From positions 124,001 to 188,000 of the forward strand of contig NZ_JADNQZ010000059.1 in assembly GCF_015709515.1 (NCBI RefSeq): a stretch of DNA of 64,000 nucleotides, written 5' to 3'. Of the stretch, positions 1 through 64,000 are shown piece after piece. Numbering within the stretch: the stretch's first letter is position 1; each line of letters begins with the position of its first letter. This DNA comes from Methylocystis sp. H62 (GTDB lineage: Bacteria; Pseudomonadota; Alphaproteobacteria; Rhizobiales; Beijerinckiaceae). The notes under the pieces were generated by a model that was not told the origin of the DNA, made no database searches, and worked only from the letters and a program-made list of their open reading frames with translations. The translations under genes and the position numbers were made by a program.

Positions 1-160
1 TCGCTCCGGAGAGCCGCGCGTAAATCGCCGCGCCGACGAGCATGGTTTCGCCGGGCAGCGGAATGCCGGCGCTTTCCAGGGCCACGACGATAAAGATCGC
101 CCAATAGCCGTAGGTCGAAAGGATGGCGGCGATCTGCGCCTGGTCGAGAAAATGCGTCAT
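1..160 (-). CDS. DedA family membrane protein (5' part only)
   Basis: The window cuts this gene and only the first 53 residues are visible. They begin MTHFLDQAQIAAIL, run into a hydrophobic stretch (YWAIFIVVALES) and then show GIPLPGETMLVGAA. This is the re-entrant loop signature of the DedA/SNARE-associated (VTT) family of inner-membrane proteins. Members are linked to undecaprenyl-phosphate or phospholipid flipping and to envelope homeostasis; the substrate here cannot be told. The ATG at 158-160 is the first in frame after an upstream stop region. The rest lies before base 1. Confidence 0.85.
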   Translation of the reverse strand, partial: MTHFLDQAQIAAILSTYGYWAIFIVVALESAGIPLPGETMLVGAAIYARLSGA

Positions 161-266
161 CCCTGGCCCGGAAAGTGTCTTACGCTACTCTCATGTAGGC
201 CTAAACGCGCAAATGGCGACGTCGCCGAAGCGAGGCCGCCATTTCATAAACGTCGATTGGACAGTG

Positions 267-626
267 TCAGTGATATCGCAGCGCATTCTCTCGCGCGGCG
301 CTGAAGGCGTAGGGCGGCGTCGCCGCCATCGCCTCGCTGTCGAGGACGAAGGGGCCGCGCTCCAGCGCCACTTGAAGGACCTCCCGCAATCCTCGGAGCA
401 GAGGCTGGTCGTCGCGGACAACCTTGGCCCGAAGCGCCTCTTGCGCGGCTTCATCCGACCGGCTCGCGAAATCGCGCACCGCCATCGCGACGAATCTGCC
501 AACGCTGACGCCTTTCTCTTCTGCCGCGGCGCGCACGCGCTCGGCGAAGCCGCCGCCAATGCAAGCCAAGGCGGCATGCGCCACCTTGTCGTTCGAGCAG
601 GAATTGATCAGATCCACGATGACCAT
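267..626 (-). CDS. conserved hypothetical protein, 119 aa
   Basis: I do not recognise the family. The protein starts MVIVDLINSC and is mostly predicted helix, with an Ala/Arg-rich middle (FAERVRAAAEEKGVSVGRFVAMAVRDFA) that resembles ribbon-helix-helix or small regulatory proteins. This is weak evidence for DNA binding. There is no signal peptide or membrane segment. I chose the ATG at 626 over the upstream one at 653 because GGAGG lies five bases before it. It stands alone between a DedA gene and gloA, each separated from it by more than 100 bases. Coding is supported by the ribosome-binding site and amino-acid composition only. Confidence 0.55.
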   Translation of the reverse strand: MVIVDLINSCSNDKVAHAALACIGGGFAERVRAAAEEKGVSVGRFVAMAVRDFASRSDEAAQEALRAKVVRDDQPLLRGLREVLQVALERGPFVLDSEAMAATPPYAFSAARENALRYH

Positions 627-1071
627 GACGACCTCCGCCCTTGAACGTTCCATGTTTTGGAACCCTTTGTTGGCCGCGGTTGCTTATCTCCGCGACATCA
701 GTTTCCGTCGCCCCGTTCAGGCGCGTTCGTTCCCGCCAAGCTATCCAGTCAAGCTGAACGTTATCTGTATGACTGCTGAAAAAATTCCGCGTCCGACGAT
801 CGGACGGGATCTCTCAAGCCCCGCGAACAAGGCTATCGGCGCAAGAGCCGAGAGACTTTCGCTCCCCATGCCGCGCGCTGCCGCCTTCTAACTGAGGGCC
901 ATGACAGCTTCACGACGAAGTTCGCCGGTAAATCAACGACATAGTGATCAGCCGAGCTGAGGCCGCAGCACGACTCGGGACTCAACTCATGGCCAGAGCA
1001 ATAGTTCCGAGCAGCTGAAAAATTCGTAGATGCGACGCAAAAGATCGTGCGGCGCCGCAGTAGCCTTGCCT
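627..1071. other. 445-base stretch without a convincing gene
   Basis: Weak open frames cross this stretch on both strands, but none has a plausible start with a ribosome-binding site or a recognisable protein. A short perfect inverted repeat (CGTCCGA-CGA-TCGGACG, 790-806) lies in it and could be a small operator. It has no T-tract, so it is not a convincing terminator. The part near 630-700 should hold the promoter of the leftward hypothetical gene. Confidence 0.5.
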
Positions 1072-1512
1072 CTACCAACCGCCAATGTTAGGCGCCGACG
1101 CCCAGGGTTCCGTTGGCGGCAGCGGCGCGCCCTTCTGCAACAGCTCGATGGAGATCAAATCCGGCGATTGCACGAAGGCCATATGGCCGTCGCGCGGTGG
1201 CCGATTGATCGTCACGCCCGCCGCCTGCAGCCGCGCGCAAACGTCGTAAATATTATCGACGGCGAAGGCGATGTGACCGAAATTCCGCCCTCCGGAATAT
1301 TCGTGTTCGTCCCAGTTATGGGTGAGTTCGATCGTCGGCGCGCCGTGTTCCTTGGCTTGCGCGGCGTCCTCGGGCGCGGCGAGATAGACGAGCGTATAGC
1401 GCGCCTTTTCGTTCTGGGTGCGGCGCACCTCCTGAAGTCCAAGCACGCCGCAAAAGAATTCAAGCGAGCGGTCGAGGTCGCCGACTCGGATCATGGTGTG
1501 CAGAAATCTCAC
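1072..1512 (-). CDS. gloA: lactoylglutathione lyase (glyoxalase I)
   Basis: Converts the methylglyoxal-glutathione hemithioacetal to S-lactoylglutathione in the cytosol. The 146-residue protein is one VOC unit pair. The expected metal ligands are all present: His5 (in MRFLHTMI), Glu62 (TIELTHNW), His80 (FGHIAFAV) and Glu123 (LISIELL). The residues GGRNFGHIAFAVDN are diagnostic of GlxI. Its length matches the short, nickel-type bacterial enzymes with no extra loops, so Ni2+ is the likely cofactor. It is a single gene with its ATG directly after a GAGG-like run. The neighbouring CDF gene is divergent. Confidence 0.95.
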   Translation of the reverse strand: MRFLHTMIRVGDLDRSLEFFCGVLGLQEVRRTQNEKARYTLVYLAAPEDAAQAKEHGAPTIELTHNWDEHEYSGGRNFGHIAFAVDNIYDVCARLQAAGVTINRPPRDGHMAFVQSPDLISIELLQKGAPLPPTEPWASAPNIGGW

Positions 1513-1628
1513 ATGAGGCTCCTATTTGGTGCGTCCGCCATAATAATAGCGTTCCGCGGGCGCGGATTTGCGCCCACGCCGGGCGCCTGCTAGAGCGCAG
1601 GCGCTCCCAAACACAGGTTCCTATTGAC

Positions 1629-3041
1629 GTGACCGAGACGAAGTCTCTTCCTCGAGCGGCGCCGAGCGTCAAGCTGGCGGCCGCCAAGGCGTCGATCGCC
1701 GCCAGCGCTTTGCTCGCGGCGGCAAAGCTCGCGGCCGGTCTGTGGTCTGGCTCGCTCGCGCTGCTGTCGGAGTCGGGGCACGCCTTCGTGGACACCGGCG
1801 CGACAGTGCTGACCTTCTTCGCGGTGCGCGAAGCAGAAAAGCCGGCGGACGAGGAACATCACTATGGCCATGGCAAATATGAGGCGCTGGCCGCGCTGAT
1901 CCAAACCGGCTTCCTCTTCGGCCTCGCCTTGTTCATCGTCGGCGAAGCCTGGAGGCGGCTGCAGGAGACGGATGTCGTGATCGACGCCGGCTGGCCGATC
2001 TATGGCGTTCTGGTCGTTTCGATCGTCGTCGATTTCGTGCGCTCGCGGCAGTTGCGGCGGATCGCAAAGGAAGAGGGCAGCGACGCTCTGGCCGCTGACG
2101 CGCTGCATTTTTCGAGCGATCTGGTGTCATCGGCGCTGGTGCTGCTCGGTCTCGTTGCGGCGCATTACGGGTTCGAGCGCGGCGACGCGCTCGCCGCCTT
2201 GGGCGTCGCCGTCTTCATCGCCATCGCGGGTTTCCGGCTGGGCCGTCGCACCATCGACACTTTGCTCGACGCCGCCCCACGCGAAATGGCGCCGCATCTG
2301 GAGAGCGCGATCGTCGACGTGCCGGGCGTCATCGCGATCGATTCGCTGCGACTGCGCACGATTGGCCCTGACATCGTCGGCGAGGCGACGATCGGCGTTT
2401 CGCGCGGCCTGCGCGTCGAGCAGGCGGCGCGCATCAAATCGGCCGTCGCCGACGCGATCGCCACAGTCACGCCGCGCGCCCGGGTCACGCTGTCGATCGA
2501 GCCGCGGGCGCTGGACGACGAAACGATCGCGGAACGGATCCTGCTGGTTGGGGCGCGTCGCCACATCCACGCCCATCATGTCATCGCCCAGCAGATCGAG
2601 GGCAGGCTATCGATCGGCGTCGACGTCGAACTCGATGGCGCCATGCCGCTCGGCCGCGCGCATGCGATCGCCGCCGACTTCGAGAGCGCGCTGCGCGACG
2701 AGTTCGGCGCCGACGCCGAAGTCGATACGCATATCGAGCCGCTCGAACTGCAATTGCTCGCGGCGCAGGTCGCCGATCCCGCAACTGCTGGGGCCATCGA
2801 GGCGGCGCTTGCGCGCGTCGCCGCTCAGACCCGACCGCCGGCGCAAGTGCGGGACGTTCGAGTCCGCGAAACGGCCGGGGGCATCGTCGTCAACTTCCGT
2901 TGCCGTCTGAACGCGGCCGTATCCGTGCAATGCGCCCATGACGCGCTCGACGAGATCGAGCGCCGCACGCGCGAGGAATTTCCGGCGATTCTGCGCATTG
3001 TGGGCCGTGCCGAGCCCGGCGATCGCGCAGCCGCCGCATAG
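1629..3041 (+). CDS. cation diffusion facilitator family transporter, long C-terminal form
   Basis: Inner-membrane divalent metal/proton antiporter, probably for zinc, manganese or iron efflux. The N-terminal 200 residues hold the six-helix CDF core. They include LLSESGHAFVDTGAT (usual SExxHSxxD), the acidic/His segment EEHHYGHGKYEA, and LAADALHFSSDLVSS, which supplies the second HxxxD metal pair. At 470 residues it is about 170 longer than a typical CDF. The C-terminal half looks like more than one ferredoxin-like cytoplasmic metal-sensing domain in series (about residues 205-290 and 290-455). The start is a GTG at 1629 with a weak ribosome-binding site, so the first residues are uncertain. 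xseB follows closely. Confidence 0.9.
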   Translation: MTETKSLPRAAPSVKLAAAKASIAASALLAAAKLAAGLWSGSLALLSESGHAFVDTGATVLTFFAVREAEKPADEEHHYGHGKYEALAALIQTGFLFGLALFIVGEAWRRLQETDVVIDAGWPIYGVLVVSIVVDFVRSRQLRRIAKEEGSDALAADALHFSSDLVSSALVLLGLVAAHYGFERGDALAALGVAVFIAIAGFRLGRRTIDTLLDAAPREMAPHLESAIVDVPGVIAIDSLRLRTIGPDIVGEATIGVSRGLRVEQAARIKSAVADAIATVTPRARVTLSIEPRALDDETIAERILLVGARRHIHAHHVIAQQIEGRLSIGVDVELDGAMPLGRAHAIAADFESALRDEFGADAEVDTHIEPLELQLLAAQVADPATAGAIEAALARVAAQTRPPAQVRDVRVRETAGGIVVNFRCRLNAAVSVQCAHDALDEIERRTREEFPAILRIVGRAEPGDRAAAA

Positions 3042-3074
3042 CCAATGATGGGCGCTTCGTCTATGAGAGACGCC

Positions 3075-3332
3075 ATGACGCAGAAGCCGGACGCCGCCGC
3101 TGACATCGCATCATTGCCTTTCGAACAGGCGATGCAGGAGCTCGAGCGTATCGTCGCCGACCTGGAGAAAGGCGCCGTCTCGCTCGACGAGTCGGTAAAG
3201 CTCTATGCGCGCGGCAAGGCGCTGCAGGCGCGCTGCGAGGCGCTTCTCGCCGAGGCCGAAGCGCGCATCGAGAAGATCACCCTTGGCGAAAACGGCCAGC
3301 CGACAGGAGTCGCGCCCTTCGACGTCGAATAG
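3075..3332 (+). CDS. xseB: exodeoxyribonuclease VII small subunit
   Basis: Small subunit that binds XseA in several copies to form exonuclease VII, which degrades single-stranded DNA. The 85-residue protein carries the family signature LPFEQAMQELERIVADLEKGAVSLDESVKLYARGKAL followed by a coiled-coil helix ending in AEARIEKI. I chose the ATG at 3075 (MTQKPDAA), preceded by GAGAG; in-frame ATGs at 3045 and 3048 would add ten or nine residues not seen in the family. It lies just downstream of the CDF gene. XseA is not in the window. Confidence 0.93.
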   Translation: MTQKPDAAADIASLPFEQAMQELERIVADLEKGAVSLDESVKLYARGKALQARCEALLAEAEARIEKITLGENGQPTGVAPFDVE

Positions 3333-3335
3333 ACG

Positions 3336-4652
3336 TTAATCCAAGTGTTCCTCCTCCGCCGCCTCTCGCGACAATCTGTGAACGCGGGCCATGAACGCCA
3401 TGGCGATGAGCACGGCGATCGGCATCGCGAGAGCGGCGACGAGATCGGCGGAAACCTGCGGCGGAAGGGCGCCGGCGGCCTTGAGCCCCTTGGCGATAAA
3501 GCTGAAGAGTCCGGTAAGAAAATAGGCGAGCCCGGCGATCGTGATTCCCTGCACGATGCGGTTGAGCCGCATCTGCAACCGTGTGCGGCGGTTCATCTCT
3601 TCAAGCAGCGCGCCGTTCTGCCGCTCCATCTCCAGCGTGATGCCGGTGCGCATCAGATCGGTCGCGCGCTCGACCTGCGTTGAAAAGCGGGTCTGGCGCG
3701 CCTCGACGGCGTTGCAGGTTTCGATCGCCGGATCGAGTCGCGCGCTAAGAAAATCAGAAATCGTCACATATTGTCCTTCGCGGCGTTCCTGCAGCTGGGT
3801 AAGCCGGTTCTTCACCAGCGCGCGATAGGCGCGGCTCGCGTCGAAACGGAAGGCCGTGCGCGTCGACAGCGCCTGACCGCTCGCGAGCAGGTCCGAGAGC
3901 CGTTTCAGCAAAAGGTGATTGACGCGCATATCATGCGCTTCGTTCAGCGCCTCGGTGATGCCCGACAGCTCTCGCTCCATATCGGCGAGCTGCGGCGACA
4001 CTTGCCGCGCGAGCGGCAGCCCGAGCAGCGCCATCGTACGATAGGTTTCGATCTCGAGGACGCGCTGCGCGAGTCGGCCGGCTTCGAAACGCGGCAGCGC
4101 ATTTCCGCGGATCAGCATGCGCGTAAAGCCATAGGCGTCGACGGCGAAGTCGGTCAGAACCTGCGCTTCACGATCTTCGACGCCGACGACGCACAGACTC
4201 TGCGAATTGAAACAGGATGCAAGCTCTTCGACCGATCGTGCGCCGTCGACGACGCAGAGCTGCGTCGCGACGATGAGAACGCCTGGCGGCTTGAAGGAGA
4301 TTTCGCCCGCTTTGAACGGGTCGGCATGCGCGAAGGGGATTTCAGCGCCGACGCCGGTCGACCAGCTGTAGGTGGTGAATTCGCTATGTTGCTCCCAGCG
4401 AAGCCGCCAGTCGCCAAAGATAAAGTAGTGGAATCGCGCGCCCGGGTCCGGCGCCAGCACGCCATGCGCGAGCGCGAGCGCGCCGATCGCTTCTCGATCG
4501 GCGGCCGCCGCTTCGTGGTCCGTGGCGAAGGCGTAGTGATAGACGCGCCGCGGCGCATCGAGCGGCAGGAACGGCCGCGCGTGCAGCTCCGCGAGAACAG
4601 CCTCGCGGAATGGATGCTCGCTGAGAGTCTTGGGTTCGTCTTCGCTGATTTC
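3336..4652 (-). CDS. DUF3422 family membrane protein
   Basis: Matches the DUF3422 family, whose function is unknown. The N-terminus has the hallmark HPFREAVLAELHARPFLPLDAP, followed by a long soluble region rich in arginine and coiled-coil helices (EMERQNGALLEEMNRRTRLQMRLNRIVQG). Two membrane helices close the protein, one near GITIAGLAYFLTGLFSFIAKG and one near LAMPIAVLIAMAFMA. This gives 438 residues from the ATG at 4652, which fits the family. An in-frame ATG at 4772 would add 40 basic residues and cannot be excluded. It converges on xseB, ending 3 bases from it. Confidence 0.85.
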   Translation of the reverse strand, partial: EISEDEPKTLSEHPFREAVLAELHARPFLPLDAPRRVYHYAFATDHEAAAADREAIGALALAHGVLAPDPGARFHYFIFGDWRLRWEQHSEFTTYSWSTGVGAEIPFAHADPFKAGEISFKPPGVLIVATQLCVVDGARSVEELASCFNSQSLCVVGVEDREAQVLTDFAVDAYGFTRMLIRGNALPRFEAGRLAQRVLEIETYRTMALLGLPLARQVSPQLADMERELSGITEALNEAHDMRVNHLLLKRLSDLLASGQALSTRTAFRFDASRAYRALVKNRLTQLQERREGQYVTISDFLSARLDPAIETCNAVEARQTRFSTQVERATDLMRTGITLEMERQNGALLEEMNRRTRLQMRLNRIVQGITIAGLAYFLTGLFSFIAKGLKAAGALPPQVSADLVAALAMPIAVLIAMAFMARVHRLSREAAEEEHLD

Positions 4653-4838
4653 CATTGCGTCGCTTGTCTCGCATTGGAGGGCTGCATCATTCACGCGAAT
4701 CACCGGCGTCACGGCCCGTCTGTCATGATCGGCGCAATGACGGCGGGGGCGGGTCCGTTTTTTGGTTGCCATGAATTCTATTCCAGATAATTCTTTGCGC
4801 GGGACAGCCGACGGGGCAAGCCTTTAATGGAGGGCCGC

Positions 4839-6815
4839 ATGTTGGACGCGCGACGCAAATCATTCTCGTCGATCCTGAGCGCACTCATCGCAATCGCCGC
4901 CACCCTCGCTTACGCGCAAACGGCGCCCAAGCCTGCGACGGAAGCCACGAAGTCCGCCAATCGGGCCGTATTGCAGAGCCTGAATTTCGACGACCGTGAA
5001 GATTTTGACAACGCCGCGCGCGGTCTCATCGCCAAGCCCGACTCGCTGACGATCAAGGACGCTTCGGGCAGGGTCGTCTGGGACATGGAAAGCTTCAAGT
5101 CCTTCATCGTCGACAAGCCAGCGCCCGATTCGGTCAATCCGAGTCTTTGGCGCAATGCGCAACTCAACATGCATTACGGCCTATACAAGGTTCACGACCG
5201 CATTTTTCAGGTCCGCGGCTATGATTTATCGAACATAACTTTCATCAGAGGCGACAAAGGCTGGATTGTCTTCGATCCGCTGATCTCGACCGAAACCGCG
5301 AAGGCCGCCTTCGAGCTCGTCGCGCAGAACCTCGGCAAGCGTCCGATCGTCGCCGTCGTCTACAGCCACTCGCATGTCGATCACTACGGCGGCGCGCGCG
5401 GCATCGTTGATGCAGCCGATGTGAAGGCGGGCAAGATCCAGGTTCTCGCGCCGGAACATTTTGCTGAACATGCGGTGAGCGAAAACGTCATCGCCGGCAA
5501 CGCCATGAGCCGCCGCGCGATCTTCATGTATGGCGCGATGTTGCCGCGCGACGAACGCGGCAGCGTGGGCGCAGGACTGGGCCAGACTACGTCGACCGGC
5601 GTCATATCGCTCATTTTGCCGACGCGCGAGATCAAGAAAACCGGCGAGACCGTCACGATCGACGGCGTGCGCATGGTCTTCCAAATGACGCCGGGCACCG
5701 AGGCGCCGGCCGAGATGAACACCTATTTCCCGCAGTTCCGCGCGATGTGGATGGCCGAGAATGCGACCAACACGATGCACAACATTCTCACCTTGCGCGG
5801 CGCTCAGGTGCGGGACGCGCTGAAATGGGCGCGTTACCTCGATGAGACGATCGATCTTTTCGCGGACAAGATCGACGTCAAGTTCCAGAGCCATCACTGG
5901 CCGCTCTGGGGACGAGAAAAGATCGTCGACTATCTCAAGAAGCAACGCGATCTTTACAAATATATTCACGACCAGTCCGTAAACCTGTTGAACAAGGGCT
6001 ACACGGGCGTTGAACTCTCCAACATGATTCAGCTTCCGCCGGAACTCGACAAGACATGGGCCGACCGCGGATATTATGGCTCGCTCAAACACAATTCGCG
6101 CGCGGTCTATCAGCGCTATATGGGCTTCTACGACGGCAACCCGACGACGCTGGACCAGCTACCGCGCGCCGAGGCGGCGAAGAAATACGTCGAATACATG
6201 GGCGGCGCGCCGGCGATTTTAAAACGCGCCAGAGCGGATTTCGACAAGGGCGGGTATCGCTGGGTAGCCGAAGCGCTCACCCATGCGGTTTTCGCCGATC
6301 CCAACAATAAGGAAGCCAAGGATCTGCTCGCCGACGCCTATGAACAGATGGGCTACCAGGCCGAGTCCGGGCCGTGGCGCGCCATCTATCTGCAAGGCGC
6401 GTTCGAATTGCGCAATGGCGTTCCAGAGTCGGGCGGCCTGAACACGGCAAGCGCCGACACGATCGAGGCGATGCCTCCGGAAATGACGTGGGATTATCTT
6501 GCCGTACGCTTGAACGGACCGAAGGCCGTCGGGAAAAAGCTGATCCTCAATGTTGAGTTCACCGACCTGAAAAAGCTCTACAGGCTGGCGGTCGAAAATG
6601 GCGTGCTGAACTATTCTGACAAGCCAGCTCTCAATCCGGACGCGAAGGCCACGCTCAAAAAATCGACGCTCGATCGGATCGAGCTTGGCCTGCTCACGCC
6701 CGAACAGGCGATCGCCTCGGGAGAGCTGAAAGTCGAAGGCAAGCGCGAGACGTTTGTGGAGTTCGTCGGATTGCTCGACAAGTTCCCGTTCTGGTTCCAC
6801 ATCGTGACGCCTTGA
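4839..6815 (+). CDS. exported linear alkylsulfatase (SdsA-like metallo-beta-lactamase fold)
   Basis: Predicted to hydrolyse primary alkyl sulfates such as dodecyl sulfate to alcohol and sulfate in the periplasm. A signal peptide ends near AATLAYAQTAP. The MBL domain carries the zinc motif HSHVDH around residue 177, and later HHWPLWG. This is followed by the alkylsulfatase dimerisation region (LADAYEQMGYQAESGPWRAIYLQGAFELR) and an SCP2-like C-terminal domain that binds the alkyl chain. Length (658 aa) matches SdsA1/YjcS. The ATG at 4839 is preferred over 4827 because GGAGGGCCGC sits directly before it. Substrate is inferred from the family only. Confidence 0.92.
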   Translation: MLDARRKSFSSILSALIAIAATLAYAQTAPKPATEATKSANRAVLQSLNFDDREDFDNAARGLIAKPDSLTIKDASGRVVWDMESFKSFIVDKPAPDSVNPSLWRNAQLNMHYGLYKVHDRIFQVRGYDLSNITFIRGDKGWIVFDPLISTETAKAAFELVAQNLGKRPIVAVVYSHSHVDHYGGARGIVDAADVKAGKIQVLAPEHFAEHAVSENVIAGNAMSRRAIFMYGAMLPRDERGSVGAGLGQTTSTGVISLILPTREIKKTGETVTIDGVRMVFQMTPGTEAPAEMNTYFPQFRAMWMAENATNTMHNILTLRGAQVRDALKWARYLDETIDLFADKIDVKFQSHHWPLWGREKIVDYLKKQRDLYKYIHDQSVNLLNKGYTGVELSNMIQLPPELDKTWADRGYYGSLKHNSRAVYQRYMGFYDGNPTTLDQLPRAEAAKKYVEYMGGAPAILKRARADFDKGGYRWVAEALTHAVFADPNNKEAKDLLADAYEQMGYQAESGPWRAIYLQGAFELRNGVPESGGLNTASADTIEAMPPEMTWDYLAVRLNGPKAVGKKLILNVEFTDLKKLYRLAVENGVLNYSDKPALNPDAKATLKKSTLDRIELGLLTPEQAIASGELKVEGKRETFVEFVGLLDKFPFWFHIVTP

Positions 6816-6835
6816 GCGGCGGGAGCGCTCTCGAT

Positions 6836-7450
6836 ATGCGCCCGCAGCTCAGCGTCGTCGCCGGCTTGACGCTTTTTTTTGCCGTTTTCGTCAGCCCTCA
6901 GACGGGCATGGCCTGCGGCTTCGATGGGCGGCTCGGCGACGGATTCAGCGCAATGCATCCAAAGTCGCTTGCGGTCGCTTTCGCACTCAGCGACGCGGTC
7001 GCAAGCGGCGTCGTCAGTCGCGCTGCGATTGCGCCGATCGAGCCTGGCCCGAAAGGCTATTGGCGCGCCGCAGGCCGCATCCAAAGCCTCGAGCGTCGGC
7101 TTGCGGCGACTCCCGAGACGCTGATCCTGGCGCCGAAAATCTCCGTTCTCTTCATCGACTCTCAGCTGTGGTCGCGATTGGCCGCAAGCGCGGGGGGCTA
7201 CGACATCGAAATGCATGTCGCAGGACCAGCGCCCGGCGATGTCGTGGTCGTGACCAATGAAACAGTCCTCGCCTCCGTGCTCGACGGCGCGCTTGCGCCG
7301 CAATCCGCGCTCGATCTCGGCGTGATCGCAATCGACGCCGAGCAATCCGTAGCGAAGGCGGTGCGAAAGGCTCTGTTCAGCGCGACAGCGTCGACGACCG
7401 AGAAGTCCGCTGCGGCAAAACCAATTCCCTTCGTCAGACGCAAACGGTAG
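6836..7450 (+). CDS. exported hypothetical protein, 204 aa
   Basis: I do not recognise the family. From the ATG at 6836 the protein has a clear signal peptide (LSVVAGLTLFFAVFVSP, then TGMACG). The mature part is alpha/beta, with a stretch resembling a sugar- or solute-binding hinge (YDIEMHVAGPAPGDVVVVTNETVLASVL). It has a Cys at the start of the mature region and a basic C-terminus. It begins 20 bases after the alkylsulfatase stop on the same strand, so the two are probably cotranscribed and act in the same compartment. A TTG overlapping the alkylsulfatase stop (6812) is an alternative start. Confidence 0.7.
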   Translation: MRPQLSVVAGLTLFFAVFVSPQTGMACGFDGRLGDGFSAMHPKSLAVAFALSDAVASGVVSRAAIAPIEPGPKGYWRAAGRIQSLERRLAATPETLILAPKISVLFIDSQLWSRLAASAGGYDIEMHVAGPAPGDVVVVTNETVLASVLDGALAPQSALDLGVIAIDAEQSVAKAVRKALFSATASTTEKSAAAKPIPFVRRKR

Positions 7451-7480
7451 CTGCGGATTTGTACGGAAGCGCACGCACGC

Positions 7481-9256
<1,776 letters not shown>

Positions 9257-9380
9257 TTACCAGCCCCAGCCGCCGCCCCAGCCGCCCCAGCCGCCGCCCC
9301 AGCCACCGCCACCCCAGCCGCCGCCCCAGCCGCCGCCACCCCAGCCGCCGCCGCCCCAGCCGCCCCAGGGATCTCCCCAT
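9257..9380. repeat. short-unit coding repeat for the GW-rich tail
   Basis: On the + strand this is a run of imperfect ccccagccgcc units, read on the minus strand as Gly-Gly-Trp blocks. It makes up the last 40 codons of the GW-rich exported protein. There are no spacers of the kind found in CRISPR arrays, and the repeat stays in frame throughout. Confidence 0.85.
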
Positions 9381-9718
9381 CCGCTGTAGGCGGCCGGGTA
9401 ATAGCCATAGGGGTAGCCATAGCCGCCATAACCGCTCGAAGCCGCGAGGCCGGCGCCCAGAAGTCCGAGGCCCACGCCCGCGGCGATGGCGCCGCCGGGG
9501 TTGTAATAGCCGCGCCGGTAGCCGTAGCGCCGGCCCCAGCCGCCGCGATTGCCCCAGCCGCGACGATACCAAACATTTTCGACCGGGCTCGAAGGTGCGA
9601 CAATTGACCGATCGGGCGCGCTCATCGGCCCGGCGAGCGCTTCGGTGGGAACGGCGGTCGCCAATGTCGCGCTGCAGAGCGCGCCGGAGAGCGCCAATTT
9701 TAGGGCTTTTCGCATCAT
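9257..9718 (-). CDS. exported Gly/Trp-rich repeat protein
   Basis: A 153-residue protein with a signal peptide (LKLALSGALCSATLATAVPTEALAG) and a strong GGAGGAGG ribosome-binding site. An Arg/Gly/Tyr segment (RRGWGNRGGWGRRYGYRRGYY) leads to a short hydrophobic glycine stretch (AIAAGVGLGLLGAGLAAS). The C-terminal 40 residues are almost only Gly and Trp in units such as GGWGGG. The middle stretch resembles glycine-zipper segments of small alphaproteobacterial envelope proteins. Function is unknown. The tail is encoded by a short-unit repeat (9257-9380) likely to vary in length between strains. It is monocistronic. Confidence 0.75.
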   Translation of the reverse strand: MMRKALKLALSGALCSATLATAVPTEALAGPMSAPDRSIVAPSSPVENVWYRRGWGNRGGWGRRYGYRRGYYNPGGAIAAGVGLGLLGAGLAASSGYGGYGYPYGYYPAAYSGWGDPWGGWGGGGWGGGGWGGGWGGGGWGGGWGGWGGGWGW

Positions 9719-9848
9719 TTATCCTCCTCCTGGCGCGGCGTCTCGCCGCGTGCGTCGCAAACTCCCCTGGAGCTCACGCCGCACTAACAACTTACTTAGG
9801 CTGAACATGATCCGCTGCGAGAGGCTGAAACGGGACTTTTTTTGGCGT

Positions 9849-10319
9849 TTACGTTAAGCGCCCAACGTCGCGGTCAGACGCCGACGCCTCGGCGCCGATA
9901 TCGTGGATGAAATCCAAAAGCCTGCAACGAAAGAAATCGCGCACGCGAGCGGCGGTCGCCGGATGCTGCTCCAAAATCAAATGAAACAACGGCCGCAAGA
10001 TCTTAAGCACCGTGGCCGGCTCCTGGGCGATGGCGCTGGCGGGGCGGGTCGAGGGCGCGAGGAGGGCGGTTTCGCCGATCAGCGTCCAGGGCCGGACGAT
10101 CTTCGATTGTGCTCGTCCGTCGTTTGAGGCGGTCAGCGCGATCGACCCCAAGGTGAGCACATAGCCGCCGTCCGACATTTCGCCGCGTCGAAACAGGACA
10201 TCGCCGGCGCGCAGCAGGCGCGTTTCTGTGGAAAGCGCGAGCAGACGCAGGGCGTTCGGCTCGAAGATCGAAAAGAGAGGGATGCGCGCGAGATTGTCGA
10301 TATCGTCGTCCAGCGTCAT
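9849..10319 (-). CDS. cyclic nucleotide-binding domain protein
   Basis: A single CNB/Crp-like sensor domain without the DNA-binding helix-turn-helix (156 residues). It shows the beta-roll pattern IPLFSIFEPNALRLLALSTETRLLRAGDVLFRRGE, then a phosphate-binding-cassette-like stretch (PWTLIGETALLAPSTRPASAIAQEPATVLKI) with the expected GE and R. So it may bind cAMP or cGMP and act through a partner. A class III cyclase is encoded at 34.3 kb. The ATG at 10319 is preferred to a GTG at 10343. It lies downstream of the response regulator gene on the same strand with a 60-base gap. Confidence 0.85.
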   Translation of the reverse strand: MTLDDDIDNLARIPLFSIFEPNALRLLALSTETRLLRAGDVLFRRGEMSDGGYVLTLGSIALTASNDGRAQSKIVRPWTLIGETALLAPSTRPASAIAQEPATVLKILRPLFHLILEQHPATAARVRDFFRCRLLDFIHDIGAEASASDRDVGRLT

Positions 10320-10379
10320 GTCACTTTGTTCGGCGTGCCCCACGCTATCTCTATATGCGCCGGCGGCGTGGCGTAAGCG

Positions 10380-11012
10380 TTAAGACGCGGGGTCCTCTTC
10401 GCTGGCGGCGAGCCGGTACCCGTCGCGTTCGGTTTTGAGCCAGCGCGGCTGTTCGGGCGACGGCTCGAGCTTGCGTCTCAGACGGTGAATGTGCGTTTCG
10501 AGCGTACGGGTCGACATATTCGGACCGTAGCCCCACACGTCGCGAAGCAGCGCCTCGCGCGAGACCGCCGCGCCATGGGCGCGCGCCAGCCTCGCGAGAA
10601 TCGCCGTCTCTTTTTCGGTCAGCTTCAAGCGCGCGCCAGAAGGCGCCCGGAGTTCGCCGGCCTCGAAATGAAAGGGGCCGACTGCGGCCCGCGCCGGCGC
10701 GAAATCGATGAGCTCGACCAATTCCGCAAAGCGGATGGGACGCGTCACGACGGCGTCGACCCCGAGCGGCGGCGATTTCGGTTCATCGGCGATGAGCACG
10801 ACACGGGTCCTGCAGCCCCGCGCGCGCGCATCGGCAAGCGCCTTGAGATCGCAATGGGCGTCGTCCACGATCGCCGCATCCGGCCAATCTTGTCCCGGCG
10901 CGCCGAGCTGGCCTTCGCGCAGCGCATAGCGGCCGAGCGCGGCGAATTGCTCGACGAGCGTCGCCCGCAACGTGGCGTTGGCGGCGATGCTCAAAATGCG
11001 CGAAAGGGACAT
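10380..11012 (-). CDS. OmpR-type winged-helix response regulator with degenerate receiver
   Basis: The C-terminal half is a typical OmpR/PhoB DNA-binding domain (LTEKETAILARLARAHGAAVSREALLRDVWGYGPNMSTRTLETHIHRLRRKLE). The N-terminal receiver-like half lacks the clear acidic pocket and phospho-Asp of active receivers. It has PDAAIVDDAHCD and a late VVTRPIRFAEL in place of the K-P motif. It may therefore be an atypical, phosphorylation-independent regulator. No kinase gene lies beside it. The ATG at 11012 (MSLSRILSIAAN) is chosen; an upstream start at 11078 adds 22 residues. Confidence 0.87.
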   Translation of the reverse strand: MSLSRILSIAANATLRATLVEQFAALGRYALREGQLGAPGQDWPDAAIVDDAHCDLKALADARARGCRTRVVLIADEPKSPPLGVDAVVTRPIRFAELVELIDFAPARAAVGPFHFEAGELRAPSGARLKLTEKETAILARLARAHGAAVSREALLRDVWGYGPNMSTRTLETHIHRLRRKLEPSPEQPRWLKTERDGYRLAASEEDPAS

Positions 11013-11089
11013 CAGCTGGTGGCGCTCCTCGCGGGTATTCCTGCTATAGGCGGTCAGACGCGCCGGCGAGCGGCGCATATGAACGCATC

Positions 11090-11632
11090 ATGCACTGCCG
11101 AACGACCCGGACGAAACCTGCCGGACTGGCCTTGCTGCGCGTCGCGCGGCGCATTGGCGGCCGCCCGCACGAGGGAAGGCTGATCGCCGGCTCGCTCGTT
11201 CTTCCTTGTGCGCTTGGCCGCAGCGGAATTAAACGCAACAAGCGCGAAGGCGACGGCGCGAGCCCGGCCGGCCGTTGGCCGCTCCTCTATTTTTACCTGC
11301 GCGCGCCTGCGCCCTTGCATCTGCCATGGCGGCGAACGCGGCCGCATGATCTCTGGTGCGATGATCCGCGCTCGTTTCTTTATAACAAACCGCTGCAGGC
11401 GCCGTCGCGCCTCGGCCATGAGGAAATGTGGCGCAAGGACGTGCTCTATGACGCCGTCGGCGTCATGGGCTATAATCTTTGTCCGCGGGTGCGCGGTCGC
11501 GGCAGCGCGATTTTCTTTCATATCGCCACGGATGATCTTTCGCCCACGGCCGGCTGCGTCGCATTGCGCGCCCGCGATATGGCGCGGCTTCTGCCGCGGT
11601 TGGGACGCAAGGTCGCGCTGTTGATCGAATAG
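11090..11632 (+). CDS. L,D-transpeptidase family protein (YkuD-like)
   Basis: A 180-residue protein ending with the YkuD active-site block: GSAIFFHIATDDLSPTAGCVALRARDMARLLPRL, in which the His and the Cys of S/T-x-GC form the catalytic pair. The segment RPHDLWCDDPRSFLYNKPLQAPSRLGHEEMWRKD is typical of the short DUF/YkuD subgroup with little else attached. No signal peptide is obvious from the ATG at 11090, so localisation is unclear. In family members the domain forms or edits L,D peptide bonds in peptidoglycan. It is divergent from the response regulator and followed by a palindromic repeat. Confidence 0.85.
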   Translation: MHCRTTRTKPAGLALLRVARRIGGRPHEGRLIAGSLVLPCALGRSGIKRNKREGDGASPAGRWPLLYFYLRAPAPLHLPWRRTRPHDLWCDDPRSFLYNKPLQAPSRLGHEEMWRKDVLYDAVGVMGYNLCPRVRGRGSAIFFHIATDDLSPTAGCVALRARDMARLLPRLGRKVALLIE

Positions 11633-11639
11633 CGCTGAG

Positions 11640-11853
11640 CCCCCTCCCTGTCCCTCCCCCGCTTCGCAAACCGGGTGCTCCCGGTTTGCGCATCGACCCC
11701 GAAGTCGTCAACAGCCGACTTCGGATGGGAGAGGGGACGCTAACGAGCGGTATTCGCGAACCGGAGCCGCGACGCTTTTCGAGAAATGGCGATGAGGGGC
11801 GTGGCCTGCTCCCTCTCCCGCGAAGCGGGGGAGGGTTGGGGAGGGGGCCGCCA
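11640..11853. repeat. interspersed palindromic repeat, copy 1 (with nested hairpins)
   Basis: Starts ccccctccctgtccctccccc and ends ctctcccgcgaagcggggga, giving large inverted ends. It shares these ends and the inner box gagaggggacgctaacga with a second copy at 31262-31390. This copy carries two extra perfect hairpins that the other lacks: an 11-base stem at 11665-11675/11680-11690 and a 9-base stem at 11699-11707/11716-11724. No gene is seen. It may act as a transcription terminator or mRNA 3' end between the convergent neighbours. Confidence 0.85.
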
Positions 11854-11855
11854 TT

Positions 11856-12527
11856 TCACGCGGGATAATCCCGCTCGCCCATGATCGCCGAGCCGACGCG
11901 GACATAGGTCGCCCCTAACTGGATCGCGAGTTCGAAATCCGAACTCATGCCCATGGACAGTTCCTTGATCCCATTGCGCGCGGCGATGTCGGCGAGCAGC
12001 GCGAAATGCGGCGACGCCTGTTCGCCCACGGGCGGCACGCACATCAGCCCTTCGATGCGCAGCCCATGAATGTCGCGACAGGCGGCCAGAAAGCCGTCGG
12101 CGCTTTCGGGAAGAACGCCGGCCTTTTGCGGCTCGGCGCCGGTGTTGACCTGAACGAAGAGCCGCAGGCGCTTGCCGGTCCTGGCGATTTCCTCGGACAG
12201 CGCCTTGGCGATCTTTTCGCGGTCGACGCTCTCGATGACGTCGAAGAGCTCGACCGCCTCGCGCGTCTTATTCGACTGCAGCGGGCCGATGAGATGCAAT
12301 TCGATGTCCGGATATTTTTCGCGCAAGGGTGGCCACTTCGACAAAGCCTCCTGCACGCGGTTCTCCCCGAAGACGCGATGGCCCGCTTCCAGCAGCGGCG
12401 CCACGTCCTCGGCCGGAAAGGTCTTGGTGACGCAGATGAGGCGAATGGCGCCAGGATCGCGGCCACAGTCCACTGCAGCGCGGCGAATCGCTTCGCGTGT
12501 CGATTCAAGGCGATCGGCGGCTCCCAT
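11856..12527 (-). CDS. YggS/PLPBP family pyridoxal phosphate homeostasis protein
   Basis: Single-domain TIM-barrel PLP-binding protein with no known enzymatic reaction. It balances free PLP and amino- and keto-acid pools. The PLP lysine lies in LICVTKTFPAEDV. Other signatures are FGENRVQEALSKW, LHLIGPLQSNKTREAVELFDVIESVD, LFVQVNTGAEPQKAGV, LRIEGLMCVPP and ELSMGMSSDFELAIQLGATYVRVGSAIMG. At 223 residues it is full length. It is a stand-alone gene that ends three bases beyond a palindromic repeat. Confidence 0.95.
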   Translation of the reverse strand: MGAADRLESTREAIRRAAVDCGRDPGAIRLICVTKTFPAEDVAPLLEAGHRVFGENRVQEALSKWPPLREKYPDIELHLIGPLQSNKTREAVELFDVIESVDREKIAKALSEEIARTGKRLRLFVQVNTGAEPQKAGVLPESADGFLAACRDIHGLRIEGLMCVPPVGEQASPHFALLADIAARNGIKELSMGMSSDFELAIQLGATYVRVGSAIMGERDYPA

Positions 12528-12590
12528 GGCGCGAAAATCGCGATTTCGGCGGCCGGGTCAAGCGCCGAATGGTTTACGACTTCGCAGCGC

Positions 12591-12615
12591 GGAACTTCGT
12601 GCAGTCCGGCGCGTT
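12591..12615 (+). promoter_or_regulatory. EcfG-type (general stress sigma factor) promoter upstream of the hdeD-like gene
   Basis: GGAAC at 12591-12595 and CGTT at 12612-12615 are separated by 16 bases, an exact match to the alphaproteobacterial EcfG consensus. The ATG of the HdeD-like gene is about 113 bases downstream. A stress role for that gene family fits. No transcript data are available. Confidence 0.6.
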
Positions 12616-12727
12616 AAGCTTGCGGCGGGCAAAAGGGCGGGCGAGGGGCGGTATCGTCGCACACGTTCATTATTGAGAAACGCGTCCCGCCTACCAAGGA
12701 TTGTTCCCACCGAATTGGAGGCCGATA

Positions 12728-13291
12728 ATGGTCAATGACAGCCTGACTTACGACGGGCGCACGATGCAACTGCATCATCTGCGCCGCAAATGGGGATGGA
12801 TCGTCGCGCTTGGCGCGCTCATGCTCATCGGCGGATTGTTCGCACTCTACGACGTCACCACCGCCACGCTCGTGACCGTCTTCTATGTCGGCGCGGCGAT
12901 GCTCGTCGCCGGCGCGATGGAGATTATCACGGCCGTTCAGATCCGGCCCTGGACCAGGGCGCTGCTCTGGGGCGCGATCGGGCTTATCACGATCGTCGCG
13001 GGCTTTCTGGTCTTCCGCGATCCTTTGCTCGCGGCGGTGTCGTTGACGGCGATCATCGGCGTCGCGCTGATCGCCGCCGGCCTGTTCAAGCTGATCCTCG
13101 CCTGGCACATCCGCGACGTCGGCCCCTGGGGCCTCGTGGCGTTCTCGGGCGTGATCAGCATCGTGCTGGGCGGAATGATCCTGGCCCAGTGGCCGATGTC
13201 AGGCCTCTACATCCTTGGCCTCTTCCTCGCGATCAATCTGATCTTCGAGGGCGTCAGCTGGATCACCGTCGGGCTTTCGGCGAAGGCGTGA
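12728..13291 (+). CDS. HdeD family membrane protein (DUF308)
   Basis: A small inner-membrane protein (187 residues) with about six predicted helices in pairs, for example WIVALGALMLIGGLFALYD, LLWGAIGLITIVAGFLVF and WGLVAFSGVISIVLGGMILAQWPMSGLYILGLFLAINLIFEG. It matches the DUF308/HdeD family, which is associated with acid resistance in enteric bacteria; the biochemical role is not known. The ATG at 12728 is preceded by GGAGGCCGATA. An EcfG-type promoter lies upstream and a strong terminator follows, so it is a monocistronic gene probably under general stress control. Confidence 0.88.
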   Translation: MVNDSLTYDGRTMQLHHLRRKWGWIVALGALMLIGGLFALYDVTTATLVTVFYVGAAMLVAGAMEIITAVQIRPWTRALLWGAIGLITIVAGFLVFRDPLLAAVSLTAIIGVALIAAGLFKLILAWHIRDVGPWGLVAFSGVISIVLGGMILAQWPMSGLYILGLFLAINLIFEGVSWITVGLSAKA

Positions 13292-13308
13292 GATCATGGG
13301 GAACTGTC

Positions 13309-13339
13309 GGGGGCCGTGCTTACGGCCCCCGAGCTTTTT
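13309..13339 (+). terminator. Rho-independent terminator after the HdeD-like gene
   Basis: A perfect 9-base stem (GGGGGCCGT / ACGGCCCCC) with a GCTT loop is followed by GAGCTTTTTC. It lies 17 bases after the stop codon and about 100 bases before leuS. Confidence 0.9.
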
Positions 13340-13435
13340 CGTGGCTCTGCGAACGGCTCCTGCCTTTGACATCCCCCCGACCGCCCGGCATTAGAGGCGC
13401 AATCCCGCAAGCCTTTTGACCGGACTCGCCAGCAA

Positions 13436-16168
13436 ATGAGACCCGAACGCTATAATTTTGCCGAGGCGGAGCCCCGATGGCAAAAGATTTGGGAAGAAAA
13501 ACAGTCTTTTAAGGCAGGCGAACGCATCGGCGCGCCCAAATATTACGTGCTCGAGATGTTTCCCTATCCTTCGGGCCGGCTGCACATGGGCCATGTGCGC
13601 AATTACTCGATGGGGGACGTGATCGCGCGCTTCATGCGCGCCAGGGGCTTTGACGTCCTGCATCCGATGGGCTGGGACGCCTTCGGCCTTCCCGCCGAAA
13701 ACGCCGCGGCGCAGACCGGCGCGCATCCGGCGCAATGGACCTACGCCAACATCGCGGCGATGCGGGCGCAGCTCAAAACGCTGGGGCTGTCGCTCGACTG
13801 GTCGCGCGAGATCGCGACCTGCGATCCCGAATATTACGGGCGCCAGCAGAAGCTTTTTCTCGATTTCCTGAAAGCCGGCATCGTCGTCCGCAAGAAGTCG
13901 AAGGTGAACTGGGACCCGGTCGACATGACGGTGCTCGCCAATGAGCAGGTCATCGACGGGCGCGGCTGGCGGTCCGGCGCGCTCGTCGAGCAGCGCGAGC
14001 TGACGCAGTGGTTCTTCAAGATCACCGACTATTCCGAAGAGCTGCTCTCCGCGCTCGACGATCTCGACCGCTGGCCCGAGAAGGTGCGCCTCATGCAGCG
14101 CAATTGGATCGGGCGCTCGGAGGGCATGCTCGTGCGCTTCGCGCTGGCCGAGCCGCTTGACGGGATGCGCGAGATCGAAGTCTTCACCACCCGCGCCGAT
14201 ACGCTGTTTGGCGCGAAATTCGTCGCGCTCGCCGCCGATCATCCGCTGGCGAAAGCCGCCGCGCAGAAGGACCCGGCGCTCGCCGCCTTCGCCGAGGAGT
14301 GCCGGCGCGGCGCGACGTCCGCGGAAGCGATCGAGACCGCGGAAAAGATGGGCTACGACACGGGGCTGCGCGTCGTTCATCCGTTCGATCCGAACTGGAC
14401 GCTGCCGGTCTATGTCGCGAACTTCATTCTGATGGACTACGGCACGGGCGCGATCTTCGGCTGCCCGGCGCATGACCAGCGCGACCTCGATTTCGCGACG
14501 AAATATGCGCTCGGCTTCAAGGTCGTCGTCTGCCCGGAAGACCTCGATCCCCAAGAGCTCGAAAAGCAGATCGCGACAAGCGGCGAAGCCTTCGAGGCCG
14601 AGGGGAGGCTGGTCAATTCCGGCTTTCTCGACCGGCTCACTGTGCCGGAGGCGAAGGACGACGTCGCCAACCGTCTGACGACCACGGCGCTGTTCGGCCA
14701 TCCCCAGGGCGAGCGGAAGGTGAATTACAAGCTGCGCGACTGGGGGATTTCGCGCCAGCGCTACTGGGGCTGCCCGATCCCCATCATTCATTGCGAGAAT
14801 TGCGGCCCGGTCCCGGTTCCGGAGGCCGATCTGCCGGTGCGGTTGCCCGAAGACGTCTCCTTCGATCAGCCCGGCAATCCGCTCGATCGCCACGCAAGCT
14901 GGAAAAATGTCCCCTGTCCCTCATGCGGCGCGCCGGCGCGGCGCGAGACCGACACGATGGACACGTTCGTCGACTCGTCCTGGTATTACGCGCGCTTCGC
15001 CGACCCGCATAATGAGACGGCGCCGGCGAGCGCCGAGGCGCTCGCGCGCTGGCTGCCGGTCGATCAATATATCGGCGGCATCGAGCACGCGATTCTGCAT
15101 CTTCTCTATTCGCGCTTCTTCGCCCGCGCCATGCGCGATTCCGGCCACGCGGCGGTCGCCGAGCCCTTCGCCGGGCTCTTCACCCAGGGCATGGTCGTGC
15201 ATGAGACCTATAAGGCTCAGACTGGGGAATGGGTGTCTCCCTCTGACGTTCGATTTGAATTTGTGCCGGCGTCGAGTGTTCCGAGTGCGGGCACAGCCAT
15301 TCAAACGGCAACGAGCTCTACCCCTAATGAGCCGGCAAAGGGCGGTCTGAAGATTTCGACTGGCAACATTCGCGTTGCGAATCTTGTAAGCACCGGTGAG
15401 CGGCTCGAAATCGGCGCGATTGAGAAAATGTCGAAGTCGAAGAAGAATACTGTCGATCCCGACGACATTGTCGCGAGTTATGGCGCCGATACGGCGCGGC
15501 TCTTCGTCCTGTCCGACAGCCCGCCCGACCGCGACGTCATCTGGTCGGACGAGGGCGCGCAGGGCGCCTGGCGCTTCGTGCAGCGCCTGTGGCGCCTGAC
15601 CGGCGAACTGGGGCATGTGGCGGCCCCCGTCGGGGCTGAGCCGCCGGCGGCGTTTCACGATCTCGCGCTCGCCGTGCGCAAGGCGACGCATCGTTCGATC
15701 GCCCAGGCGAGCGAAAATATCGAGCGGCTGCGGTTCAACAGCGCCATCGCCCGCATACGCGAATTCGCCAATGAGCTGACCAGCGCGCTCGACGCCGTGA
15801 CGCAAACGCCGGTTCCGGACGATCTCGCCTTCGCCTTCCGCGAGGCGGCCGACGCGCTCATTCGGCTTGTCGCGCCGATGACGCCGCATGTCGCCGAGGA
15901 GTGCTGGGCCGATTTGGGCCACAAAGGTCTGGTTGCTGAAGCGGCTTGGCCGGCGGCCGATCCTACCCTGTTGGCCCAGGAGATGATAAGCCTGCCGGTG
16001 CAGGTCAACGGCAAAAAGCGCGCCGAAATTCTTGTCGCCCATGACGCCGACGAAGAAACGATTCGCAAAGAGGCTTTGGCGCAAGATGGCGTTCAGCGCG
16101 CCATGGAAGGCAAGCCGCTGAGGAAGTTCATTCTCGTTCCGAAAAGGATCGTCAATGTGGTCGTTTAG
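13436..16168 (+). CDS. leuS: leucyl-tRNA synthetase
   Basis: Class I aminoacyl-tRNA synthetase charging tRNA-Leu. It shows HMGH (residues 50-53), the [14 protein letters not shown] block, the CP1 editing region ([38 protein letters not shown]), the zinc-like CENC...CPSC segments and KMSKS (664-668). At 910 residues it is longer than most alphaproteobacterial LeuRS. The extra length lies between residues 589 and 663 in a Ser/Thr/Pro-rich insert, encoded by DNA with clearly lower GC than its flanks (hand count 56% for 15241-15420). It begins the conserved order leuS-lptE-holA and overlaps lptE by 14 bases. Confidence 0.97.
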
Positions 16169-16784
16169 CAAAGCGGCAGTCGGCAATCGGCAATCGGCAT
16201 TCGGACGACTGCCGACTGCCGACCTGCCGATTGCCCGGTTCCGGCGCTTGGCGATGATGTGCGCAGCGCTGCTCGCCCTGCCGCTCGCCGGCTGCATCCA
16301 GCCGCTTTATGCGCCGGCAGGATTTGGGCTCGACTCCGCGCCGCTCGCGGCCGAGCTGCAGTCGGTCGCGGTTGACGAAATTCCGCAGCGGCTCGGCCAC
16401 TATGTCCGAAACGATCTGATCTTCGGCCTGAACGGGACTGGCTCGCAGCCGCCGCCGCGCTACCGTCTGATGGTCGTGCTCCGCGAGCGCGTGCAGACGC
16501 CGATTCTCGACACTGTGACCGGCCGCGCCACATCGGCGACGGTGATCGTCGACGCCGAATATCGGCTCGTCACCATCCCTGATGAGGTGGAGGTCACGAA
16601 AGGCATCGCTTTCAACATCGTGAGCTACGATCGATTCTCGAACCGCTTCTCCAATGTGCGCGCCGCGCGCGACGCAGAGATCCGTAACGCGCGGGTGATC
16701 GCGGATTCGATCCGCACCAGAATCGCCACCGTGCTCGCTACGCGCCTGTCTTCTGTACCGGCTCCCGCCGTCGTTCGCTATTGA
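16155..16784 (+). CDS. lptE: LPS-assembly lipoprotein LptE
   Basis: Outer-membrane lipoprotein that plugs LptD for lipopolysaccharide insertion. A signal sequence with lipobox ([14 protein letters not shown]) is followed by IQPLYAP and the LptE-like core ([37 protein letters not shown]). The gene sits between leuS and holA, its usual alphaproteobacterial place. The ATG at 16155 overlaps the leuS stop. Codons 8-27 come from an inverted repeat of the cggcagtcggcaatcgg type, so the N-terminal tail is probably repeat-derived. The ATGs at 16254 and 16257 are possible later starts just before the hydrophobic core. Confidence 0.88.
16173..16238. repeat. short inverted repeat inside the 5' end of lptE
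   Basis: Units of ggcagtcggc and ggcaatcggc on the left are answered by gccgactgcc and tgccgattgc on the right, forming an imperfect hairpin. It lies wholly within the reading frame before the lptE signal sequence and keeps that frame open. Confidence 0.75.
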
Positions 16785-16809
16785 CGGCAGGGGCGGACGA
16801 TAGCGCCTC

Positions 16810-17835
16810 ATGACGGCGGTCAAGAGTCGCGACGCCGAACGCTTCATCGCCGCGCCGCCCGAGGGCGTCTTTCTTTTCCTGGTCTTTGGCTCCGACGCGG
16901 GCATGGTGCGTGAGCGCGCGCTCGCGCTTGTCGAAAAACGCGTCGACGATCGCCGCGATCCTTTCCAGTTCGTCGAGATGAGCGGCGATGGCGTCTCCTC
17001 CGACCCGCTTGCGCTGCTCGACGAGGCCAACACCACGCCGCTCTTTGGCGGACGGCGCGCCATCCTCGTCGAGACCGGCGCCAAATCCGTCATTCCGGCG
17101 CTGACGTCGCTTATCGGCGCGCCGCCGGCGCATTGCACGGTCGTGCTGACCGCTGGCGCGCTGAGGCGCGACGCGCCGCTGCGCAAGCTGGTCGAGGGCG
17201 CCAAGCAGGGCGCGGCGATCGAGTGCCAGCCCGACGCGGAAGCGGATTTGCAGGCGCTGATCGATCGTAGCCTGCGCGACGCCGGCCTTGTCGCGAGTCC
17301 GGAAGCCCGCGGCCTGCTGCTCGGCGCGCTTGGGGAAGACCGGCTGATGAGTCGCGCCGAGCTTGAAAAGCTCGCGCTCTATATGCATGGCCGCGAGCAT
17401 GTCGAAGCCAAGGACGTCGAAGCGATTGTCGCGCATGCCTCGAACATCGCGTCGGATCGCATGGTGACGGCGGCTTTCGCGGGCGCCGCCGATATGGGCG
17501 CGGCGCTCGACGCTTATTTCGCGCAGGGCGGCGATGCGCAGCAGCTCGTCATCGGGGCGCTGCGCTACGCCGTGGCGCTGCATCGCGCCCGTCTCGCCAT
17601 GGAGCGCGAGGGCGGGCGACCCGATGTCGGCGTTTCGGCGCTGATGCGCGCCGGCTTCGGCTTCATGCACCGCGCGCTGATGGACGAACAGCTCAAGAGC
17701 TGGTCATCCGCGCGGCTTGGCGCGCTGATCGAGCCGCTGCGCGCCGCACAGATGCGGGCGCGCGCCAACGCCGGCGTGGCGCAGATGGAGGCCGAGCGCG
17801 CGCTGTGGAACGTCGCGCGCGCGGCGCGGCGGTAA
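16810..17835 (+). CDS. holA: DNA polymerase III subunit delta
   Basis: The clamp-loader subunit that opens the beta clamp. It has the family pattern: FLVFGSDAGMVRERALAL near the N-terminus, a degenerate AAA+ fold without a Walker P-loop (LLDEANTTPLFGGRRAILVE), LMSRAELEKLALYM, and the C-terminal helical collar (AYFAQGGDAQQLVIGALRYAVALHRA). Length is 341 residues, as expected. It follows lptE by 25 bases and is probably in the same transcript. Confidence 0.92.
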   Translation: MTAVKSRDAERFIAAPPEGVFLFLVFGSDAGMVRERALALVEKRVDDRRDPFQFVEMSGDGVSSDPLALLDEANTTPLFGGRRAILVETGAKSVIPALTSLIGAPPAHCTVVLTAGALRRDAPLRKLVEGAKQGAAIECQPDAEADLQALIDRSLRDAGLVASPEARGLLLGALGEDRLMSRAELEKLALYMHGREHVEAKDVEAIVAHASNIASDRMVTAAFAGAADMGAALDAYFAQGGDAQQLVIGALRYAVALHRARLAMEREGGRPDVGVSALMRAGFGFMHRALMDEQLKSWSSARLGALIEPLRAAQMRARANAGVAQMEAERALWNVARAARR

Positions 17836-17845
17836 GCGGGCGGCG

Positions 17846-18499
17846 TCAGTCCCGATCCGGCGCGCCGAGCGGAAAATAAGCGCGATAAGGTCTTGCTCCG
17901 TCCACGGCTCTCGCGAAGGAGGGGCGCGCAAGCAGCCGCTGGCGATAGGCCTTTAAATTGACGAGCGCGTTGTCGATGGGGTGCGTCCAGTCGGCGTAGA
18001 AAAGCGCCGGCGCCGCTGCGCAATCGGCGAGCGAGAAATCCTCTCCCGCCGCCCATTCGCGACCTTCCATATTTTCGTTTAGCCAGCCGTATGCCGTGTC
18101 CAGCGCCCGACGCGCTTCAGCGACTCCAAATGAATCGCGATCCTCTTCCGAGCGCAGACGATCGAACACAATTCTTTGCATCGGCGTCATGATGTAATTG
18201 TCGAAGAACCGGTCCATGAAGCGGACCTCGATCGCCGCCTGCGCATCGCGCGGCACGAGCGTCGTTCGGCCAGGGTGGCGTAGGTCCAGATATTCGACGA
18301 TGACGCTGGCCTCCATGACGCTGCGATCATCGTCGAGCAGAAGCGGCATCCGCTTGATGGGCCAAAGCGCGGCCCACTCCGCTTCCGCCTGCTTGTCTTC
18401 GAGCGAGCGAAACTGGAAAGCCGTGTCGTTCTCGTAAAGCGCAATCAGCGCCTTTTGCGTGTAGGACGAAAACGGATGGCCATACAGCGCGAGCGTCAT
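17846..18499 (-). CDS. glutathione S-transferase family protein
   Basis: A 217-residue soluble protein. It has a thioredoxin-like N-terminal domain (LYGHPFSSYTQKALIALYENDTAFQFRSL; RMPLLLDDDRSVMEASVIVEYLD) and an all-helical C-terminal domain. The SSYTQK start of helix 1 provides a Ser where GSTs keep their catalytic Ser/Tyr/Cys. It is the last gene of a three-gene operon: its ATG overlaps the stop of the DUF1428 gene (ATGA), which points to translational coupling. Detoxification of an unknown electrophile is likely. Confidence 0.88.
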   Translation of the reverse strand: MTLALYGHPFSSYTQKALIALYENDTAFQFRSLEDKQAEAEWAALWPIKRMPLLLDDDRSVMEASVIVEYLDLRHPGRTTLVPRDAQAAIEVRFMDRFFDNYIMTPMQRIVFDRLRSEEDRDSFGVAEARRALDTAYGWLNENMEGREWAAGEDFSLADCAAAPALFYADWTHPIDNALVNLKAYRQRLLARPSFARAVDGARPYRAYFPLGAPDRD

Positions 18500-18852
18500 G
18501 ACGCGCCTTCGTCCATCAATACGCTGAAGCCGCCGAAGATCATGCGTTTGCCGTCGAAGGGCATCGGCATGTCTTTCATGCGCGGGTCTTCATGCATTTT
18601 CTTGTGCGCCGCGTCGCGCACCTCTTTGGACGGCCATAGGACCCACGAGAACACGATGTTTTCGCCGCTCTCGGCGGCGACGGCGCGTTTAAAGTCGGTG
18701 ACTTTGCCGTCGGGCAGGTCGTCGCCCCAACATTCGACGACGCGTAGCGCGCCCCACTCCTTCATGATCGGCCACATCTGCGCGGCGGCCTTATGGTAAT
18801 CTTCCTTCTTGCCAGTGGGCACGGGAATCACGAAACCGTCGACATAGCTCAT
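18496..18852 (-). CDS. DUF1428 domain protein
   Basis: A 118-residue protein of the DUF1428 (YbaA-like, ferredoxin-like alpha/beta dimer) family. It starts MSYVDGFVIPVPTGKKEDYHKAA and contains WGDDLPDGKVTDFKRAVAA and VFSWVLWPSKEVRDAAHKKMHEDPRM. No catalytic function is known. The ATG at 18852 overlaps the stop of the VOC gene before it, and its own stop overlaps the GST start. All three are thus translated as a unit. Confidence 0.9.
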   Translation of the reverse strand: MSYVDGFVIPVPTGKKEDYHKAAAQMWPIMKEWGALRVVECWGDDLPDGKVTDFKRAVAAESGENIVFSWVLWPSKEVRDAAHKKMHEDPRMKDMPMPFDGKRMIFGGFSVLMDEGAS

Positions 18853-19301
18853 TGCGTCGCTCCTTCTTGCTGGCAGGTCTTTTCTTGTTGGCATGCCTTC
18901 GACGCCGCCTCGGCGTCCATCCACATAATCTCCCAGATATGACCATCGGGATCTTCGAAGCTGCGGCCATACATGAAGCCGAAATCCTGCGTCGGCGTCG
19001 GATCCGGGGCGCCGCCGGCGCGAGTCGCCTTTTCAACGACGGCGTCGACGTCGGCGCGGCTGTCGGCCGAAATACAGATCAGAACTTCTGCGCTCCTATG
19101 CGCATCGGCGATCTCTTTCGTCGTGAACTGGCGGAATTTTTCATGGGTCAAAAGCATCGCGTGAATGGTGTCGGAGAAAACCAGGCAGGATCCCGTGTGG
19201 TCGGAGAACTGCGGGTTTTTCCTGGCCCCGACCGCCTCGTAGAAAGCGGTCGCCCTGGGCAGATCGGTGACAGGAAGATTGACGAAAATAAGCTTGGACA
19301 T
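18849..19301 (-). CDS. VOC family protein (glyoxalase/bleomycin-resistance type)
   Basis: A 150-residue vicinal-oxygen-chelate protein starting MSKLIFVNLPVTDLPRATAFYEAVG. The end of its VOC domain carries RSFEDPDGHIWEIMWMD with the expected metal-ligand Glu. It is close to the uncharacterised 'lactoylglutathione lyase' subgroup often found beside DUF1428 genes. An odd C-terminal tail repeats the motif CQQE twice (KACQQEKTCQQEGATQ). It is the first gene of the operon and reads away from an HxlR regulator. Confidence 0.87.
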   Translation of the reverse strand: MSKLIFVNLPVTDLPRATAFYEAVGARKNPQFSDHTGSCLVFSDTIHAMLLTHEKFRQFTTKEIADAHRSAEVLICISADSRADVDAVVEKATRAGGAPDPTPTQDFGFMYGRSFEDPDGHIWEIMWMDAEAASKACQQEKTCQQEGATQ

Positions 19302-19379
19302 GGACGCTCCTCAAACCGCACGTTGCCGAACCTACCGCACAAGTTATAAAATGCAACAATGAAGTTAGTAAAAATAACT
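19302..19379. promoter_or_regulatory. AT-rich divergent promoter and operator candidate
   Basis: This AT-rich gap lies between the VOC operon (leftward) and the HxlR regulator (rightward). It contains agtta at 19342-19346 and a perfect 5-base inverted repeat AGTTA-N7-TAACT at 19363-19379, the latter inside the first codons of the regulator. HxlR proteins often control the divergent gene, so these are plausible binding sites. Assignment is by inspection only. Confidence 0.4.
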
Positions 19380-20057
19380 AAAAAGACCGCGGATAAGAGT
19401 CGCCCTTCCGCGCGCACCTATGACGACGCCTGCGGCGCCGCCCATGCGCTCGATCTGATTGGCGAACGCTGGGCGCTGCTGGTGATGCGCGAACTGATGT
19501 TCGGGCCGAAAAGATTCAGCGACCTGCGCGCCGATCTTCCCGGAATCAGCGCCAATGTGCTGACGCAGCGGCTGGAGCGGCTGGAGGGCATCGGCGCGCT
19601 GAGCCGGCGCAAGCTGCCGCCGCCGGCGGCGAGCCATGTGTACGAGCTGACGCCCTGGGGCTATGAGATCGAGCCGGTGTTGGGCGTCCTCGGCCGCTGG
19701 GCGGCGCGCTCGCCACTGCATGACCCAACGCTGCCTCTCAGCGCCGCCTCGCTGATGCTGTCGTTCAAGACGATGTTCGACGCCCGCAAAGCAGAGGGAT
19801 TGAACGCGCGCATCGGGTTTCGCATCGGCGACGAGACGTTCCTCGTGCAAATCCACGGCGGCGCATGCGACGCCGCCCGGCAAGCGTTGGAGGGCGCCGA
19901 CGTCGTCTTCGCCGGGCCGGCGAGGGCGATCGCCGCGGCGGTCTATGGCGGCGCGCCGCTCGAGGCGCTTGAAGCTGAGAAGGCGCTTTGGGTCGAGGGC
20001 GACCGCGCCCTCGCCGAACGCTTCACCGGGCTCTTTCCGCTGCCGCCAAAAGCGTGA
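19359..20057 (+). CDS. HxlR family transcriptional regulator with SCP2-like C-terminus
   Basis: A winged-helix DNA-binding domain of HxlR type occupies about residues 25-120 (ALDLIGERWALLVMRELMFGPKRFSDLRADLPGISANVLTQRLERLEGIGALSRRKLPPPAASHVYELTPWG). The remaining 110 residues resemble a sterol-carrier-protein-2-like ligand domain (FRIGDETFLVQIHGGACDAARQALEGADVVFAGPARAIAAAVYGG). This fusion is known in proteobacteria and suggests sensing of a hydrophobic ligand. It probably regulates the divergent VOC/DUF1428/GST operon. The N-terminal tail is lysine-rich. Confidence 0.92.
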   Translation: MKLVKITKKTADKSRPSARTYDDACGAAHALDLIGERWALLVMRELMFGPKRFSDLRADLPGISANVLTQRLERLEGIGALSRRKLPPPAASHVYELTPWGYEIEPVLGVLGRWAARSPLHDPTLPLSAASLMLSFKTMFDARKAEGLNARIGFRIGDETFLVQIHGGACDAARQALEGADVVFAGPARAIAAAVYGGAPLEALEAEKALWVEGDRALAERFTGLFPLPPKA

Positions 20058-20060
20058 GGA

Positions 20061-20750
20061 TCACGCCGCGCTGGCGAGGCTCTCGAAAAGCCCGCGGCCG
20101 TCGGTTCCGCCGACGAGCGCGTCGATGAGATTTTCGGGATGCGGCATCAGGCCGAGGACATTGCGCCCTTCCGAATAGATTCCGGCGATATCGTTGCGCG
20201 AGCCGTTGGGATTGGCCTCGCCGCCGACATTGCCGGCCGAGTCGCAGTAGCGGAAGGCGACGAGGCCTTCGCCCTCCAGGCGATCTATCGTCGGGTCATC
20301 GGCTTCGTAATTGCCCTCGCCATGCGCGATGCAGACTTCGATCGTCTGACCCTTTGCATATTGCCGGGTGAAGGCGGTGTCGTTCCGTTCGACCTTGAGA
20401 TGCTGCATCCGACAGACGAAGCGCAAATTAGCGTTGCGCATCAGCACACCTGGCAGCAGGCCGCTTTCGCAAAGAATCTGGAAGCCGTTGCAGACGCCCA
20501 GCACCAGTCCGCCGCGCGCGGCGTGCGCGCGCACCGCGTCCATGATGGCGGCGCGGCCGGCGATCGCGCCGCAGCGCAGATAATCGCCGTAGGAAAAGCC
20601 TCCGGGCAATACGACGAGGTCAGTCCCGGCGGGCAGCTCGTGATCGGCATGCCACAACATCGATGGCTGGCGCCCGGTCGCCTGTGTCAGCGCGCGGGCC
20701 ATGTCGCCTTCGCGATTGGAGCCGGGGAAAACGACGACGGCGGCTTTCAT
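20061..20750 (-). CDS. purQ: phosphoribosylformylglycinamidine synthase subunit PurQ
   Basis: Glutaminase subunit supplying ammonia to PurL in the fourth step of purine synthesis. It is a class I amidotransferase with the nucleophile Cys in [21 protein letters not shown] and the His of [11 protein letters not shown]. The N-terminus is [19 protein letters not shown]. Full length is 229 residues. Its ATG overlaps the purS stop by one base (TGATG), so the two are coupled. This is the last gene of the purC operon here. purL is not in the window. Confidence 0.96.
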
Positions 20751-20986
20751 CACAGATCGATCTGATAGTTTTCGATCACGGTGTTGGCGAGCAGCTTCTC
20801 GCAGGCGGCTTGCAACTGCGCCTTGGCGGCGGTGGCGTCGGCGCCGGCGAGCTCCACGTCAAACACCTTGCCTTGCCGCACGCTGGCGACGCCTTCGACG
20901 CCAAGCGACTTCAGCGCGCCTTCGATCGCCTTGCCTTGCGGATCGAGGACGCCGGATTTGAGGGTGACGACGACGCGGGCTTTCAT
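20750..20986 (-). CDS. purS: phosphoribosylformylglycinamidine synthase subunit PurS
   Basis: A 78-residue bridging subunit for the PurL/PurQ complex. The family pattern is complete: [45 protein letters not shown]. It lies immediately before purQ with a one-base overlap and follows the Uma2 gene by 67 bases. Confidence 0.96.
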
Positions 20987-21053
20987 GCGCTATTCCAAGT
21001 TCAGAAGATGGCGAACGGTTACTGGCTCGACGCGCGAAGCGCAAGCCGGCGCG

Positions 21054-21620
21054 TTAGAGCAGACCCGTGCCGCGATAGATCTCGCGCAAGTCGATCGACG
21101 CGCCGATAAGGGGCAGGTCGAGCACGCTCTCCGCCGTCTCGAAGCGGCGTTCCGAGAACTCATTGGCGCGATCGAAGGAGACGACTTCAACCGCGTCCTG
21201 CGCGATGACCACATACTGCCTGAGCGATGGCAGCGTCGCATAGGCTTTCCGTTTCCAGCGCAGATCCTTGTTCGCTGTGGATGGCGACAGAACCTCAAAC
21301 GCGATGATCATGTCATTGCATTCGACGCCCTCAAGATTGTCATCGGGTCGGATCAGCAGATCAGGAACGGGAACGCTTAATTCAGAGAGGCGCACGCCGA
21401 TCCCGGGAATGATCTCCCAACCCGGATTTCTTTGGCGAGAAATCTCTGACAGGGCAAAAAATACGTTGCCGATGATCTTTTGATGCAGACGGCTGGCGGA
21501 AGCGTTCAAGACCGGCTCCCCTTCGATCAGCTCCCATTTTTCGTCGTCGGGGCGTGTCGCGGTGAACGCGAAGAATTCCTCCGCGCCCATTGGACCTGAA
21601 TCGAGATGAGGAACGCCCAT
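21054..21620 (-). CDS. Uma2 family PD-(D/E)XK nuclease-like protein
   Basis: A 188-residue DUF820/Uma2 protein. It has the nuclease-fold markers LIEGEPVLNASASRLHQKIIGNV, VPVPDLLIRPDD (Asp) and MIIAFEVLSPSTANKDLRWKRKAYATLPSLRQYVVI, whose E-x-S and Lys are the usual catalytic set. Cellular function of the family is unknown, although expansions occur in cyanobacteria and some mobile regions. It is inserted within the purine operon, 19 bases after purC and before purS, on the same strand. Replacement of spacer DNA by a mobile cassette is an inference. Confidence 0.92.
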   Translation of the reverse strand: MGVPHLDSGPMGAEEFFAFTATRPDDEKWELIEGEPVLNASASRLHQKIIGNVFFALSEISRQRNPGWEIIPGIGVRLSELSVPVPDLLIRPDDNLEGVECNDMIIAFEVLSPSTANKDLRWKRKAYATLPSLRQYVVIAQDAVEVVSFDRANEFSERRFETAESVLDLPLIGASIDLREIYRGTGLL

Positions 21621-21639
21621 GGCGGCCCTTCGGGATTGC

Positions 21640-22404
21640 CTACTGCACGAGCTTCGGCGCGCCGGTGCGGATCGTCTCGTTTTCCTGCATGATGCCGAGA
21701 CGGCGCGCGACTTCGGTATAGGCCTCGACCAGCCCGCCGAGATCGCGACGGAAGCGATCCTTGTCGAGCTTGTCGTTCGACTTGATGTCCCACAGCCGGC
21801 AGCTGTCGGGCGAAATCTCGTCGGCGACGACGATTCGCATCATGTCGCCTTCCCAGAGCCGACCGCATTCCATTTTGAAGTCGACGAGGCGGATTCCGAC
21901 GCCGAGGAACAGGCCCGAAAGGAAGTCATTGACGCGGATGGCGAGCGCCATGACGTCGTCGATCTCCTGGGGAGTCGCCCAGCCGAAGGCGGTGATATGC
22001 TCCTCGGACACCATCGGGTCGTCGAGCGCGTCATTCTTATAGTAGAATTCAATGATCGAGCGGGGCAGTTGCGTGCCCTCTTCCATCCCGAGACGCTTGG
22101 CCAGCGAGCCGGCCGCGACGTTGCGCACGACGACTTCGAGCGGGATGATCTCCACCTCGCGGATGAGCTGCTCGCGCATGTTCAGCCGGCGGATGAAGTG
22201 GGTCGGCACGCCGATGCTGTTCAAATGCTGGAAGATATATTCGGAGATCCGGTTGTTGAGCACGCCCTTCCCGTCGATCACCTCGTGTTTCTTCGCGTTG
22301 AAGGCCGTGGCGTCGTCCTTGAAGTGCTGAATCAAAGTGCCGGGCTCAGGGCCCTCATAGAGGACCTTGGCCTTGCCTTCGTAGATGCGGCGTCGGCGGT
22401 TCAT
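21640..22404 (-). CDS. purC: phosphoribosylaminoimidazole-succinocarboxamide synthase
   Basis: Ligates aspartate to CAIR in purine synthesis. The protein from the ATG at 22404 is 254 residues and begins [36 protein letters not shown]. Other markers are [64 protein letters not shown] and [13 protein letters not shown], all typical of SAICAR synthetase. Upstream in-frame starts extend into unrelated Arg-rich sequence and are rejected. It is the first gene of purC-uma2-purS-purQ. Confidence 0.96.
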
Positions 22405-22763
22405 TGGGATCAACCGGGGCTTGAGGAAGTCCATGTGGCGGGTCGTCGCTCCTCCGAAGTGTGAACGCATGCCGGCTTCTGGGCGGCTCTCAGGGAGCGG
22501 CGGCGGGCGTGCGCCCTGCCGCGAGCACCGGCGGTCGTAGCGTCTTTGGCGGCCAGTGACAAGCCGACAGCGCACTCTATCGCAAAGAGAAAGACGATAC
22601 AATGAAACTGAAAGGGCGGCGGCCAGCGGCGGCGTCGCCGTGTTGGTTCCTCTTGCACGCGCGGGCGCCCGTAATTTGAGCATCTGGTCGACGATTTTCC
22701 GACCGCGCCCGTTCGCCCCTGCGACGCTCATGGCGCAAACACAAAGCGGCTTTGGCGTTTACG
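22405..22763. other. 359-base gap upstream of purC
   Basis: This holds the presumed purC promoter region. I see no gene, riboswitch or strong hairpin. Open frames here have poor protein-like composition. Confidence 0.5.
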
Positions 22764-23033
22764 CTACTTCCAGCCGGCCTGTTTCTCGCAGTCCTGCCGG
22801 GCCTCAGGATTGGCCTTTTCCCACTGAGTGACGGATCGGGTTTCGTTGTCGTCCATCTTCTCGTTCATGCACATGCAATAGGCGCGGATAATGGCGGGCG
22901 TCCCGCCTTCCTCGCCTTTGTTATCGCTGATGCATTGGTTGATCCATTTGAGGTCGTCGCTGGTCATTTTCTGGGCGAAGGCCGGGCTCGTCAGGGCCAA
23001 GGCGGATAAAATAACGCATGCAAATTTCTTCAT
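22764..23033 (-). CDS. small exported hypothetical protein with four cysteines
   Basis: An 89-residue protein whose signal peptide (MKKFACVILSALALTSPAFAQ) precedes a mature domain of about 68 residues. That domain holds four Cys: CISDN, CMCMNEKM and DCEKQ. The spacing suggests two disulfides and a small helical fold. Similar short periplasmic proteins are common in Hyphomicrobiales, but I cannot name a family. The ATG at 23033 is preceded by GGGGCGCTTC. It stands alone between purC and the zeta-subunit gene. Confidence 0.75.
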   Translation of the reverse strand: MKKFACVILSALALTSPAFAQKMTSDDLKWINQCISDNKGEEGGTPAIIRAYCMCMNEKMDDNETRSVTQWEKANPEARQDCEKQAGWK

Positions 23034-23295
23034 GAAGCGCCCCTGCTTGGTCCGATCGCCGGACGGAAAACTCTCTAGGCTGTTACAAATTGCCGAATCG
23101 GCGCGCCTTTTGCAATTCGGCGCGCGGCGCGCCATGTCCGCGTCCGCGCCCGCATCATAGCGGTCGTTTTCGTCGCGGCCAGGACGACGCTTTCCGGCAT
23201 TGGCTTTGCGCGCGAATACGCATATATCGAGCCGACGCCGATGCGGCGCATGATCGCCGAGTCCTGATTTAAGAACAACCCGGCCGAGGATGGAC

Positions 23296-23619
23296 ATGAG
23301 CACGTTCGACCAGCGCGAAGATTCCTTCGAAAAACGCTTTGTCCATGAAGAGGAGCTGCAGTTTCGCGCCGAAGCGCGCCGCAACAAGCTGCTTGGCCTC
23401 TGGGCGGCTGAAAAGCTCGGCAAGACCGGCGCCGAGGCGCAGGCTTACGCGGACGCTCTGGTCGCAGCGGAAGTCGCCGCCGACGCCGATGAGCGGGTCG
23501 TGGCTGTGGTGAAGAAGGATTTTGAGGCGGCGGGCGTGAACCAGTCCGAGCATCAGATCCGCCGCACCATGGACGAGATGCTGACCAAGGCGAAAGCCGA
23601 GATCAAGTCGGGCGAATAA
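23296..23619 (+). CDS. ATPase inhibitor subunit zeta (DUF1476)
   Basis: A 107-residue protein of the DUF1476 family. In Paracoccus this is the zeta subunit, which blocks ATP hydrolysis by the F1 ATPase. It begins MSTFDQREDSFEKRFVHEEELQFRAEARRNKLLGLWAAEKLG and is almost wholly helical, ending with DEMLTKAKAEIKSG. The conserved N-terminal inhibitory stretch is intact. The start at 23296 follows GAGGA at optimal distance; an ATG two codons earlier is possible. The family is almost confined to alphaproteobacteria, supporting the taxonomic call. Confidence 0.93.
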   Translation: MSTFDQREDSFEKRFVHEEELQFRAEARRNKLLGLWAAEKLGKTGAEAQAYADALVAAEVAADADERVVAVVKKDFEAAGVNQSEHQIRRTMDEMLTKAKAEIKSGE

Positions 23620-23665
23620 CCGACGATTCACGGCCTTCATTCATCTTTTTGGGCGATAGTCGCTT

Positions 23666-24652
23666 ATGCGCGATTCGCCCGTCAGAGCGCCCCGACAGAA
23701 GCCGCTTCCCGACGCCTCTTACTTTCAGGCGGCGCCGGCCATCGCCGAGGAAGCGGCGCTATGGTTGCGCTATCTTGCCGGCGAGCGGCGCGCCTCTCGG
23801 CACACGGTCGACGCCTATGGCCGGGACCTCGCCAATTTTTTGGGTTTTCTGGCGCAGCATCTGGGAGAGCGGCCGGACGCGGCCGCGCTTAAGTCGCTTC
23901 AACCCCCCGACCTGCGCGCTTTCATGGCCAAGCGTCGCCGCGATGGCTTGGAAAGCCGGTCGCTGCTGCGGGCGCTCGCCGCGGTTCGCAATTTTCTGCG
24001 CTTCATCGAGAAGAAGGGCCTCGCCCGCACCGATGTCTTTGGCGCCGTGCGTCCGCCCAAGCGTCCGCACAGCCTCCCCAAAGCGCTCACCATCCCCGAC
24101 GCCCGCGACATCGTGGACCCCGCACAGAGAGCGGGCGAGGCGCGAGAGCCCTGGGTGATCGCGCGCGACGCCGCCGTGCTGGCGCTGCTCTACGGCGCCG
24201 GCCTGCGAATTTCCGAGGCGCTGTCGATCGGAAGCGCCGCGGCGCCGATCGGCGCCGCCGATCGGGTCACGATCCTGGGGAAGGGCGGCAAGAGCCGGAC
24301 CGTGCCGGTCATCGCGCCGGTGCGCGCGGCGATCGAGGCCTATCTCGCGCTCTGTCCCTATGATCTCGCCGGCGGGCCGCTGTTTGTTGGGGCGCGCGGC
24401 GGGCCGCTCTCGCCGCGCATCATCCAGCTCGCCGTCCAGCGCCTGCGCGGGGCGCTCGGTCTGCCCGAGAGCGCGACGCCGCATGCGCTGCGTCATTCGT
24501 TCGCCACGCATCTTCTGGGTCGCGGCGGCGATCTGCGCACGATCCAGGAATTGCTCGGCCACGCCTCGCTCTCGACGACGCAGATCTATACCGCCGTCGA
24601 CAAGACGCGGCTCCTCGACGCCTATCGCTCGGCGCATCCGCGCGCGAAGTGA
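23666..24652 (+). CDS. xerC: tyrosine recombinase XerC
   Basis: Site-specific recombinase acting with XerD at dif to resolve chromosome dimers. It has an N-terminal SAM-like core-binding domain (LWLRYLAGERRASRHTVDAYGRDLANFLGFL). The catalytic domain keeps all active residues: Arg in GLRISEAL (about 181), Lys in GKGGKSRTVPV, His and Arg in HALRHSFAT, His in LGHASLS, and the nucleophile Tyr in TTQIYTAV (about 308). Length is 328 residues. No att-like repeats or phage genes surround it, so it is the housekeeping enzyme and not an integrase. Confidence 0.94.
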   Translation: MRDSPVRAPRQKPLPDASYFQAAPAIAEEAALWLRYLAGERRASRHTVDAYGRDLANFLGFLAQHLGERPDAAALKSLQPPDLRAFMAKRRRDGLESRSLLRALAAVRNFLRFIEKKGLARTDVFGAVRPPKRPHSLPKALTIPDARDIVDPAQRAGEAREPWVIARDAAVLALLYGAGLRISEALSIGSAAAPIGAADRVTILGKGGKSRTVPVIAPVRAAIEAYLALCPYDLAGGPLFVGARGGPLSPRIIQLAVQRLRGALGLPESATPHALRHSFATHLLGRGGDLRTIQELLGHASLSTTQIYTAVDKTRLLDAYRSAHPRAK

Positions 24653-24694
24653 GGTCTATGGAGACAAGCGTGCGGCGAGCCCGTCAGAAGCCGC

Positions 24695-25804
24695 TCACTC
24701 CACCGGCTCCACCGCGCTGATCTCGATGCCAAAGCCCGAGAGCCCGACGAAGGCGCGGGGCTTTGACGACGAGGAGCGCAGACGGATCGACGAAACGCCG
24801 AGGTCCTTCAAAATCTGCGCGCCGAGGCCGACGTCGAGCCATTGCCGCTTGCGCGTTTCCGCGGCGTTTTCCTCTTGGTCCCCTTGGCCCGCTTGCCCCC
24901 CTTGGCGTCCGACAATATTGGCCGGGACGCCCGCCGCGCCGTCGCGCAGATAGACCAGCACGCCGCGCCCTTCGCGGGCAAAGCGATGCAGCGTCTTCTT
25001 GATCGTGTCGGCGCCCCCGAACACATCCGCGAGAATATCGGCGCGATGCAGCCGCGTCGGCACGTCGCGTCCGTCGCCGATCGCCCCCAGAACGAAGGCG
25101 AAGTGCTGCACGCTGTCGAACGGCGTCACATAGGCGTGGCCGATCATTTCCCCGGCCTCTGTGGCGACGGGGAAAGTCGCGACGCGTTCGACGAGCTTTT
25201 CGCGCGCCTGCCGAAACGCGATAAGATCGGACACCGACACGAGTTTGAAGGCGTGCGCGCGCGCGAATTCCTCGATCTGGCGGCCGGTCATCACCGTGCC
25301 GTCGTCATTGGCGAGTTCGCAAATGACGCCGACCGGCGGCAGGCCGGCAAGCTTGCACAGATCGACGGCGGCTTCCGTATGTCCGGAGCGCATCAGCACG
25401 CCGCCGTCCTTGGCGATCAGCGGGAAGACATGGCCGGGCCGCACGAAGTCGCTCGCGCCCATATTGCCATTGGCGAGCGCGCGCACCGTATTGCAGCGCT
25501 GCTCGGCGGAGATTCCGGTGGTGAGCCCGTGGCGCGTGTCGACGGTGATGGTGAATGCGGTGGCGAGCGGCGCGTCGTTTTCCGCGACCATGGGCGCAAG
25601 GTGCAGACGGCGCGCCTCCTCGAGCGTGAGCGGCGCGCAGACGATCCCGCTCGTGTGGCGGATGATGAAGGCCATTTTCTCGGGCGTGCAGAGCGACGCG
25701 GCGACGACGAGGTCGCCTTCGTTCTCGCGATCGTCGTCATCGGTGACGATAACGATTTCGCCACGGGCCACGGCCTCGACGGCTTCAGTGATGGAATGGG
25801 ACAA
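24695..25804 (-). CDS. ribB: 3,4-dihydroxy-2-butanone 4-phosphate synthase with degenerate GTP cyclohydrolase II domain
   Basis: Makes the four-carbon precursor of riboflavin from ribulose 5-phosphate. Residues 1-200 are a full RibB domain with VTDDDDRENEGDLV, IRHTSGIVC, RPGHVFPL and SGHTEAAVDLC. The C-terminal 165 residues resemble GTP cyclohydrolase II but lack the zinc cysteines: LHRADILADVFGG stands where active enzymes have a HSEC-type motif. The tail ends with GIEISAVEPVE. A separate RibA is expected elsewhere in the genome. No FMN riboswitch is apparent upstream. Confidence 0.92.
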   Translation of the reverse strand: MSHSITEAVEAVARGEIVIVTDDDDRENEGDLVVAASLCTPEKMAFIIRHTSGIVCAPLTLEEARRLHLAPMVAENDAPLATAFTITVDTRHGLTTGISAEQRCNTVRALANGNMGASDFVRPGHVFPLIAKDGGVLMRSGHTEAAVDLCKLAGLPPVGVICELANDDGTVMTGRQIEEFARAHAFKLVSVSDLIAFRQAREKLVERVATFPVATEAGEMIGHAYVTPFDSVQHFAFVLGAIGDGRDVPTRLHRADILADVFGGADTIKKTLHRFAREGRGVLVYLRDGAAGVPANIVGRQGGQAGQGDQEENAAETRKRQWLDVGLGAQILKDLGVSSIRLRSSSSKPRAFVGLSGFGIEISAVEPVE

Positions 25805-25863
25805 GGGTGGCTCCGGTGTGGGGCCGGCGCATTGCTCTGCGCCGGGGGCCAGGACGTGGAGAT

Positions 25864-26216
25864 TTACTCCGGGCGCAGGCGGGATTCAAACAGTCTGGCG
25901 GAGATGGCGTCGAGGCCCAGCGATGTGCGGGGAATGATCATTGTCCGGGGGACATCGCCATCGGCGGCATAGGCGAGACCCAAGACGCGGTCGGCGATCG
26001 CCAAGTCATTGGTCGGGACGACATCGTATACTCTGCTCACGATCCCGTCGATCGCCTCGCGGACGTCTCGATCGATCGATCGCCCATGATCTGGAGCATA
26101 ACGCGACATTCATCGGCGAAAAGAACGTTGAAAATTCCCATCGATGCGAGCTGCTCGATCGCTTGCAGGGCATCGCTAACGAGGGAAGCGCCAGGCGTTT
26201 GGACGATCACGCACAT
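25864..26216 (-). pseudogene. hypothetical gene, frameshifted at a GATC tetranucleotide tract
   Basis: Two overlapping minus-strand frames join into one sensible protein of about 118 residues: CVIVQTPGASLVSDALQAIE... up to VMLQIMGDRS in the first frame, then IDRDVREAIDGIVSRVYDVV... to SRLRPE in the second. The break coincides with GATCGATCGATCGA (26068-26081). One added GATC unit restores a continuous frame reading MGDRSIDRDVREAIDG. I do not recognise the family. The true start is uncertain (ATG at 26216 or upstream). It lies downstream of the DoxX gene and upstream of ribB. Confidence 0.6.
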
Positions 26217-26322
26217 CGTCGGCTGAATATCGCAACCAACATTCGGAACGGAGAAGCACTTCGAGGAATCGCGTCGCTGTCGATTGCAGGTCACGCCCGT
26301 TCCGTCGGATGACGAAGGGCTT

Positions 26323-26782
26323 TCATCGACTGTATGGGACGAGCGTGCGTATGCGATCATTCCTTAAGTAGAGAGCGCCCCAAAGCATGAAGCCGACATA
26401 AACTCCAAAGAGCGTGTGACTGAAAAAAGGGCTCCCAATGCGCGCATGAGTCGCGACGGCCCCGCCGAGATAAGCAGTGAGAAGGATCGCTCCGAGCACA
26501 GATGTTCTGGGATAGGCATACAGCGCCGTGCATGCGAGCAAGACGAGCCCTACTGAATTCACCGTCGTGGCAGGCCACCCGAGCTGAACAGTCGTTTCCA
26601 AGACGACAGGGAGCTGCGCGAGCTTCATCGTCACGTCCATCAGCATGAAGAGGATTACAAGTCCGCTCAGACCGTAGCCGGCCCACCGCGACCATTTGCG
26701 AGTTGCTGTCGTATTTTTTTGCGTCAGATGAGTTTCCCTTCGTTCGAGGCTCGCGGCATTGACGAATTTGCTGCGCGGTCAT
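26323..26782 (-). pseudogene. DoxX family membrane protein, frameshifted at an A7 tract
   Basis: The long frame downstream of the tract encodes a DoxX-like membrane protein (four helices): WAGYGLSGLVILFMLMDV, VNSVGLVLLACTALYAYP, TSVLGAILLTAYLGGAVATHARIGSPFFSHTLFGVYVGFMLWGALYL. Its first in-frame ATG (26646) would start inside helix 1, and no GTG or TTG lies upstream before a stop. An ATG at 26782 overlaps the DUF4287 stop (ATGA). Its frame reaches the run of seven A (26714-26720) and would join the DoxX frame if the run had six. The native gene is therefore most likely 26323-26782, broken by one base, or read by slippage. Confidence 0.72.
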
Positions 26783-27009
26783 GGAGTCAGGGGCGCTTTT
26801 GCGGGCTTGAGCGCCGCGTAGATGGCCATCGCGTGGCCGCGACCCAGACCAAAATCGTCCTTGAGCCACTTGACGATCTCGCCGGCTTTGACGCCTTCCT
26901 TCAATTTCCCTTGTTGAGTGAAGCCCTTCTCGTCCGCGAGATTCTTGAAGTCGTCGACCCCCTTGCCTGTCTTCGCTCGGATATTGTCGAGATAAGCTTG
27001 GAACGTCAT
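26779..27009 (-). CDS. DUF4287 domain protein
   Basis: A 76-residue small protein of the DUF4287 family: MTFQAYLDNIRAKTGKGVDDFKNLADEKGF, GEIVKWLKDDFGLGRGHAMAIYAAL. Its function is unknown; related domains accompany DUF5655 proteins in actinobacteria and proteobacteria. The ATG at 27009 has GGAG nine bases upstream. It is the first gene of a leftward operon with the DoxX gene (ATGA overlap) and is divergent from a TetR regulator, which probably controls it. Confidence 0.9.
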   Translation of the reverse strand: MTFQAYLDNIRAKTGKGVDDFKNLADEKGFTQQGKLKEGVKAGEIVKWLKDDFGLGRGHAMAIYAALKPAKAPLTP

Positions 27010-27030
27010 GCGCAGTCGCTCCATGTTATA

Positions 27031-27055
27031 TATATTCAATATAGTGAGATATATC
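27031..27055. promoter_or_regulatory. TetR operator candidates: two palindromes in the divergent promoter
   Basis: Perfect palindromes TATATTCAATATA (27031-27043) and GATATATC (27048-27055) sit within an AT-rich 50-base gap between the DUF4287 gene and the TetR gene. They overlap the likely -10 region of both directions. TetR repressors typically bind such sites to control themselves and the divergent operon. Confidence 0.55.
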
Positions 27056-27059
27056 TAAT

Positions 27060-27719
27060 ATGTCCGAACAGGGCAAGCGGCCATACGCGTCGAAACTCCG
27101 GAGCCGGTCGGCGGAAGCCACCCGGACCCGAGTTCTCGACGCCGCGAAGGAGCTTTTCGCAAGTCAGGGAATAGACGGGGTCACCATCGCTAGGATCGCC
27201 GAAAAGGCCGGCGTGGCCGCCGCCACTGTTTATTCGCTGTTCAAGTCAAAGGAGGGATTGCTCCACGCGCTGATGCATGCCGCCCTATTCGGCCCACAAT
27301 TTCAGGAAGCCGTTGCAAGGCTGGAAGGTGTGACCGACCCCGTCGAATTAATCGCGATGTCAGCCCATGTCGCACGCGCCATTTACGAGAGCGAAAGCGC
27401 GGAGCTTGGATTGATTCGGGGCGCTTCGGCCTTCTCGCCCGCTCTTCGACAATTGGAGCAAGATTTCGAGAGGATCCGATTCGAGATGCAGGAAAAACGG
27501 GTGAGTTTGCTGTTCGCGGCGGAAAAGCAGCAGAAAGGTCTCCAACTGATCGAGGCTCGGCGCATCCTCTGGATGTATACGAGTCGCGATGTCTATCGCA
27601 TGCTCGTCTGTGATGGCGGTTGGACGCCGGATCGATATCAACAATGGCTATCTGAAACGCTCGTGCTAACGCTGGTGAATGCGAATGCGCGACAAGATTG
27701 GGCGGCCTCGAGCGATTGA
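27060..27719 (+). CDS. TetR family transcriptional regulator
   Basis: A 219-residue repressor. It has a TetR helix-turn-helix at about residues 20-66 (ATRTRVLDAAKELFASQGIDGVTIARIAEKAGVAAATVYSLFKSKEGLLHALM) and a helical ligand-binding C-terminal domain (AIYESESAELGLIRGASAFSPALRQLEQDFERIR). The start ATG at 27060 lies directly after AT-rich palindromes. The divergent DUF4287/DoxX operon is its likely target. The ligand is unknown. Confidence 0.92.
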   Translation: MSEQGKRPYASKLRSRSAEATRTRVLDAAKELFASQGIDGVTIARIAEKAGVAAATVYSLFKSKEGLLHALMHAALFGPQFQEAVARLEGVTDPVELIAMSAHVARAIYESESAELGLIRGASAFSPALRQLEQDFERIRFEMQEKRVSLLFAAEKQQKGLQLIEARRILWMYTSRDVYRMLVCDGGWTPDRYQQWLSETLVLTLVNANARQDWAASSD

Positions 27720-27761
27720 CGCCAATCCGCTCGCGCAGATTCCGGAACGAGGCGGCGTGCT

Positions 27762-28535
27762 ATGAGGAGGCTCATGAAGAAGTTCAGACGCCTTTCGCCG
27801 CTCGCGCTTCTCTTCGTCCTCTGGCTTGCGCCGACCGCGGCGGCCGAGCCCGGCCCCTGCGCCGAAATCGAGGAGGGCGGCGCCTATACGCTATGCGACT
27901 TCGATGCGCGCAAAAGCGACATTCGGCTTTTTCTGCGCGACGAGAAAGGCGAAATATATGGCTCTTTCGCGCGGCTTGCGGATGGACTGGCGAATAAGGG
28001 CGAAACGCTCGTTTTCGCCATGAACGCCGGCATGTATGCGGAAGATCGCACGCCGGTCGGCCTCTACGTCGAAAACGGCCGCACGCTGAGCGGCGCCAAT
28101 ACGCGTTCCGGCGCCGGCAATTTCCACCTGAAGCCCAATGGCGTGTTCTGGGTCGACGGCGCGCGCGCCGGCGTCACCGAGACAGCGCGCTTCCTGAAAA
28201 GCCGTCAGCGGGCGCAATTCGCCACCCAGTCAGGACCAATGCTCGTCATCGGCGGGCGCATTCATCCCCGCATCCATGGGGACGGCATGTCGCAGAAATT
28301 TCGCAACGGCGTCTGTGTTCAAGACGGTCATCTCGTGCGCTTCGCGATCTCCAACCAGCCGGTGACGTTCCATCAATTCGCGCGGCTCTTTCGCGATCGC
28401 CTGCAGTGCAAGGACGCGCTGTTTCTCGATGGCGGCTCGGCGTCGGCGCTCTATGCGCGCTCGCTCTCGCGTCACGACCGTTTTGCGCCGACGATGGGGC
28501 CGATCGTCGGCGTCGTCGAGAAGGCGAGTCGCTAG
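27762..28535 (+). CDS. exported phosphodiester glycosidase family protein (DUF2233/NAGPA)
   Basis: A secreted protein with signal peptide ([19 protein letters not shown]) and the NAGPA/DUF2233 domain. The domain shows [50 protein letters not shown], and [15 protein letters not shown], with its C-terminal Asp and Gly-rich loop. The family includes enzymes that cleave N-acetylglucosamine phosphodiesters, and in bacteria it often acts on the envelope or exopolysaccharide. Substrate is unknown here. The start may be the ATG at 27762 or at 27774, where GAGGAGG lies very close. valS converges on it, overlapping by 4 bases. Confidence 0.87.
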
Positions 28536-31246
28536 CTTAGTCGGGTAAGCGCGGCATTGAGCTTTTCGACGCGCGCCGCCGTCTCTTCGCGCCGTTCGCG
28601 GTGCTCGTCGATCACCTCTTCTTCGGCCTTGGCGAGGAAGCCCTCATTGGCGAGTTTGGCGTCGAGCTTCTTCACCTCGCCTTCGAGCTTGCCGATCTCT
28701 TTCGCCAGTCGCGCTCTCTCGGCGCCAAGGTCGATTACGCCTTCGAGCGGCATGGCGGCGACGCCGCCGCGCACGATGATCTGGGCGCTGCTCTTTGGCG
28801 CCGCCTCAGCGAAGCCGATGTGCGAGAGGCGCGCGAGCTTGCGGATCGTCTCGTCCCAGCGGGTCGCACGCGCTTTCAGCGCGTCGTCGGCGCCGATCAG
28901 CAGCAGCTCGGTCTCGCTCGTGAGATTCATCTCGGCGCGCAGCGAGCGGACTTCGGAAATAACATCGACGACCCAGCCGATTTCGCTTTCGGCCTCCGCA
29001 TCTTCGAGTCCTTCGAGCGAGGGCCAAGCGGCGAGCGCCAGCATCGTCTCGCGCTTGGGACCGTCCGCGCCCTTGATCGCCCAAAGCTCCTCGGTGAGGA
29101 AGGGCATGAAGGGATGCAGCAGCGCATAGATTTGGTCGAGAACGAAGGCTGTCGTTGCGCGCGTTTCGTCCTTCTCCGCGCCGTCGGCCCCTTGCAACAT
29201 TGGCTTCGCCAGCTCGACATACCAGTCGCAGAAGACGCTCCAGACAAAGCGATAGACGGCGTTCGCCGCGTCATTGAAGCGATAGGCTTCGATCGCCGCG
29301 CTCACGTCCGCCGTTGCGCGCGCGGCCTCTCCGACGATCCAGCGGTTCAGCGTAATCTTATTGCCGCGCGGATCGTAGCCTGGAACGCGCGCGCAGCCGT
29401 TGATCTCGGCGAAGCGCGACGCGTTCCACAGCTTCGTCGCGAAATTGCGATAGCCTTCGACGCGCTGCGTCGAGAGCTTGATGTCGCGGCCTTGCGCCGC
29501 CATCGCCGCGAGCGTGAAGCGCAGCGCGTCGGCGCCATATTCGTCGATGAGGCGCAGCGGGTCGATGACATTGCCCTTCGACTTCGACATCTTCGCGCCC
29601 TTCTCGTCGCGAACGAGCGCGTGGATATAGACGTCGCGGAAGGGGACCTCGTCCATGAAATAGAGGCCCATCATCATCATCCGGGCGACCCAGAAGAAGA
29701 TGATGTCGAAGCCGGTGACGAGGGCGCTCGTCGGATAATAGCGCGCGAGCTCCGGCGTCTTCTCCGGCCAGCCGAGAGTCGAGAACGGCCAGAGCGCCGA
29801 TGAAAACCAGGTGTCGAGAACGTCTTCGTCGCGCGTCAGAGTCACGCCATCGCCGCGTTTGGCGCGCGCCGCGGCAAGCGCCGCTTCTTCCGTCTCTTCG
29901 ACATAGGCGTTGCCGTCCTCGTCATACCAGGCCGGGATGCGATGACCCCACCAGAGCTGACGCGACACGCACCAGGGCTGGATGTTCTCCAGCCACTCGA
30001 AATAGGTCTTCTCCCAATTCTTCGGCACGAAGTTCGTGCGGCCCTCGCGCACGGCTTTGAGCGCCGGTTGCGCCAGAGTCTTGGCGTCGACATACCACTG
30101 GTCGGTGAGGCGCGGCTCGAGCACGGCGCCCGAGCGGTCGCCATGCGGCACCACATGTCTATTATCGTCGACGCCGTCGAGCAGCTCGCGCTCTTCCATC
30201 ATTTCGACGACGCGCTTGCGCGCCGCGAAACGATCGAGCCCGTCGAGGGCGGAGACCGTCGCCGCGAGTTCGGGAGAAGGATCGACGCCTTCGTGAAACT
30301 CGGCGTTGGCCGCGAGCGTCATCTGCGCCTGCGGGTCGAGCACGTTGACGAGCCGCAGGCCATGCCGCTTGCCGACCTCGAAATCGTTGAAGTCATGCGC
30401 CGGCGTGATTTTCACCGCGCCGGTGCCCTTCTCGGGATCGGAATATTCGTCGGCGACGATCGGGATCAGCCTGCCGACCAATGGCAGACGCACGCGTTTT
30501 CCAACCAGCGCCGTGTAGCGCTCGTCTTCCGGATGCACGGCGACGGCCGTGTCGCCAAGCATCGTCTCGGGGCGCGTCGTCGCGACGACGATATATTCGC
30601 CGGTCTCTTTCCCAGCGTCGTCGACGATGGGATATTTGAAGCGCCACAAATGGCCCTTCACTTCCACCTGCTGCACTTCGAGATCGGAGATCGCCGTGTG
30701 CAGCGCCGGGTCCCAATTGACGAGGCGCTTGTCCTTGTAGAGCAGCCCGTCGCGATAGAGCTGCACGAAAACCTTCACCACCGCGCGCGATAGGCCTTCA
30801 TCGAGCGTGAACCGTTCGCGCGACCAGTCGCAGCTGGCGCCGAGCCGCTTCAGCTGTTCGACGATTTTGCCGCCTGACTCGGCCTTCCATTCCCATACGC
30901 GCTCGACGAATTTCTCGCGTCCGAGTTCGCGGCGATGCTCCTGGCGCTCCATTAGCTGGCGTTCGACGACCATTTGCGTCGCGATGCCGGCGTGGTCGGT
31001 GCCCGGCTGCCAGAGCACGTCGTCGCCCTTCATGCGGCGATAGCGAACGAGAATGTCCTGCAGCGTATTGTTGAGCGCATGGCCCATATGCAGGCTGCCG
31101 GTGACGTTTGGCGGCGGAATGACGATGGAGTAGGGCGCCGCCGGCGCGCGTTCGGGCCGTCCGGCGCGAAAGGCTTGCGCCTCTTCCCACGCGTCGCGGA
31201 TGCGCGATTCAATCGAGGCGGGAGCGAAGGTTTTTTCCATGGTCAT
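28532..31246 (-). CDS. valS: valyl-tRNA synthetase
   Basis: Charges tRNA-Val. The 904-residue protein shows [26 protein letters not shown] (class I HIGH motif HMGH), the editing domain ([24 protein letters not shown]), the tryptophan-rich [41 protein letters not shown] and [12 protein letters not shown]. At the C-terminus it has the ValRS coiled-coil arm ([32 protein letters not shown]) that contacts tRNA. Start ATG at 31246 is followed two codons later by another ATG. Confidence 0.98.
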
Positions 31247-31261
31247 TGGGCAGGAGCCTTT

Positions 31262-31389
31262 TGGCCCCCACCCTGTCCCTCCCCCGCTGCGCGGGAGAGG
31301 GGACGCTAACGATCGGCGGTTCGTCGCACGTCAGTGAAGGCTCGAATCTACTCCCTCTCCCGCGAAGCGGGGGAGGGCAGGGGAGGGGG

Positions 31390-31390
<1 letters not shown>
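31262..31390. repeat. interspersed palindromic repeat, copy 2
   Basis: Shares ctgtccctcccccgct, gagaggggacgctaacga and ctctcccgcgaagcggggga with the element at 11640-11853. The outer ends are inverted with respect to each other. It lacks the two nested hairpins of copy 1. It fills the gap between eno and valS, which are on the same strand. Confidence 0.85.
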
Positions 31391-32742
<1,352 letters not shown>

Positions 32743-32912
32743 TCAGCCGTAAAAAGGTTCTGTGTCCGCTGCGGGCTTTTGTGGGATCTGTGCTGCGCCG
32801 CGGCGAGACGCGCCGGTGAAATCCGTTGACTGGGGAGGGGACCTCCCTATCCTTGAGCTTGATTAATGAGCGGACGTTCGCCGCCAAGCGCGACGGTCGG
32901 CGGGAGGTTCGG

Positions 32913-33683
32913 ATGGCCCTAAACACAACGCGATTCGCGCGTGGCGTCGTTTTTTGCCTTTGCTTGGGCCTTTGGAGTTCCGCTTGGGCTCAATCGCCGG
33001 AGCATGTCGCCGCCGCGAAGGCGACTTTGGAGAAATCTCCCGTCCGAGGCAATTGCGCGCCGGCGCAGGAAGATTTTCTCGGCTGGCCGGCGAGCCTCGT
33101 GCAGCGCTGCGAATATCAGCGCGAGGATATGCCTGGCCTCGCCTATGTGCTCGACGTCAAGCCGGAAACTCTGGCGCGCTGGGTCGAGGCCGGATGCAGC
33201 GCGCTGATGGTCGGCGCCGGCCATTGTTTCGACCGGACGTTGAAATGCGCGCTCGACAGCACAGGCGCCAGCTTTGTGATCGGCGGCAATCTGATCGCGG
33301 CGCGCGGCGGCGTGAAGCAAAATCGCTTTTATCGCAACGGCGTCGCGATCGTTGCGCCAAAAAGCGGGATGCCGGGCGCCGTGCCGATCCCAGAACAGGA
33401 GCAGATCGCGCATATGCCCGAAAAAGACGTTTCGGCGATGCTCGACCGTGGCGGCGTGGCGTTGTGGAACACCTTGCCCTATCAATTCGCGGTGAAGGCG
33501 CTCGAAATCGCCGTGCCGGCGGAGATGAACACGCCGGACAGGCGCGAAAAATGGCTCGAAATGGTGCGCATCGAAATGCTGAAGGCGCTGGAGAGCCCCG
33601 AGAATCGCCTTCTCTCGGGCTGGATGTCGGCGCATCCGATCACCTTGCGCGCGGGCGAATGTCCCGACTCGCGCGACCCGTGA
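32913..33683 (+). CDS. exported hypothetical protein, 256 aa
   Basis: I do not recognise the family. A signal peptide (MALNTTRFARGVVFCLCLGLWSSAWAQ) precedes a soluble protein with six Cys in the mature part (NCAPAQ, RCEYQ, GCSAL, HCFDRTLKCALDS, ECPDS), suggesting disulfides and a periplasmic place. The segment LKCALDSTGASFVIGGNLIAARGGVKQNRFYRNGVAIVAP is well formed. The ATG at 32913 has GGAGG five bases before it. It precedes queF on the same strand by 63 bases, but no functional link is evident. Its coding is well supported by composition and ribosome-binding site. Confidence 0.75.
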   Translation: MALNTTRFARGVVFCLCLGLWSSAWAQSPEHVAAAKATLEKSPVRGNCAPAQEDFLGWPASLVQRCEYQREDMPGLAYVLDVKPETLARWVEAGCSALMVGAGHCFDRTLKCALDSTGASFVIGGNLIAARGGVKQNRFYRNGVAIVAPKSGMPGAVPIPEQEQIAHMPEKDVSAMLDRGGVALWNTLPYQFAVKALEIAVPAEMNTPDRREKWLEMVRIEMLKALESPENRLLSGWMSAHPITLRAGECPDSRDP

Positions 33684-33720
33684 GCCGTTTGGCGCTTGAC
33701 GCGGCGGCGATCGCGCCTTT

Positions 33721-33754
33721 GTTACGCGCATGACCAAGTTACGCGCATGACCAA
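33721..33754 (+). repeat. 17-base tandem duplication over the queF start
   Basis: gttacgcgcatgaccaa occurs twice without a gap (33721-33737 and 33738-33754). The second copy holds the queF ATG (33747). The first copy's ATG (33730) opens a 6-codon frame, MTKLRA, whose TGA overlaps the queF ATG. Confidence 0.9.
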
Positions 33755-34208
33755 GACGCATAAGGGCGCCGCGCTGCTCGGCCGCATGGCCGCGCTGCCG
33801 GCTTCGCCGGACGAGGCCGAACTCGATCTCGTTCCCAATCCCCACAAAGACGCGAACTATCTCGTGCGCTTCACCGCGCCCGAGTTCACCTCGCTTTGCC
33901 CGGTGACCGGGCAACCCGATTTCGCACATATCGTCATCGACTATGTCCCCGCCGAATGGCTGGTCGAGTCGAAGGCGCTGAAGCTTTACCTTGGAAGTTT
34001 CCGAAACCACGGCGCCTTTCACGAAGACTGCACGCTGCGGATCGCGCGCGATCTCGTTGCGGCGATGACGCCGAAATGGCTGCGCATCGGCGGCTACTGG
34101 TATCCGCGCGGCGGCATGCCGATCGACGTCTTCTGGCAGACCGGCGCCCCGCCAGAGGGGCTGTGGCTTCCTGACCAGGGCGTGCCGCCCTACCGGGGGC
34201 GAGGCTAG
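33747..34208 (+). CDS. queF: NADPH-dependent 7-cyano-7-deazaguanine reductase
   Basis: Reduces preQ0 to preQ1 in queuosine synthesis. The 153-residue protein is the short unimodular type: [24 protein letters not shown] carries the nucleophilic Cys and the acid Asp, and [10 protein letters not shown] is diagnostic. [11 protein letters not shown] supplies the conserved Glu/His. The family's terminal helix follows. A 17-base tandem duplication surrounds the start codon. The ribosome-binding site is weak, so coupling to the mini-frame before it may matter. queC is at 40.7 kb. Confidence 0.95.
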
Positions 34209-34270
34209 GCGTTTGGGCGCCCCAAAGTCGAACCTTGTGCCTCCGCTAGCAAATCACCTATGGGTCACAG

Positions 34271-34292
34271 CGGTCTCCTGACCAAGAGACCG
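34271..34292. promoter_or_regulatory. perfect inverted repeat before the cyclase gene
   Basis: CGGTCTC at 34271-34277 and GAGACCG at 34286-34292 with an 8-base spacer. It lies between queF and the cyclase, 24 bases before the ATG. Without a T-run it reads better as an operator or mRNA 5' hairpin than as a terminator. Confidence 0.45.
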
Positions 34293-34315
34293 TCCGATCG
34301 CGGGGCCCAGAGAAC

Positions 34316-36019
34316 ATGAAGCTTCGGACGTTCTTCTCGATCTTCTTCCTGTTGCTCGTCGCGCTCGCAGGCGGCAATTTGGCGCTGGGCGTTTTTCTGG
34401 AAAAAGCTCAGAAGGGTCTGGAGACATCGCACCGCGAATTGCAATCCTTGACCACGCTTGCTGAGGATTTGGTTTTTTCCTCGCAGTGGCAGACGCGCTT
34501 TGCGCGCGGTTACATCTCCAGCAACGATCCGAGACGCGTTGAGTGGTACAACATCATCGGCGCCATTCTCAACGGCGAAACCGCTCGGCCGAAGGACTAT
34601 AACTTCGGCTATTGGGATCTCGTGAATGGCGGAATCATTCCGCCGCCCGAGAAGAAAAGCGACGGCGCAGTTTCCATCGAAGAGCGCTTCTTAAGCCAAA
34701 ATGTCACCGCGCATGAATTGAATAAGCTTAAGGAAGCGCGAAGCTTCCTGGAAAGAGTGGTCGCGATCGAACGCGCCGCAATGCATGCCGTTGATGGCGA
34801 GTTCGATGACGGCGCTGGAACCTTCGTCCGCAAGGGCAAGCCCGATCGCGCTTTAGCGACAAAGCTGCTGTTCAGCGATGAATATCGCAAGCTCAACGGC
34901 GATTTAACGCTGCGCATTGCGCAGATGCAGAATTTGATCCGACAGAGATACGCGGGGCGAATTTCGCAAGAAGAGTCGTTCGCCAACAAATTGTTTGAAG
35001 CCAACTCTTACTTGAATATCGGATTATTTGGCGTGGTTGTTTTGTCCCTGATCTTTTTGCGCAATCGCTTCGCGGTTCGAGCGTCGCACCTCATGTCGGT
35101 CGTTCGCGAGATTGGCTCGGGAAATCTGGCGGCTCAGGCCTCGGTCTTCGGAAGCGACGAGATCAGCGAACTCGCCACCACCGTCAATACGATGGCTGCA
35201 AATCTGAACGTCGCGTTCGACAAGCTCGAAGACAAGATAAAGCTTTCGGGCAAAGCCTTGTCGGACCTCGAGATCGAACGCTCCCGTTCGGAAAAACTGC
35301 TCCACAATATTCTTCCTGCCGCGATCGCCGAACGACTGCGTGGCGGAGAGGAGACGATCGCGGAAGTTTTCCCTGAGGTTACGGTGTTTTTCTCCGACAT
35401 CGTCGGTTTCACCGGACTCTCGGCAAAGCTTGGTCCGCATGCCACCGTCAATATGCTCAACGTTCTCTTCGAGAAATTCGACGAACTGGTCGAAAAGCAC
35501 GGCGTCGAGAAAATCAAGACGATCGGCGACAGCTATATGGTGGTCGGCGGAGTCCCGAACCGGGACCCGTTGCACTGTCAGCATATCGCGGACTTTGCTT
35601 TAGACGCGCAAAGTTTCATCATGAGTTTCGCGGAAGGGCTTTCTTACCCGCTCCAAATGCGCATGGGCGTGCACACCGGCACGGTGGCGGCCGGCGTCGT
35701 GGGGAAAAAACGATTTTCCTATGATCTGTGGGGCGACGTCGTGAATGTCGCCAGCCGATTTGAGTCGACTTCCAAGCCCGACAAGATTCACGTGTCCGAA
35801 GCGGTGAAGGTGCGTCTCAGCGACGATTACGTATTGGTGGACGGCGGGACCGTCGAATTGAAGGGCAAAGAGGCGACGCGTTCTTTCTTTCTGATTGGCA
35901 AGAAGACGCAGATGCCGGGAATCTTGGACTTCACGACTCCTGGCGCTGCGGGGGGTAGTCCATCCCGACTGCGCCGCGATACGCCTTCATTTGTCCCTGG
36001 CTTCGATAGGCGAGCATAG
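34316..36019 (+). CDS. membrane class III adenylyl cyclase with periplasmic sensor and HAMP
   Basis: A 567-residue protein. TM1 (residues 5-27) is followed by a large extracytoplasmic helical domain (28-230), then TM2 (YLNIGLFGVVVLSLIFL), HAMP (about 255-305), a linker coiled coil and a class III catalytic domain. Metal-binding Asp lie in FFSDIVGFTG and IKTIGDSYMVVGG. The Lys in KTIGD and Asp in YDLWGDVVNVASRF are the adenine-selecting residues of adenylyl cyclases. It therefore likely makes cAMP. The sensor resembles none I can name. The last 30 residues extend into a convergent overlap of 89 bases with the Ni/Co transporter gene. Confidence 0.92.
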   Translation: MKLRTFFSIFFLLLVALAGGNLALGVFLEKAQKGLETSHRELQSLTTLAEDLVFSSQWQTRFARGYISSNDPRRVEWYNIIGAILNGETARPKDYNFGYWDLVNGGIIPPPEKKSDGAVSIEERFLSQNVTAHELNKLKEARSFLERVVAIERAAMHAVDGEFDDGAGTFVRKGKPDRALATKLLFSDEYRKLNGDLTLRIAQMQNLIRQRYAGRISQEESFANKLFEANSYLNIGLFGVVVLSLIFLRNRFAVRASHLMSVVREIGSGNLAAQASVFGSDEISELATTVNTMAANLNVAFDKLEDKIKLSGKALSDLEIERSRSEKLLHNILPAAIAERLRGGEETIAEVFPEVTVFFSDIVGFTGLSAKLGPHATVNMLNVLFEKFDELVEKHGVEKIKTIGDSYMVVGGVPNRDPLHCQHIADFALDAQSFIMSFAEGLSYPLQMRMGVHTGTVAAGVVGKKRFSYDLWGDVVNVASRFESTSKPDKIHVSEAVKVRLSDDYVLVDGGTVELKGKEATRSFFLIGKKTQMPGILDFTTPGAAGGSPSRLRRDTPSFVPGFDRRA

Positions 36020-37013
36020 AGATGAGCCAGCTCGCGATCAGGATCGCGGCGATCGCAAAGCCGAAATTGGCGAGATTGTCGTTAAGCCCTTGAACCAGGC
36101 GCCAAAGGCCGCCTTCGAAGCCGAGCTTATCGCCGATCAAGCCGAGCGCTTCGATGCCGCCAATGAAAATGGCGACGATGACCGACATCGCGGTCATCAC
36201 CAGATTGTACCAAAGTTTCCTCAGCGGATCGTCGAACGCCCAGCCGTAGGCTCCAGTCATCACGAGGCTGTCCGTGGTGTCCATCAAGGTCATGCCGGCG
36301 GTGAACAGGGCCGGAAACACCAGAATCGTCGAAAAGGACATGCCTTGCGCGGCCTGCGCCGCCGAAATCCCGAGCAGGCCGATCTCCGTCGCCGTGTCAA
36401 AGCCCAGTCCGAACAGAAATCCAACGACATACATGTGCCATGACCGCGACACGAAGCGGAACAGCGGGCGGAAAACCCGGGTGAACACGCCTCGCCCGTT
36501 GAGCAGACGGTCGAGGTCCTCTTCGAGGACGGGTTCGCCCAGTCGGGCGCGGTTGTAGGCCGACCAGATGCCTCTGAGCAGGAGCAGGTTTGCAAGGCCG
36601 ATGACAATGAGGAATGAAGCAGACGCCATCGTGCCGATGGCGCCGCCGAGGGCCTGATAGTCATGCGCCTGGCCCTGCAGGGCCACGGCCGCCGCCGCCA
36701 TCATGACCGATGCGAGGGTGACGAAGGTGGAGTGGCCGAGCGAGAAGAAAAATCCGACGGAATAGGGCGTCTTGCCGTCCTGCATCAATTTGCGCACGAC
36801 ATTGTCGATGGCGGCGATGTGGTCGGCGTCGAAGGCGTGGCGAAGACCGAACATAAAGGCCAGAACGGCCGCTCCCATCAGGCCCGGTCGATCGGAGAAG
36901 GCCGTCCACGCCCAAGTCCAGGCGAAGACATTCGCCGCGATAATCAAGCCATAGGTCGCCGCAGCCTTGGCTTTGAAATTGTCGCCTAGGTCATCGAAAG
37001 GATTGAGCGCCAT
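35931..37013 (-). CDS. NiCoT family nickel/cobalt transporter
   Basis: High-affinity inner-membrane uptake of Ni2+ or Co2+. The HoxN/NixA signature is complete: RHAFDADHIAAIDNVVRKLMQDGK in TM2, VGFFFSLGHSTFV, and FLFGLGFDTATEIGLL. Length is 360 residues with about eight helices. Substrate preference is not readable. Cobalamin genes (cbiB, cbiD, cobU) and a nickel-type glyoxalase lie in the window, so either metal makes sense. It is divergent from a Crp-type regulator and overlaps the cyclase gene end to end by 89 bases. Confidence 0.93.
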   Translation of the reverse strand: MALNPFDDLGDNFKAKAAATYGLIIAANVFAWTWAWTAFSDRPGLMGAAVLAFMFGLRHAFDADHIAAIDNVVRKLMQDGKTPYSVGFFFSLGHSTFVTLASVMMAAAAVALQGQAHDYQALGGAIGTMASASFLIVIGLANLLLLRGIWSAYNRARLGEPVLEEDLDRLLNGRGVFTRVFRPLFRFVSRSWHMYVVGFLFGLGFDTATEIGLLGISAAQAAQGMSFSTILVFPALFTAGMTLMDTTDSLVMTGAYGWAFDDPLRKLWYNLVMTAMSVIVAIFIGGIEALGLIGDKLGFEGGLWRLVQGLNDNLANFGFAIAAILIASWLISMLAYRSQGQMKAYRGAVGMDYPPQRQES

Positions 37014-37093
37014 GACCCCCGCCTGAGCAATAAAGACCTTTAACCGTAATCGCTTAATTAGGAAAGTTCATACGTTGACCAGCGGGAGGCTTA

Positions 37094-37846
37094 GTGGATC
37101 GTCTTCGCCAGCGGTCTCTTGAGCAACATGGTTTGCGCAGCTTCGATTTTGATAGGATGCGCGATCAGGCGGAAGCGCCGGGGAACGACATGCTGTCGGA
37201 AGAGAATATCGCCGCGTGGCGGCTCTGCGCGCCTTCGCTGCGGGATGCGGAGCTCTCCGACGGCGAAACGCTGTATCGGCAAGGCGAGGAGCCGGGCTTT
37301 CTCTATTGTTTGATGCGGGGCGTCGTCAGGCTTTCTCATGTCGCCGAAAGCGGCGCGCAGATCACGCTCGCCATCGCGGGCGCCGGCGATCTCTTCGGGC
37401 GCGTGTCGCCGGGACGAGCGTCGGCGCACGCGGCAAGCGCCATCGGCGACGCGTGCGTCCTGATGTTCGACCCTTCGGACGTGGCCCGTCTCCTCGCGAA
37501 AAGCCCGTCGTTCTCGAGCTTTCTGAGCGCGGGACTGGAAGCGTCGCGGGAACGCGCCGAGCGCAGGCTGATCGACCGCCAGACCAAGACAGTCGCCGCG
37601 CGGCTGATCGAAACGCTGGGAGAGCTTGCGCTCGCGTTCGGCGCGCCCTGTCCACACGGCTATTCGCTCGAAATCAGGCTCACGCAGCAGGACATCGCCG
37701 ATCTCGTCCATGCGAGCCGCCCAGTCGTGACGCGGATCATGAACGATTTGCGGCGCCGGGGGGCGCTCGACTATCGGCGCGACCTTATCTGCGTCAATCA
37801 CGTCGCGCTGCAATCCCTCGCGAAAGAAAAGCCCGCCGATTTGTAA
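37094..37846 (+). CDS. Crp/Fnr family transcriptional regulator
   Basis: A 250-residue regulator. It has an N-terminal beta-roll sensor (LYRQGEEPGFLYCLMRGVVRLSHVAESGAQITLAIAGAGDLFGR) and a C-terminal winged helix (LTQQDIADLVHASRPVVTRIMNDLRRRGALDYRRDLI). The cysteine spacing of FNR is absent, and so are clear cAMP-contact residues, so the signal is unknown. The start is GTG at 37094 after GGGAGGC. The divergent Ni/Co transporter is a candidate target, with an 80-base shared promoter region. Confidence 0.9.
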   Translation: MDRLRQRSLEQHGLRSFDFDRMRDQAEAPGNDMLSEENIAAWRLCAPSLRDAELSDGETLYRQGEEPGFLYCLMRGVVRLSHVAESGAQITLAIAGAGDLFGRVSPGRASAHAASAIGDACVLMFDPSDVARLLAKSPSFSSFLSAGLEASRERAERRLIDRQTKTVAARLIETLGELALAFGAPCPHGYSLEIRLTQQDIADLVHASRPVVTRIMNDLRRRGALDYRRDLICVNHVALQSLAKEKPADL

Positions 37847-37928
37847 CGCGGGTGACAGACCGCCACCGGGCCGCGCCCTAACGAGGGAGAAAGCGGCCGA
37901 GCCGCGCCGCCAACGCGGAGAAACCACA

Positions 37929-38279
37929 ATGAAACCACTCACGGCGCGCCTGCATGGCTATCTCGACTATCTGACGGTGTTGATTTTCCTCGCCGCGCCA
38001 GCGGTGCTTGGCTTCAGCGGCCTGCCGGCGCAGCTCTCATGGCTGCTCGCGGGCGTGCATTTGGCGATGACGCTCGTGACGAAATTTCCGCTCGGCGTCT
38101 TTCGGCGATTGGCCTTCGCGCTTCATGGCTGGGTCGAAAGGATCGTCGGCCCGGCGCTTATCGCGATCGCCTTTTTGCCCGCCATCTCCGCCGAAAGAAC
38201 GGCCTTCGCCTTTTTCGCGGGAATGGGCCTTGTCATCATCGCGGTCGGCTGGCTGACGGATTATGCGGAGGCGGGTTAG
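37929..38279 (+). CDS. SPW-repeat-like small membrane protein
   Basis: A 116-residue protein with about four membrane helices in two similar halves: HGYLDYLTVLIFLAAPAVLGFSG, then HGWVERIVGPALIAIAFLPAI. The HGYLDYL start and glycine-rich turns match SPW-repeat proteins, whose role is unknown. The ATG at 37929 follows GGAGAAACCACA. It probably stands alone; the Crp-type gene ends 82 bases before. Confidence 0.75.
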   Translation: MKPLTARLHGYLDYLTVLIFLAAPAVLGFSGLPAQLSWLLAGVHLAMTLVTKFPLGVFRRLAFALHGWVERIVGPALIAIAFLPAISAERTAFAFFAGMGLVIIAVGWLTDYAEAG

Positions 38280-38330
38280 GCTCAGTGTCCTTCATGGCCG
38301 CCGAGGCTCGGAGCGCGCGCCAGGGGAAAT

Positions 38331-38490
38331 CAGGTGAAGGACAGCCATCCTCGCCCTCATGCTGAGGAGGCTCCGTCGGAGCCGTCTCGAAGCACGAGGG
38401 TGAGCTCCAGAGCGCGCAGGAAGGTCTCCTCGTCCTTCGAGACGCGGCCCATGCTGACAGGGCGTTGGCGGTGTGGCTACGAAGGTCCAC
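38331..38490. repeat. interspersed palindromic element (GCTGAGGAGGC type)
   Basis: cctcgccctcatgctgagga, a hairpin ggctccgtcggagcc, ctcgaagcacgaggg and tcgtccttcgagacgcggcc form a chain of small palindromes. The pattern matches REP-like elements I know from other alphaproteobacterial genomes. No gene is seen in the 278-base gap. Confidence 0.6.
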
Positions 38491-38557
38491 CTATTCGCCA
38501 TGAAGGCCCGCGACATCAGATAATGGTCACGAGAGATTTCAATCTTTGGTCAATATT

Positions 38558-39397
38558 TCATTGACCCGCATTCTTCGCCAGACGGTCGAACGCCATCAGC
38601 TCCTTGACCATTGTTTCGAGCTCGTCGAGCGGGACTTGCGTCGCGCCGTCCGAGATCGCCGCGCCCGGATCGGGATGCGTCTCAACGAAAAGCGCCGCGA
38701 CGCCAACCGCTACGGCGGCGCGGGCGAGCGTTGCAACGAAACGCCGCTCGCCGCCCGACGACGTCCCTTGTCCGCCCGGCTGCTGCACGGCATGCGTGGC
38801 GTCGAAGACGACGGGCGCGCCGGTCTCCCTCAGGATCGGCAGCCCCCGCATGTCGGCGACCAGCGCATTATAGCCAAAGCTCGTGCCGCGCTCGGTGACG
38901 AGCACGCCGCCATCGCCGGCCTCGCGCGCTTTCTTGACGGCGTGGATCATGTCCCAGGGCGCGAGAAACTGACCCTTCTTGATATTGACCGGGCGTCCGG
39001 TTTTCGCCGCCGCGATGATGAGGTCCGTCTGCCGGCAGAGAAAGGCGGGGATCTGCAGCAGGTCGACGACCTCGGCGACGCGCGCGCATTGCCATGCTTC
39101 ATGCACGTCGGTCGTTATCGGCAAGCCGGTCTTCTCTCTAATTTCAGCAAAGATCGGCAGCGCGGCGTCGAGACCGACGCCCCGCGCCGCATCGCCGCTG
39201 GTGCGGTTCGCCTTGTCGAAGGACGCCTTGAAGACGATTCCGATCTTCAGTCGCTCGCCGATTGCGGCGAGTTCGCCGGCGAGTTTGAGCGCCAGGTCGC
39301 GGCTCTCCAGCGCGCAGGGGCCGGCGATGAGCGTCAGCGGCAAATCATTGCCGATCTCGACGCGCCGCGCGCCATGTCCAATGAGAACTATCGTCAC
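38558..39397 (-). CDS. kdsA: 3-deoxy-8-phosphooctulonate synthase
   Basis: Condenses arabinose 5-phosphate and PEP to KDO 8-phosphate for lipopolysaccharide. It shows [85 protein letters not shown] and [13 protein letters not shown]. The residue set WQC-AR and the Cys near the start suggest the metal-dependent class. It is 279 residues and begins with GTG. The UDG-like gene upstream ends 13 bases before, so it is likely in one operon. Confidence 0.95.
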
Positions 39398-39410
39398 GGC
39401 GCGCCTTGTC

Positions 39411-40055
39411 TCATGTTTTCACGAGCCGCGCGACCTCGGCGCGCAGCGCCGGCAGGACCTCGGCTTCGAACCAGGGATTACGCTTCAGCCAACCGCTGTT
39501 GCGCCAGGACGGATGGGGGAGGGGAAAGATCAGCGGGCTAGCGTTCTCAAATTCGCGCCAGCGCGCGACGATCTCCGAAACGCTGGCGCCCCTCGGCAGC
39601 GCATGGCCGAGCCGCGCGAAATGATAGTCCTGCGCATATCGGCCGATCGCGACGACCGTCTCTATCTGCGGCAGCGCCGCGAACAGCGAATCGTGCCAGC
39701 GCGGGCGACATTCGGGGCGCGGCGGCAGATCGCCGCCGGCGGCGTCGTTGCCGGGAAAGCAGAAGCCCATCGGGACGATGGCGATGCGCGAGACATCGTA
39801 GAAGGTCTCGCGATCGACGCCCATCCAGTCGCGAAGACGATCGCCGGAAGGATCGTTGAAAGGGACGCCGGTCTGATTGACGAGATTGCCGGGCGCCTGG
39901 CTCGCCAGGAGAAGCCGCGCGCTGGACGAAACGCGCAGCACCGGCCGCGGCTCATGCGGCAGTGTCGCGCCCTCGGGCGTCTCCGCGCAGAGACGGCAGG
40001 CGCGGATATGCGCCGCGATCTCGTCAATTTTCTTGCGAGATGCGCGTATCGTCAT
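39411..40055 (-). CDS. uracil-DNA glycosylase superfamily protein
   Basis: A 214-residue UDG-fold protein. The nucleotide-binding motif reads [34 protein letters not shown], equivalent to the GQDPY/GEAPG motif I. The C-terminal motif II is PLPHPSWRN (with the HPS loop). Two Cys near the N-terminus ([11 protein letters not shown]) recall the cluster-binding family 4 enzymes, but the full four-Cys set is not visible. This suggests the uncharacterised 'uracil-DNA glycosylase family' clade. Its start overlaps the GST stop by one base, and kdsA follows closely. Confidence 0.85.
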
Positions 40056-40666
40056 CAGCGAACGAAACTGGGACGCGCCGACACTTCCGCGCGCCAGCGC
40101 GAAAGATTCGGCAGATCTTGAGGGATCTCGACCCGCGCGGCCTTGGTCAGGTCCATGGCGACGATGGCGGTGATGTCGGCGATGGTGAAGTCGTCGGAAG
40201 CGATGAAGCGCCGCGCGGCGAGTTCCTGGTCGAGAAAGCGCATCATTTTCTGCGCGCGCGGCCGCTGATGCTCGGCGAATTCAGGTTTTTGGGGCGACTC
40301 AAGCCGCGCCAGCGCCGGATGGCTGTGCCGGAAGGCGAGCGCCACCGGCGTGAACAGGCGGAATTCCACCCGGCGCTGCCACATCTCAATGAAGGCCTGT
40401 TCGCGCGCGTTGCGGCCAAGGAGCGGCGGGTCGGGGTAGAGCGATTCGATGTAGCGGCAGATGGCGACCGACTCTGTGAGCGTCGCGCCATCGTCGAGAA
40501 GGAGCGCCGGAACTTCCTCCAGCGCATTGACCGCCACATAGGACTCCTGCTTGTGCTCATGCGTCATGAGGTCGACGTCGCGCATGGGAATCGTGACGTT
40601 TTTCTCAGCCAGAAAAATGCGGACGCGTCTGGGATTGGGCGCGAGCGGCGTATTATAGAGCAGCAT
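40055..40666 (-). CDS. glutathione S-transferase family protein
   Basis: A 203-residue GST: LLYNTPLAPNPRRVRIFLAEKNVTIPMRDVDL in the thioredoxin-like domain, ALEEVPALLLDDGATLTESVAICRYIESLYPDPPLLG for the glutathione-binding cis-Pro and ES pair, and a helical C-terminal domain with FTIADITAIVAMD, the typical N-capping box. First gene of a GST-UDG-kdsA run. Substrate unknown. Confidence 0.93.
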   Translation of the reverse strand: MLLYNTPLAPNPRRVRIFLAEKNVTIPMRDVDLMTHEHKQESYVAVNALEEVPALLLDDGATLTESVAICRYIESLYPDPPLLGRNAREQAFIEMWQRRVEFRLFTPVALAFRHSHPALARLESPQKPEFAEHQRPRAQKMMRFLDQELAARRFIASDDFTIADITAIVAMDLTKAARVEIPQDLPNLSRWRAEVSARPSFVR

Positions 40667-40739
40667 GTCGATCTCGGTTCGGGTTTCGATATGGGTGCAA
40701 CGGCTCGCAGTTTTAGCGGCATGATTTAAGTTAAGCGCG

Positions 40740-41474
40740 ATGACGAACGATCTCCCGACTCACTCCTCCGCCGCGCTCGTGCTGTTTTCAGGCGGGCAGG
40801 ACTCGACGACCTGCCTCGCCTGGGCGCTGTCACGCTTCGAGCGCGTGGAGACGGTCGGATTCGATTACGGCCAGCGCCACCGCGTCGAACTCTCGCGCCG
40901 CGCCGGGTTGCGCGAGGGGCTTGTTCGCCTTTCGCCGCTTTGGGCGGAGCGGCTTGGCGAAGATCGCACGATTTCGATCGAGGCGCTCGGGGCCATCTCC
41001 GAGACGGCGCTGACGCGGAACGCCGAGATCGCCTTCGCCGCCGACGGGCTTCCCAACACATTCGTTCCAGGGCGCAATCTGCTGTTTCTGACCTTTGCCG
41101 CGGCGCTCGCCTATCGTCGCGGCGTCGCCGATCTCGTCGGCGGCATGTGCGAGACGGACTATTCGGGCTATCCCGATTGCCGCGACCAGACGATCCGCGC
41201 CATGGCGCAGGCGCTCAGTCTCGGCTTGGACCGCAGCATGAACATCCATACGCCGCTGATGTGGATCGACAAGGCGGCGACCTGGCGACTGGCGGAATCG
41301 CTCGGCGGCGAAACGCTGGTGCGGCTCATCGTCGAAGAAACCCACACCTGCTATCTCGGCGAGCGGGGCCGCCGCTTCGACTGGGGCTATGGCTGCGGCG
41401 AATGCCCCGCCTGCAAGCTGCGCGCGCACGGCTGGGAGAACTATCGCGCCGGCCAGACGCAGGTGACCGCCTGA
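40740..41474 (+). CDS. queC: 7-cyano-7-deazaguanine synthase
   Basis: ATP-dependent conversion of carboxy-deazaguanine to preQ0. The PP-loop is [37 protein letters not shown] and [20 protein letters not shown] follow. A C-terminal zinc site is formed by Cys in HTCYLGERG and [14 protein letters not shown]. 244 residues, full length. It pairs in the pathway with queF at 33.7 kb; queD and queE are not visible. The ATG at 40740 has no strong ribosome-binding site. Confidence 0.96.
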
Positions 41475-41545
41475 ACCTCTGACCGCTCAAGTGTGGCGTC
41501 GAGGCCACAGTCGGCGCTGACCTGCTTACGCCGAGCGACAGCGTA

Positions 41546-41588
41546 TTGACACGGCTCAGTCCGCCTCGGATATGATATGTTATAACAT
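41546..41588 (+). promoter_or_regulatory. sigma70 promoter with Zur-like operator upstream of the TonB receptor
   Basis: A TTGACA box (41546-41551), 19 bases, TATGAT (41571-41576), and immediately downstream the perfect palindrome ATGTTATAACAT (41577-41588), flanked by GAT and a near-matching TATC. The palindrome agrees with Zur boxes of alpha- and gammaproteobacteria (core TGTTATA..TATAACA type). A repressor here would overlap the transcription start. The ATG of the receptor is 22 bases downstream. Confidence 0.65.
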
Positions 41589-41609
41589 TATCAGCGAGAG
41601 CGGGCGTCG

Positions 41610-43898
41610 ATGAAGAAGAGTGTTTTGGTCGGCGCGGCGGCCGGCGGCGCCGTCGTCGGGATTTTCACCTGCGTTGCGAGCGCCTTGGCTCAGCAGGCCC
41701 TGCCGCCGATTGAAGTCGGCTCCGTGAGTCCGATCAAGCGCGCCAAGATCGTCTCCCCGCCACAGACTCCCCCAGCGCCCGGCGGGCGCAACCGCAGCGT
41801 CGCCGGCCCGAGCGGACCCGAGCCGCGCGAACCGGCCGTGGCGCCGCAAGGCGTCCTTCCTATCGTCGCCGATCAATTCGCGACGGTCACGGTCGTCACC
41901 AATGAGGAGCTGCGGCGCTCGCCGGGCGCGACGCTGGGCGACGTGCTTTTCTCCAAACCGGGAGTCACCGGATCGAGCTTCGCGCCCGGCGCGGCGAGCC
42001 GTCCGATTGTGCGCGGGCTCGACAACTACCGAGTCCGAATCCAGGAAAACGGCGTCAGCAACAGCGGCGTGTCGGAACTTGGCGAGGACCACGCCGTACC
42101 CCTCGACCCCGTCGCCGCGAGCCAGGTCGAGGTGGTGCGCGGCCCCGCGACGCTGCGCTGGGGGTCGCAAGCGATCGGCGGCGTCGTCAACGTCGAGAAC
42201 AACCGCATTCCCACCGCCTTGCCGTGCCGTCTTGCTTTCATCCCCACGGCCGAGACGGAAGGGTGCTCGGTCATCGAGACTCGCGGCGCGGTGATGACTG
42301 TCGACAACTCGCTCGAGAACGCGACCCTGCTCGACGTCGGCCGCGGCAACGTCGCCTTCCACATGGATGTCCACGGCCGGCGCAGCAGCGACTACCTTAT
42401 TCCCGGCTATCCCTATCTTTTTCCGCCGGACCCGCCGCCGCCGGTGTTCGGACGCCAGCCCAATTCGTCGATGCGCTCGGCCGGCGGTTCGGTCGGCGGC
42501 TCCTATTTCTTCGACGGCGGCTTTGTCGGCGTCGCGGTGACGCAGTTCAACTCGCGCTATCGCATCCCCGGCATCGAGCCGACGGAGACCAATACGCGCA
42601 TCGAGCTTCGTCAGACGCGCGTGACGACCAAGGGCGAGCTCCGTCCGCAGTCGGCCTATATCGAAGCGGTCCGCTTCTGGGCGGGTCTGACCGACTACAA
42701 GCACCACGAACTCGCCAATGAGGGCGGTTTCGATGGCGTTCAGCAGACCTTCACCAACAAGGATCTCGAGGCGCGGGTCGAAACGCAGCTTCGTCCGGTG
42801 GACTTGTCCTTCGCGACTCTGACGAGCGCCTTCGGCGTGCAGGGCATGCATCAGATCCTGACTTCGCCCGGACGCGAGGGCGGGCTCTTCGACCCCAATC
42901 GGACGCGAAGCGTCGCCGGCTATTGGTTCAATGAATTCAGGTTGAGCGATACATCGAGAATGCAGCTGGCCGGACGCATCGAACATGCGACCGTCTCCGG
43001 CGCATTTCCCGAACTCCTCGTCTTCGACGCATTTCCCGAACCCCTCGCTGATCCAGCACTGCAAATCGCCCGCGTGCGCAATTTCACGCCAAAAAGCGGG
43101 GCCTTTGGCTTTCTGCAGGATCTGCCGCAAGGCGTCGTCGCCAGCCTGACCGCCCAATATGTCGAACGCGCGCCGCGTGCGCCCGAGCTCTTTTCGCGCG
43201 GAATCCATGAGGCGACGGGCACCTTCGACATCGGCAATCCGAATCTTCGAATTGAAGGCGCGAAGACCATCGAAATCGGTTTGCGCCGCCCAGTCGGCCC
43301 ATTCCGCTTCGAGGCGACAGCCTACCTCACGCGCTTTGACGGCTTTATCTTCCGAAATCTCACCGGCGCGGTCTGCGAGGAAACTATCGCGAGCTGCGCC
43401 TTGGAAGGCGAGGGCGATTTGCGTGAAGCGATCTATTCGCAGCGCAATGCGCTATTCCGGGGCGGCGAGTTTCAGAGCCAACTCGACGTCGCGACGCTGG
43501 CAGGCGGCGTTTTTGGGGCGGAGCACCAGTTTGACGTGGTGCGGGCGACATTCGTGGGCGGCGGCAACGTCCCCCGCATCCCGCCCGTTCGGCTCGGCGG
43601 CGGATTGTTCTGGCGAGATTCGAATTGGTTGCTGCGGGTCAATTTTTTGCACGCCTTCGCGCAGCGCAATATCGACCCCACCAATGAAACGCCAACGAAG
43701 GGCTATAATCTGCTGAAGGCCGAAATCAGCTACCGCATGCTGCTCGATCCGGGCGATCCGCTGAGCCGCGAGTTGAGGCTGGGACTCGTCGGCGACAATC
43801 TCCTCAACGAGGACATCCGCAACAGCGTCTCTTTCCGCAAGGATGAAGTGCTGCTCCCGGGCGCGAATCTGCGGTTTTTCGCGAATGCGCGGTTTTGA
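41610..43898 (+). CDS. TonB-dependent outer-membrane receptor, probably for zinc (ZnuD-like)
   Basis: A 762-residue outer-membrane barrel. The signal peptide ends near [11 protein letters not shown] proline-rich spacer precedes the plug domain ([80 protein letters not shown]). The barrel follows, with [51 protein letters not shown] and a terminal Phe (FFANARF). These barrel features and the His-rich loop resemble ZnuD. A Zur-like operator upstream strengthens zinc as substrate. The L36 gene follows on the same strand. Confidence 0.88.
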
Positions 43899-44002
43899 GC
43901 GCCGAGGCTCGGCTTGATCGCCGGGGCGAAATAGGGCATAGGCGGGGCCAACGAAGCGCTGGGCGTTATCCCGGCCAGTTCACCATTGCCGGGGATAGAC
44001 CG

Positions 44003-44128
44003 ATGAAAGTCCGCAACTCTTTGAAATCTCTGCGTTCGCGCCATCGCGCCAACCAGATCGTGCGCCGCAAAGGCCGCGTCTACATCATCAACAAGGTGCA
44101 GAAGCGCTATAAGGCCCGCCAGGGCTGA
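44003..44128 (+). CDS. rpmJ: 50S ribosomal protein L36
   Basis: A 41-residue protein, [41 protein letters not shown] in composition, with no zinc-ribbon cysteines. This is the zinc-independent (C-minus) L36 form standard in alphaproteobacteria. In some bacteria such forms are Zur-controlled. Here the gene lies 104 bases after a Zur-linked receptor gene, though no second Zur box is seen. Start at 44003 is confirmed by family length. A strong terminator follows. Confidence 0.95.
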
Positions 44129-44161
44129 GTTCGCCAGGCCTGTTGATCCAGACGCATGAAG

Positions 44162-44193
44162 AAGGGCCGGAGCGTCAGCTCGCGGCCCTTTTG
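44162..44193 (+). terminator. Rho-independent terminator after rpmJ
   Basis: AAGGGCC at 44162-44168 pairs with the GGCCCTT ending at 44191, with an inner GAGC/GCTC pair and a GTCA loop. A short T-run follows. Confidence 0.85.
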
Positions 44194-44234
44194 CATTACC
44201 GCCCAGGGTTGCGCACAGGGCTACCGGCCGCCCG

Positions 44235-45260
44235 CTAGGCGTTCGCGTTCTCCGCAACGCCCATGAGCGCGAGCACATGCGCGTTGACGCTGCGGCTGAG
44301 AGCGTCGACCTCATAGCCGCCTTCGAGCATCGAGACGATGCGGCCGCCGCAGCGCCGGTCGGCGATATCCATCAGCCGTTTAGTCGCATCGCCGAAGTCC
44401 GTCTCGCGGAGCCGCAGGCCGCCGAGCGGATCCCGCTCATGGGCGTCAAAGCCCGCCGAAATCAAGATCAGGTCGGGCGCGAAATCGCGCACCCGCGGCA
44501 GGATTCGGTCGGCGAGCGCTTCGCCAAAGGCGTCCCCCGTCGAGCCGGCGAGGAGCGGCGCATTGACGATGTTGTCATGATCGCCCGTCTCGTTACGCCC
44601 GCCCGTGCCTGGATAAAAGGGCGCCTGATGCGTGGAGCAGAACAGCACTTTGTCGTCGGCCCAGAAAATCTCTTGCGTGCCATTGCCGTGATGGACGTCG
44701 AAGTCGACGATCGCCACCCGTTCCGCCCCATGCGCCGCCAAGGCGTGGCGCGCGGCCACGGCGACATTGTTGACGAAGCAAAAACCCATCGGATTGTGCG
44801 CGCCGGCATGATGACCCGGCGGGCGGACGGCGACGAAGGCGTTGTCGGCGCGTCCCGACATGACGTCGTCCACGGCCGCGACGGCGCCGCCGGCGGCGCG
44901 CCAAACCGCTTCAATCGTCTGAGGACACATCAGCGTGTCGCTATCGAGCGCCGTATAGCCTTCGCGCGGCGCGGCGCGCTCTAGGGCTGCAAGATAGGAT
45001 TGCGGATGGACGCGTTGCAGCGCCTCCGCTTGCGCTTGGGGCGCATTCATCCGGTTCAGGGACGCGAATCGCGCGTGCTCCAAGCCGCGCAGGATCGCCC
45101 GCAACCGTTCGGGGGCTTCGGGATGGCCGGGACCCATCTCGTGAAGGAGCCCGCTTTCATGTGTGACGAGGAGGGTTTTCAATGCTGCGACGCAATCCGG
45201 GCGGGCGACGCTACGCCAGTCAACACCATGATTTTCCGCCTTCCCGGGCTTCCTGTCCAT
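44235..45260 (-). CDS. histone deacetylase family protein (AcuC/acetylpolyamine type)
   Basis: A zinc-dependent arginase-fold deacetylase. Active-site blocks are VAVRPPGHHAGAHNPMGFCFVNNVAVAARHAL (twin His) and VAIVDFDVHHGNGTQEIFW (Asp/His metal ligands). ILISAGFDAHERDPLGGL and SMLEGGYEVDALSRSV close the fold. Substrate may be acetylpolyamine or acetyl-lysine. The start is unclear: from the ATG at 45260 the first 26 residues look non-native. The family usually begins at KTLLVTHESG, which here follows a TTG at 45182. Confidence 0.9.
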   Translation of the reverse strand: MDRKPGKAENHGVDWRSVARPDCVAALKTLLVTHESGLLHEMGPGHPEAPERLRAILRGLEHARFASLNRMNAPQAQAEALQRVHPQSYLAALERAAPREGYTALDSDTLMCPQTIEAVWRAAGGAVAAVDDVMSGRADNAFVAVRPPGHHAGAHNPMGFCFVNNVAVAARHALAAHGAERVAIVDFDVHHGNGTQEIFWADDKVLFCSTHQAPFYPGTGGRNETGDHDNIVNAPLLAGSTGDAFGEALADRILPRVRDFAPDLILISAGFDAHERDPLGGLRLRETDFGDATKRLMDIADRRCGGRIVSMLEGGYEVDALSRSVNAHVLALMGVAENANA

Positions 45261-45414
45261 GAAAAAGAAATAGTAAAGGTCAAGCGTGGGCCGCGCCGGC
45301 TAGCGTGGCGCCGGCGCAACAGTAAGGGAATAATTCGGAAGACGTGATCCCAGCGCCAAAGTTCATGATAAGAAAATCGTAACAACTGTTTTGCGGCGGG
45401 AAGGAGTGCCTGAA

Positions 45415-46026
45415 ATGAGTTTCAGATATGTGACAGCGGCGTCCGCGCTTCTCGCTGTCTTTTTGGCTGGTTGCAACGGGGGGACGCCTCTTCCCGATCC
45501 GAGGCTTAACGGCCGCGACGCCGAATTCATGGCGCTCGCGCCGAAGGCTGGGGTAAGTTCGCAATACGAACGCTACCTCGTCGATTACAAGACGAACGAG
45601 CCGGTCGGTTCGATCATCGTCGATAACCGCTCGAAATTCCTCTATTATACCATGCCGGGCGGCAAGGCTGTGCGCTACGGCGTCGCCACCGGTCAGGACG
45701 CGATGGCCTTCACCGGCCGCGCCTATGTGGGTGGCATGCAGGAATGGCCGCGCTGGATCCCGCCCAAGGACATGCTTGAGCGTTGGCCGCACCTGCAGCC
45801 CACGGCGGACGCCGGCGGTCTGCCGGGCGGTCCCGACAATCCGCTCGGCTCGCGCGCGCTCTACCTCTATCAGAACGGCAAGGATACGCTCTATCGTATC
45901 CACGGCACCAATGAGCCGGACAAGATCGGACAGGCGGTGTCCTCGGGCTGCATCCGCATGCGCGACATCGACGCGATCGATCTCTACACCCGCGTGAAGG
46001 TCGGCACGAAAGTCGTCGTGCTCTAA
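45415..46026 (+). CDS. lipoprotein L,D-transpeptidase (YkuD domain)
   Basis: A 203-residue exported lipoprotein with lipobox AVFLAGC. The YkuD domain carries GSIIVDNRSKFLYYTMPGGKAVRYGVATG and the active site YRIHGTNEPDKIGQAVSSGCIRMRDIDAIDLYTRV, where the His and Cys are the catalytic pair. It likely forms 3-3 cross-links or attaches proteins to peptidoglycan. The ATG at 45415 follows AAGGAG. A strong terminator ends the unit. It is divergent from the HDAC-like gene. Confidence 0.93.
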   Translation: MSFRYVTAASALLAVFLAGCNGGTPLPDPRLNGRDAEFMALAPKAGVSSQYERYLVDYKTNEPVGSIIVDNRSKFLYYTMPGGKAVRYGVATGQDAMAFTGRAYVGGMQEWPRWIPPKDMLERWPHLQPTADAGGLPGGPDNPLGSRALYLYQNGKDTLYRIHGTNEPDKIGQAVSSGCIRMRDIDAIDLYTRVKVGTKVVVL

Positions 46027-46054
46027 GCTTTTCGCCCGTTTATCAAGCTTCCCT

Positions 46055-46095
46055 ACGACGCCCTCCGCCCAGCGCGCGAGGGCGTCGTCTTTTTT
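46055..46095 (+). terminator. Rho-independent terminator after the L,D-transpeptidase gene
   Basis: An 11-base perfect stem (ACGACGCCCTC at 46055-46065, GAGGGCGTCGT at 46078-46088) followed by CTTTTTTT. It isolates the transpeptidase gene from the small peptide genes downstream. Confidence 0.93.
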
Positions 46096-46258
46096 GCCAT
46101 ACGCCGGGCGCAGTCGCGCCGCGCGCCCGCGTAGACCGTGGTTTCGACGCCTCGCCCTGGCATTCGCCAGTGTGCGCTCTCGCACGGCGCCTTGGTAAAG
46201 CGGACCTTAATGTCGCGATTGTTCGCAGGGTGCGGGCGATCGAAGAGGGGGATTGGTT

Positions 46259-46402
46259 ATGCGTCCGACGACAAGCATGGGCTGCTTAGTCCTGGTGGTC
46301 AGCATTCTCTTGCTGGAAGTCGCCGGCGCGGGCGCTTACCTCGCCTCGTCCGCGCAAGCAAAACCCTCGGACCCTTGCTACGGCTATGCGATTTGCCAGT
46401 AA
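46259..46402 (+). CDS. small secreted peptide ending in CYGYAICQ
   Basis: A 47-residue protein with a hydrophobic leader (GCLVLVVSILLLEVAGAGAYL) and a probable signal-peptidase site after SSAQA. This would release KPSDPCYGYAICQ, 13 residues with two Cys five residues apart. A GAGGGGG ribosome-binding site lies 8 bases before the ATG at 46259. The next gene on the strand (46572) encodes a peptide with the same ending. I know of no named family. Possible roles are secreted signal, disulfide-ring peptide or RiPP-like precursor, all inferred. Coding is supported by the synonymous differences between the pair. Confidence 0.6.
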   Translation: MRPTTSMGCLVLVVSILLLEVAGAGAYLASSAQAKPSDPCYGYAICQ

Positions 46403-46429
46403 AAATTATCATTCGGTCGCGCAATTCGT

Positions 46430-46454
46430 GGAACGCGCGCGCGACATTTGCGTT
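46430..46454 (+). promoter_or_regulatory. EcfG-type promoter upstream of the second small peptide
   Basis: GGAAC at 46430-46434 and CGTT at 46451-46454 with a spacer of 16, an exact consensus match. It sits 118 bases before the ATG of the second peptide gene, almost the same distance as in the hdeD-like gene at 12.6 kb. Confidence 0.55.
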
Positions 46455-46571
46455 TCTGTTTTGAAAGGCCGGCGCGCCCAAAATCAATGCTCGAAAGAGC
46501 GGAGACTCGGAGCGCTGCGCCTTTCAAGTTTTTATATCCGTTGCAGCGAGAGGCGGAAGGCTGGGCCTGTC

Positions 46572-46703
46572 ATGCGCAATTTGGTTTTGTACGTTTTGAT
46601 GTTGTTCCTGTTCGCGGCAAGCGTTGCAAGCGCCACGACAATTCTCTCCCGACCGTCGCCCAACGGCGACGATTTTTGCTTTGGATATGCAATCTGCGAA
46701 TAA
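46572..46703 (+). CDS. small secreted peptide ending in CFGYAICE
   Basis: A 43-residue protein: signal peptide MRNLVLYVLMLFLFAASVASA, then a predicted mature peptide TTILSRPSPNGDDFCFGYAICE of 22 residues. Its ending repeats that of the peptide at 46259 (C, aromatic, GYAIC, polar). Of the seven ring codons, Gly, Ala and Ile use different synonymous codons, so the protein and not the DNA is conserved. The ribosome-binding site is only moderate (GGAAGG, 13 bases upstream). The stop abuts the end of the convergent membrane-protein gene. Confidence 0.6.
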   Translation: MRNLVLYVLMLFLFAASVASATTILSRPSPNGDDFCFGYAICE

Positions 46704-47270
46704 TCAGGCGGACCGTTTCTGACGCGCGAGTTCGCGCAAGCGTGCGACGCTGCGCGTCAGCGAGCCTGCTTCAACGCCGATGAACGCTTCTATTCGCCCG
46801 CACATCGCGTCGGCGGTCTGAAAGACGCGCTGTTTGAACGGGGCGACCAGTCGCGCCGCCCAGGCGCGAATTTCGAGGACAACCGAATAGATCTGACGAA
46901 ATCGGTCGATCTGCATCAGCTTGTCCCGGCAGATGTCGAAAAGAAACGACATGACGCCGAGCGCCAGTGTTTTGGCGAGAAGAATCGCCAAAAGTCCCGT
47001 GAACACATGGCCATGCGCGATCAACTCAAAACCAACCAGCTTGGCCGGGATAATCGCGAACGCCGGCGCGATAAATATCGCCAATGTTTTTAGGGGCGTA
47101 AGCGTCGCAACGAAGTCCTTGAACTGCTGTTCGTAACGTTCAAGCCCAAGTGCGCGTCCAAGATCGTGCAACCATGCGCTGAAATGATCCCACAGCCAGG
47201 TTTCGACCAGAAAGAGGACGGCGAGCGCGAACCAGAACGCCTCCCTCAGACGCCGTTTCCAATCTTCCAT
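46704..47270 (-). CDS. hypothetical membrane protein, 188 aa
   Basis: I do not recognise a named family. It has an N-terminal helix (FWFALAVLFLVETWLWDHF) and two central ones (LKTLAIFIAPAFAIIPAKLVGFELIA; FTGLLAILLAKTLALGVMSFLFDI), then a long basic, helical cytoplasmic tail. Start ATG at 47270 follows GGAAGA. It is convergent with the small peptide genes. Similar proteins are common in Hyphomicrobiales with no described role. Confidence 0.75.
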   Translation of the reverse strand: MEDWKRRLREAFWFALAVLFLVETWLWDHFSAWLHDLGRALGLERYEQQFKDFVATLTPLKTLAIFIAPAFAIIPAKLVGFELIAHGHVFTGLLAILLAKTLALGVMSFLFDICRDKLMQIDRFRQIYSVVLEIRAWAARLVAPFKQRVFQTADAMCGRIEAFIGVEAGSLTRSVARLRELARQKRSA

Positions 47271-47348
47271 AAATTCTTCCTCTCACATGCGGCGGGCGCG
47301 TAGCGCCCGCGCGCGGCGGGAATCACGACGGCGACATGGACCACCAGC

Positions 47349-48773
47349 TCACATGTGGATGGCGCGTTTGGCGACGGCGAAGGCCGCTTCGCGCATCGCC
47401 TCCGAGAGCGTCGGATGGGCGTGGCAGGTGCGCGCGAGATCTTCCGCCGAGCCGGAAAATTCCATCAACACAGCAGCTTCAGCGATCAATTCGCCGGCCG
47501 CGGCGCCGACAATATGGACGCCGAGCACCCGGTCGGTCGCGGCGTCGGCGATGATCTTCACGAAACCGTCGGTCGCGCGCATCGCGCGCGCGCGGCCATT
47601 GGCGGTAAAGGGGAATTTGCCGATCGCGACTTCGATCCCTCCGGATTTGGCCTCTTCCTCGGTGATGCCGACCGCTGCGACTTCCGGCATCGTGTAGACG
47701 ACGCTGGGAATGACGCCGTAATTCACATGCCCCGCCTGTCCGGCGAGGATTTCGGCGACGGCGATGCCTTCATCCTCGGCCTTATGGGCGAGCATCGGTC
47801 CGCGCACCACGTCGCCGATGGCGTAGACTCCCGGGACATTGGTCGCGAAGCCGCCGTCGATGACGATGCGTCCGCGCTCCAGGGCGACGCCGGCGTCCTC
47901 GAGTCCGAGGCCCTGCGTGAACGGGATGCGGCCCGTCGCGATGAGCACGGCGTCGGCCTCGATCGTGTCGGATGTCGCGCCATCGACCGACGAATAGGAG
48001 ACGACGGCGCGCTCGGCCTTGCCGGTTCCCTCGCGCCGCACGCCAGTCACCTTGGAGGCGAGCCGGAATTCGAAGCCCTGTTTTTCGAGGATCTTCTGGA
48101 AGCGCGTGGCGATCTCAAGATCGAAGCCCGGCAGAATGCGATCAAGATATTCGATCGCAATCACTTCCGTTCCCAGCCGCCGCCAGACCGATCCGAGCTC
48201 CAGTCCGATGACGCCCGCGCCGACGACGACCAGCCGCTTCGGCGTCTCCGCCAGGGCCAAAGCGCCGGTGGATGAAAGGATCAGCTTCTCGTCGATCGCG
48301 ATCTCCGCGCCGGAGGCGTCGCGCAGCGGCGCGACGGCCGAGCCGGTGGCGAGGACGATGTTTTTCGCTTCCAGCGTCTGAACGGCGCCGTCCGCCCCGA
48401 CGACCTCGACTCGCCCGGCGCCTTTCAGCCGGCCGACGCCGCGAAACGACTCGATCTTGTGTTTTCTAAACAGGAAGGCGACGCCGTTGACGTTCGCGCC
48501 AACGGTGTCGTCCTTGTGCTTCATCATCGCCGCAAGATCGAGGCGCGGCGGATCGACGATGACGCCAAGCGGCGCGAGTCCATGCGCCGCTTCTTCGAAC
48601 ATATGTGAAGCGTGGAGCAGCGCCTTCGACGGAATGCAGCCGACATTGAGGCATGTGCCGCCGAACGTCGAATCCTTCTCGACGACGGCCGTCTTCAATC
48701 CAAGTTGCGCCGCGCGGATCGCGCATACGTAACCGCCTGGACCGGATCCGATCACGATAAGATCGTAGGTCAT
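47349..48773 (-). CDS. lpdA: dihydrolipoyl dehydrogenase
   Basis: E3 flavoprotein of 2-oxo acid dehydrogenase or glycine cleavage complexes. FAD site GSGPGGYVCAIRAAQLG, redox disulfide GGTCLNVGCIPSKALLHASH, NAD site VVGAGVIGLELGSVWRRLGTEVIAIE, FAD/C-terminal YAIGDVVRGPMLAHKAEDEG, and the C-terminal HAHPTLSE active-site His/Glu. At 474 residues it is full length. No E1/E2 genes lie adjacent, so the partner complex is elsewhere. Confidence 0.97.
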   Translation of the reverse strand: MTYDLIVIGSGPGGYVCAIRAAQLGLKTAVVEKDSTFGGTCLNVGCIPSKALLHASHMFEEAAHGLAPLGVIVDPPRLDLAAMMKHKDDTVGANVNGVAFLFRKHKIESFRGVGRLKGAGRVEVVGADGAVQTLEAKNIVLATGSAVAPLRDASGAEIAIDEKLILSSTGALALAETPKRLVVVGAGVIGLELGSVWRRLGTEVIAIEYLDRILPGFDLEIATRFQKILEKQGFEFRLASKVTGVRREGTGKAERAVVSYSSVDGATSDTIEADAVLIATGRIPFTQGLGLEDAGVALERGRIVIDGGFATNVPGVYAIGDVVRGPMLAHKAEDEGIAVAEILAGQAGHVNYGVIPSVVYTMPEVAAVGITEEEAKSGGIEVAIGKFPFTANGRARAMRATDGFVKIIADAATDRVLGVHIVGAAAGELIAEAAVLMEFSGSAEDLARTCHAHPTLSEAMREAAFAVAKRAIHM

Positions 48774-48865
48774 GTCATCCGCAATTCAAGAATGGCGCCG
48801 CTTCCAAGATGCGTTGCTCAGATAACGCATCCGCGATGAACCTTGGCTAAACGCCGTCTCGGGAA

Positions 48866-49294
48866 TCAGCCTGCCGCCCACACATAGATCAGCGTCGCGA
48901 CGAGTCCGAGCGCGGTTTGACCCAGCTCCAGACGCCCCCAAAGGTCGATGACCTTGCGCGCCTCATGCGCCGCGTCGGCCTGGATCAGCGCCAGGATGCG
49001 ATTGTTGAGCGGCACGATGGCAAGATAGGTGTAGGGCCAGGTCGCAATCGCGATGAGCGCGCCGAAAAGCCATCTGACGTCATCGAGTTCGCGATAGGCG
49101 ATGAAGCCGAAGAGGGCGGCAAGCGCGGCAAAACTTGCGAGCACAATGAAGCCGCGGTGATCGGAGGGCTCCCACTCCTTGATCAGCGCGTCGTCAGTGA
49201 GCGCAAGCCGCGCCGGCTGTTCAACGTAATTGACATAGAGCGAGGCGCCGGTGAAAGCGCCAGCCGTCGCGAGCGCAAGCGAACCAATAATCAT
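48866..49294 (-). CDS. DUF1772 family membrane protein
   Basis: A 142-residue protein with four helices (IIGSLALATAGAFTGASLYVNY; FIVLASFAALAALFGFIAY; LFGALIAIATWPYTYLAIVPLNNRIL; TALGLVATLIYVWA). The pattern YVNYVEQPARL and PLNNRIL..D matches DUF1772. Function unknown; some relatives are annotated near noduloferrin- or anthrone-oxygenase-like proteins. Confidence 0.87.
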   Translation of the reverse strand: MIIGSLALATAGAFTGASLYVNYVEQPARLALTDDALIKEWEPSDHRGFIVLASFAALAALFGFIAYRELDDVRWLFGALIAIATWPYTYLAIVPLNNRILALIQADAAHEARKVIDLWGRLELGQTALGLVATLIYVWAAG

Positions 49295-49374
49295 TCAAGC
49301 GTCCTTTGGCGGTCGGCGCATAACTCGGCGTTCCTGGCGAATCGACCCCGACCGCCGACCCGCCGCCGTTGTTC

Positions 49375-50439
49375 TTAAGCTGACTCGATCGCTTCCTCGT
49401 CGCAGACGACGCGGGAGTTGCTCTCGGCTTCAGCGGCGACGTCGATTTTCACCGCCTTCACCGCATCCTGCTCTTTTCGGCGATCGGTGAAATGGTCGAA
49501 GAACACCCTCATGGCGCGATCGACGCCATAGGGATTGATGCGTCTCGTATCCTCCCGATAGAACATCGGCACGTTCGGAGAAACCGTGGCGAGATCATAA
49601 GACGGGAGATAGGCGATGTTCGGCCTGGCCCGGACCACCTCGTCGGCGGCGGCGCGCAAAATCGCTTTGACCGCGCAGTTCGATTCGATCACGTGCCGGT
49701 CTTCATAGGTCGCGATGATGCCGACGGGCGACACGCTCAGCACGATGCGAACCTTGGGATTGACCTCGCGAATTCGGTCGACGGCGGCCATGAAGTCGCG
49801 CACGACTTCGCTGACGGTCATATTGTAGAACTCGTAGACGCTCGGATCCCAGGCGCCGCCGGCGACGCCCGGCGCAAGCTGCAGGATTGCGCCATCCGGC
49901 TTATGGCGCCAGGTCTCGGTGTGGCCGAATGTGAAAACGAAGACGTCCATCGTCTCGAACATGTGGCGGACCGCGGCGAGATGCCGCTCACGATCGGCGC
50001 GCATCTCGTCGACAGTGGCGTATCCGTCGGGCTCGATGCGCGGCCGGAACGGATCGACGAAGCGGCCGTCCTCCGGCCTGTTCCAGTGATCGAGCTGCGG
50101 CGTGAAGCGTCCATAGGCGCGTTCGATCAATTGCAGCAGCTGCGCGGTCGTGTAGAGATTGCCGTAGCGGCAGGAATACATTGAGTAGTTGCGGCGCAGC
50201 GCCTCATCCGCGGACATGCCGTCCGGCGGTTGCTCGGCGAGATAATAATGGAATCCGCTCGCCTGCAGGCCCATGGCGATCTCCTGCGCGAAGCAGCTGC
50301 CGCCCGTCGCGACCTTGTCCTGCGGCGAAATCTTGAAAGGCGTGCGAATGATCGGATCGAGCGCGAAGGGCGGCAGCGACGTCACCGCCTTGCGCCAAAA
50401 GCGATGGTCGGGTAGGGAGCTATAGGGGTTCTCCGCCAT
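49375..50439 (-). CDS. GSCFA domain protein
   Basis: A 354-residue SGNH-like esterase of the GSCFA family. KVATGGSCFAQEIAMGL supplies the name-giving motif with the nucleophile Ser. FVFTFGHTETWR and VRIVLSVSPVGIIATYEDRHVIESNCAVKAIL carry the other blocks. Members are thought to modify polysaccharides by acyl transfer or removal. Start ATG at 50439 follows AAGGAG. It is divergent from a WcbI-like gene and probably works with it and the nearby methyltransferase in surface glycan assembly. Confidence 0.92.
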   Translation of the reverse strand: MAENPYSSLPDHRFWRKAVTSLPPFALDPIIRTPFKISPQDKVATGGSCFAQEIAMGLQASGFHYYLAEQPPDGMSADEALRRNYSMYSCRYGNLYTTAQLLQLIERAYGRFTPQLDHWNRPEDGRFVDPFRPRIEPDGYATVDEMRADRERHLAAVRHMFETMDVFVFTFGHTETWRHKPDGAILQLAPGVAGGAWDPSVYEFYNMTVSEVVRDFMAAVDRIREVNPKVRIVLSVSPVGIIATYEDRHVIESNCAVKAILRAAADEVVRARPNIAYLPSYDLATVSPNVPMFYREDTRRINPYGVDRAMRVFFDHFTDRRKEQDAVKAVKIDVAAEAESNSRVVCDEEAIESA

Positions 50440-50589
50440 GGTCGCACTCCTTTCTGATCCGGCCGATGGTCGCGGATCGAGCTTTTCCCGCGTCGTTCGC
50501 GAGCCGCCTTCTGGCGTCGCAACATAGACGGCGCCCGTCCGCTTGTCACCCGGCGGCGCCGCTGAGAACGCCCGCGTCGTCGCCAATCC

Positions 50590-51651
50590 ATGAAAGACCG
50601 CATGTTAACGCAGGTTGACAGACAAATTCTCAAATCCTGGCGGCAATACGCCGTCGAGCCGCGGCTCGCGAAGATCACCGGCCGCGTCATGCGCAACACC
50701 GGGCCGCGGATCGCCATCATCGGCAATTGCCAGAGTTTCGGCGTCGCCTATGCGATGAAAGTGCTCGATCCGAGCGCGACCGTCGACCATTTTTCGATGA
50801 TCGCCCGCGCCCGCTCGACGATGGGCCTCTTCGCCAAGACGCTGGAGACTTACGACTACGTCTTCTCGCATGACTTTCTAGACGGTCATGTGCGCGGCGG
50901 CGGATCCGAGGAATTGTGCAAGCGCCTGCCGAAGACGATGATCTTTCCTGCGATCACCTTCGCGGCCTTTCATCCCGATCTCGTCTATATTCACGATCTG
51001 TCGCGCATGCACGGTTTCGTGTGCGGGCCGATCGGTCCCTACCACTCGGCGATCGCGCTTTTCGCCTATCGCAAGGGCTTGTCGGTCGAGATGGCGAACG
51101 CGCTCTTCAACGAGAACGTCTTTGACGCGCTCGGCTATTTCGACATGTGGAACGACGCGTCGCGCGAACTGGTCGACGGTACGCGCGACAGATATGGCCT
51201 CGATCTTTCGGCCGAGCTGATGAACTGGTCGCGCCGCGGCGTCTTCATGTACAGCACCGTGCATCCGATGAGCTTCGTGCTGTTCGATCTCTCCAAGAAG
51301 CTTTTCGAGACGGTCGGACTGAAGCCGCGGACAGTGAACTTCAACTATTACGCCATTCATGATCTCGCGCGCAGCGAGATCTTCCCGATCTATCCGCCAA
51401 TCGCGAAGCGCTATGGGGCGCAGGGCGGCTATATGTTCAAACTGCAGAACCACCATATATCGACGGCGGTGGGCGACTTCCTGACGCTGCCGCAGTACAT
51501 CGCCTCCTGCTACAAGATCTATAGCGGCCACGATCCCTCGCAGCTCAGCAATCCGCGCGTCGACGCCTGGGTCGCCGACGAGGCGACGAGCGGATTGCTG
51601 ATGAGATTGGCGCGCGAGAATTTCGTCGCGGGCCTCACGCCTACGCTGTAA
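50590..51651 (+). CDS. WcbI-type polysaccharide biosynthesis putative acyltransferase
   Basis: A 353-residue protein with the WcbI beginning IAIIGNCQSFGVAYAMKVLDPSA, which forms the nucleotide/CoA-binding turn, and later AITFAAFHPDLVYIHDLSRMHGFVCGPIGPYHSAIALFAYRKGLS. WcbI was described for capsule modification in Burkholderia. Here it is divergent from a GSCFA gene, sharing a 150-base promoter gap. Several ATGs lie near the start (50590, 50602), and the first is used. Confidence 0.85.
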   Translation: MKDRMLTQVDRQILKSWRQYAVEPRLAKITGRVMRNTGPRIAIIGNCQSFGVAYAMKVLDPSATVDHFSMIARARSTMGLFAKTLETYDYVFSHDFLDGHVRGGGSEELCKRLPKTMIFPAITFAAFHPDLVYIHDLSRMHGFVCGPIGPYHSAIALFAYRKGLSVEMANALFNENVFDALGYFDMWNDASRELVDGTRDRYGLDLSAELMNWSRRGVFMYSTVHPMSFVLFDLSKKLFETVGLKPRTVNFNYYAIHDLARSEIFPIYPPIAKRYGAQGGYMFKLQNHHISTAVGDFLTLPQYIASCYKIYSGHDPSQLSNPRVDAWVADEATSGLLMRLARENFVAGLTPTL

Positions 51652-51659
51652 GCTGCTTG

Positions 51660-51772
51660 CGTCATTCCCGACGCGCGCAAAGCGCGCGATCGGGAATCCA
51701 GAGCAAGACCAGCGCGCTTGGATCGGCCCTGGATTTCCGGTCAGGCCTTTGGGCTGCCGGGAATGACGGCCC
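51660..51772. repeat. interspersed palindromic element with CGTCATTCCCG ends
   Basis: Outer ends cgtcattcccg and cgggaatgacg are inverted; inner hairpins include gcgcgcaaagcgcgc and cggtcaggcctttgggctgccg. This resembles dispersed elements known in many proteobacterial genomes. It fills the gap between two convergent genes and may act as a bidirectional terminator. Confidence 0.75.
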
Positions 51773-51791
51773 AAATGCACGGATCTCCGTA

Positions 51792-52631
51792 CTATTTCCA
51801 GCGCGTGTCGAATTTCGCGAGATTGAACGGCGGCTTATAGGGATGCAGCGGATTTTCGCCGCTGAAGGGCTTCACCACGGTGAGAATGCGCTCGCGATGT
51901 TTCAGGGGCGGGAAGCCTGAAGGATCCTGCGCCCCGGTGAAACCGAAAAGATGCGCGGGATCGACATTGACCTTGAACGCCGGCGGCGGACGCATCCAGC
52001 TTTGCGCGGCGACATCCATATAGGTTGTCTTCAGCATGTGGTTGAGGCCCCACTGCGTCGGCACGAAGCAGGACTTCGCCGAATCCGACATGTCCCAGTA
52101 AAAAGTGTCGGGCCGCAATTCGAGCGTCGCGTCGCCTTCGAAAATCGCGATCGATCCTTCGTGCATGAGATGCCGCACTTCGGCGAATCCCGCGAAGGGA
52201 TCGACAAGGTGGTAGTAGACGCCGAGACAGATGATGATGTCGAAGGTCTCATTGAGCTTCGAGGCTTCGTAGATCGAAACGTTCTGATTGATCTCGACGT
52301 TGGAATTCAAAAGCTTCTTGGCGAGGCGCAGCCCGGCGCCGCTCGCCCAGTTCTGGCTCACGTCGTCGGTGGCGACAACGCGCTTGGCGCCCCGCCGCTC
52401 GGCGTAAAAGCTCCAGAAACCGTCCCAGCAGCCGATTTCGAGCACGCTCTTGCCGGTGAAATCGATCTTGTCGAGCTCGTTCTCGATGAAGCGCCAGATG
52501 CGGCGGTGATCGTCGGCCTGCGACACGCTGAGGGCGCGCAGCCCGTTTCCGAAATCGAACTCATGATACCAATGAATGGCGTCAATTTCTTTTTGCAGCG
52601 CTTCGCGCGAGGCTGCGTCCTGCACGTCCAT
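51792..52631 (-). CDS. class I SAM-dependent methyltransferase
   Basis: A 279-residue Rossmann methyltransferase. The SAM site is GKSVLEIGCWDGFWSFYAERRGAKRVVATDD, followed by FDIIICLGVYYHLVDPFAGFAEVRHLM. The N-terminus IHWYHEFDFGNGLRALSV is like CmoB/DUF1698 proteins, but a tRNA role is doubtful. The tail PPLKHRERILTVVKPFSGENPLHPY is typical of glycan-cluster members. ATG at 52631 follows AAGGAA. The substrate is unknown; a surface sugar is plausible from the context. Confidence 0.87.
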   Translation of the reverse strand: MDVQDAASREALQKEIDAIHWYHEFDFGNGLRALSVSQADDHRRIWRFIENELDKIDFTGKSVLEIGCWDGFWSFYAERRGAKRVVATDDVSQNWASGAGLRLAKKLLNSNVEINQNVSIYEASKLNETFDIIICLGVYYHLVDPFAGFAEVRHLMHEGSIAIFEGDATLELRPDTFYWDMSDSAKSCFVPTQWGLNHMLKTTYMDVAAQSWMRPPPAFKVNVDPAHLFGFTGAQDPSGFPPLKHRERILTVVKPFSGENPLHPYKPPFNLAKFDTRWK

Positions 52632-52707
52632 CGAATGTTCCTTGGATGATTGGGTCGGGCGCGCGAAAACGCCCACTCTAATCGCGGCGAGGGCGCGGAG
52701 TTTGCCT

Positions 52708-54009
52708 TTATTCCGCGCTCCATGCAAGGCGAGGACGCGTCGTCCCTAAGCCGTCGACACTCTCCATGTCGGCCGCGAATGCGCGAATGCGCGGCGCAAT
52801 CTCGTCGCGAAAGCGCGAGCCGTTGAAGACGCCGTAATGGCCGACGCCTTTCTGCACATAATGGCGTTTCCGGGCGGCAGGAATATTGGCGCAGAGATCC
52901 AGCGCGGCTTCGGTCTGGCCGACGCCGGAAATGTCGTCTTTTTCACCCTCGACGGCAAACAGCGCCGTGCGGCGGATCGCTTTGAGGTCGATGAGATTGC
53001 CCCGGTGGCGCAACAGTCCGAGCGGCACCTCGTGGCGGACGAAGATGCGATCCACGGTTTGCAGATAGAATTCTGCGGTCAAATCCATCACCGCAAGATA
53101 TTCGTCGTAAAAATCGCGGTGTCTTTCGGCGGAGTCGCCGTCCCCCTCGACGAGATGGTCGAACATTTCGAGATGGGCCGAGATATGGCGCTCGAAATTC
53201 ATCGACATGAAGCCGGAGAGCTGCAGAAAGCCCGGATAGACTTGGCGTCCCATGCCCGCGTGCGGAAACGGCACGGTGTGAATGCAATGGCTGCGGAACC
53301 AATCCATGCCGCGCTGCTGCGCCAGCTTGTTGACCGCCGTCGGATTCACCCTTGTGTCGATGGGGCCGCCGATCAGCACCATGGATTCGGGAACGTCAGG
53401 ATCGTTGTCCGCCTCCATCGCGGCGATCGCGCAGATGAGCGGCACTGACGCCTGACAGACGCCCAGCGTATGCAAAGGCGTTTCAGTTCCGTTCAACGCG
53501 AGGAATCGCATGATTTCGCTGAGATAATCGATGTAATCATCGAGATCGAAGGAGCCGTCGACGAGCGGCACCGAGCGCGCGTCGCTCCAATCCGTGATGT
53601 AGACGTCGTGGGTCGGCAGGAAGGCCTCGACCGTGCCGCGCAGCAGCGTGGCGTAGTGGCCGGACATCGGCGCGACAATCAGCAATTTCGACTGTCGGGG
53701 CGCCGGACCGGTAAACAGCCGCTTCAAATGCAGCAGGCCGCAAAACGGACGGCTCCAGACAACCTCCTCGAAGATCTCGACCTCGGCGCCGTCGACAACC
53801 GTCGTGTCCAGGCCGAACAGCGGTTTCCCGTAGCGGCGGGTCATACGCTCGAACAGTTCCGCCGAGGCGGCGACGTTGCGGCCGAACGACGTGTGATGCA
53901 GCGGATTGAGCGGATTCTTCATCGCGTGCAGCATCGCGTCCGTCGCCGCCCGCGCCGGCGCGAAAGCCAAGTGCAACATTTCGTATAGCTGGTACGACAT
54001 ACGGTCCAT
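52708..54009 (-). CDS. phaZ: intracellular polyhydroxyalkanoate depolymerase
   Basis: Mobilises stored PHB granules. The 433-residue alpha/beta hydrolase uses a Cys nucleophile in LHTLGVCQASVPLICAIAAM, as in Cupriavidus PhaZa1, instead of the Ser of secreted enzymes. Other markers are SYQLYEMLHLAFAPARAATDA, LIVAPMSGHYATLLRGTVEAFLPTHDVYITDWSDAR and YVQKGVGHYGVFNGSRFRDEIAP (catalytic His). The ATG at 54009 (MDRMSYQL) is preferred; an ATG at 54072 would add 21 residues. The gene is followed by the methyltransferase with no overlap. Confidence 0.95.
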   Translation of the reverse strand: MDRMSYQLYEMLHLAFAPARAATDAMLHAMKNPLNPLHHTSFGRNVAASAELFERMTRRYGKPLFGLDTTVVDGAEVEIFEEVVWSRPFCGLLHLKRLFTGPAPRQSKLLIVAPMSGHYATLLRGTVEAFLPTHDVYITDWSDARSVPLVDGSFDLDDYIDYLSEIMRFLALNGTETPLHTLGVCQASVPLICAIAAMEADNDPDVPESMVLIGGPIDTRVNPTAVNKLAQQRGMDWFRSHCIHTVPFPHAGMGRQVYPGFLQLSGFMSMNFERHISAHLEMFDHLVEGDGDSAERHRDFYDEYLAVMDLTAEFYLQTVDRIFVRHEVPLGLLRHRGNLIDLKAIRRTALFAVEGEKDDISGVGQTEAALDLCANIPAARKRHYVQKGVGHYGVFNGSRFRDEIAPRIRAFAADMESVDGLGTTRPRLAWSAE

Positions 54010-54162
54010 CTTTACGCTTCTCCCCGCCACCCCCGTCGCAGCCGCCGCGCTGCGTTTCATGCTGCACCGCACAATCTAACTTATAACACATTCAAGATGG
54101 GCTAAGTTAGAAATCTGGCGAGCAGAGCTGTGGCGCCACGGACCTGAAAATTTGCAGCTCTG

Positions 54163-55125
54163 TCATATTCTCGCAGCCAAGGCGCAGACTGCAAGCGAAA
54201 ACCAGAGCGTGGCGGTTGAAATCTCATAGAGCGACAAAGCGCGGCGAATATCCGCCGCATTGGCCTCGCGCCTGCCGTCGCCCAGACTCGCGCCCTCCAC
54301 CGCCTCAGCCCCGCCGTAGGATCGGGGACCGCCGAGCTTGAGACCAAGAGCGCCCGCAGCCGCCGCTTCGGGCCAGCCTGCGTTGGGAGAGGCGTGCTTT
54401 GGCGCATCACGCCAGGCCGCCGCCAGCGCCTTGGCCGGAGAGGCGCCGTTCACCGCCAAGGCGCCGATCGTCAGCAGGCCCGCAGATGCGCGCGCGGGGA
54501 GAACATTCATCAAATCGTCGCAGCGCGCGGCGGCCCAGCCGAAGGCGAGATAGCGCGCCGACTTATGGCCGATCATGCTGTCGGCGGTGTTGACGGCCTT
54601 GTAGGCGAGAGCGCCAGGTAAGCCGAAAACCGCGAGCCAGAGCGCCGGCGCGACGACGCCGTCGGAGAAATTCTCGGCGAGGCTCTCGATGGCGGCGCGC
54701 GCGACGCCAGCCTCGTCCAGTGCCGCTACGTCGCGGCCGACGATTTTCGCGACCGCCGCCCGGCCGTCCTCCACCGAGATCGTCAGAGCCTCCGCGACCG
54801 CGGCGACATGCGCATGCAGGCTGCGCTGCGCCAGAAGGCTGGACGCCACGACAGCGAGCGCAATCCAGCCGAGCGGAAGCGCGAGCGCCGCGCGTTCGAT
54901 CAGCGCGCCGCTCCCACCGGCGATGACAAGAAGCGCCACGAGAGCGACCGCGCCTTTCGCCCGTCGAAGCGCGAAGGAGTCGCCCTCACGGTTCAGCCCT
55001 CGGTCGAGCGCGGCGATCAGCGCGCCCATCCATGTCATCGGATGGCCGATCCGGCGAAAAAGCGCATCCGGATAGCCGGCGCCCGCCTCAATGGCGAGCG
55101 CCAGAAGCGCAACGCCGAAATTCAC
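54163..55125 (-). CDS. cbiB: adenosylcobinamide-phosphate synthase
   Basis: Attaches the aminopropanol arm to cobyric acid in cobalamin synthesis. Membrane protein of 320 residues (CbiB/CobD). It shows LLALAIEAGAGYPDALFRRIGHPMTWMGALI, ALDEAGVARAAIESLAENFSDGVVAPALW, YKAVNTADSMIGHKSARYLAFGWAAAR and SPNAGWPEAAAAGALG. Start is GTG overlapping the stop of the YbhB-like gene (GTGA). cbiD and cobU lie just beyond on the other strand. Confidence 0.95.
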   Translation of the reverse strand: MNFGVALLALAIEAGAGYPDALFRRIGHPMTWMGALIAALDRGLNREGDSFALRRAKGAVALVALLVIAGGSGALIERAALALPLGWIALAVVASSLLAQRSLHAHVAAVAEALTISVEDGRAAVAKIVGRDVAALDEAGVARAAIESLAENFSDGVVAPALWLAVFGLPGALAYKAVNTADSMIGHKSARYLAFGWAAARCDDLMNVLPARASAGLLTIGALAVNGASPAKALAAAWRDAPKHASPNAGWPEAAAAGALGLKLGGPRSYGGAEAVEGASLGDGRREANAADIRRALSLYEISTATLWFSLAVCALAARI

Positions 55126-55676
55126 CGTCCAAAAAGCGCGGTGATCGAGGCCTTGGCCAGCGCATTCTGATTGATGGTGAAGCCGGCGGCGGCGGTGCGG
55201 CCATGAGCGGCGTCGCCGAGCTTCTCAGTCTTGAGCGCGTAGACGGTGAAAACGTAGCGGTGCGGCTTGCCGGGCGGCGGGCAGGGACCGCCATAGGCCT
55301 TGTCGCCAAAGTCCGTCTCCAAATGATGCGCGCCGGACGGCAGATTTTTCCCCGAAGCGTCGCCGGCGCCGCGCTTCAAGCCGTGAACGTCGGCCGGAAT
55401 ATCGACGACGAGCCAGTGCCAGAAACCGGCGCCGCCGGTGGGCGCATCGGGATCATGCACGAGCACGGCGAAGCTCTTGGTGCCGGGCGGCGGGTCGCTC
55501 CAATGGAGCTCCGGCGAGATATTCTCACCGGTGCAGCTCATGGAATCATAGACATGCCTCATATCGATCGTCTTGCCTTCGGCGACGTCGGGGCTTGTGA
55601 GCTCGAACGCCTGGGCGCCGCTCGAATCGGCGGCCAGCGCAATAAGACCGAGAAAGGATGAAACGCTGCGCAACAT
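55122..55676 (-). CDS. YbhB/YbcL family Raf kinase inhibitor-like protein, exported
   Basis: A 184-residue PEBP-fold protein with a signal peptide (FLGLIALAADSSGAQA). Conserved ligand-site motifs are VLVHDPDAPTGGAGFWHWLVVDIP and KAYGGPCPPPGKPHRYVFTVYALKT. A ligand is not known. It reads into cbiB with a GTGA overlap, so the two are cotranscribed although no functional link is known. Confidence 0.93.
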   Translation of the reverse strand: MLRSVSSFLGLIALAADSSGAQAFELTSPDVAEGKTIDMRHVYDSMSCTGENISPELHWSDPPPGTKSFAVLVHDPDAPTGGAGFWHWLVVDIPADVHGLKRGAGDASGKNLPSGAHHLETDFGDKAYGGPCPPPGKPHRYVFTVYALKTEKLGDAAHGRTAAAGFTINQNALAKASITALFGR

Positions 55677-55768
55677 GTAAGCGTGCTCCTCAAATCTGGA
55701 AATCGCCGCATCTTTAGCGGATCGACGCGCCGGTGTCGCGCGCTCGCGCTTCGCGGTAAAGAGGGCGC

Positions 55769-56878
55769 ATGAGCGATGCGGGAAGTGGGCGTCCTTTGCG
55801 CCGCGGCTGGACGACCGGCGCCTGCGCGACCGCCGCGACGCGCGCCGCCTTTGAGGCGCTGATGACGGATGCGCCGCCTCCCGATCCGGTCGAGATCGCG
55901 TTGCCGTCGGGAAAGCGCGTCGCCTTCGCGCTCGCGACCTTCGAACGCGGCGAGGATTTCGCCCGCGCCGGCGTGGTCAAGGACGCCGGCGACGATCCGG
56001 ACGTCACCCACGGCGCCCTTATATGCGTGCAAGTGCGCCGCGGCGCTGCCGGCGCGGGCGTGCGGTTTTTCGCGGGAGAGGGCGTCGGCGTCGTGACGCG
56101 CCCGGGCCTTCCGCTGGCGCCCGGCGAGCCGGCGATCAATCCCACGCCGCGTAAGATGATGGTTGAGACGATCATCGAGGCGAGCGCCCAGATCGGCGTC
56201 GGCGCGGACGCCGACATCGAAATTTCGGTCCCCGGCGGTAGGGAATTGGCCAAGCACACGCTCAACGGCCGCCTCGGCATCGTTGGCGGACTTTCCATAC
56301 TAGGCACCACCGGCATCGTGACGCCGTTTTCCTGCGCCGCGTGGATCGACAGCATCCATCGCGGCGTCGATGTGGCGCGCGCCAGCGGCCTGACGCATGT
56401 CGCCGGCACGACGGGCTCGACCTCCGAGGCGGCGGTGAAGCGGCTTTATGATCTGCCGGAGACGTCCCTCATCGAAATGGGCGATTTCGTCGGCGGGCTT
56501 TTGAAATATCTTCGCACCCATCCGGTCGCGCGCGTCACGATCGGCGGCGGCTTCGCCAAAATGACCAAGCTCGCGCAAGGGCGGCTCGATCTTCATTCGG
56601 GGCGCTCGAGCGTTGATTTTGCGCGGCTCGCCCAAACCGCGCGCGAGGTTGGCGCGGGCGAAGAGATTGCGGCGCTGATCGAGAGCGCCAACAGCGCGCT
56701 CGAAGCGTTGCAGATCGGGCAAAGCGCAGGAATCGATCTTTCGGCGCCGGTCGCGCGCGCCGCGTGGAAAACCGCCGCGCGGCTGCTGGATCCGGCGGAG
56801 AGCGAATTGGAGATCATCATATTCGACCGCGAGGGGGCGTTGCTCGCCCGCACGCCGTTTCAAAGAGCCAGCATATGA
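55769..56878 (+). CDS. cbiD: cobalt-precorrin-5B C1-methyltransferase
   Basis: Methylates C-1 in corrin-ring synthesis. It shows RRGWTTGACATAATRAAFEAL (CbiD signature), VGVVTRPGLPLAPGEPAINPTPRKMM, ISVPGGRELAKHTLNGRLGIVGGLSILGTTGIVTPFS and GDFVGGLLKYLRTHPVARVTIGGGFAKMTKLAQG. 369 residues. The N-terminus is intact. cobU overlaps its end by ATGA. Confidence 0.96.
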   Translation: MSDAGSGRPLRRGWTTGACATAATRAAFEALMTDAPPPDPVEIALPSGKRVAFALATFERGEDFARAGVVKDAGDDPDVTHGALICVQVRRGAAGAGVRFFAGEGVGVVTRPGLPLAPGEPAINPTPRKMMVETIIEASAQIGVGADADIEISVPGGRELAKHTLNGRLGIVGGLSILGTTGIVTPFSCAAWIDSIHRGVDVARASGLTHVAGTTGSTSEAAVKRLYDLPETSLIEMGDFVGGLLKYLRTHPVARVTIGGGFAKMTKLAQGRLDLHSGRSSVDFARLAQTAREVGAGEEIAALIESANSALEALQIGQSAGIDLSAPVARAAWKTAARLLDPAESELEIIIFDREGALLARTPFQRASI

Positions 56879-57405
56879 CTGAAAATCCGCATCTCACCCT
56901 TGTGCTCGGCGGCGCGCGTTCAGGCAAAAGCGCCTATGCGGAGAGTCTCATCGTCACGCATCCGTCGCCCTGGACCTATATTGCGACGGCGGACATTCTC
57001 GATGAGGAAATGCGTGCGCGCGTCGACGCGCATCGCGCAAGACGCGGCGAGGATTGGCGCACCGTCGAAGCGGCGCAGGCGCTCGTCGAAGCGATTGGCG
57101 ATGCGCCAGCGGATCGCCCGTTGCTGATCGACTGTCTCACCTTGTGGCTGAGCAATCGGCTTATTGGCGGCGCCGATCTTTCGCGTGATCGCGCCGCGCT
57201 TGTTCACGCGTTGTCGTCCCGCTCGGCGCCGACCGTCGCCGTCTCGTCCGAGGTGGGATTGTCGATCGTGCCGGACAACGCATTGGCGCGTGCTTTTCGG
57301 GATGCGGCAGGCGAATTGCATCAGGCTGTTTCCCGGAGTGCGGGAAGAGTGGCGCTCGTCGTCGCGGGCAATCCGCTGATCGTGAAGGGGCCGCCGATCA
57401 TGTGA
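56875..57405 (+). CDS. cobU: adenosylcobinamide kinase / adenosylcobinamide-phosphate guanylyltransferase
   Basis: Bifunctional CobU/CobP enzyme of the nucleotide-loop assembly. The P-loop is LVLGGARSGKSAYAESL. RVDAHRARRGEDWRTVEA holds the histidine that becomes guanylylated, followed by LLIDCLTLWLSNRL and VSSEVGLSIVPDNALARAFRDAAGELHQAV. 176 residues. Start overlaps cbiD stop as ATGA, indicating coupled translation. Confidence 0.96.
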   Translation: MTENPHLTLVLGGARSGKSAYAESLIVTHPSPWTYIATADILDEEMRARVDAHRARRGEDWRTVEAAQALVEAIGDAPADRPLLIDCLTLWLSNRLIGGADLSRDRAALVHALSSRSAPTVAVSSEVGLSIVPDNALARAFRDAAGELHQAVSRSAGRVALVVAGNPLIVKGPPIM

Positions 57406-57457
57406 TCATTTCTCCCCGCCGCTAAAGCTTCGCCACACGATTTTAGAGGAGAAGTTC

Positions 57458-58513
57458 ATGTTTATTCCTTTGCGCAGATTACACATCGCCGTCGCCGTGA
57501 CGTGCTGTCTTGCAGCCGACGCCGCGTCAGGGGCCGAGCGCCTGCCGCCCTACGGCGCAAATCTCTCCGAGACTTCCGTGTCAGGGCTTTCATCGGGCGC
57601 CGCCATGGCGTTGCAATTCCATGTGGCGCATTCGGGCATTGTGAAGGGCGCCGGGATCATCGCCGGCGTGCCTTACGACTGCGCGGAGCAGAGTACGAAC
57701 CAGGCGACCAATAATTGCATGAAGCCGGACGCCGGCCATCCTGTCCCGGATCCGGCGCATCTTACGAACATCACCGATTCGCTCGCGCGCTCCGGCGCCA
57801 TAGACGACGTCGCCAATTTGAATGACGCGCGCGTCTGGCTGTTTTCCGGCCGCAAGGACGAGGTGGTGCACCCCGTCGTGATGGATGCGGCGCGCGATTA
57901 TTACGCGTTTTATGTGCCGCCGGACCGCATCGTCTATCGAAACGATATCGGCGCGGGTCACGCCATGGTGACCGAGGACTATGGCGACAAGCAATGCGGC
58001 GTGAACAAGGCTCCGTTCATCGTCGATTGCGACTTCGACGCCGCGAAAGCCTTGCTCGAACAGATTTACGGGCCGCTCAACCCGCCGAGCGCGCAGCCCG
58101 CCGGAAAATATGTCGAGTTCGACCAGAAGGAATTTCTGCCCGACGGCAATCCCTACAATCACAGTCTAAGCGATGTCGGCTACGCGTATGTGCCGCATGT
58201 CTGCGCGCTGGAGACGTGCCGCGTGCATGTCGCCCTGCATGGCTGCAAACAGCAGGCGGCCGAAGTTGGCGACGCGTTCTACAAAAACGCCGGCTACAAT
58301 CGCTGGGCCGATACGAACCACATCATCGTCGTTTACCCGCAAACGATCAGCCGCTGGGGATGGGGCTGGCCGTTCTATACGTTGAACTTCGTGTTGAATC
58401 CCAACGCCTGCTGGGACTGGTGGGGCTACGACAACGCCGAGCACCACACCAAGAAGGGGCCGCAGATCGCCGCCATTCGCGCGATCGTGGACCGGCTCGC
58501 GACGAAGCCTTGA
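57458..58513 (+). CDS. exported poly(3-hydroxybutyrate) depolymerase family protein
   Basis: A 351-residue protein with a signal peptide ending near AADAASGAE. The serine motif is SVSGLSSGAAMALQFHVAHS and the Asp lies in LFSGRKDEVVHPVVM. The catalytic His falls in DIGAGHAMVTEDYG. A C-terminal part with VALHGCKQQAAEVGDAFYKNAGYNRWADTNHIIVVYPQT and many Cys/Trp is typical of extracellular or periplasmic PHB and oligomer hydrolases of PhaZd type. It could act on 3-hydroxybutyrate oligomers or secreted polymer. Confidence 0.87.
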   Translation: MFIPLRRLHIAVAVTCCLAADAASGAERLPPYGANLSETSVSGLSSGAAMALQFHVAHSGIVKGAGIIAGVPYDCAEQSTNQATNNCMKPDAGHPVPDPAHLTNITDSLARSGAIDDVANLNDARVWLFSGRKDEVVHPVVMDAARDYYAFYVPPDRIVYRNDIGAGHAMVTEDYGDKQCGVNKAPFIVDCDFDAAKALLEQIYGPLNPPSAQPAGKYVEFDQKEFLPDGNPYNHSLSDVGYAYVPHVCALETCRVHVALHGCKQQAAEVGDAFYKNAGYNRWADTNHIIVVYPQTISRWGWGWPFYTLNFVLNPNACWDWWGYDNAEHHTKKGPQIAAIRAIVDRLATKP

Positions 58514-58542
58514 GTCAGGCGCAACACGCATGGCGTTTGTGC

Positions 58543-58791
58543 GCATCCTTCTCACACTTGGTGGGAGAAGGTGGCCCTCGCGTCAGCGAGGGTCGGATGA
58601 GGGCTTTAGAGTGCGATCGGAAATCCTTTCGTCTTCGCGGGACGCGTCCGAGCGATGGACGATCCGCTCTCATGGCTCTTGAACTTCGCTGGCGCCATTC
58701 TTCGTAAACCAAGAAGCATTGCTGCGATCGCCCTCATCCGACCCCGCTTCGCGGGGCCACCTTCTCCCGCTTCACGGGAGAAGGGAGCGCC
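58543..58791. repeat. interspersed element with inverted copies of a GGAGAAGGTGGCCC box
   Basis: Left half (58543-58603) reads cttggtgggagaaggtggcc ... ggtcggatgagggc. The right half (58731-58791) reads ccctcatccgaccccgcttc ... cttctcccgcttcacggga, the inverse. Between them is unrelated DNA. The halves are inverted copies of a unit common in other alphaproteobacterial genomes. No gene is seen. Confidence 0.75.
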
Positions 58792-60093
58792 TTACGCGCC
58801 CGCCGCTTTCAGCCCCTTTTCCAGATCGGCGATAATGTCATCGATGTGCTCGATGCCGATCGAGAGCCGCACATAGCCGGGCGTCACGCCGCTCGCGATC
58901 TGCGCCTCCTCCGCGAGCTGAGAATGCGTCGTCGTCGCCGGATGGATGGCGAGGCTGCGCGCGTCGCCGATATTGGCGACGTGATAGAACATCTGCAGCG
59001 CGTCGATAAATCTGCGGCCGGCGTCGAGACCGCCCTTTAATTCGAAGCCGAGCAGCGCGCCATAGCCGCCCTTCAGATAGGCGTCGGCGCGGCGGCGCAT
59101 CTCGCCTGTCTGCTGCGACGGATGAATGACCCGCGTCACTTCGCTGCGCTCGCTCAAGAAGTCGACGACCTTCTGCGCGTTCTGCACATGACGCTCCATG
59201 CGCAGCGTCACCGTCTCGACGCCCTGCAGTGTCAGAAAGGCGTTGAACGGCGAGGGAGCCGGGCCGAGATCGCGTAGCAGCGTCGCGCGCGCCTTGATGA
59301 TATAGGCGACCGGACCGATCGGCTTGACCGCCTCAACCCAGACGGCGCCGTGATAGCTCGGATCGGGCGTGTTCAGCGCCGGCTGACGTTGCGGAAATTT
59401 CTCCCAGTCGAAATTGCCGGAATCGATGATGGCGCCGCCGATCGACGTGCCGTGGCCGCCGAGATATTTCGTCGTCGAATAAACGACGATCGCCGCGCCA
59501 TGATCGATCGGCCGGCAGAGAATCGGCGCGGCGGTGTTGTCCATGATCAGCGGAATGCCGAGCTCCCGGCCGATCGCCGCGACTTCGGCGATTGGAAACA
59601 CCGTGAGTTTGGGATTAGGCAGAGTCTCGGCGTAATAGGCGCGCGTGCGATCGTCGGTGGCGCGGCGGAAATTTTCCGGATCCGCCGGATCGACGAAGCG
59701 CACCTCGAGACCCTGGTCCTTCAGCGTATTGGCGAAGAGGTTCCAGGTGCCGCCGTAAAGATCGGTGGACGAGACGACATTGTCGCCGACGCGCGCGAGA
59801 TTTTGAATCGACAGCGCCGACGCCGCCTGTCCCGACGCCAGCGCCAGGGCCGCCACGCCGCCCTCCAGCGCCGCGAGCCGCGCCTCCAATACGCCGGTCG
59901 TCGGGTTGCCGATGCGCGTATAGATGTGGCCGAGTTCTTTCAGCGCAAAAAGATTGGCGGCGTGCTCGGTGTCGTGAAACTGATAGGAGGTCGTCTGGTA
60001 AATCGGAACGGCGACGGCGCCGTTGGTTTCATCAGCGCGCCAGCCGGCGTGGAGCGCAATCGTTTCGGCGTGCTTGCTGTCGACGGCCATCAT
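58792..60093 (-). CDS. metY: O-acetylhomoserine aminocarboxypropyltransferase
   Basis: PLP enzyme making homocysteine from O-acetylhomoserine and sulfide. The 433-residue protein shows ETIALHAGWRADETNGAVAVPIYQTTSYQFHDTEHAANLFALKELGHIYTRIGNPTTGVLE and GIPLIMDNTAAPILCRPIDHGAAIVVYSTTKYLGGHGTSIGGAIIDSG with the PLP lysine. Long inserts of MetY, absent from cystathionine gamma-synthase, are present. ATG at 60093 (MMAVDSKHAE) follows AGGAGAAAC. The upstream 100 bases contain GGCGCGCC palindromes but not a SAM riboswitch. Confidence 0.93.
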   Translation of the reverse strand: MMAVDSKHAETIALHAGWRADETNGAVAVPIYQTTSYQFHDTEHAANLFALKELGHIYTRIGNPTTGVLEARLAALEGGVAALALASGQAASALSIQNLARVGDNVVSSTDLYGGTWNLFANTLKDQGLEVRFVDPADPENFRRATDDRTRAYYAETLPNPKLTVFPIAEVAAIGRELGIPLIMDNTAAPILCRPIDHGAAIVVYSTTKYLGGHGTSIGGAIIDSGNFDWEKFPQRQPALNTPDPSYHGAVWVEAVKPIGPVAYIIKARATLLRDLGPAPSPFNAFLTLQGVETVTLRMERHVQNAQKVVDFLSERSEVTRVIHPSQQTGEMRRRADAYLKGGYGALLGFELKGGLDAGRRFIDALQMFYHVANIGDARSLAIHPATTTHSQLAEEAQIASGVTPGYVRLSIGIEHIDDIIADLEKGLKAAGA

Positions 60094-60253
60094 GTTTCTC
60101 CTAGCGTAAGCGCAAGCTGAATACGGCAAAGCGTACGCGAGCGCTACAGGGCGCGCCCTACATGGCGCGCCTCGCGCCATTGCTAGTTTTGTTCCCTCCT
60201 CCATTTACCCGCAGGGCGAATGTCGCGCATTGGCGCCCCTCCAAGGAGTCGAC

Positions 60254-60625
60254 ATGAAGACAAGATTAGCCGTCGTCGGAAGCCTCGCCCTCGCCCTTTT
60301 GGCGCCTGCCGCGTTGGCCGAGGACCAGCAGCAGGACCAACAGCAACAGCCGCAGCAAACGCAGCAGCAGCCGCCAGATCAGCAGTCTCAGCAACCGCAG
60401 GAGCAGGGCGTGACCTCGGGACCGGCGGCTGGAAGTCCGGTCGAGCCATCGGGCGCCGTGCAGAAGGACAATCCGAAAGCGGCTGATGTCAACGAAAGCG
60501 GTTTGGCGGGGTCGAGTGGAACCTCCGCCGGCTCGCCGGGCGTCGAGGGAAAGAAAGGAACACAAAGCGGCCAGGAATGGGCTCCGCCCGAAGAGATCAG
60601 GCGGAAGAAGGGGCCAAGCTCGTAG
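60254..60625 (+). CDS. exported Gln/Pro-rich hypothetical protein
   Basis: A 123-residue protein with signal peptide (RLAVVGSLALALLAPAALAE) and an unusual low-complexity stretch of glutamines (DQQQDQQQQPQQTQQQPPDQQSQQPQEQ). A Ser/Gly-rich region follows and a basic end carries EWAPPEEIRRKKGPS. No known function. Start at 60254 follows AAGGAGTCGAC. The ending resembles the EWVHPTK end of the next protein. Confidence 0.72.
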   Translation: MKTRLAVVGSLALALLAPAALAEDQQQDQQQQPQQTQQQPPDQQSQQPQEQGVTSGPAAGSPVEPSGAVQKDNPKAADVNESGLAGSSGTSAGSPGVEGKKGTQSGQEWAPPEEIRRKKGPSS

Positions 60626-60768
60626 CGTCCGTTCGAGCTGCGAGTCAGGACTCGCTGCGGATGATCAATCGGCGGCTTGAGTGGAAGGAGTCGCCGACTA
60701 TAATCCGCGCCGGCCATAAATGAGCGCAACCCCGCGACTCGGGCTTACTCCAAAGGGGAAATCGCCAT

Positions 60769-60984
60769 ATGAAAAAACTACTGCTGTTGACGGCCGCAAT
60801 CGCCGCGGGCGCAATCTTCAGCGCGCCCGTGCGCGCCGAAGATCAAAACGAAGCGCCCGCTGCGGTGAGCGAAGCGCCCGCCGAAACGGCGGCGCCCAGC
60901 GCTCCCGCCGAAACCAGCCCGCCGGCCGCCGAGAGCAAGCCCGTCATTCCCCCCGATTCGGAGTGGGTGCATCCCACCAAATGA
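60769..60984 (+). CDS. exported Ala/Pro-rich hypothetical protein, 71 aa
   Basis: A 71-residue protein: signal peptide LLLLTAAIAAGAIFSAPVRAE, then Ala/Pro/Glu-rich sequence ending in PVIPPDSEWVHPTK. GGGGAAA lies upstream. No family is recognised. It shares an exported, low-complexity design with the gene at 60254 and the one at 63698. A strong terminator follows. Confidence 0.7.
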   Translation: MKKLLLLTAAIAAGAIFSAPVRAEDQNEAPAAVSEAPAETAAPSAPAETSPPAAESKPVIPPDSEWVHPTK

Positions 60985-60991
60985 CTTTCTT

Positions 60992-61031
60992 CGCTGCATT
61001 TCCCTCTCTCGGGAAATGCAGCGGCTTTATT
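60992..61031 (+). terminator. Rho-independent terminator
   Basis: A 13-base perfect stem (CGCTGCATTTCCC at 60992-61004, GGGAAATGCAGCG at 61011-61023) with loop TCTCTC and trailing GCTTTATT. It may serve both this gene and the convergent oligopeptidase B gene, whose stop is at 61040. Confidence 0.9.
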
Positions 61032-61039
61032 CAATATTA

Positions 61040-63193
61040 TTACACGAAATCCTTCGCGTCATTGAAGGCGCGCGCGGCGCAGGCGAGTGCGAAAGCATAT
61101 TCCAGCGCCGTGTCTTCAAGCGCTTCGAATCGGCCCGAGGCGCCGGCGTGGCCCGCGCCCATATGGGTGAACAGCATCACTGGTCCGCCGCCGCTCATCG
61201 TAGCGCGAAGCTTCGCGACCCATTTGAGCGGCTCCCAATAGGTGACCCGAGGATCGGTCACGCCCGCGACAGCGAGAATCGGCGGATAGTGTTGCGCGCG
61301 CACATTGTCGTAAGGCGAATAGGACGCGAGGCGATCATAGGCTTCGGCGCTGGCGATCGGGTTGCCCCATTCCAGCCATTCGGGCGGCGTCAGCGGAAGA
61401 TCGTCGCGCAGCATCGTATTCAGCGTGTCGACGAAAGGCACGCTGGCGATGATGCCGGCGAACAGCTCCGGCGCCTCATTGGCGACGGCGCCCATCAGCA
61501 GACCGCCCGCCGATCCTCCCTGCGCGACGACGCCGCCTTCGCGCGTGTAGCCGGCGGAGATCAGATGGCGCGCGCAATCGATGAAGTCCAAGAAGCTGTT
61601 TTGCTTCTTCTCGAGCTTGCCGTCCTCGTACCAGCGCCAGCCCTTGTCCGTTCCGCCGCGAATATGGGCGCGCGCATAGACAAAGCCGCGATCGACGAGC
61701 GATAGCGCGTCTTCGTTAAAGCCCGCCGACAGCGCATAGCCATAGGCGCCATAGCCGTAGAGCAGCAGCGGCGCGCCGTCTCCGCCGGGCATGAAGTCGG
61801 CGCGATGCAGGAGCGTGATCGGCACGCTTTCGCCGTCGCGCGCCGTCGCGAGAAAGCGCCGCGTTACATACTTCTTGGGATCATGTCCGGAGGGAATTTC
61901 CTGGCGCTTGCGCAGGATGCGCGTGCGCGCGGCCATGTCGTAGTCATAAGTCTCATCTGGCGTCGTCATCGACGAATAGACGAAGCGCAGAATGTCGGTG
62001 TCGAATTCCAGCCCCGGATCGATCGACAGCGCATAGGCTTCCTCCTCGAAGTGAATCGCATGTTCCTCGCCGCTGGAGAGCGCGCGGATGACGATCGTCG
62101 GCAAGGAGTTTTCCCGAAGCAGCCAGACAAGATAACGCGCATAGACGGTGAAGGAGTCGATCATGACGCCGTGGCGATGGGGAACGACGTCCTTCCAGTT
62201 TTCGCGGCCGGGCTCCGCGAGCGGCGCGACGGAAATGCGGAAATCATCGGCGCCGTCGGCGTTGTTGCGTATGTAGAGAAGGTCGCCATGCGGCTCGACG
62301 TCGTAGCGCAGGCGCGGTTCGCGCGGCGCGACGATGCGCGGCGTCGGATTGCTCTCGCGAAGATCGATGAGCCAGCATTCCGTCGCGTCATGGCCGTGGA
62401 TGGACACAATCGCGAAACGCCTGCAGCGGCTTTCATGCAGGCTGACGAACCAGGCGCTGTCGGTTTCCTCGATGATCAGCGCGTCGTCGGCGGGATCGGC
62501 GCCCACTTCGTGTCGAAAGACCTGCGCGGTGCGATGGTTCTCGTCGATCAGCACATAGTAGTAGGCTTTCGAATTGGCCTGCCAGACAACGGCGCCGTCG
62601 CTGTCGCTCACGACGTCGGCGCGGTCGAGGCCATCGCTCAACGCCCTGGTGCGGATGTCGTATAGCTCCGAGCCCGCGTCGTCGACGCTCCAGGCAAGCT
62701 GCGCATGATCGGGCGCATGCGCCGCGTCGCCGATATCGAAGAAGTCGTGGCCTTTGGCGAGCGCATCGCCGTCGAGGAGCACGGTTTCGGCGCCGCCGTC
62801 TCGCGGCGTCCGGCAGTAGAGCGGATGTTCCGCGCCCTCGTGGAAGCGTTCGTAATAGGCGTAAGGCCCGTCCGGCTCGGGAACCTCGCTGTCATCCTCC
62901 TTGATGCGGCCGCGCATTTCGGCCACCAGCGCCCTGCGTAAATTTTTGAGCGGCGCCATGACGCCATCGCAGTAAGCGTTTTCCGTCTCGATCAGCTCGG
63001 CGATGTCGTCGGGAAGCGCATCCGGGTCGCGCAGCACCTCGCGCCAGTTTTTCGCCGCGAGCCAGTCGTAGGGATCATCGAGCACGCGGCCATGGATGAC
63101 TCTGCGCGTGTGGCGCTGCGCGGCGACGGGCGGCGCCGCGCCCGCGAGTTCGAAGCGCCAATCCGATGTCTTCGCCGTCGTATCGCGGGCCAT
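61040..63193 (-). CDS. ptrB: oligopeptidase B (S9 family serine peptidase)
   Basis: Cytosolic peptidase cutting after basic residues in short peptides. The 717-residue protein has an N-terminal beta-propeller beginning RVIHGRVLDDPYDWLAAKNWREVLRDPDAL and a C-terminal hydrolase: GGVVAQGGSAGGLLMGAVANEAPELFAGIIASVPFVDTLNTMLRDDLPLTPPEWLEWGNP with the nucleophile Ser, and THMGAGHAGASGRFEAL with the catalytic His. The GNP and WGNP motifs mark the family. It stands alone. Confidence 0.95.
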   Translation of the reverse strand: MARDTTAKTSDWRFELAGAAPPVAAQRHTRRVIHGRVLDDPYDWLAAKNWREVLRDPDALPDDIAELIETENAYCDGVMAPLKNLRRALVAEMRGRIKEDDSEVPEPDGPYAYYERFHEGAEHPLYCRTPRDGGAETVLLDGDALAKGHDFFDIGDAAHAPDHAQLAWSVDDAGSELYDIRTRALSDGLDRADVVSDSDGAVVWQANSKAYYYVLIDENHRTAQVFRHEVGADPADDALIIEETDSAWFVSLHESRCRRFAIVSIHGHDATECWLIDLRESNPTPRIVAPREPRLRYDVEPHGDLLYIRNNADGADDFRISVAPLAEPGRENWKDVVPHRHGVMIDSFTVYARYLVWLLRENSLPTIVIRALSSGEEHAIHFEEEAYALSIDPGLEFDTDILRFVYSSMTTPDETYDYDMAARTRILRKRQEIPSGHDPKKYVTRRFLATARDGESVPITLLHRADFMPGGDGAPLLLYGYGAYGYALSAGFNEDALSLVDRGFVYARAHIRGGTDKGWRWYEDGKLEKKQNSFLDFIDCARHLISAGYTREGGVVAQGGSAGGLLMGAVANEAPELFAGIIASVPFVDTLNTMLRDDLPLTPPEWLEWGNPIASAEAYDRLASYSPYDNVRAQHYPPILAVAGVTDPRVTYWEPLKWVAKLRATMSGGGPVMLFTHMGAGHAGASGRFEALEDTALEYAFALACAARAFNDAKDFV

Positions 63194-63363
63194 GTCGTTC
63201 TCCGCCGATTGCTTTCCGAGGCTTTTATCACTGCTTGCAGCGCCGCGCAGCGATCTCTCTGGAAGCGATCTCTCGGGTCAGTTGAGATCGAAGCAATTTG
63301 TAAATCAATCGCGCCTTAGCCTTGCCGCTAATGACCTGTCCGCTTTTGGATGAGGAGCGATTC

Positions 63364-63534
63364 ATGCGTTACTCCCACGCTGCGCTCAGTCCGGTTTCCG
63401 TCGGCGAGCGAAGGACTTCCCGCCCCAACGACATTCCTGTGCGCCGCGCGTCCGCGCTGCGCCGGCTCGCATGGAAGATCCTCTATTCGAGCTTCATCGC
63501 CGGCGTCGCGATCTACGTGTGGTGGCGACGCTAG
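63364..63534 (+). CDS. small hypothetical protein with one C-terminal membrane helix
   Basis: A 56-residue protein, MRYSHAALSPVSVGERRTSRPNDIPVRRASALRRL, then a helix WKILYSSFIAGVAIYVWWRR. No family is recognised. GAGGAG lies six bases before the ATG at 63364. The basic start and single helix fit a tail-anchored inner membrane peptide. Confidence 0.6.
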   Translation: MRYSHAALSPVSVGERRTSRPNDIPVRRASALRRLAWKILYSSFIAGVAIYVWWRR

Positions 63535-63697
63535 CCATTTTTGGCGCTGCTGCGTTGCGTCAAAGACAAACTGTCATAAATCGCCTAAGCTTCAGGTGTG
63601 GCCGATGGCGCACGCGCGCTCGCGCGTGATGGAGTCGCGCCGCAATTGGATCAACATGCGGCGTTGCGGCGCGCCTCGAAGCAAAGAAGAAACGTAG

Positions 63698-64000
63698 ATG
63701 TTCACCAATATGAAAAGCATTGTCGCTGGCGTCCTATGCGCCAGCCTCTCCTTCGGCGCCGCCGCGCTCGCCGAGACGAAGGCGCCTGACGCGCCGACCG
63801 CCTGGGCGCCGCCTGCGGAAATCGCGCCAAAGAGCGTCGCGACTGCAGCAGCGCCCGCGCCGAGCGCCGAGGCGCCTGCCGCCGCTACGCAGCCGGCGAG
63901 CGCCGCGACAGGGGCGAAGACGCATGCGGAGAGGGAAAAAGACTGCCGCGCGCAAGCCGACGCTAAAGGGCTTCACGGCAAAGACCGCAAACACTTCAAG
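63698..64000 (+). CDS. PsiF-repeat family protein (5' part, cut by window end)
   Basis: An exported protein of at least 101 visible residues. A signal peptide (SIVAGVLCASLSFGAAALAE) is followed by an Ala/Pro linker and REKDCRAQADAKGLHGKDRKHFK. This matches the PsiF repeat (C..A..KGL.G..R..F). PsiF is phosphate-starvation induced in E. coli; its function is unknown. The C-terminus lies beyond the window. Confidence 0.8.
   Translation, partial: MFTNMKSIVAGVLCASLSFGAAALAETKAPDAPTAWAPPAEIAPKSVATAAAPAPSAEAPAAATQPASAATGAKTHAEREKDCRAQADAKGLHGKDRKHFK

Follow-up and report, generated by a model that had tools for sequence, protein, structure and literature searches.

Two very small open reading frames lie next to each other in the genome of Methylocystis sp. 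H62, and both close, right at the stop codon, on almost the same cysteine-bracketed ending. This raises the question of whether they are genes at all and, if so, what kind of family they belong to, why there are two of them, and what such short products could do. We analysed the locus in its 64,000-nucleotide stretch of DNA, which we refer to as the window, and compared it with related genomes.

The peptide gene pair and its surroundings

The features of the locus are collected in Table 1. An initial annotation made from the letters of the window had described two adjacent genes of 47 and 43 codons, and both are present. The first, ORF1, ends on CYGYAICQ and is called Q-type here; the second, ORF2, ends on CFGYAICE and is called E-type. 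In the seven codons common to both endings there are synonymous differences at Gly, Ala and Ile, and the sole residue change is Tyr/Phe, in agreement with what had been described. In the window genome, the strict motif occurs at two places, i.e., the two ORFs, and at none in the reversed control. The proposed terminator after the upstream gene is plausible from its fold and the U tract behind it, and a simple consensus terminator scan did not list it.

Table 1. Features at the peptide locus, with positions counted in the window
Feature	Position	Strand	Size or sequence	Remarks
YkuD L,D-transpeptidase gene, upstream neighbour	45415-46026	+		context only; PF03734, E 2e-21
Likely intrinsic terminator	46055-46096	+		between the L,D-transpeptidase gene and the peptide pair; -26.4 kcal/mol, z -5.85, then U6
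CRP-like box	46171-46185	+	TGTGC-GCTCTC-GCAC	its GTGCG begins 87 nt 5' of the Q-type ATG
Q-type peptide gene (ORF1)	46259-46402	+	47 codons; MRPTTSMGCLVLVVSILLLEVAGAGAYLASSAQAKPSDPCYGYAICQ	orthologs and profile matches
Predicted EcfG-type promoter	46430-46454	+	GGAAC-N16-CGTT	142 nt 5' of the E-type ATG
E-type peptide gene (ORF2)	46572-46703	+	43 codons; MRNLVLYVLMLFLFAASVASATTILSRPSPNGDDFCFGYAICE	best-scoring profile match of the genome
F4, convergent neighbour	46704-47270	-	188 aa	no Pfam family; abuts the E-type stop codon
Pyridine-nucleotide-disulphide oxidoreductase gene, probably dihydrolipoamide dehydrogenase	47349-48773	-		context

The L,D-transpeptidase family and the 188-aa F4 family, each present at 15 of 21 compared loci, flank the peptide or peptides in Methylocystis. 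In the three displayed loci of a second genus, g42, the peptide lies between a XerC-like gene and an F4 gene (both named by eye). Two Methylocystis genomes, G089 and G254, keep the F4 gene near the XerC-like gene and have no peptide, and in G215 and G677 the search with the 188-aa F4 protein found nothing. No cyclase or receptor gene adjoins the pair at the main locus.

Distribution of the family

Other genomes carry the motif at the C-terminus as well, which goes against the refuting outcome named in the initial annotation, i.e., its absence from every other genome. Its strict form, C[FY]GYAICx-stop, was found in 21 of 298 genomes of the bacterial family, namely 20 of the 25 genomes of the same genus and one of another genus, with none in the reversed control. 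A profile built from 14 members (A1) gave matches at E<=1e-4 in 33 of 39 same-genus genomes and none in G089, G215, G254, G677 and the partial genomes G680 and G688. The first four of these are at least 90% complete, which argues that the peptide is dispensable. With a profile from 22 members (E<=1e-3, up to 24 first-look candidates scored per genome), the family was found in 32 of the 298 genomes and in two of 43 genera, i.e., Methylocystis (g1; 22 of 25 sampled) and g42 (10 of 10), the latter probably being the methanotrophic relative Methylosinus. Divergent copies lie elsewhere in the genomes of G226 (two), G261 (one) and G105 (one, on contig C16), and the only copy of G282 is also of this kind. 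The two ORFs are real genes of a real, conserved family.

The initial annotation had proposed a search across Hyphomicrobiales, and the distribution seen here is narrower, with members in just two genera of a single family. Of the 397 genomes of the order searched with the profile, 377 belong to other families, and these gave only weak matches without the tail. The four matches concerned (E 0.0036-0.0092) were rejected, since they cover only positions 1-37 of the 43 in the profile and exclude the tail; at most 18 first-look candidates were scored per genome in this search, so a relative may have been missed. A looser DNA pattern run over the 397 genomes of the order hit three, i.e., the genome itself, one of the same genus and one with a short frame. 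The motif scan of a species collection returned 36 stretches, with export-type N-termini only in records of Methylocystis, Methylocystaceae and unplaced Alphaproteobacteria, the remaining stretches being short frames without such an N-terminus. DNA-pattern matches in other phyla and in a Methyloligella record, whose frames have 1-43 codons and no export signal, were discarded as relatives.

Scans of Pfam, NCBIfam, PADLOC and PHROGs gave no credible match. One member of set A2, not among the 10 members re-scanned, matched a PHROG at E 0.0015 (phrog_34725, no function given). The best match among PDB sequences had an E value of 0.33 and lay in the signal region, and plasmid records gave no match. 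In the literature we found no paper with 'GYAIC' and no description of the peptide family. The ending had been said to belong to no described family; none of these libraries or papers contradicts this, and the family is apparently undescribed in the libraries searched.

The conserved tail and the probable export signal

All 65 distinct copies found by the profile at E<=1e-5 end on D-x-C-x-G-Y-A-[ILV]-C followed by 1-6 residues, a count that is to be read with the profile itself having been built from motif carriers. The first Cys is followed by F, Y or L, and once each by A and M, and most copies finish on E, Q or R. Because the last residue varies and four genomes have a longer, 6-residue end (e.g., CDQSLSK), a strict C-terminal signal is unlikely. 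In a set of 48 tails, two (L034, L064) are chance matches, and the invariant columns of this set were required by the search pattern. The linkers between the hydrophobic stretch and the tail are variable.

Synonymous divergence of the tail is high and amino-acid divergence low, with pN/pS at 0.14 for Q-type and 0.08 for g42 copies; these values are partly circular, since the ending decided which rows were used, and one of the Q-type rows, that of G105, has an over-long start. The same choice of rows makes the E-type pN of 0 circular, and the AVC copies of G678 and G679 were left out of it. Conservation of the tail over varied codons across two genera upholds the view, already put forward for the pair, that selection acts on the peptide and not on a DNA repeat.

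A hydrophobic N-terminal stretch is found in every aligned member. Cleavage motifs were read by eye. In the 19 distinct E-type proteins, a short hydrophobic core leads directly into an (A/S)SA motif; among the Q-type copies, those of Methylocystis show AGAGA or ASAGA together with AxA motifs. ORF1 offers two plausible sites, after AGA to leave YLASS... (21 aa) or after AQA to leave KPSD... (13 aa), and the mature sizes of 1.4 and 2.4 kDa that had been proposed for the pair are therefore uncertain. By the same reading, no clear cleavage site directly follows the hydrophobic stretch in the copies of G105:C16, G282, L101-L103 and g42, and such members may stay membrane-anchored.

Two copies with different upstream sites

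The strongest new result, absent from the initial annotation, is that the two copies carry different conserved upstream sites. GGAAC-N16/17-CGTT is present in 27 of 28 distinct E-type upstream regions, at -105 to -151 and with diverged spacers, and in none of 22 Q-type regions; it occurs in 0.26% of regions resampled with a first-order Markov model, which served as the null for the upstream sites. The regions are distinct, but many come from close relatives, so that these counts are not independent, and the 28 include a G684 region with 215 nt of upstream sequence. The sole exception is that of G684 (L057/L078), which has no EcfG-type site and whose sequence beyond about -90 is unrelated to that of its relatives. 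This copy, on G684:C196, may have been affected by an insertion or by misassembly close to the end of the contig.

The pattern on its own was rejected as evidence, since it is not enriched genome-wide (75 matches vs 105 in the reversed control). GGAAC-N16-CGTT is also at chance level in the window, with 2 found vs 1.19 expected. The weight of the site in Table 1 thus comes only from its conservation among orthologs, and it is on the 27 of 28 regions that the earlier call of an EcfG-type promoter before the second gene now stands. We suggest that the E-type gene is likely an EcfG target. Excerpts of a study on Sphingomonas give the EcfG motif there as GGAAC-N17-20-GTT and name a 'predicted small secreted protein' among the EcfG-dependent genes of Sphingomonas melonis (PMC6599016). 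The present family is like such EcfG-controlled small secreted proteins in its EcfG-type promoter and unlike them in having a fixed Cys loop and in having been found in two genera only.

In the window genome (G000), two of nine NepR-like matches have GGAAC-N16-CGTT upstream in the right orientation, and each of the two is followed by a sigma-factor-like frame. The nine matches, eight of them above the cut-off, point to several paralogs of the stress-response switch. Contigs C40 and C46 of this genome carry the same three EcfG-like matches in mirrored order and with equal spacing, which points to duplication of a large stretch or to a repeat in the assembly.

The Q-type gene has a different site. 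GTGCG-N4-CGCAC lies at -81 to -89 in 21 of the 22 Q-type regions, a set that leaves out one region with 4 nt of upstream sequence, and the remaining region (G287) has a one-base variant at -79; the box occurs in 0.14% of resampled regions. It is carried by nine of 11 g42 copies (0-2 mismatches, -88 to -90) and by the Q-like copy of G017 (one mismatch, -73). Neither G105 copy has it, nor do the divergent copies at L098-L100, L101-L103, L105 and L111. Since the box is common to the Q-type and most g42 copies, most g42 copies are likely Q-type orthologs, the E-type gene being the copy with the other control. We read the pair as having arisen by duplication within Methylocystis, with control split between the copies.

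Extended by one base, to TGTGC-N6-GCAC(A), the box resembles a CRP box. In three genomes TGTGCG-N4-CGCAC exceeds its reversed control (18 vs 3, 13 vs 1 and 14 vs 4), where the counts are of perfect palindromes on both strands, so that the distinct sites are fewer (about 16, 11 and 11) and the controls may be affected alike. An RNA hairpin instead of a DNA site was considered for GTGCG-N4-CGCAC and rejected, the fold z being only -1.31. In all three genomes examined, a full CRP-like box begins 4 nt 3' of the stop codon of a CRP-family gene, whose domains are cNMP_binding and HTH_Crp_2 (domain scan of two of the three genomes). We suggest that the Q-type gene is likely a target of a CRP-family protein.

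At the CRP-family gene L163:807-1640 (G000:C49), and also at L158 and L159, the TGTGC-N6-GCACA box is followed by a small protein without a Pfam family. Several other CRP-like boxes precede small exported-looking proteins (genes called by a simple script). In G177, another tiny ORF that looks exported (L182:12302-12433; 43 aa) closes on CTGEE and has such a box 76 nt upstream.

Extra copies beside nucleotidyl cyclases

Three divergent copies have a cyclase neighbourhood, and two of these three loci are near-identical (96% over 5.3 kb). At G261:C52 and G226:C7, a class III nucleotidyl cyclase starts about 90 nt after the peptide stop; both cyclases have a hydrophobic N-terminal half by eye, and that of G261 matches PF00211. 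At G226:C8 the gene of a small protein separates the peptide from the cyclase downstream. DNA identity between the C52 and C8 loci is 72% in the cyclase region, and of the peptide gene only a 34-bp stretch of the tail aligns, at 91%. The small protein of G226:C8 groups with one in G282 (L111), which in turn has weak similarity to the small protein beside the CRP gene (BLASTP E 0.001).

The nucleotidyl-cyclase-like frame downstream of the peptide copy at G226:C8 (L100:5627-7000) is broken by one in-frame stop. By eye, the cassettes of L098, L099 and L100 adjoin radical-SAM-like, flavoprotein-like and two sugar-transferase-like genes that are shared between contigs.

Discussion

We tentatively favor the view, in which our confidence stays below even, that the family consists of exported disulphide-loop micropeptides acting in stress- and cAMP-linked envelope signalling. 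The hydrophobic N-terminal signal would export the peptide. Once in the oxidising periplasm, the loop D-x-C-(aromatic/Leu)-G-Y-A-(I/L/V)-C-(E/Q/R) would most likely be closed by a disulphide into a ring of seven residues. The Q-type copy would keep the box of a CRP-like cyclic-nucleotide regulator, and the E-type copy would be expressed from a general-stress EcfG promoter. Outside the cytoplasm, the loop could act as a ligand or modulator in an envelope signalling circuit linked to stress and cAMP. We infer the signalling role from the peptide-cyclase loci and from the similarity of the small protein to the neighbour of the CRP gene, and such clues are few. Disulphide-loop signalling peptides of other organisms also have a C-x5-C ring near the chain end, a likeness in the ring only. 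Our literature search on disulphide-loop signals in alphaproteobacteria found nothing relevant.

In a more specific and quite doubtful version, a class III adenylate cyclase embedded in the membrane would have the peptide as its extracytoplasmic ligand. There would then be a feedback circuit from peptide through cyclase and cAMP to CRP, with the ancestral chromosomal copy under the matching CRP-family regulator and a stress-induced second ligand under EcfG. If this is true, each of the extra peptide(-small protein-)cyclase cassettes would form a complete module of the circuit by itself.

Other explanations have to be weighed against envelope signalling. That the ORFs are chance frames or a DNA repeat rather than genes is scarcely credible; they are very short and no annotation of them was seen, but they are conserved over varied codons in two genera and have conserved upstream sites. 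The hydrophobic stretch of every aligned member, and the several members without a clear cleavage site, would also fit a small single-pass membrane protein, in which an uncleaved anchor holds a periplasmic Cys loop that modulates a partner membrane protein, as Blr-type proteins do. Among the weak library matches there are indeed small membrane proteins, including Blr (E 0.16-0.18), far below the cut-off at 11.9 of 27 bits in Pfam and 11.4 of 40 bits in NCBIfam. Blr-type small divisome proteins share the length of about 40 aa and the single hydrophobic stretch, and to our knowledge they have no Cys loop. The cleavage motifs seen by eye in the E-type proteins ((A/S)SA) and the Q-type proteins (AGAGA or ASAGA plus AxA) speak against an anchor, and we consider it a serious candidate that is nonetheless unlikely. 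A secreted, bacteriocin-like antimicrobial peptide is improbable. The peptides are short, have a Cys loop, are duplicated and, in a few genomes, occur on further contigs as well, but no obvious immunity, transporter or modification gene lies beside the conserved locus, the tail is under purifying rather than diversifying selection, and the peptide is present in most genomes of the genus.

The hosts are copper-dependent, and the Cys-aromatic-Gly core could make the peptide a periplasmic metal or thiol ligand, either as a substrate of an MNIO (DUF692) enzyme or as a direct copper binder, like bufferins and methanobactins. Methanobactins (MbnA), made by some methanotrophs, are likewise short and Cys-containing. 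The 14 A1 members, however, gave no match to DUF2282 or methanobactin models at E<=1. With the MNIO-modified, Sec-exported RiPPs (bufferins Buf1/DUF2282 and Buf2, oxazolins and the CxxxxC family), the pair shares a probable export signal and a Cys motif, and it differs from them in its C-x5-C spacing, in having no MNIO gene near the main locus and in the lack of a profile match. According to excerpts of one paper, MNIO precursors usually carry Sec-type signals, a considerable fraction of bufferin genes does not adjoin an MNIO gene, and methanobactin precursors are without a Sec signal (PMC12452194). Of the divergent copies, that of G282 has an MNIO gene at a distance of 3.4 kb and a DUF2282 gene at 2.9 kb, and that of G105:C16 overlaps, at its start region, a truncated DUF2282-like frame (L112, about 5415-5609). 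A weak hhalign match of A2 (probability 21%, P 0.0011), at the first Cys motif of DUF2282, points the same way, as do two CRP-like boxes in G177 that have a multicopper oxidase gene on one side and a bufferin-type operon on the other. On the other side, the MNIO genes of the window genome are on other contigs than the pair, the G282 copy is the only one in the genus search with an MNIO gene within 5 kb, and two peptide-bearing genomes, G057 (99% complete) and G164 (98%), have no MNIO match; MNIO genes as such are present in 33 of 39 same-genus genomes. We keep the copper reading, below envelope signalling, because of the G282 and G105:C16 copies near DUF2282-like genes and the weak hhalign match, and we regard it as rather unlikely. 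In the G177 region (L179:1902-9293), the multicopper oxidase gene is divergent from the operon and the two boxes between them are identical; by eye, the operon has two MNIO genes, a DUF2282-like gene and a DoxX-like gene. As for the methane-oxidising enzyme itself, both peptide-bearing genera hold pmoA-type genes, and a figure legend on the pMMO structure names an unidentified helix (PMC8098663), which the peptide might be. This is very improbable. pmoA-type genes are found in three of 43 genera (g1, g42 and g40), of which two have the peptide. G089, G215, G254 and ten g40 genomes have pmoA and no peptide, G057, G164, G234 and G282 have the peptide and no pmoA match, and a stress-type promoter fits badly. 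No PDB chain sequence matched, in a search to which unassigned chains are invisible. The family follows the lineage rather than the pMMO enzyme.

In soils and wetlands, Methylocystis and Methylosinus are important aerobic consumers of methane. Genes as small as these can be missing from the family libraries searched here even when they are present in most genomes of a genus. The fixed seven-residue loop can be made synthetically. With a likely EcfG target, a likely CRP target and a candidate cyclase partner, the family offers a testable handle on stress and cyclic-nucleotide signalling in these two genera.
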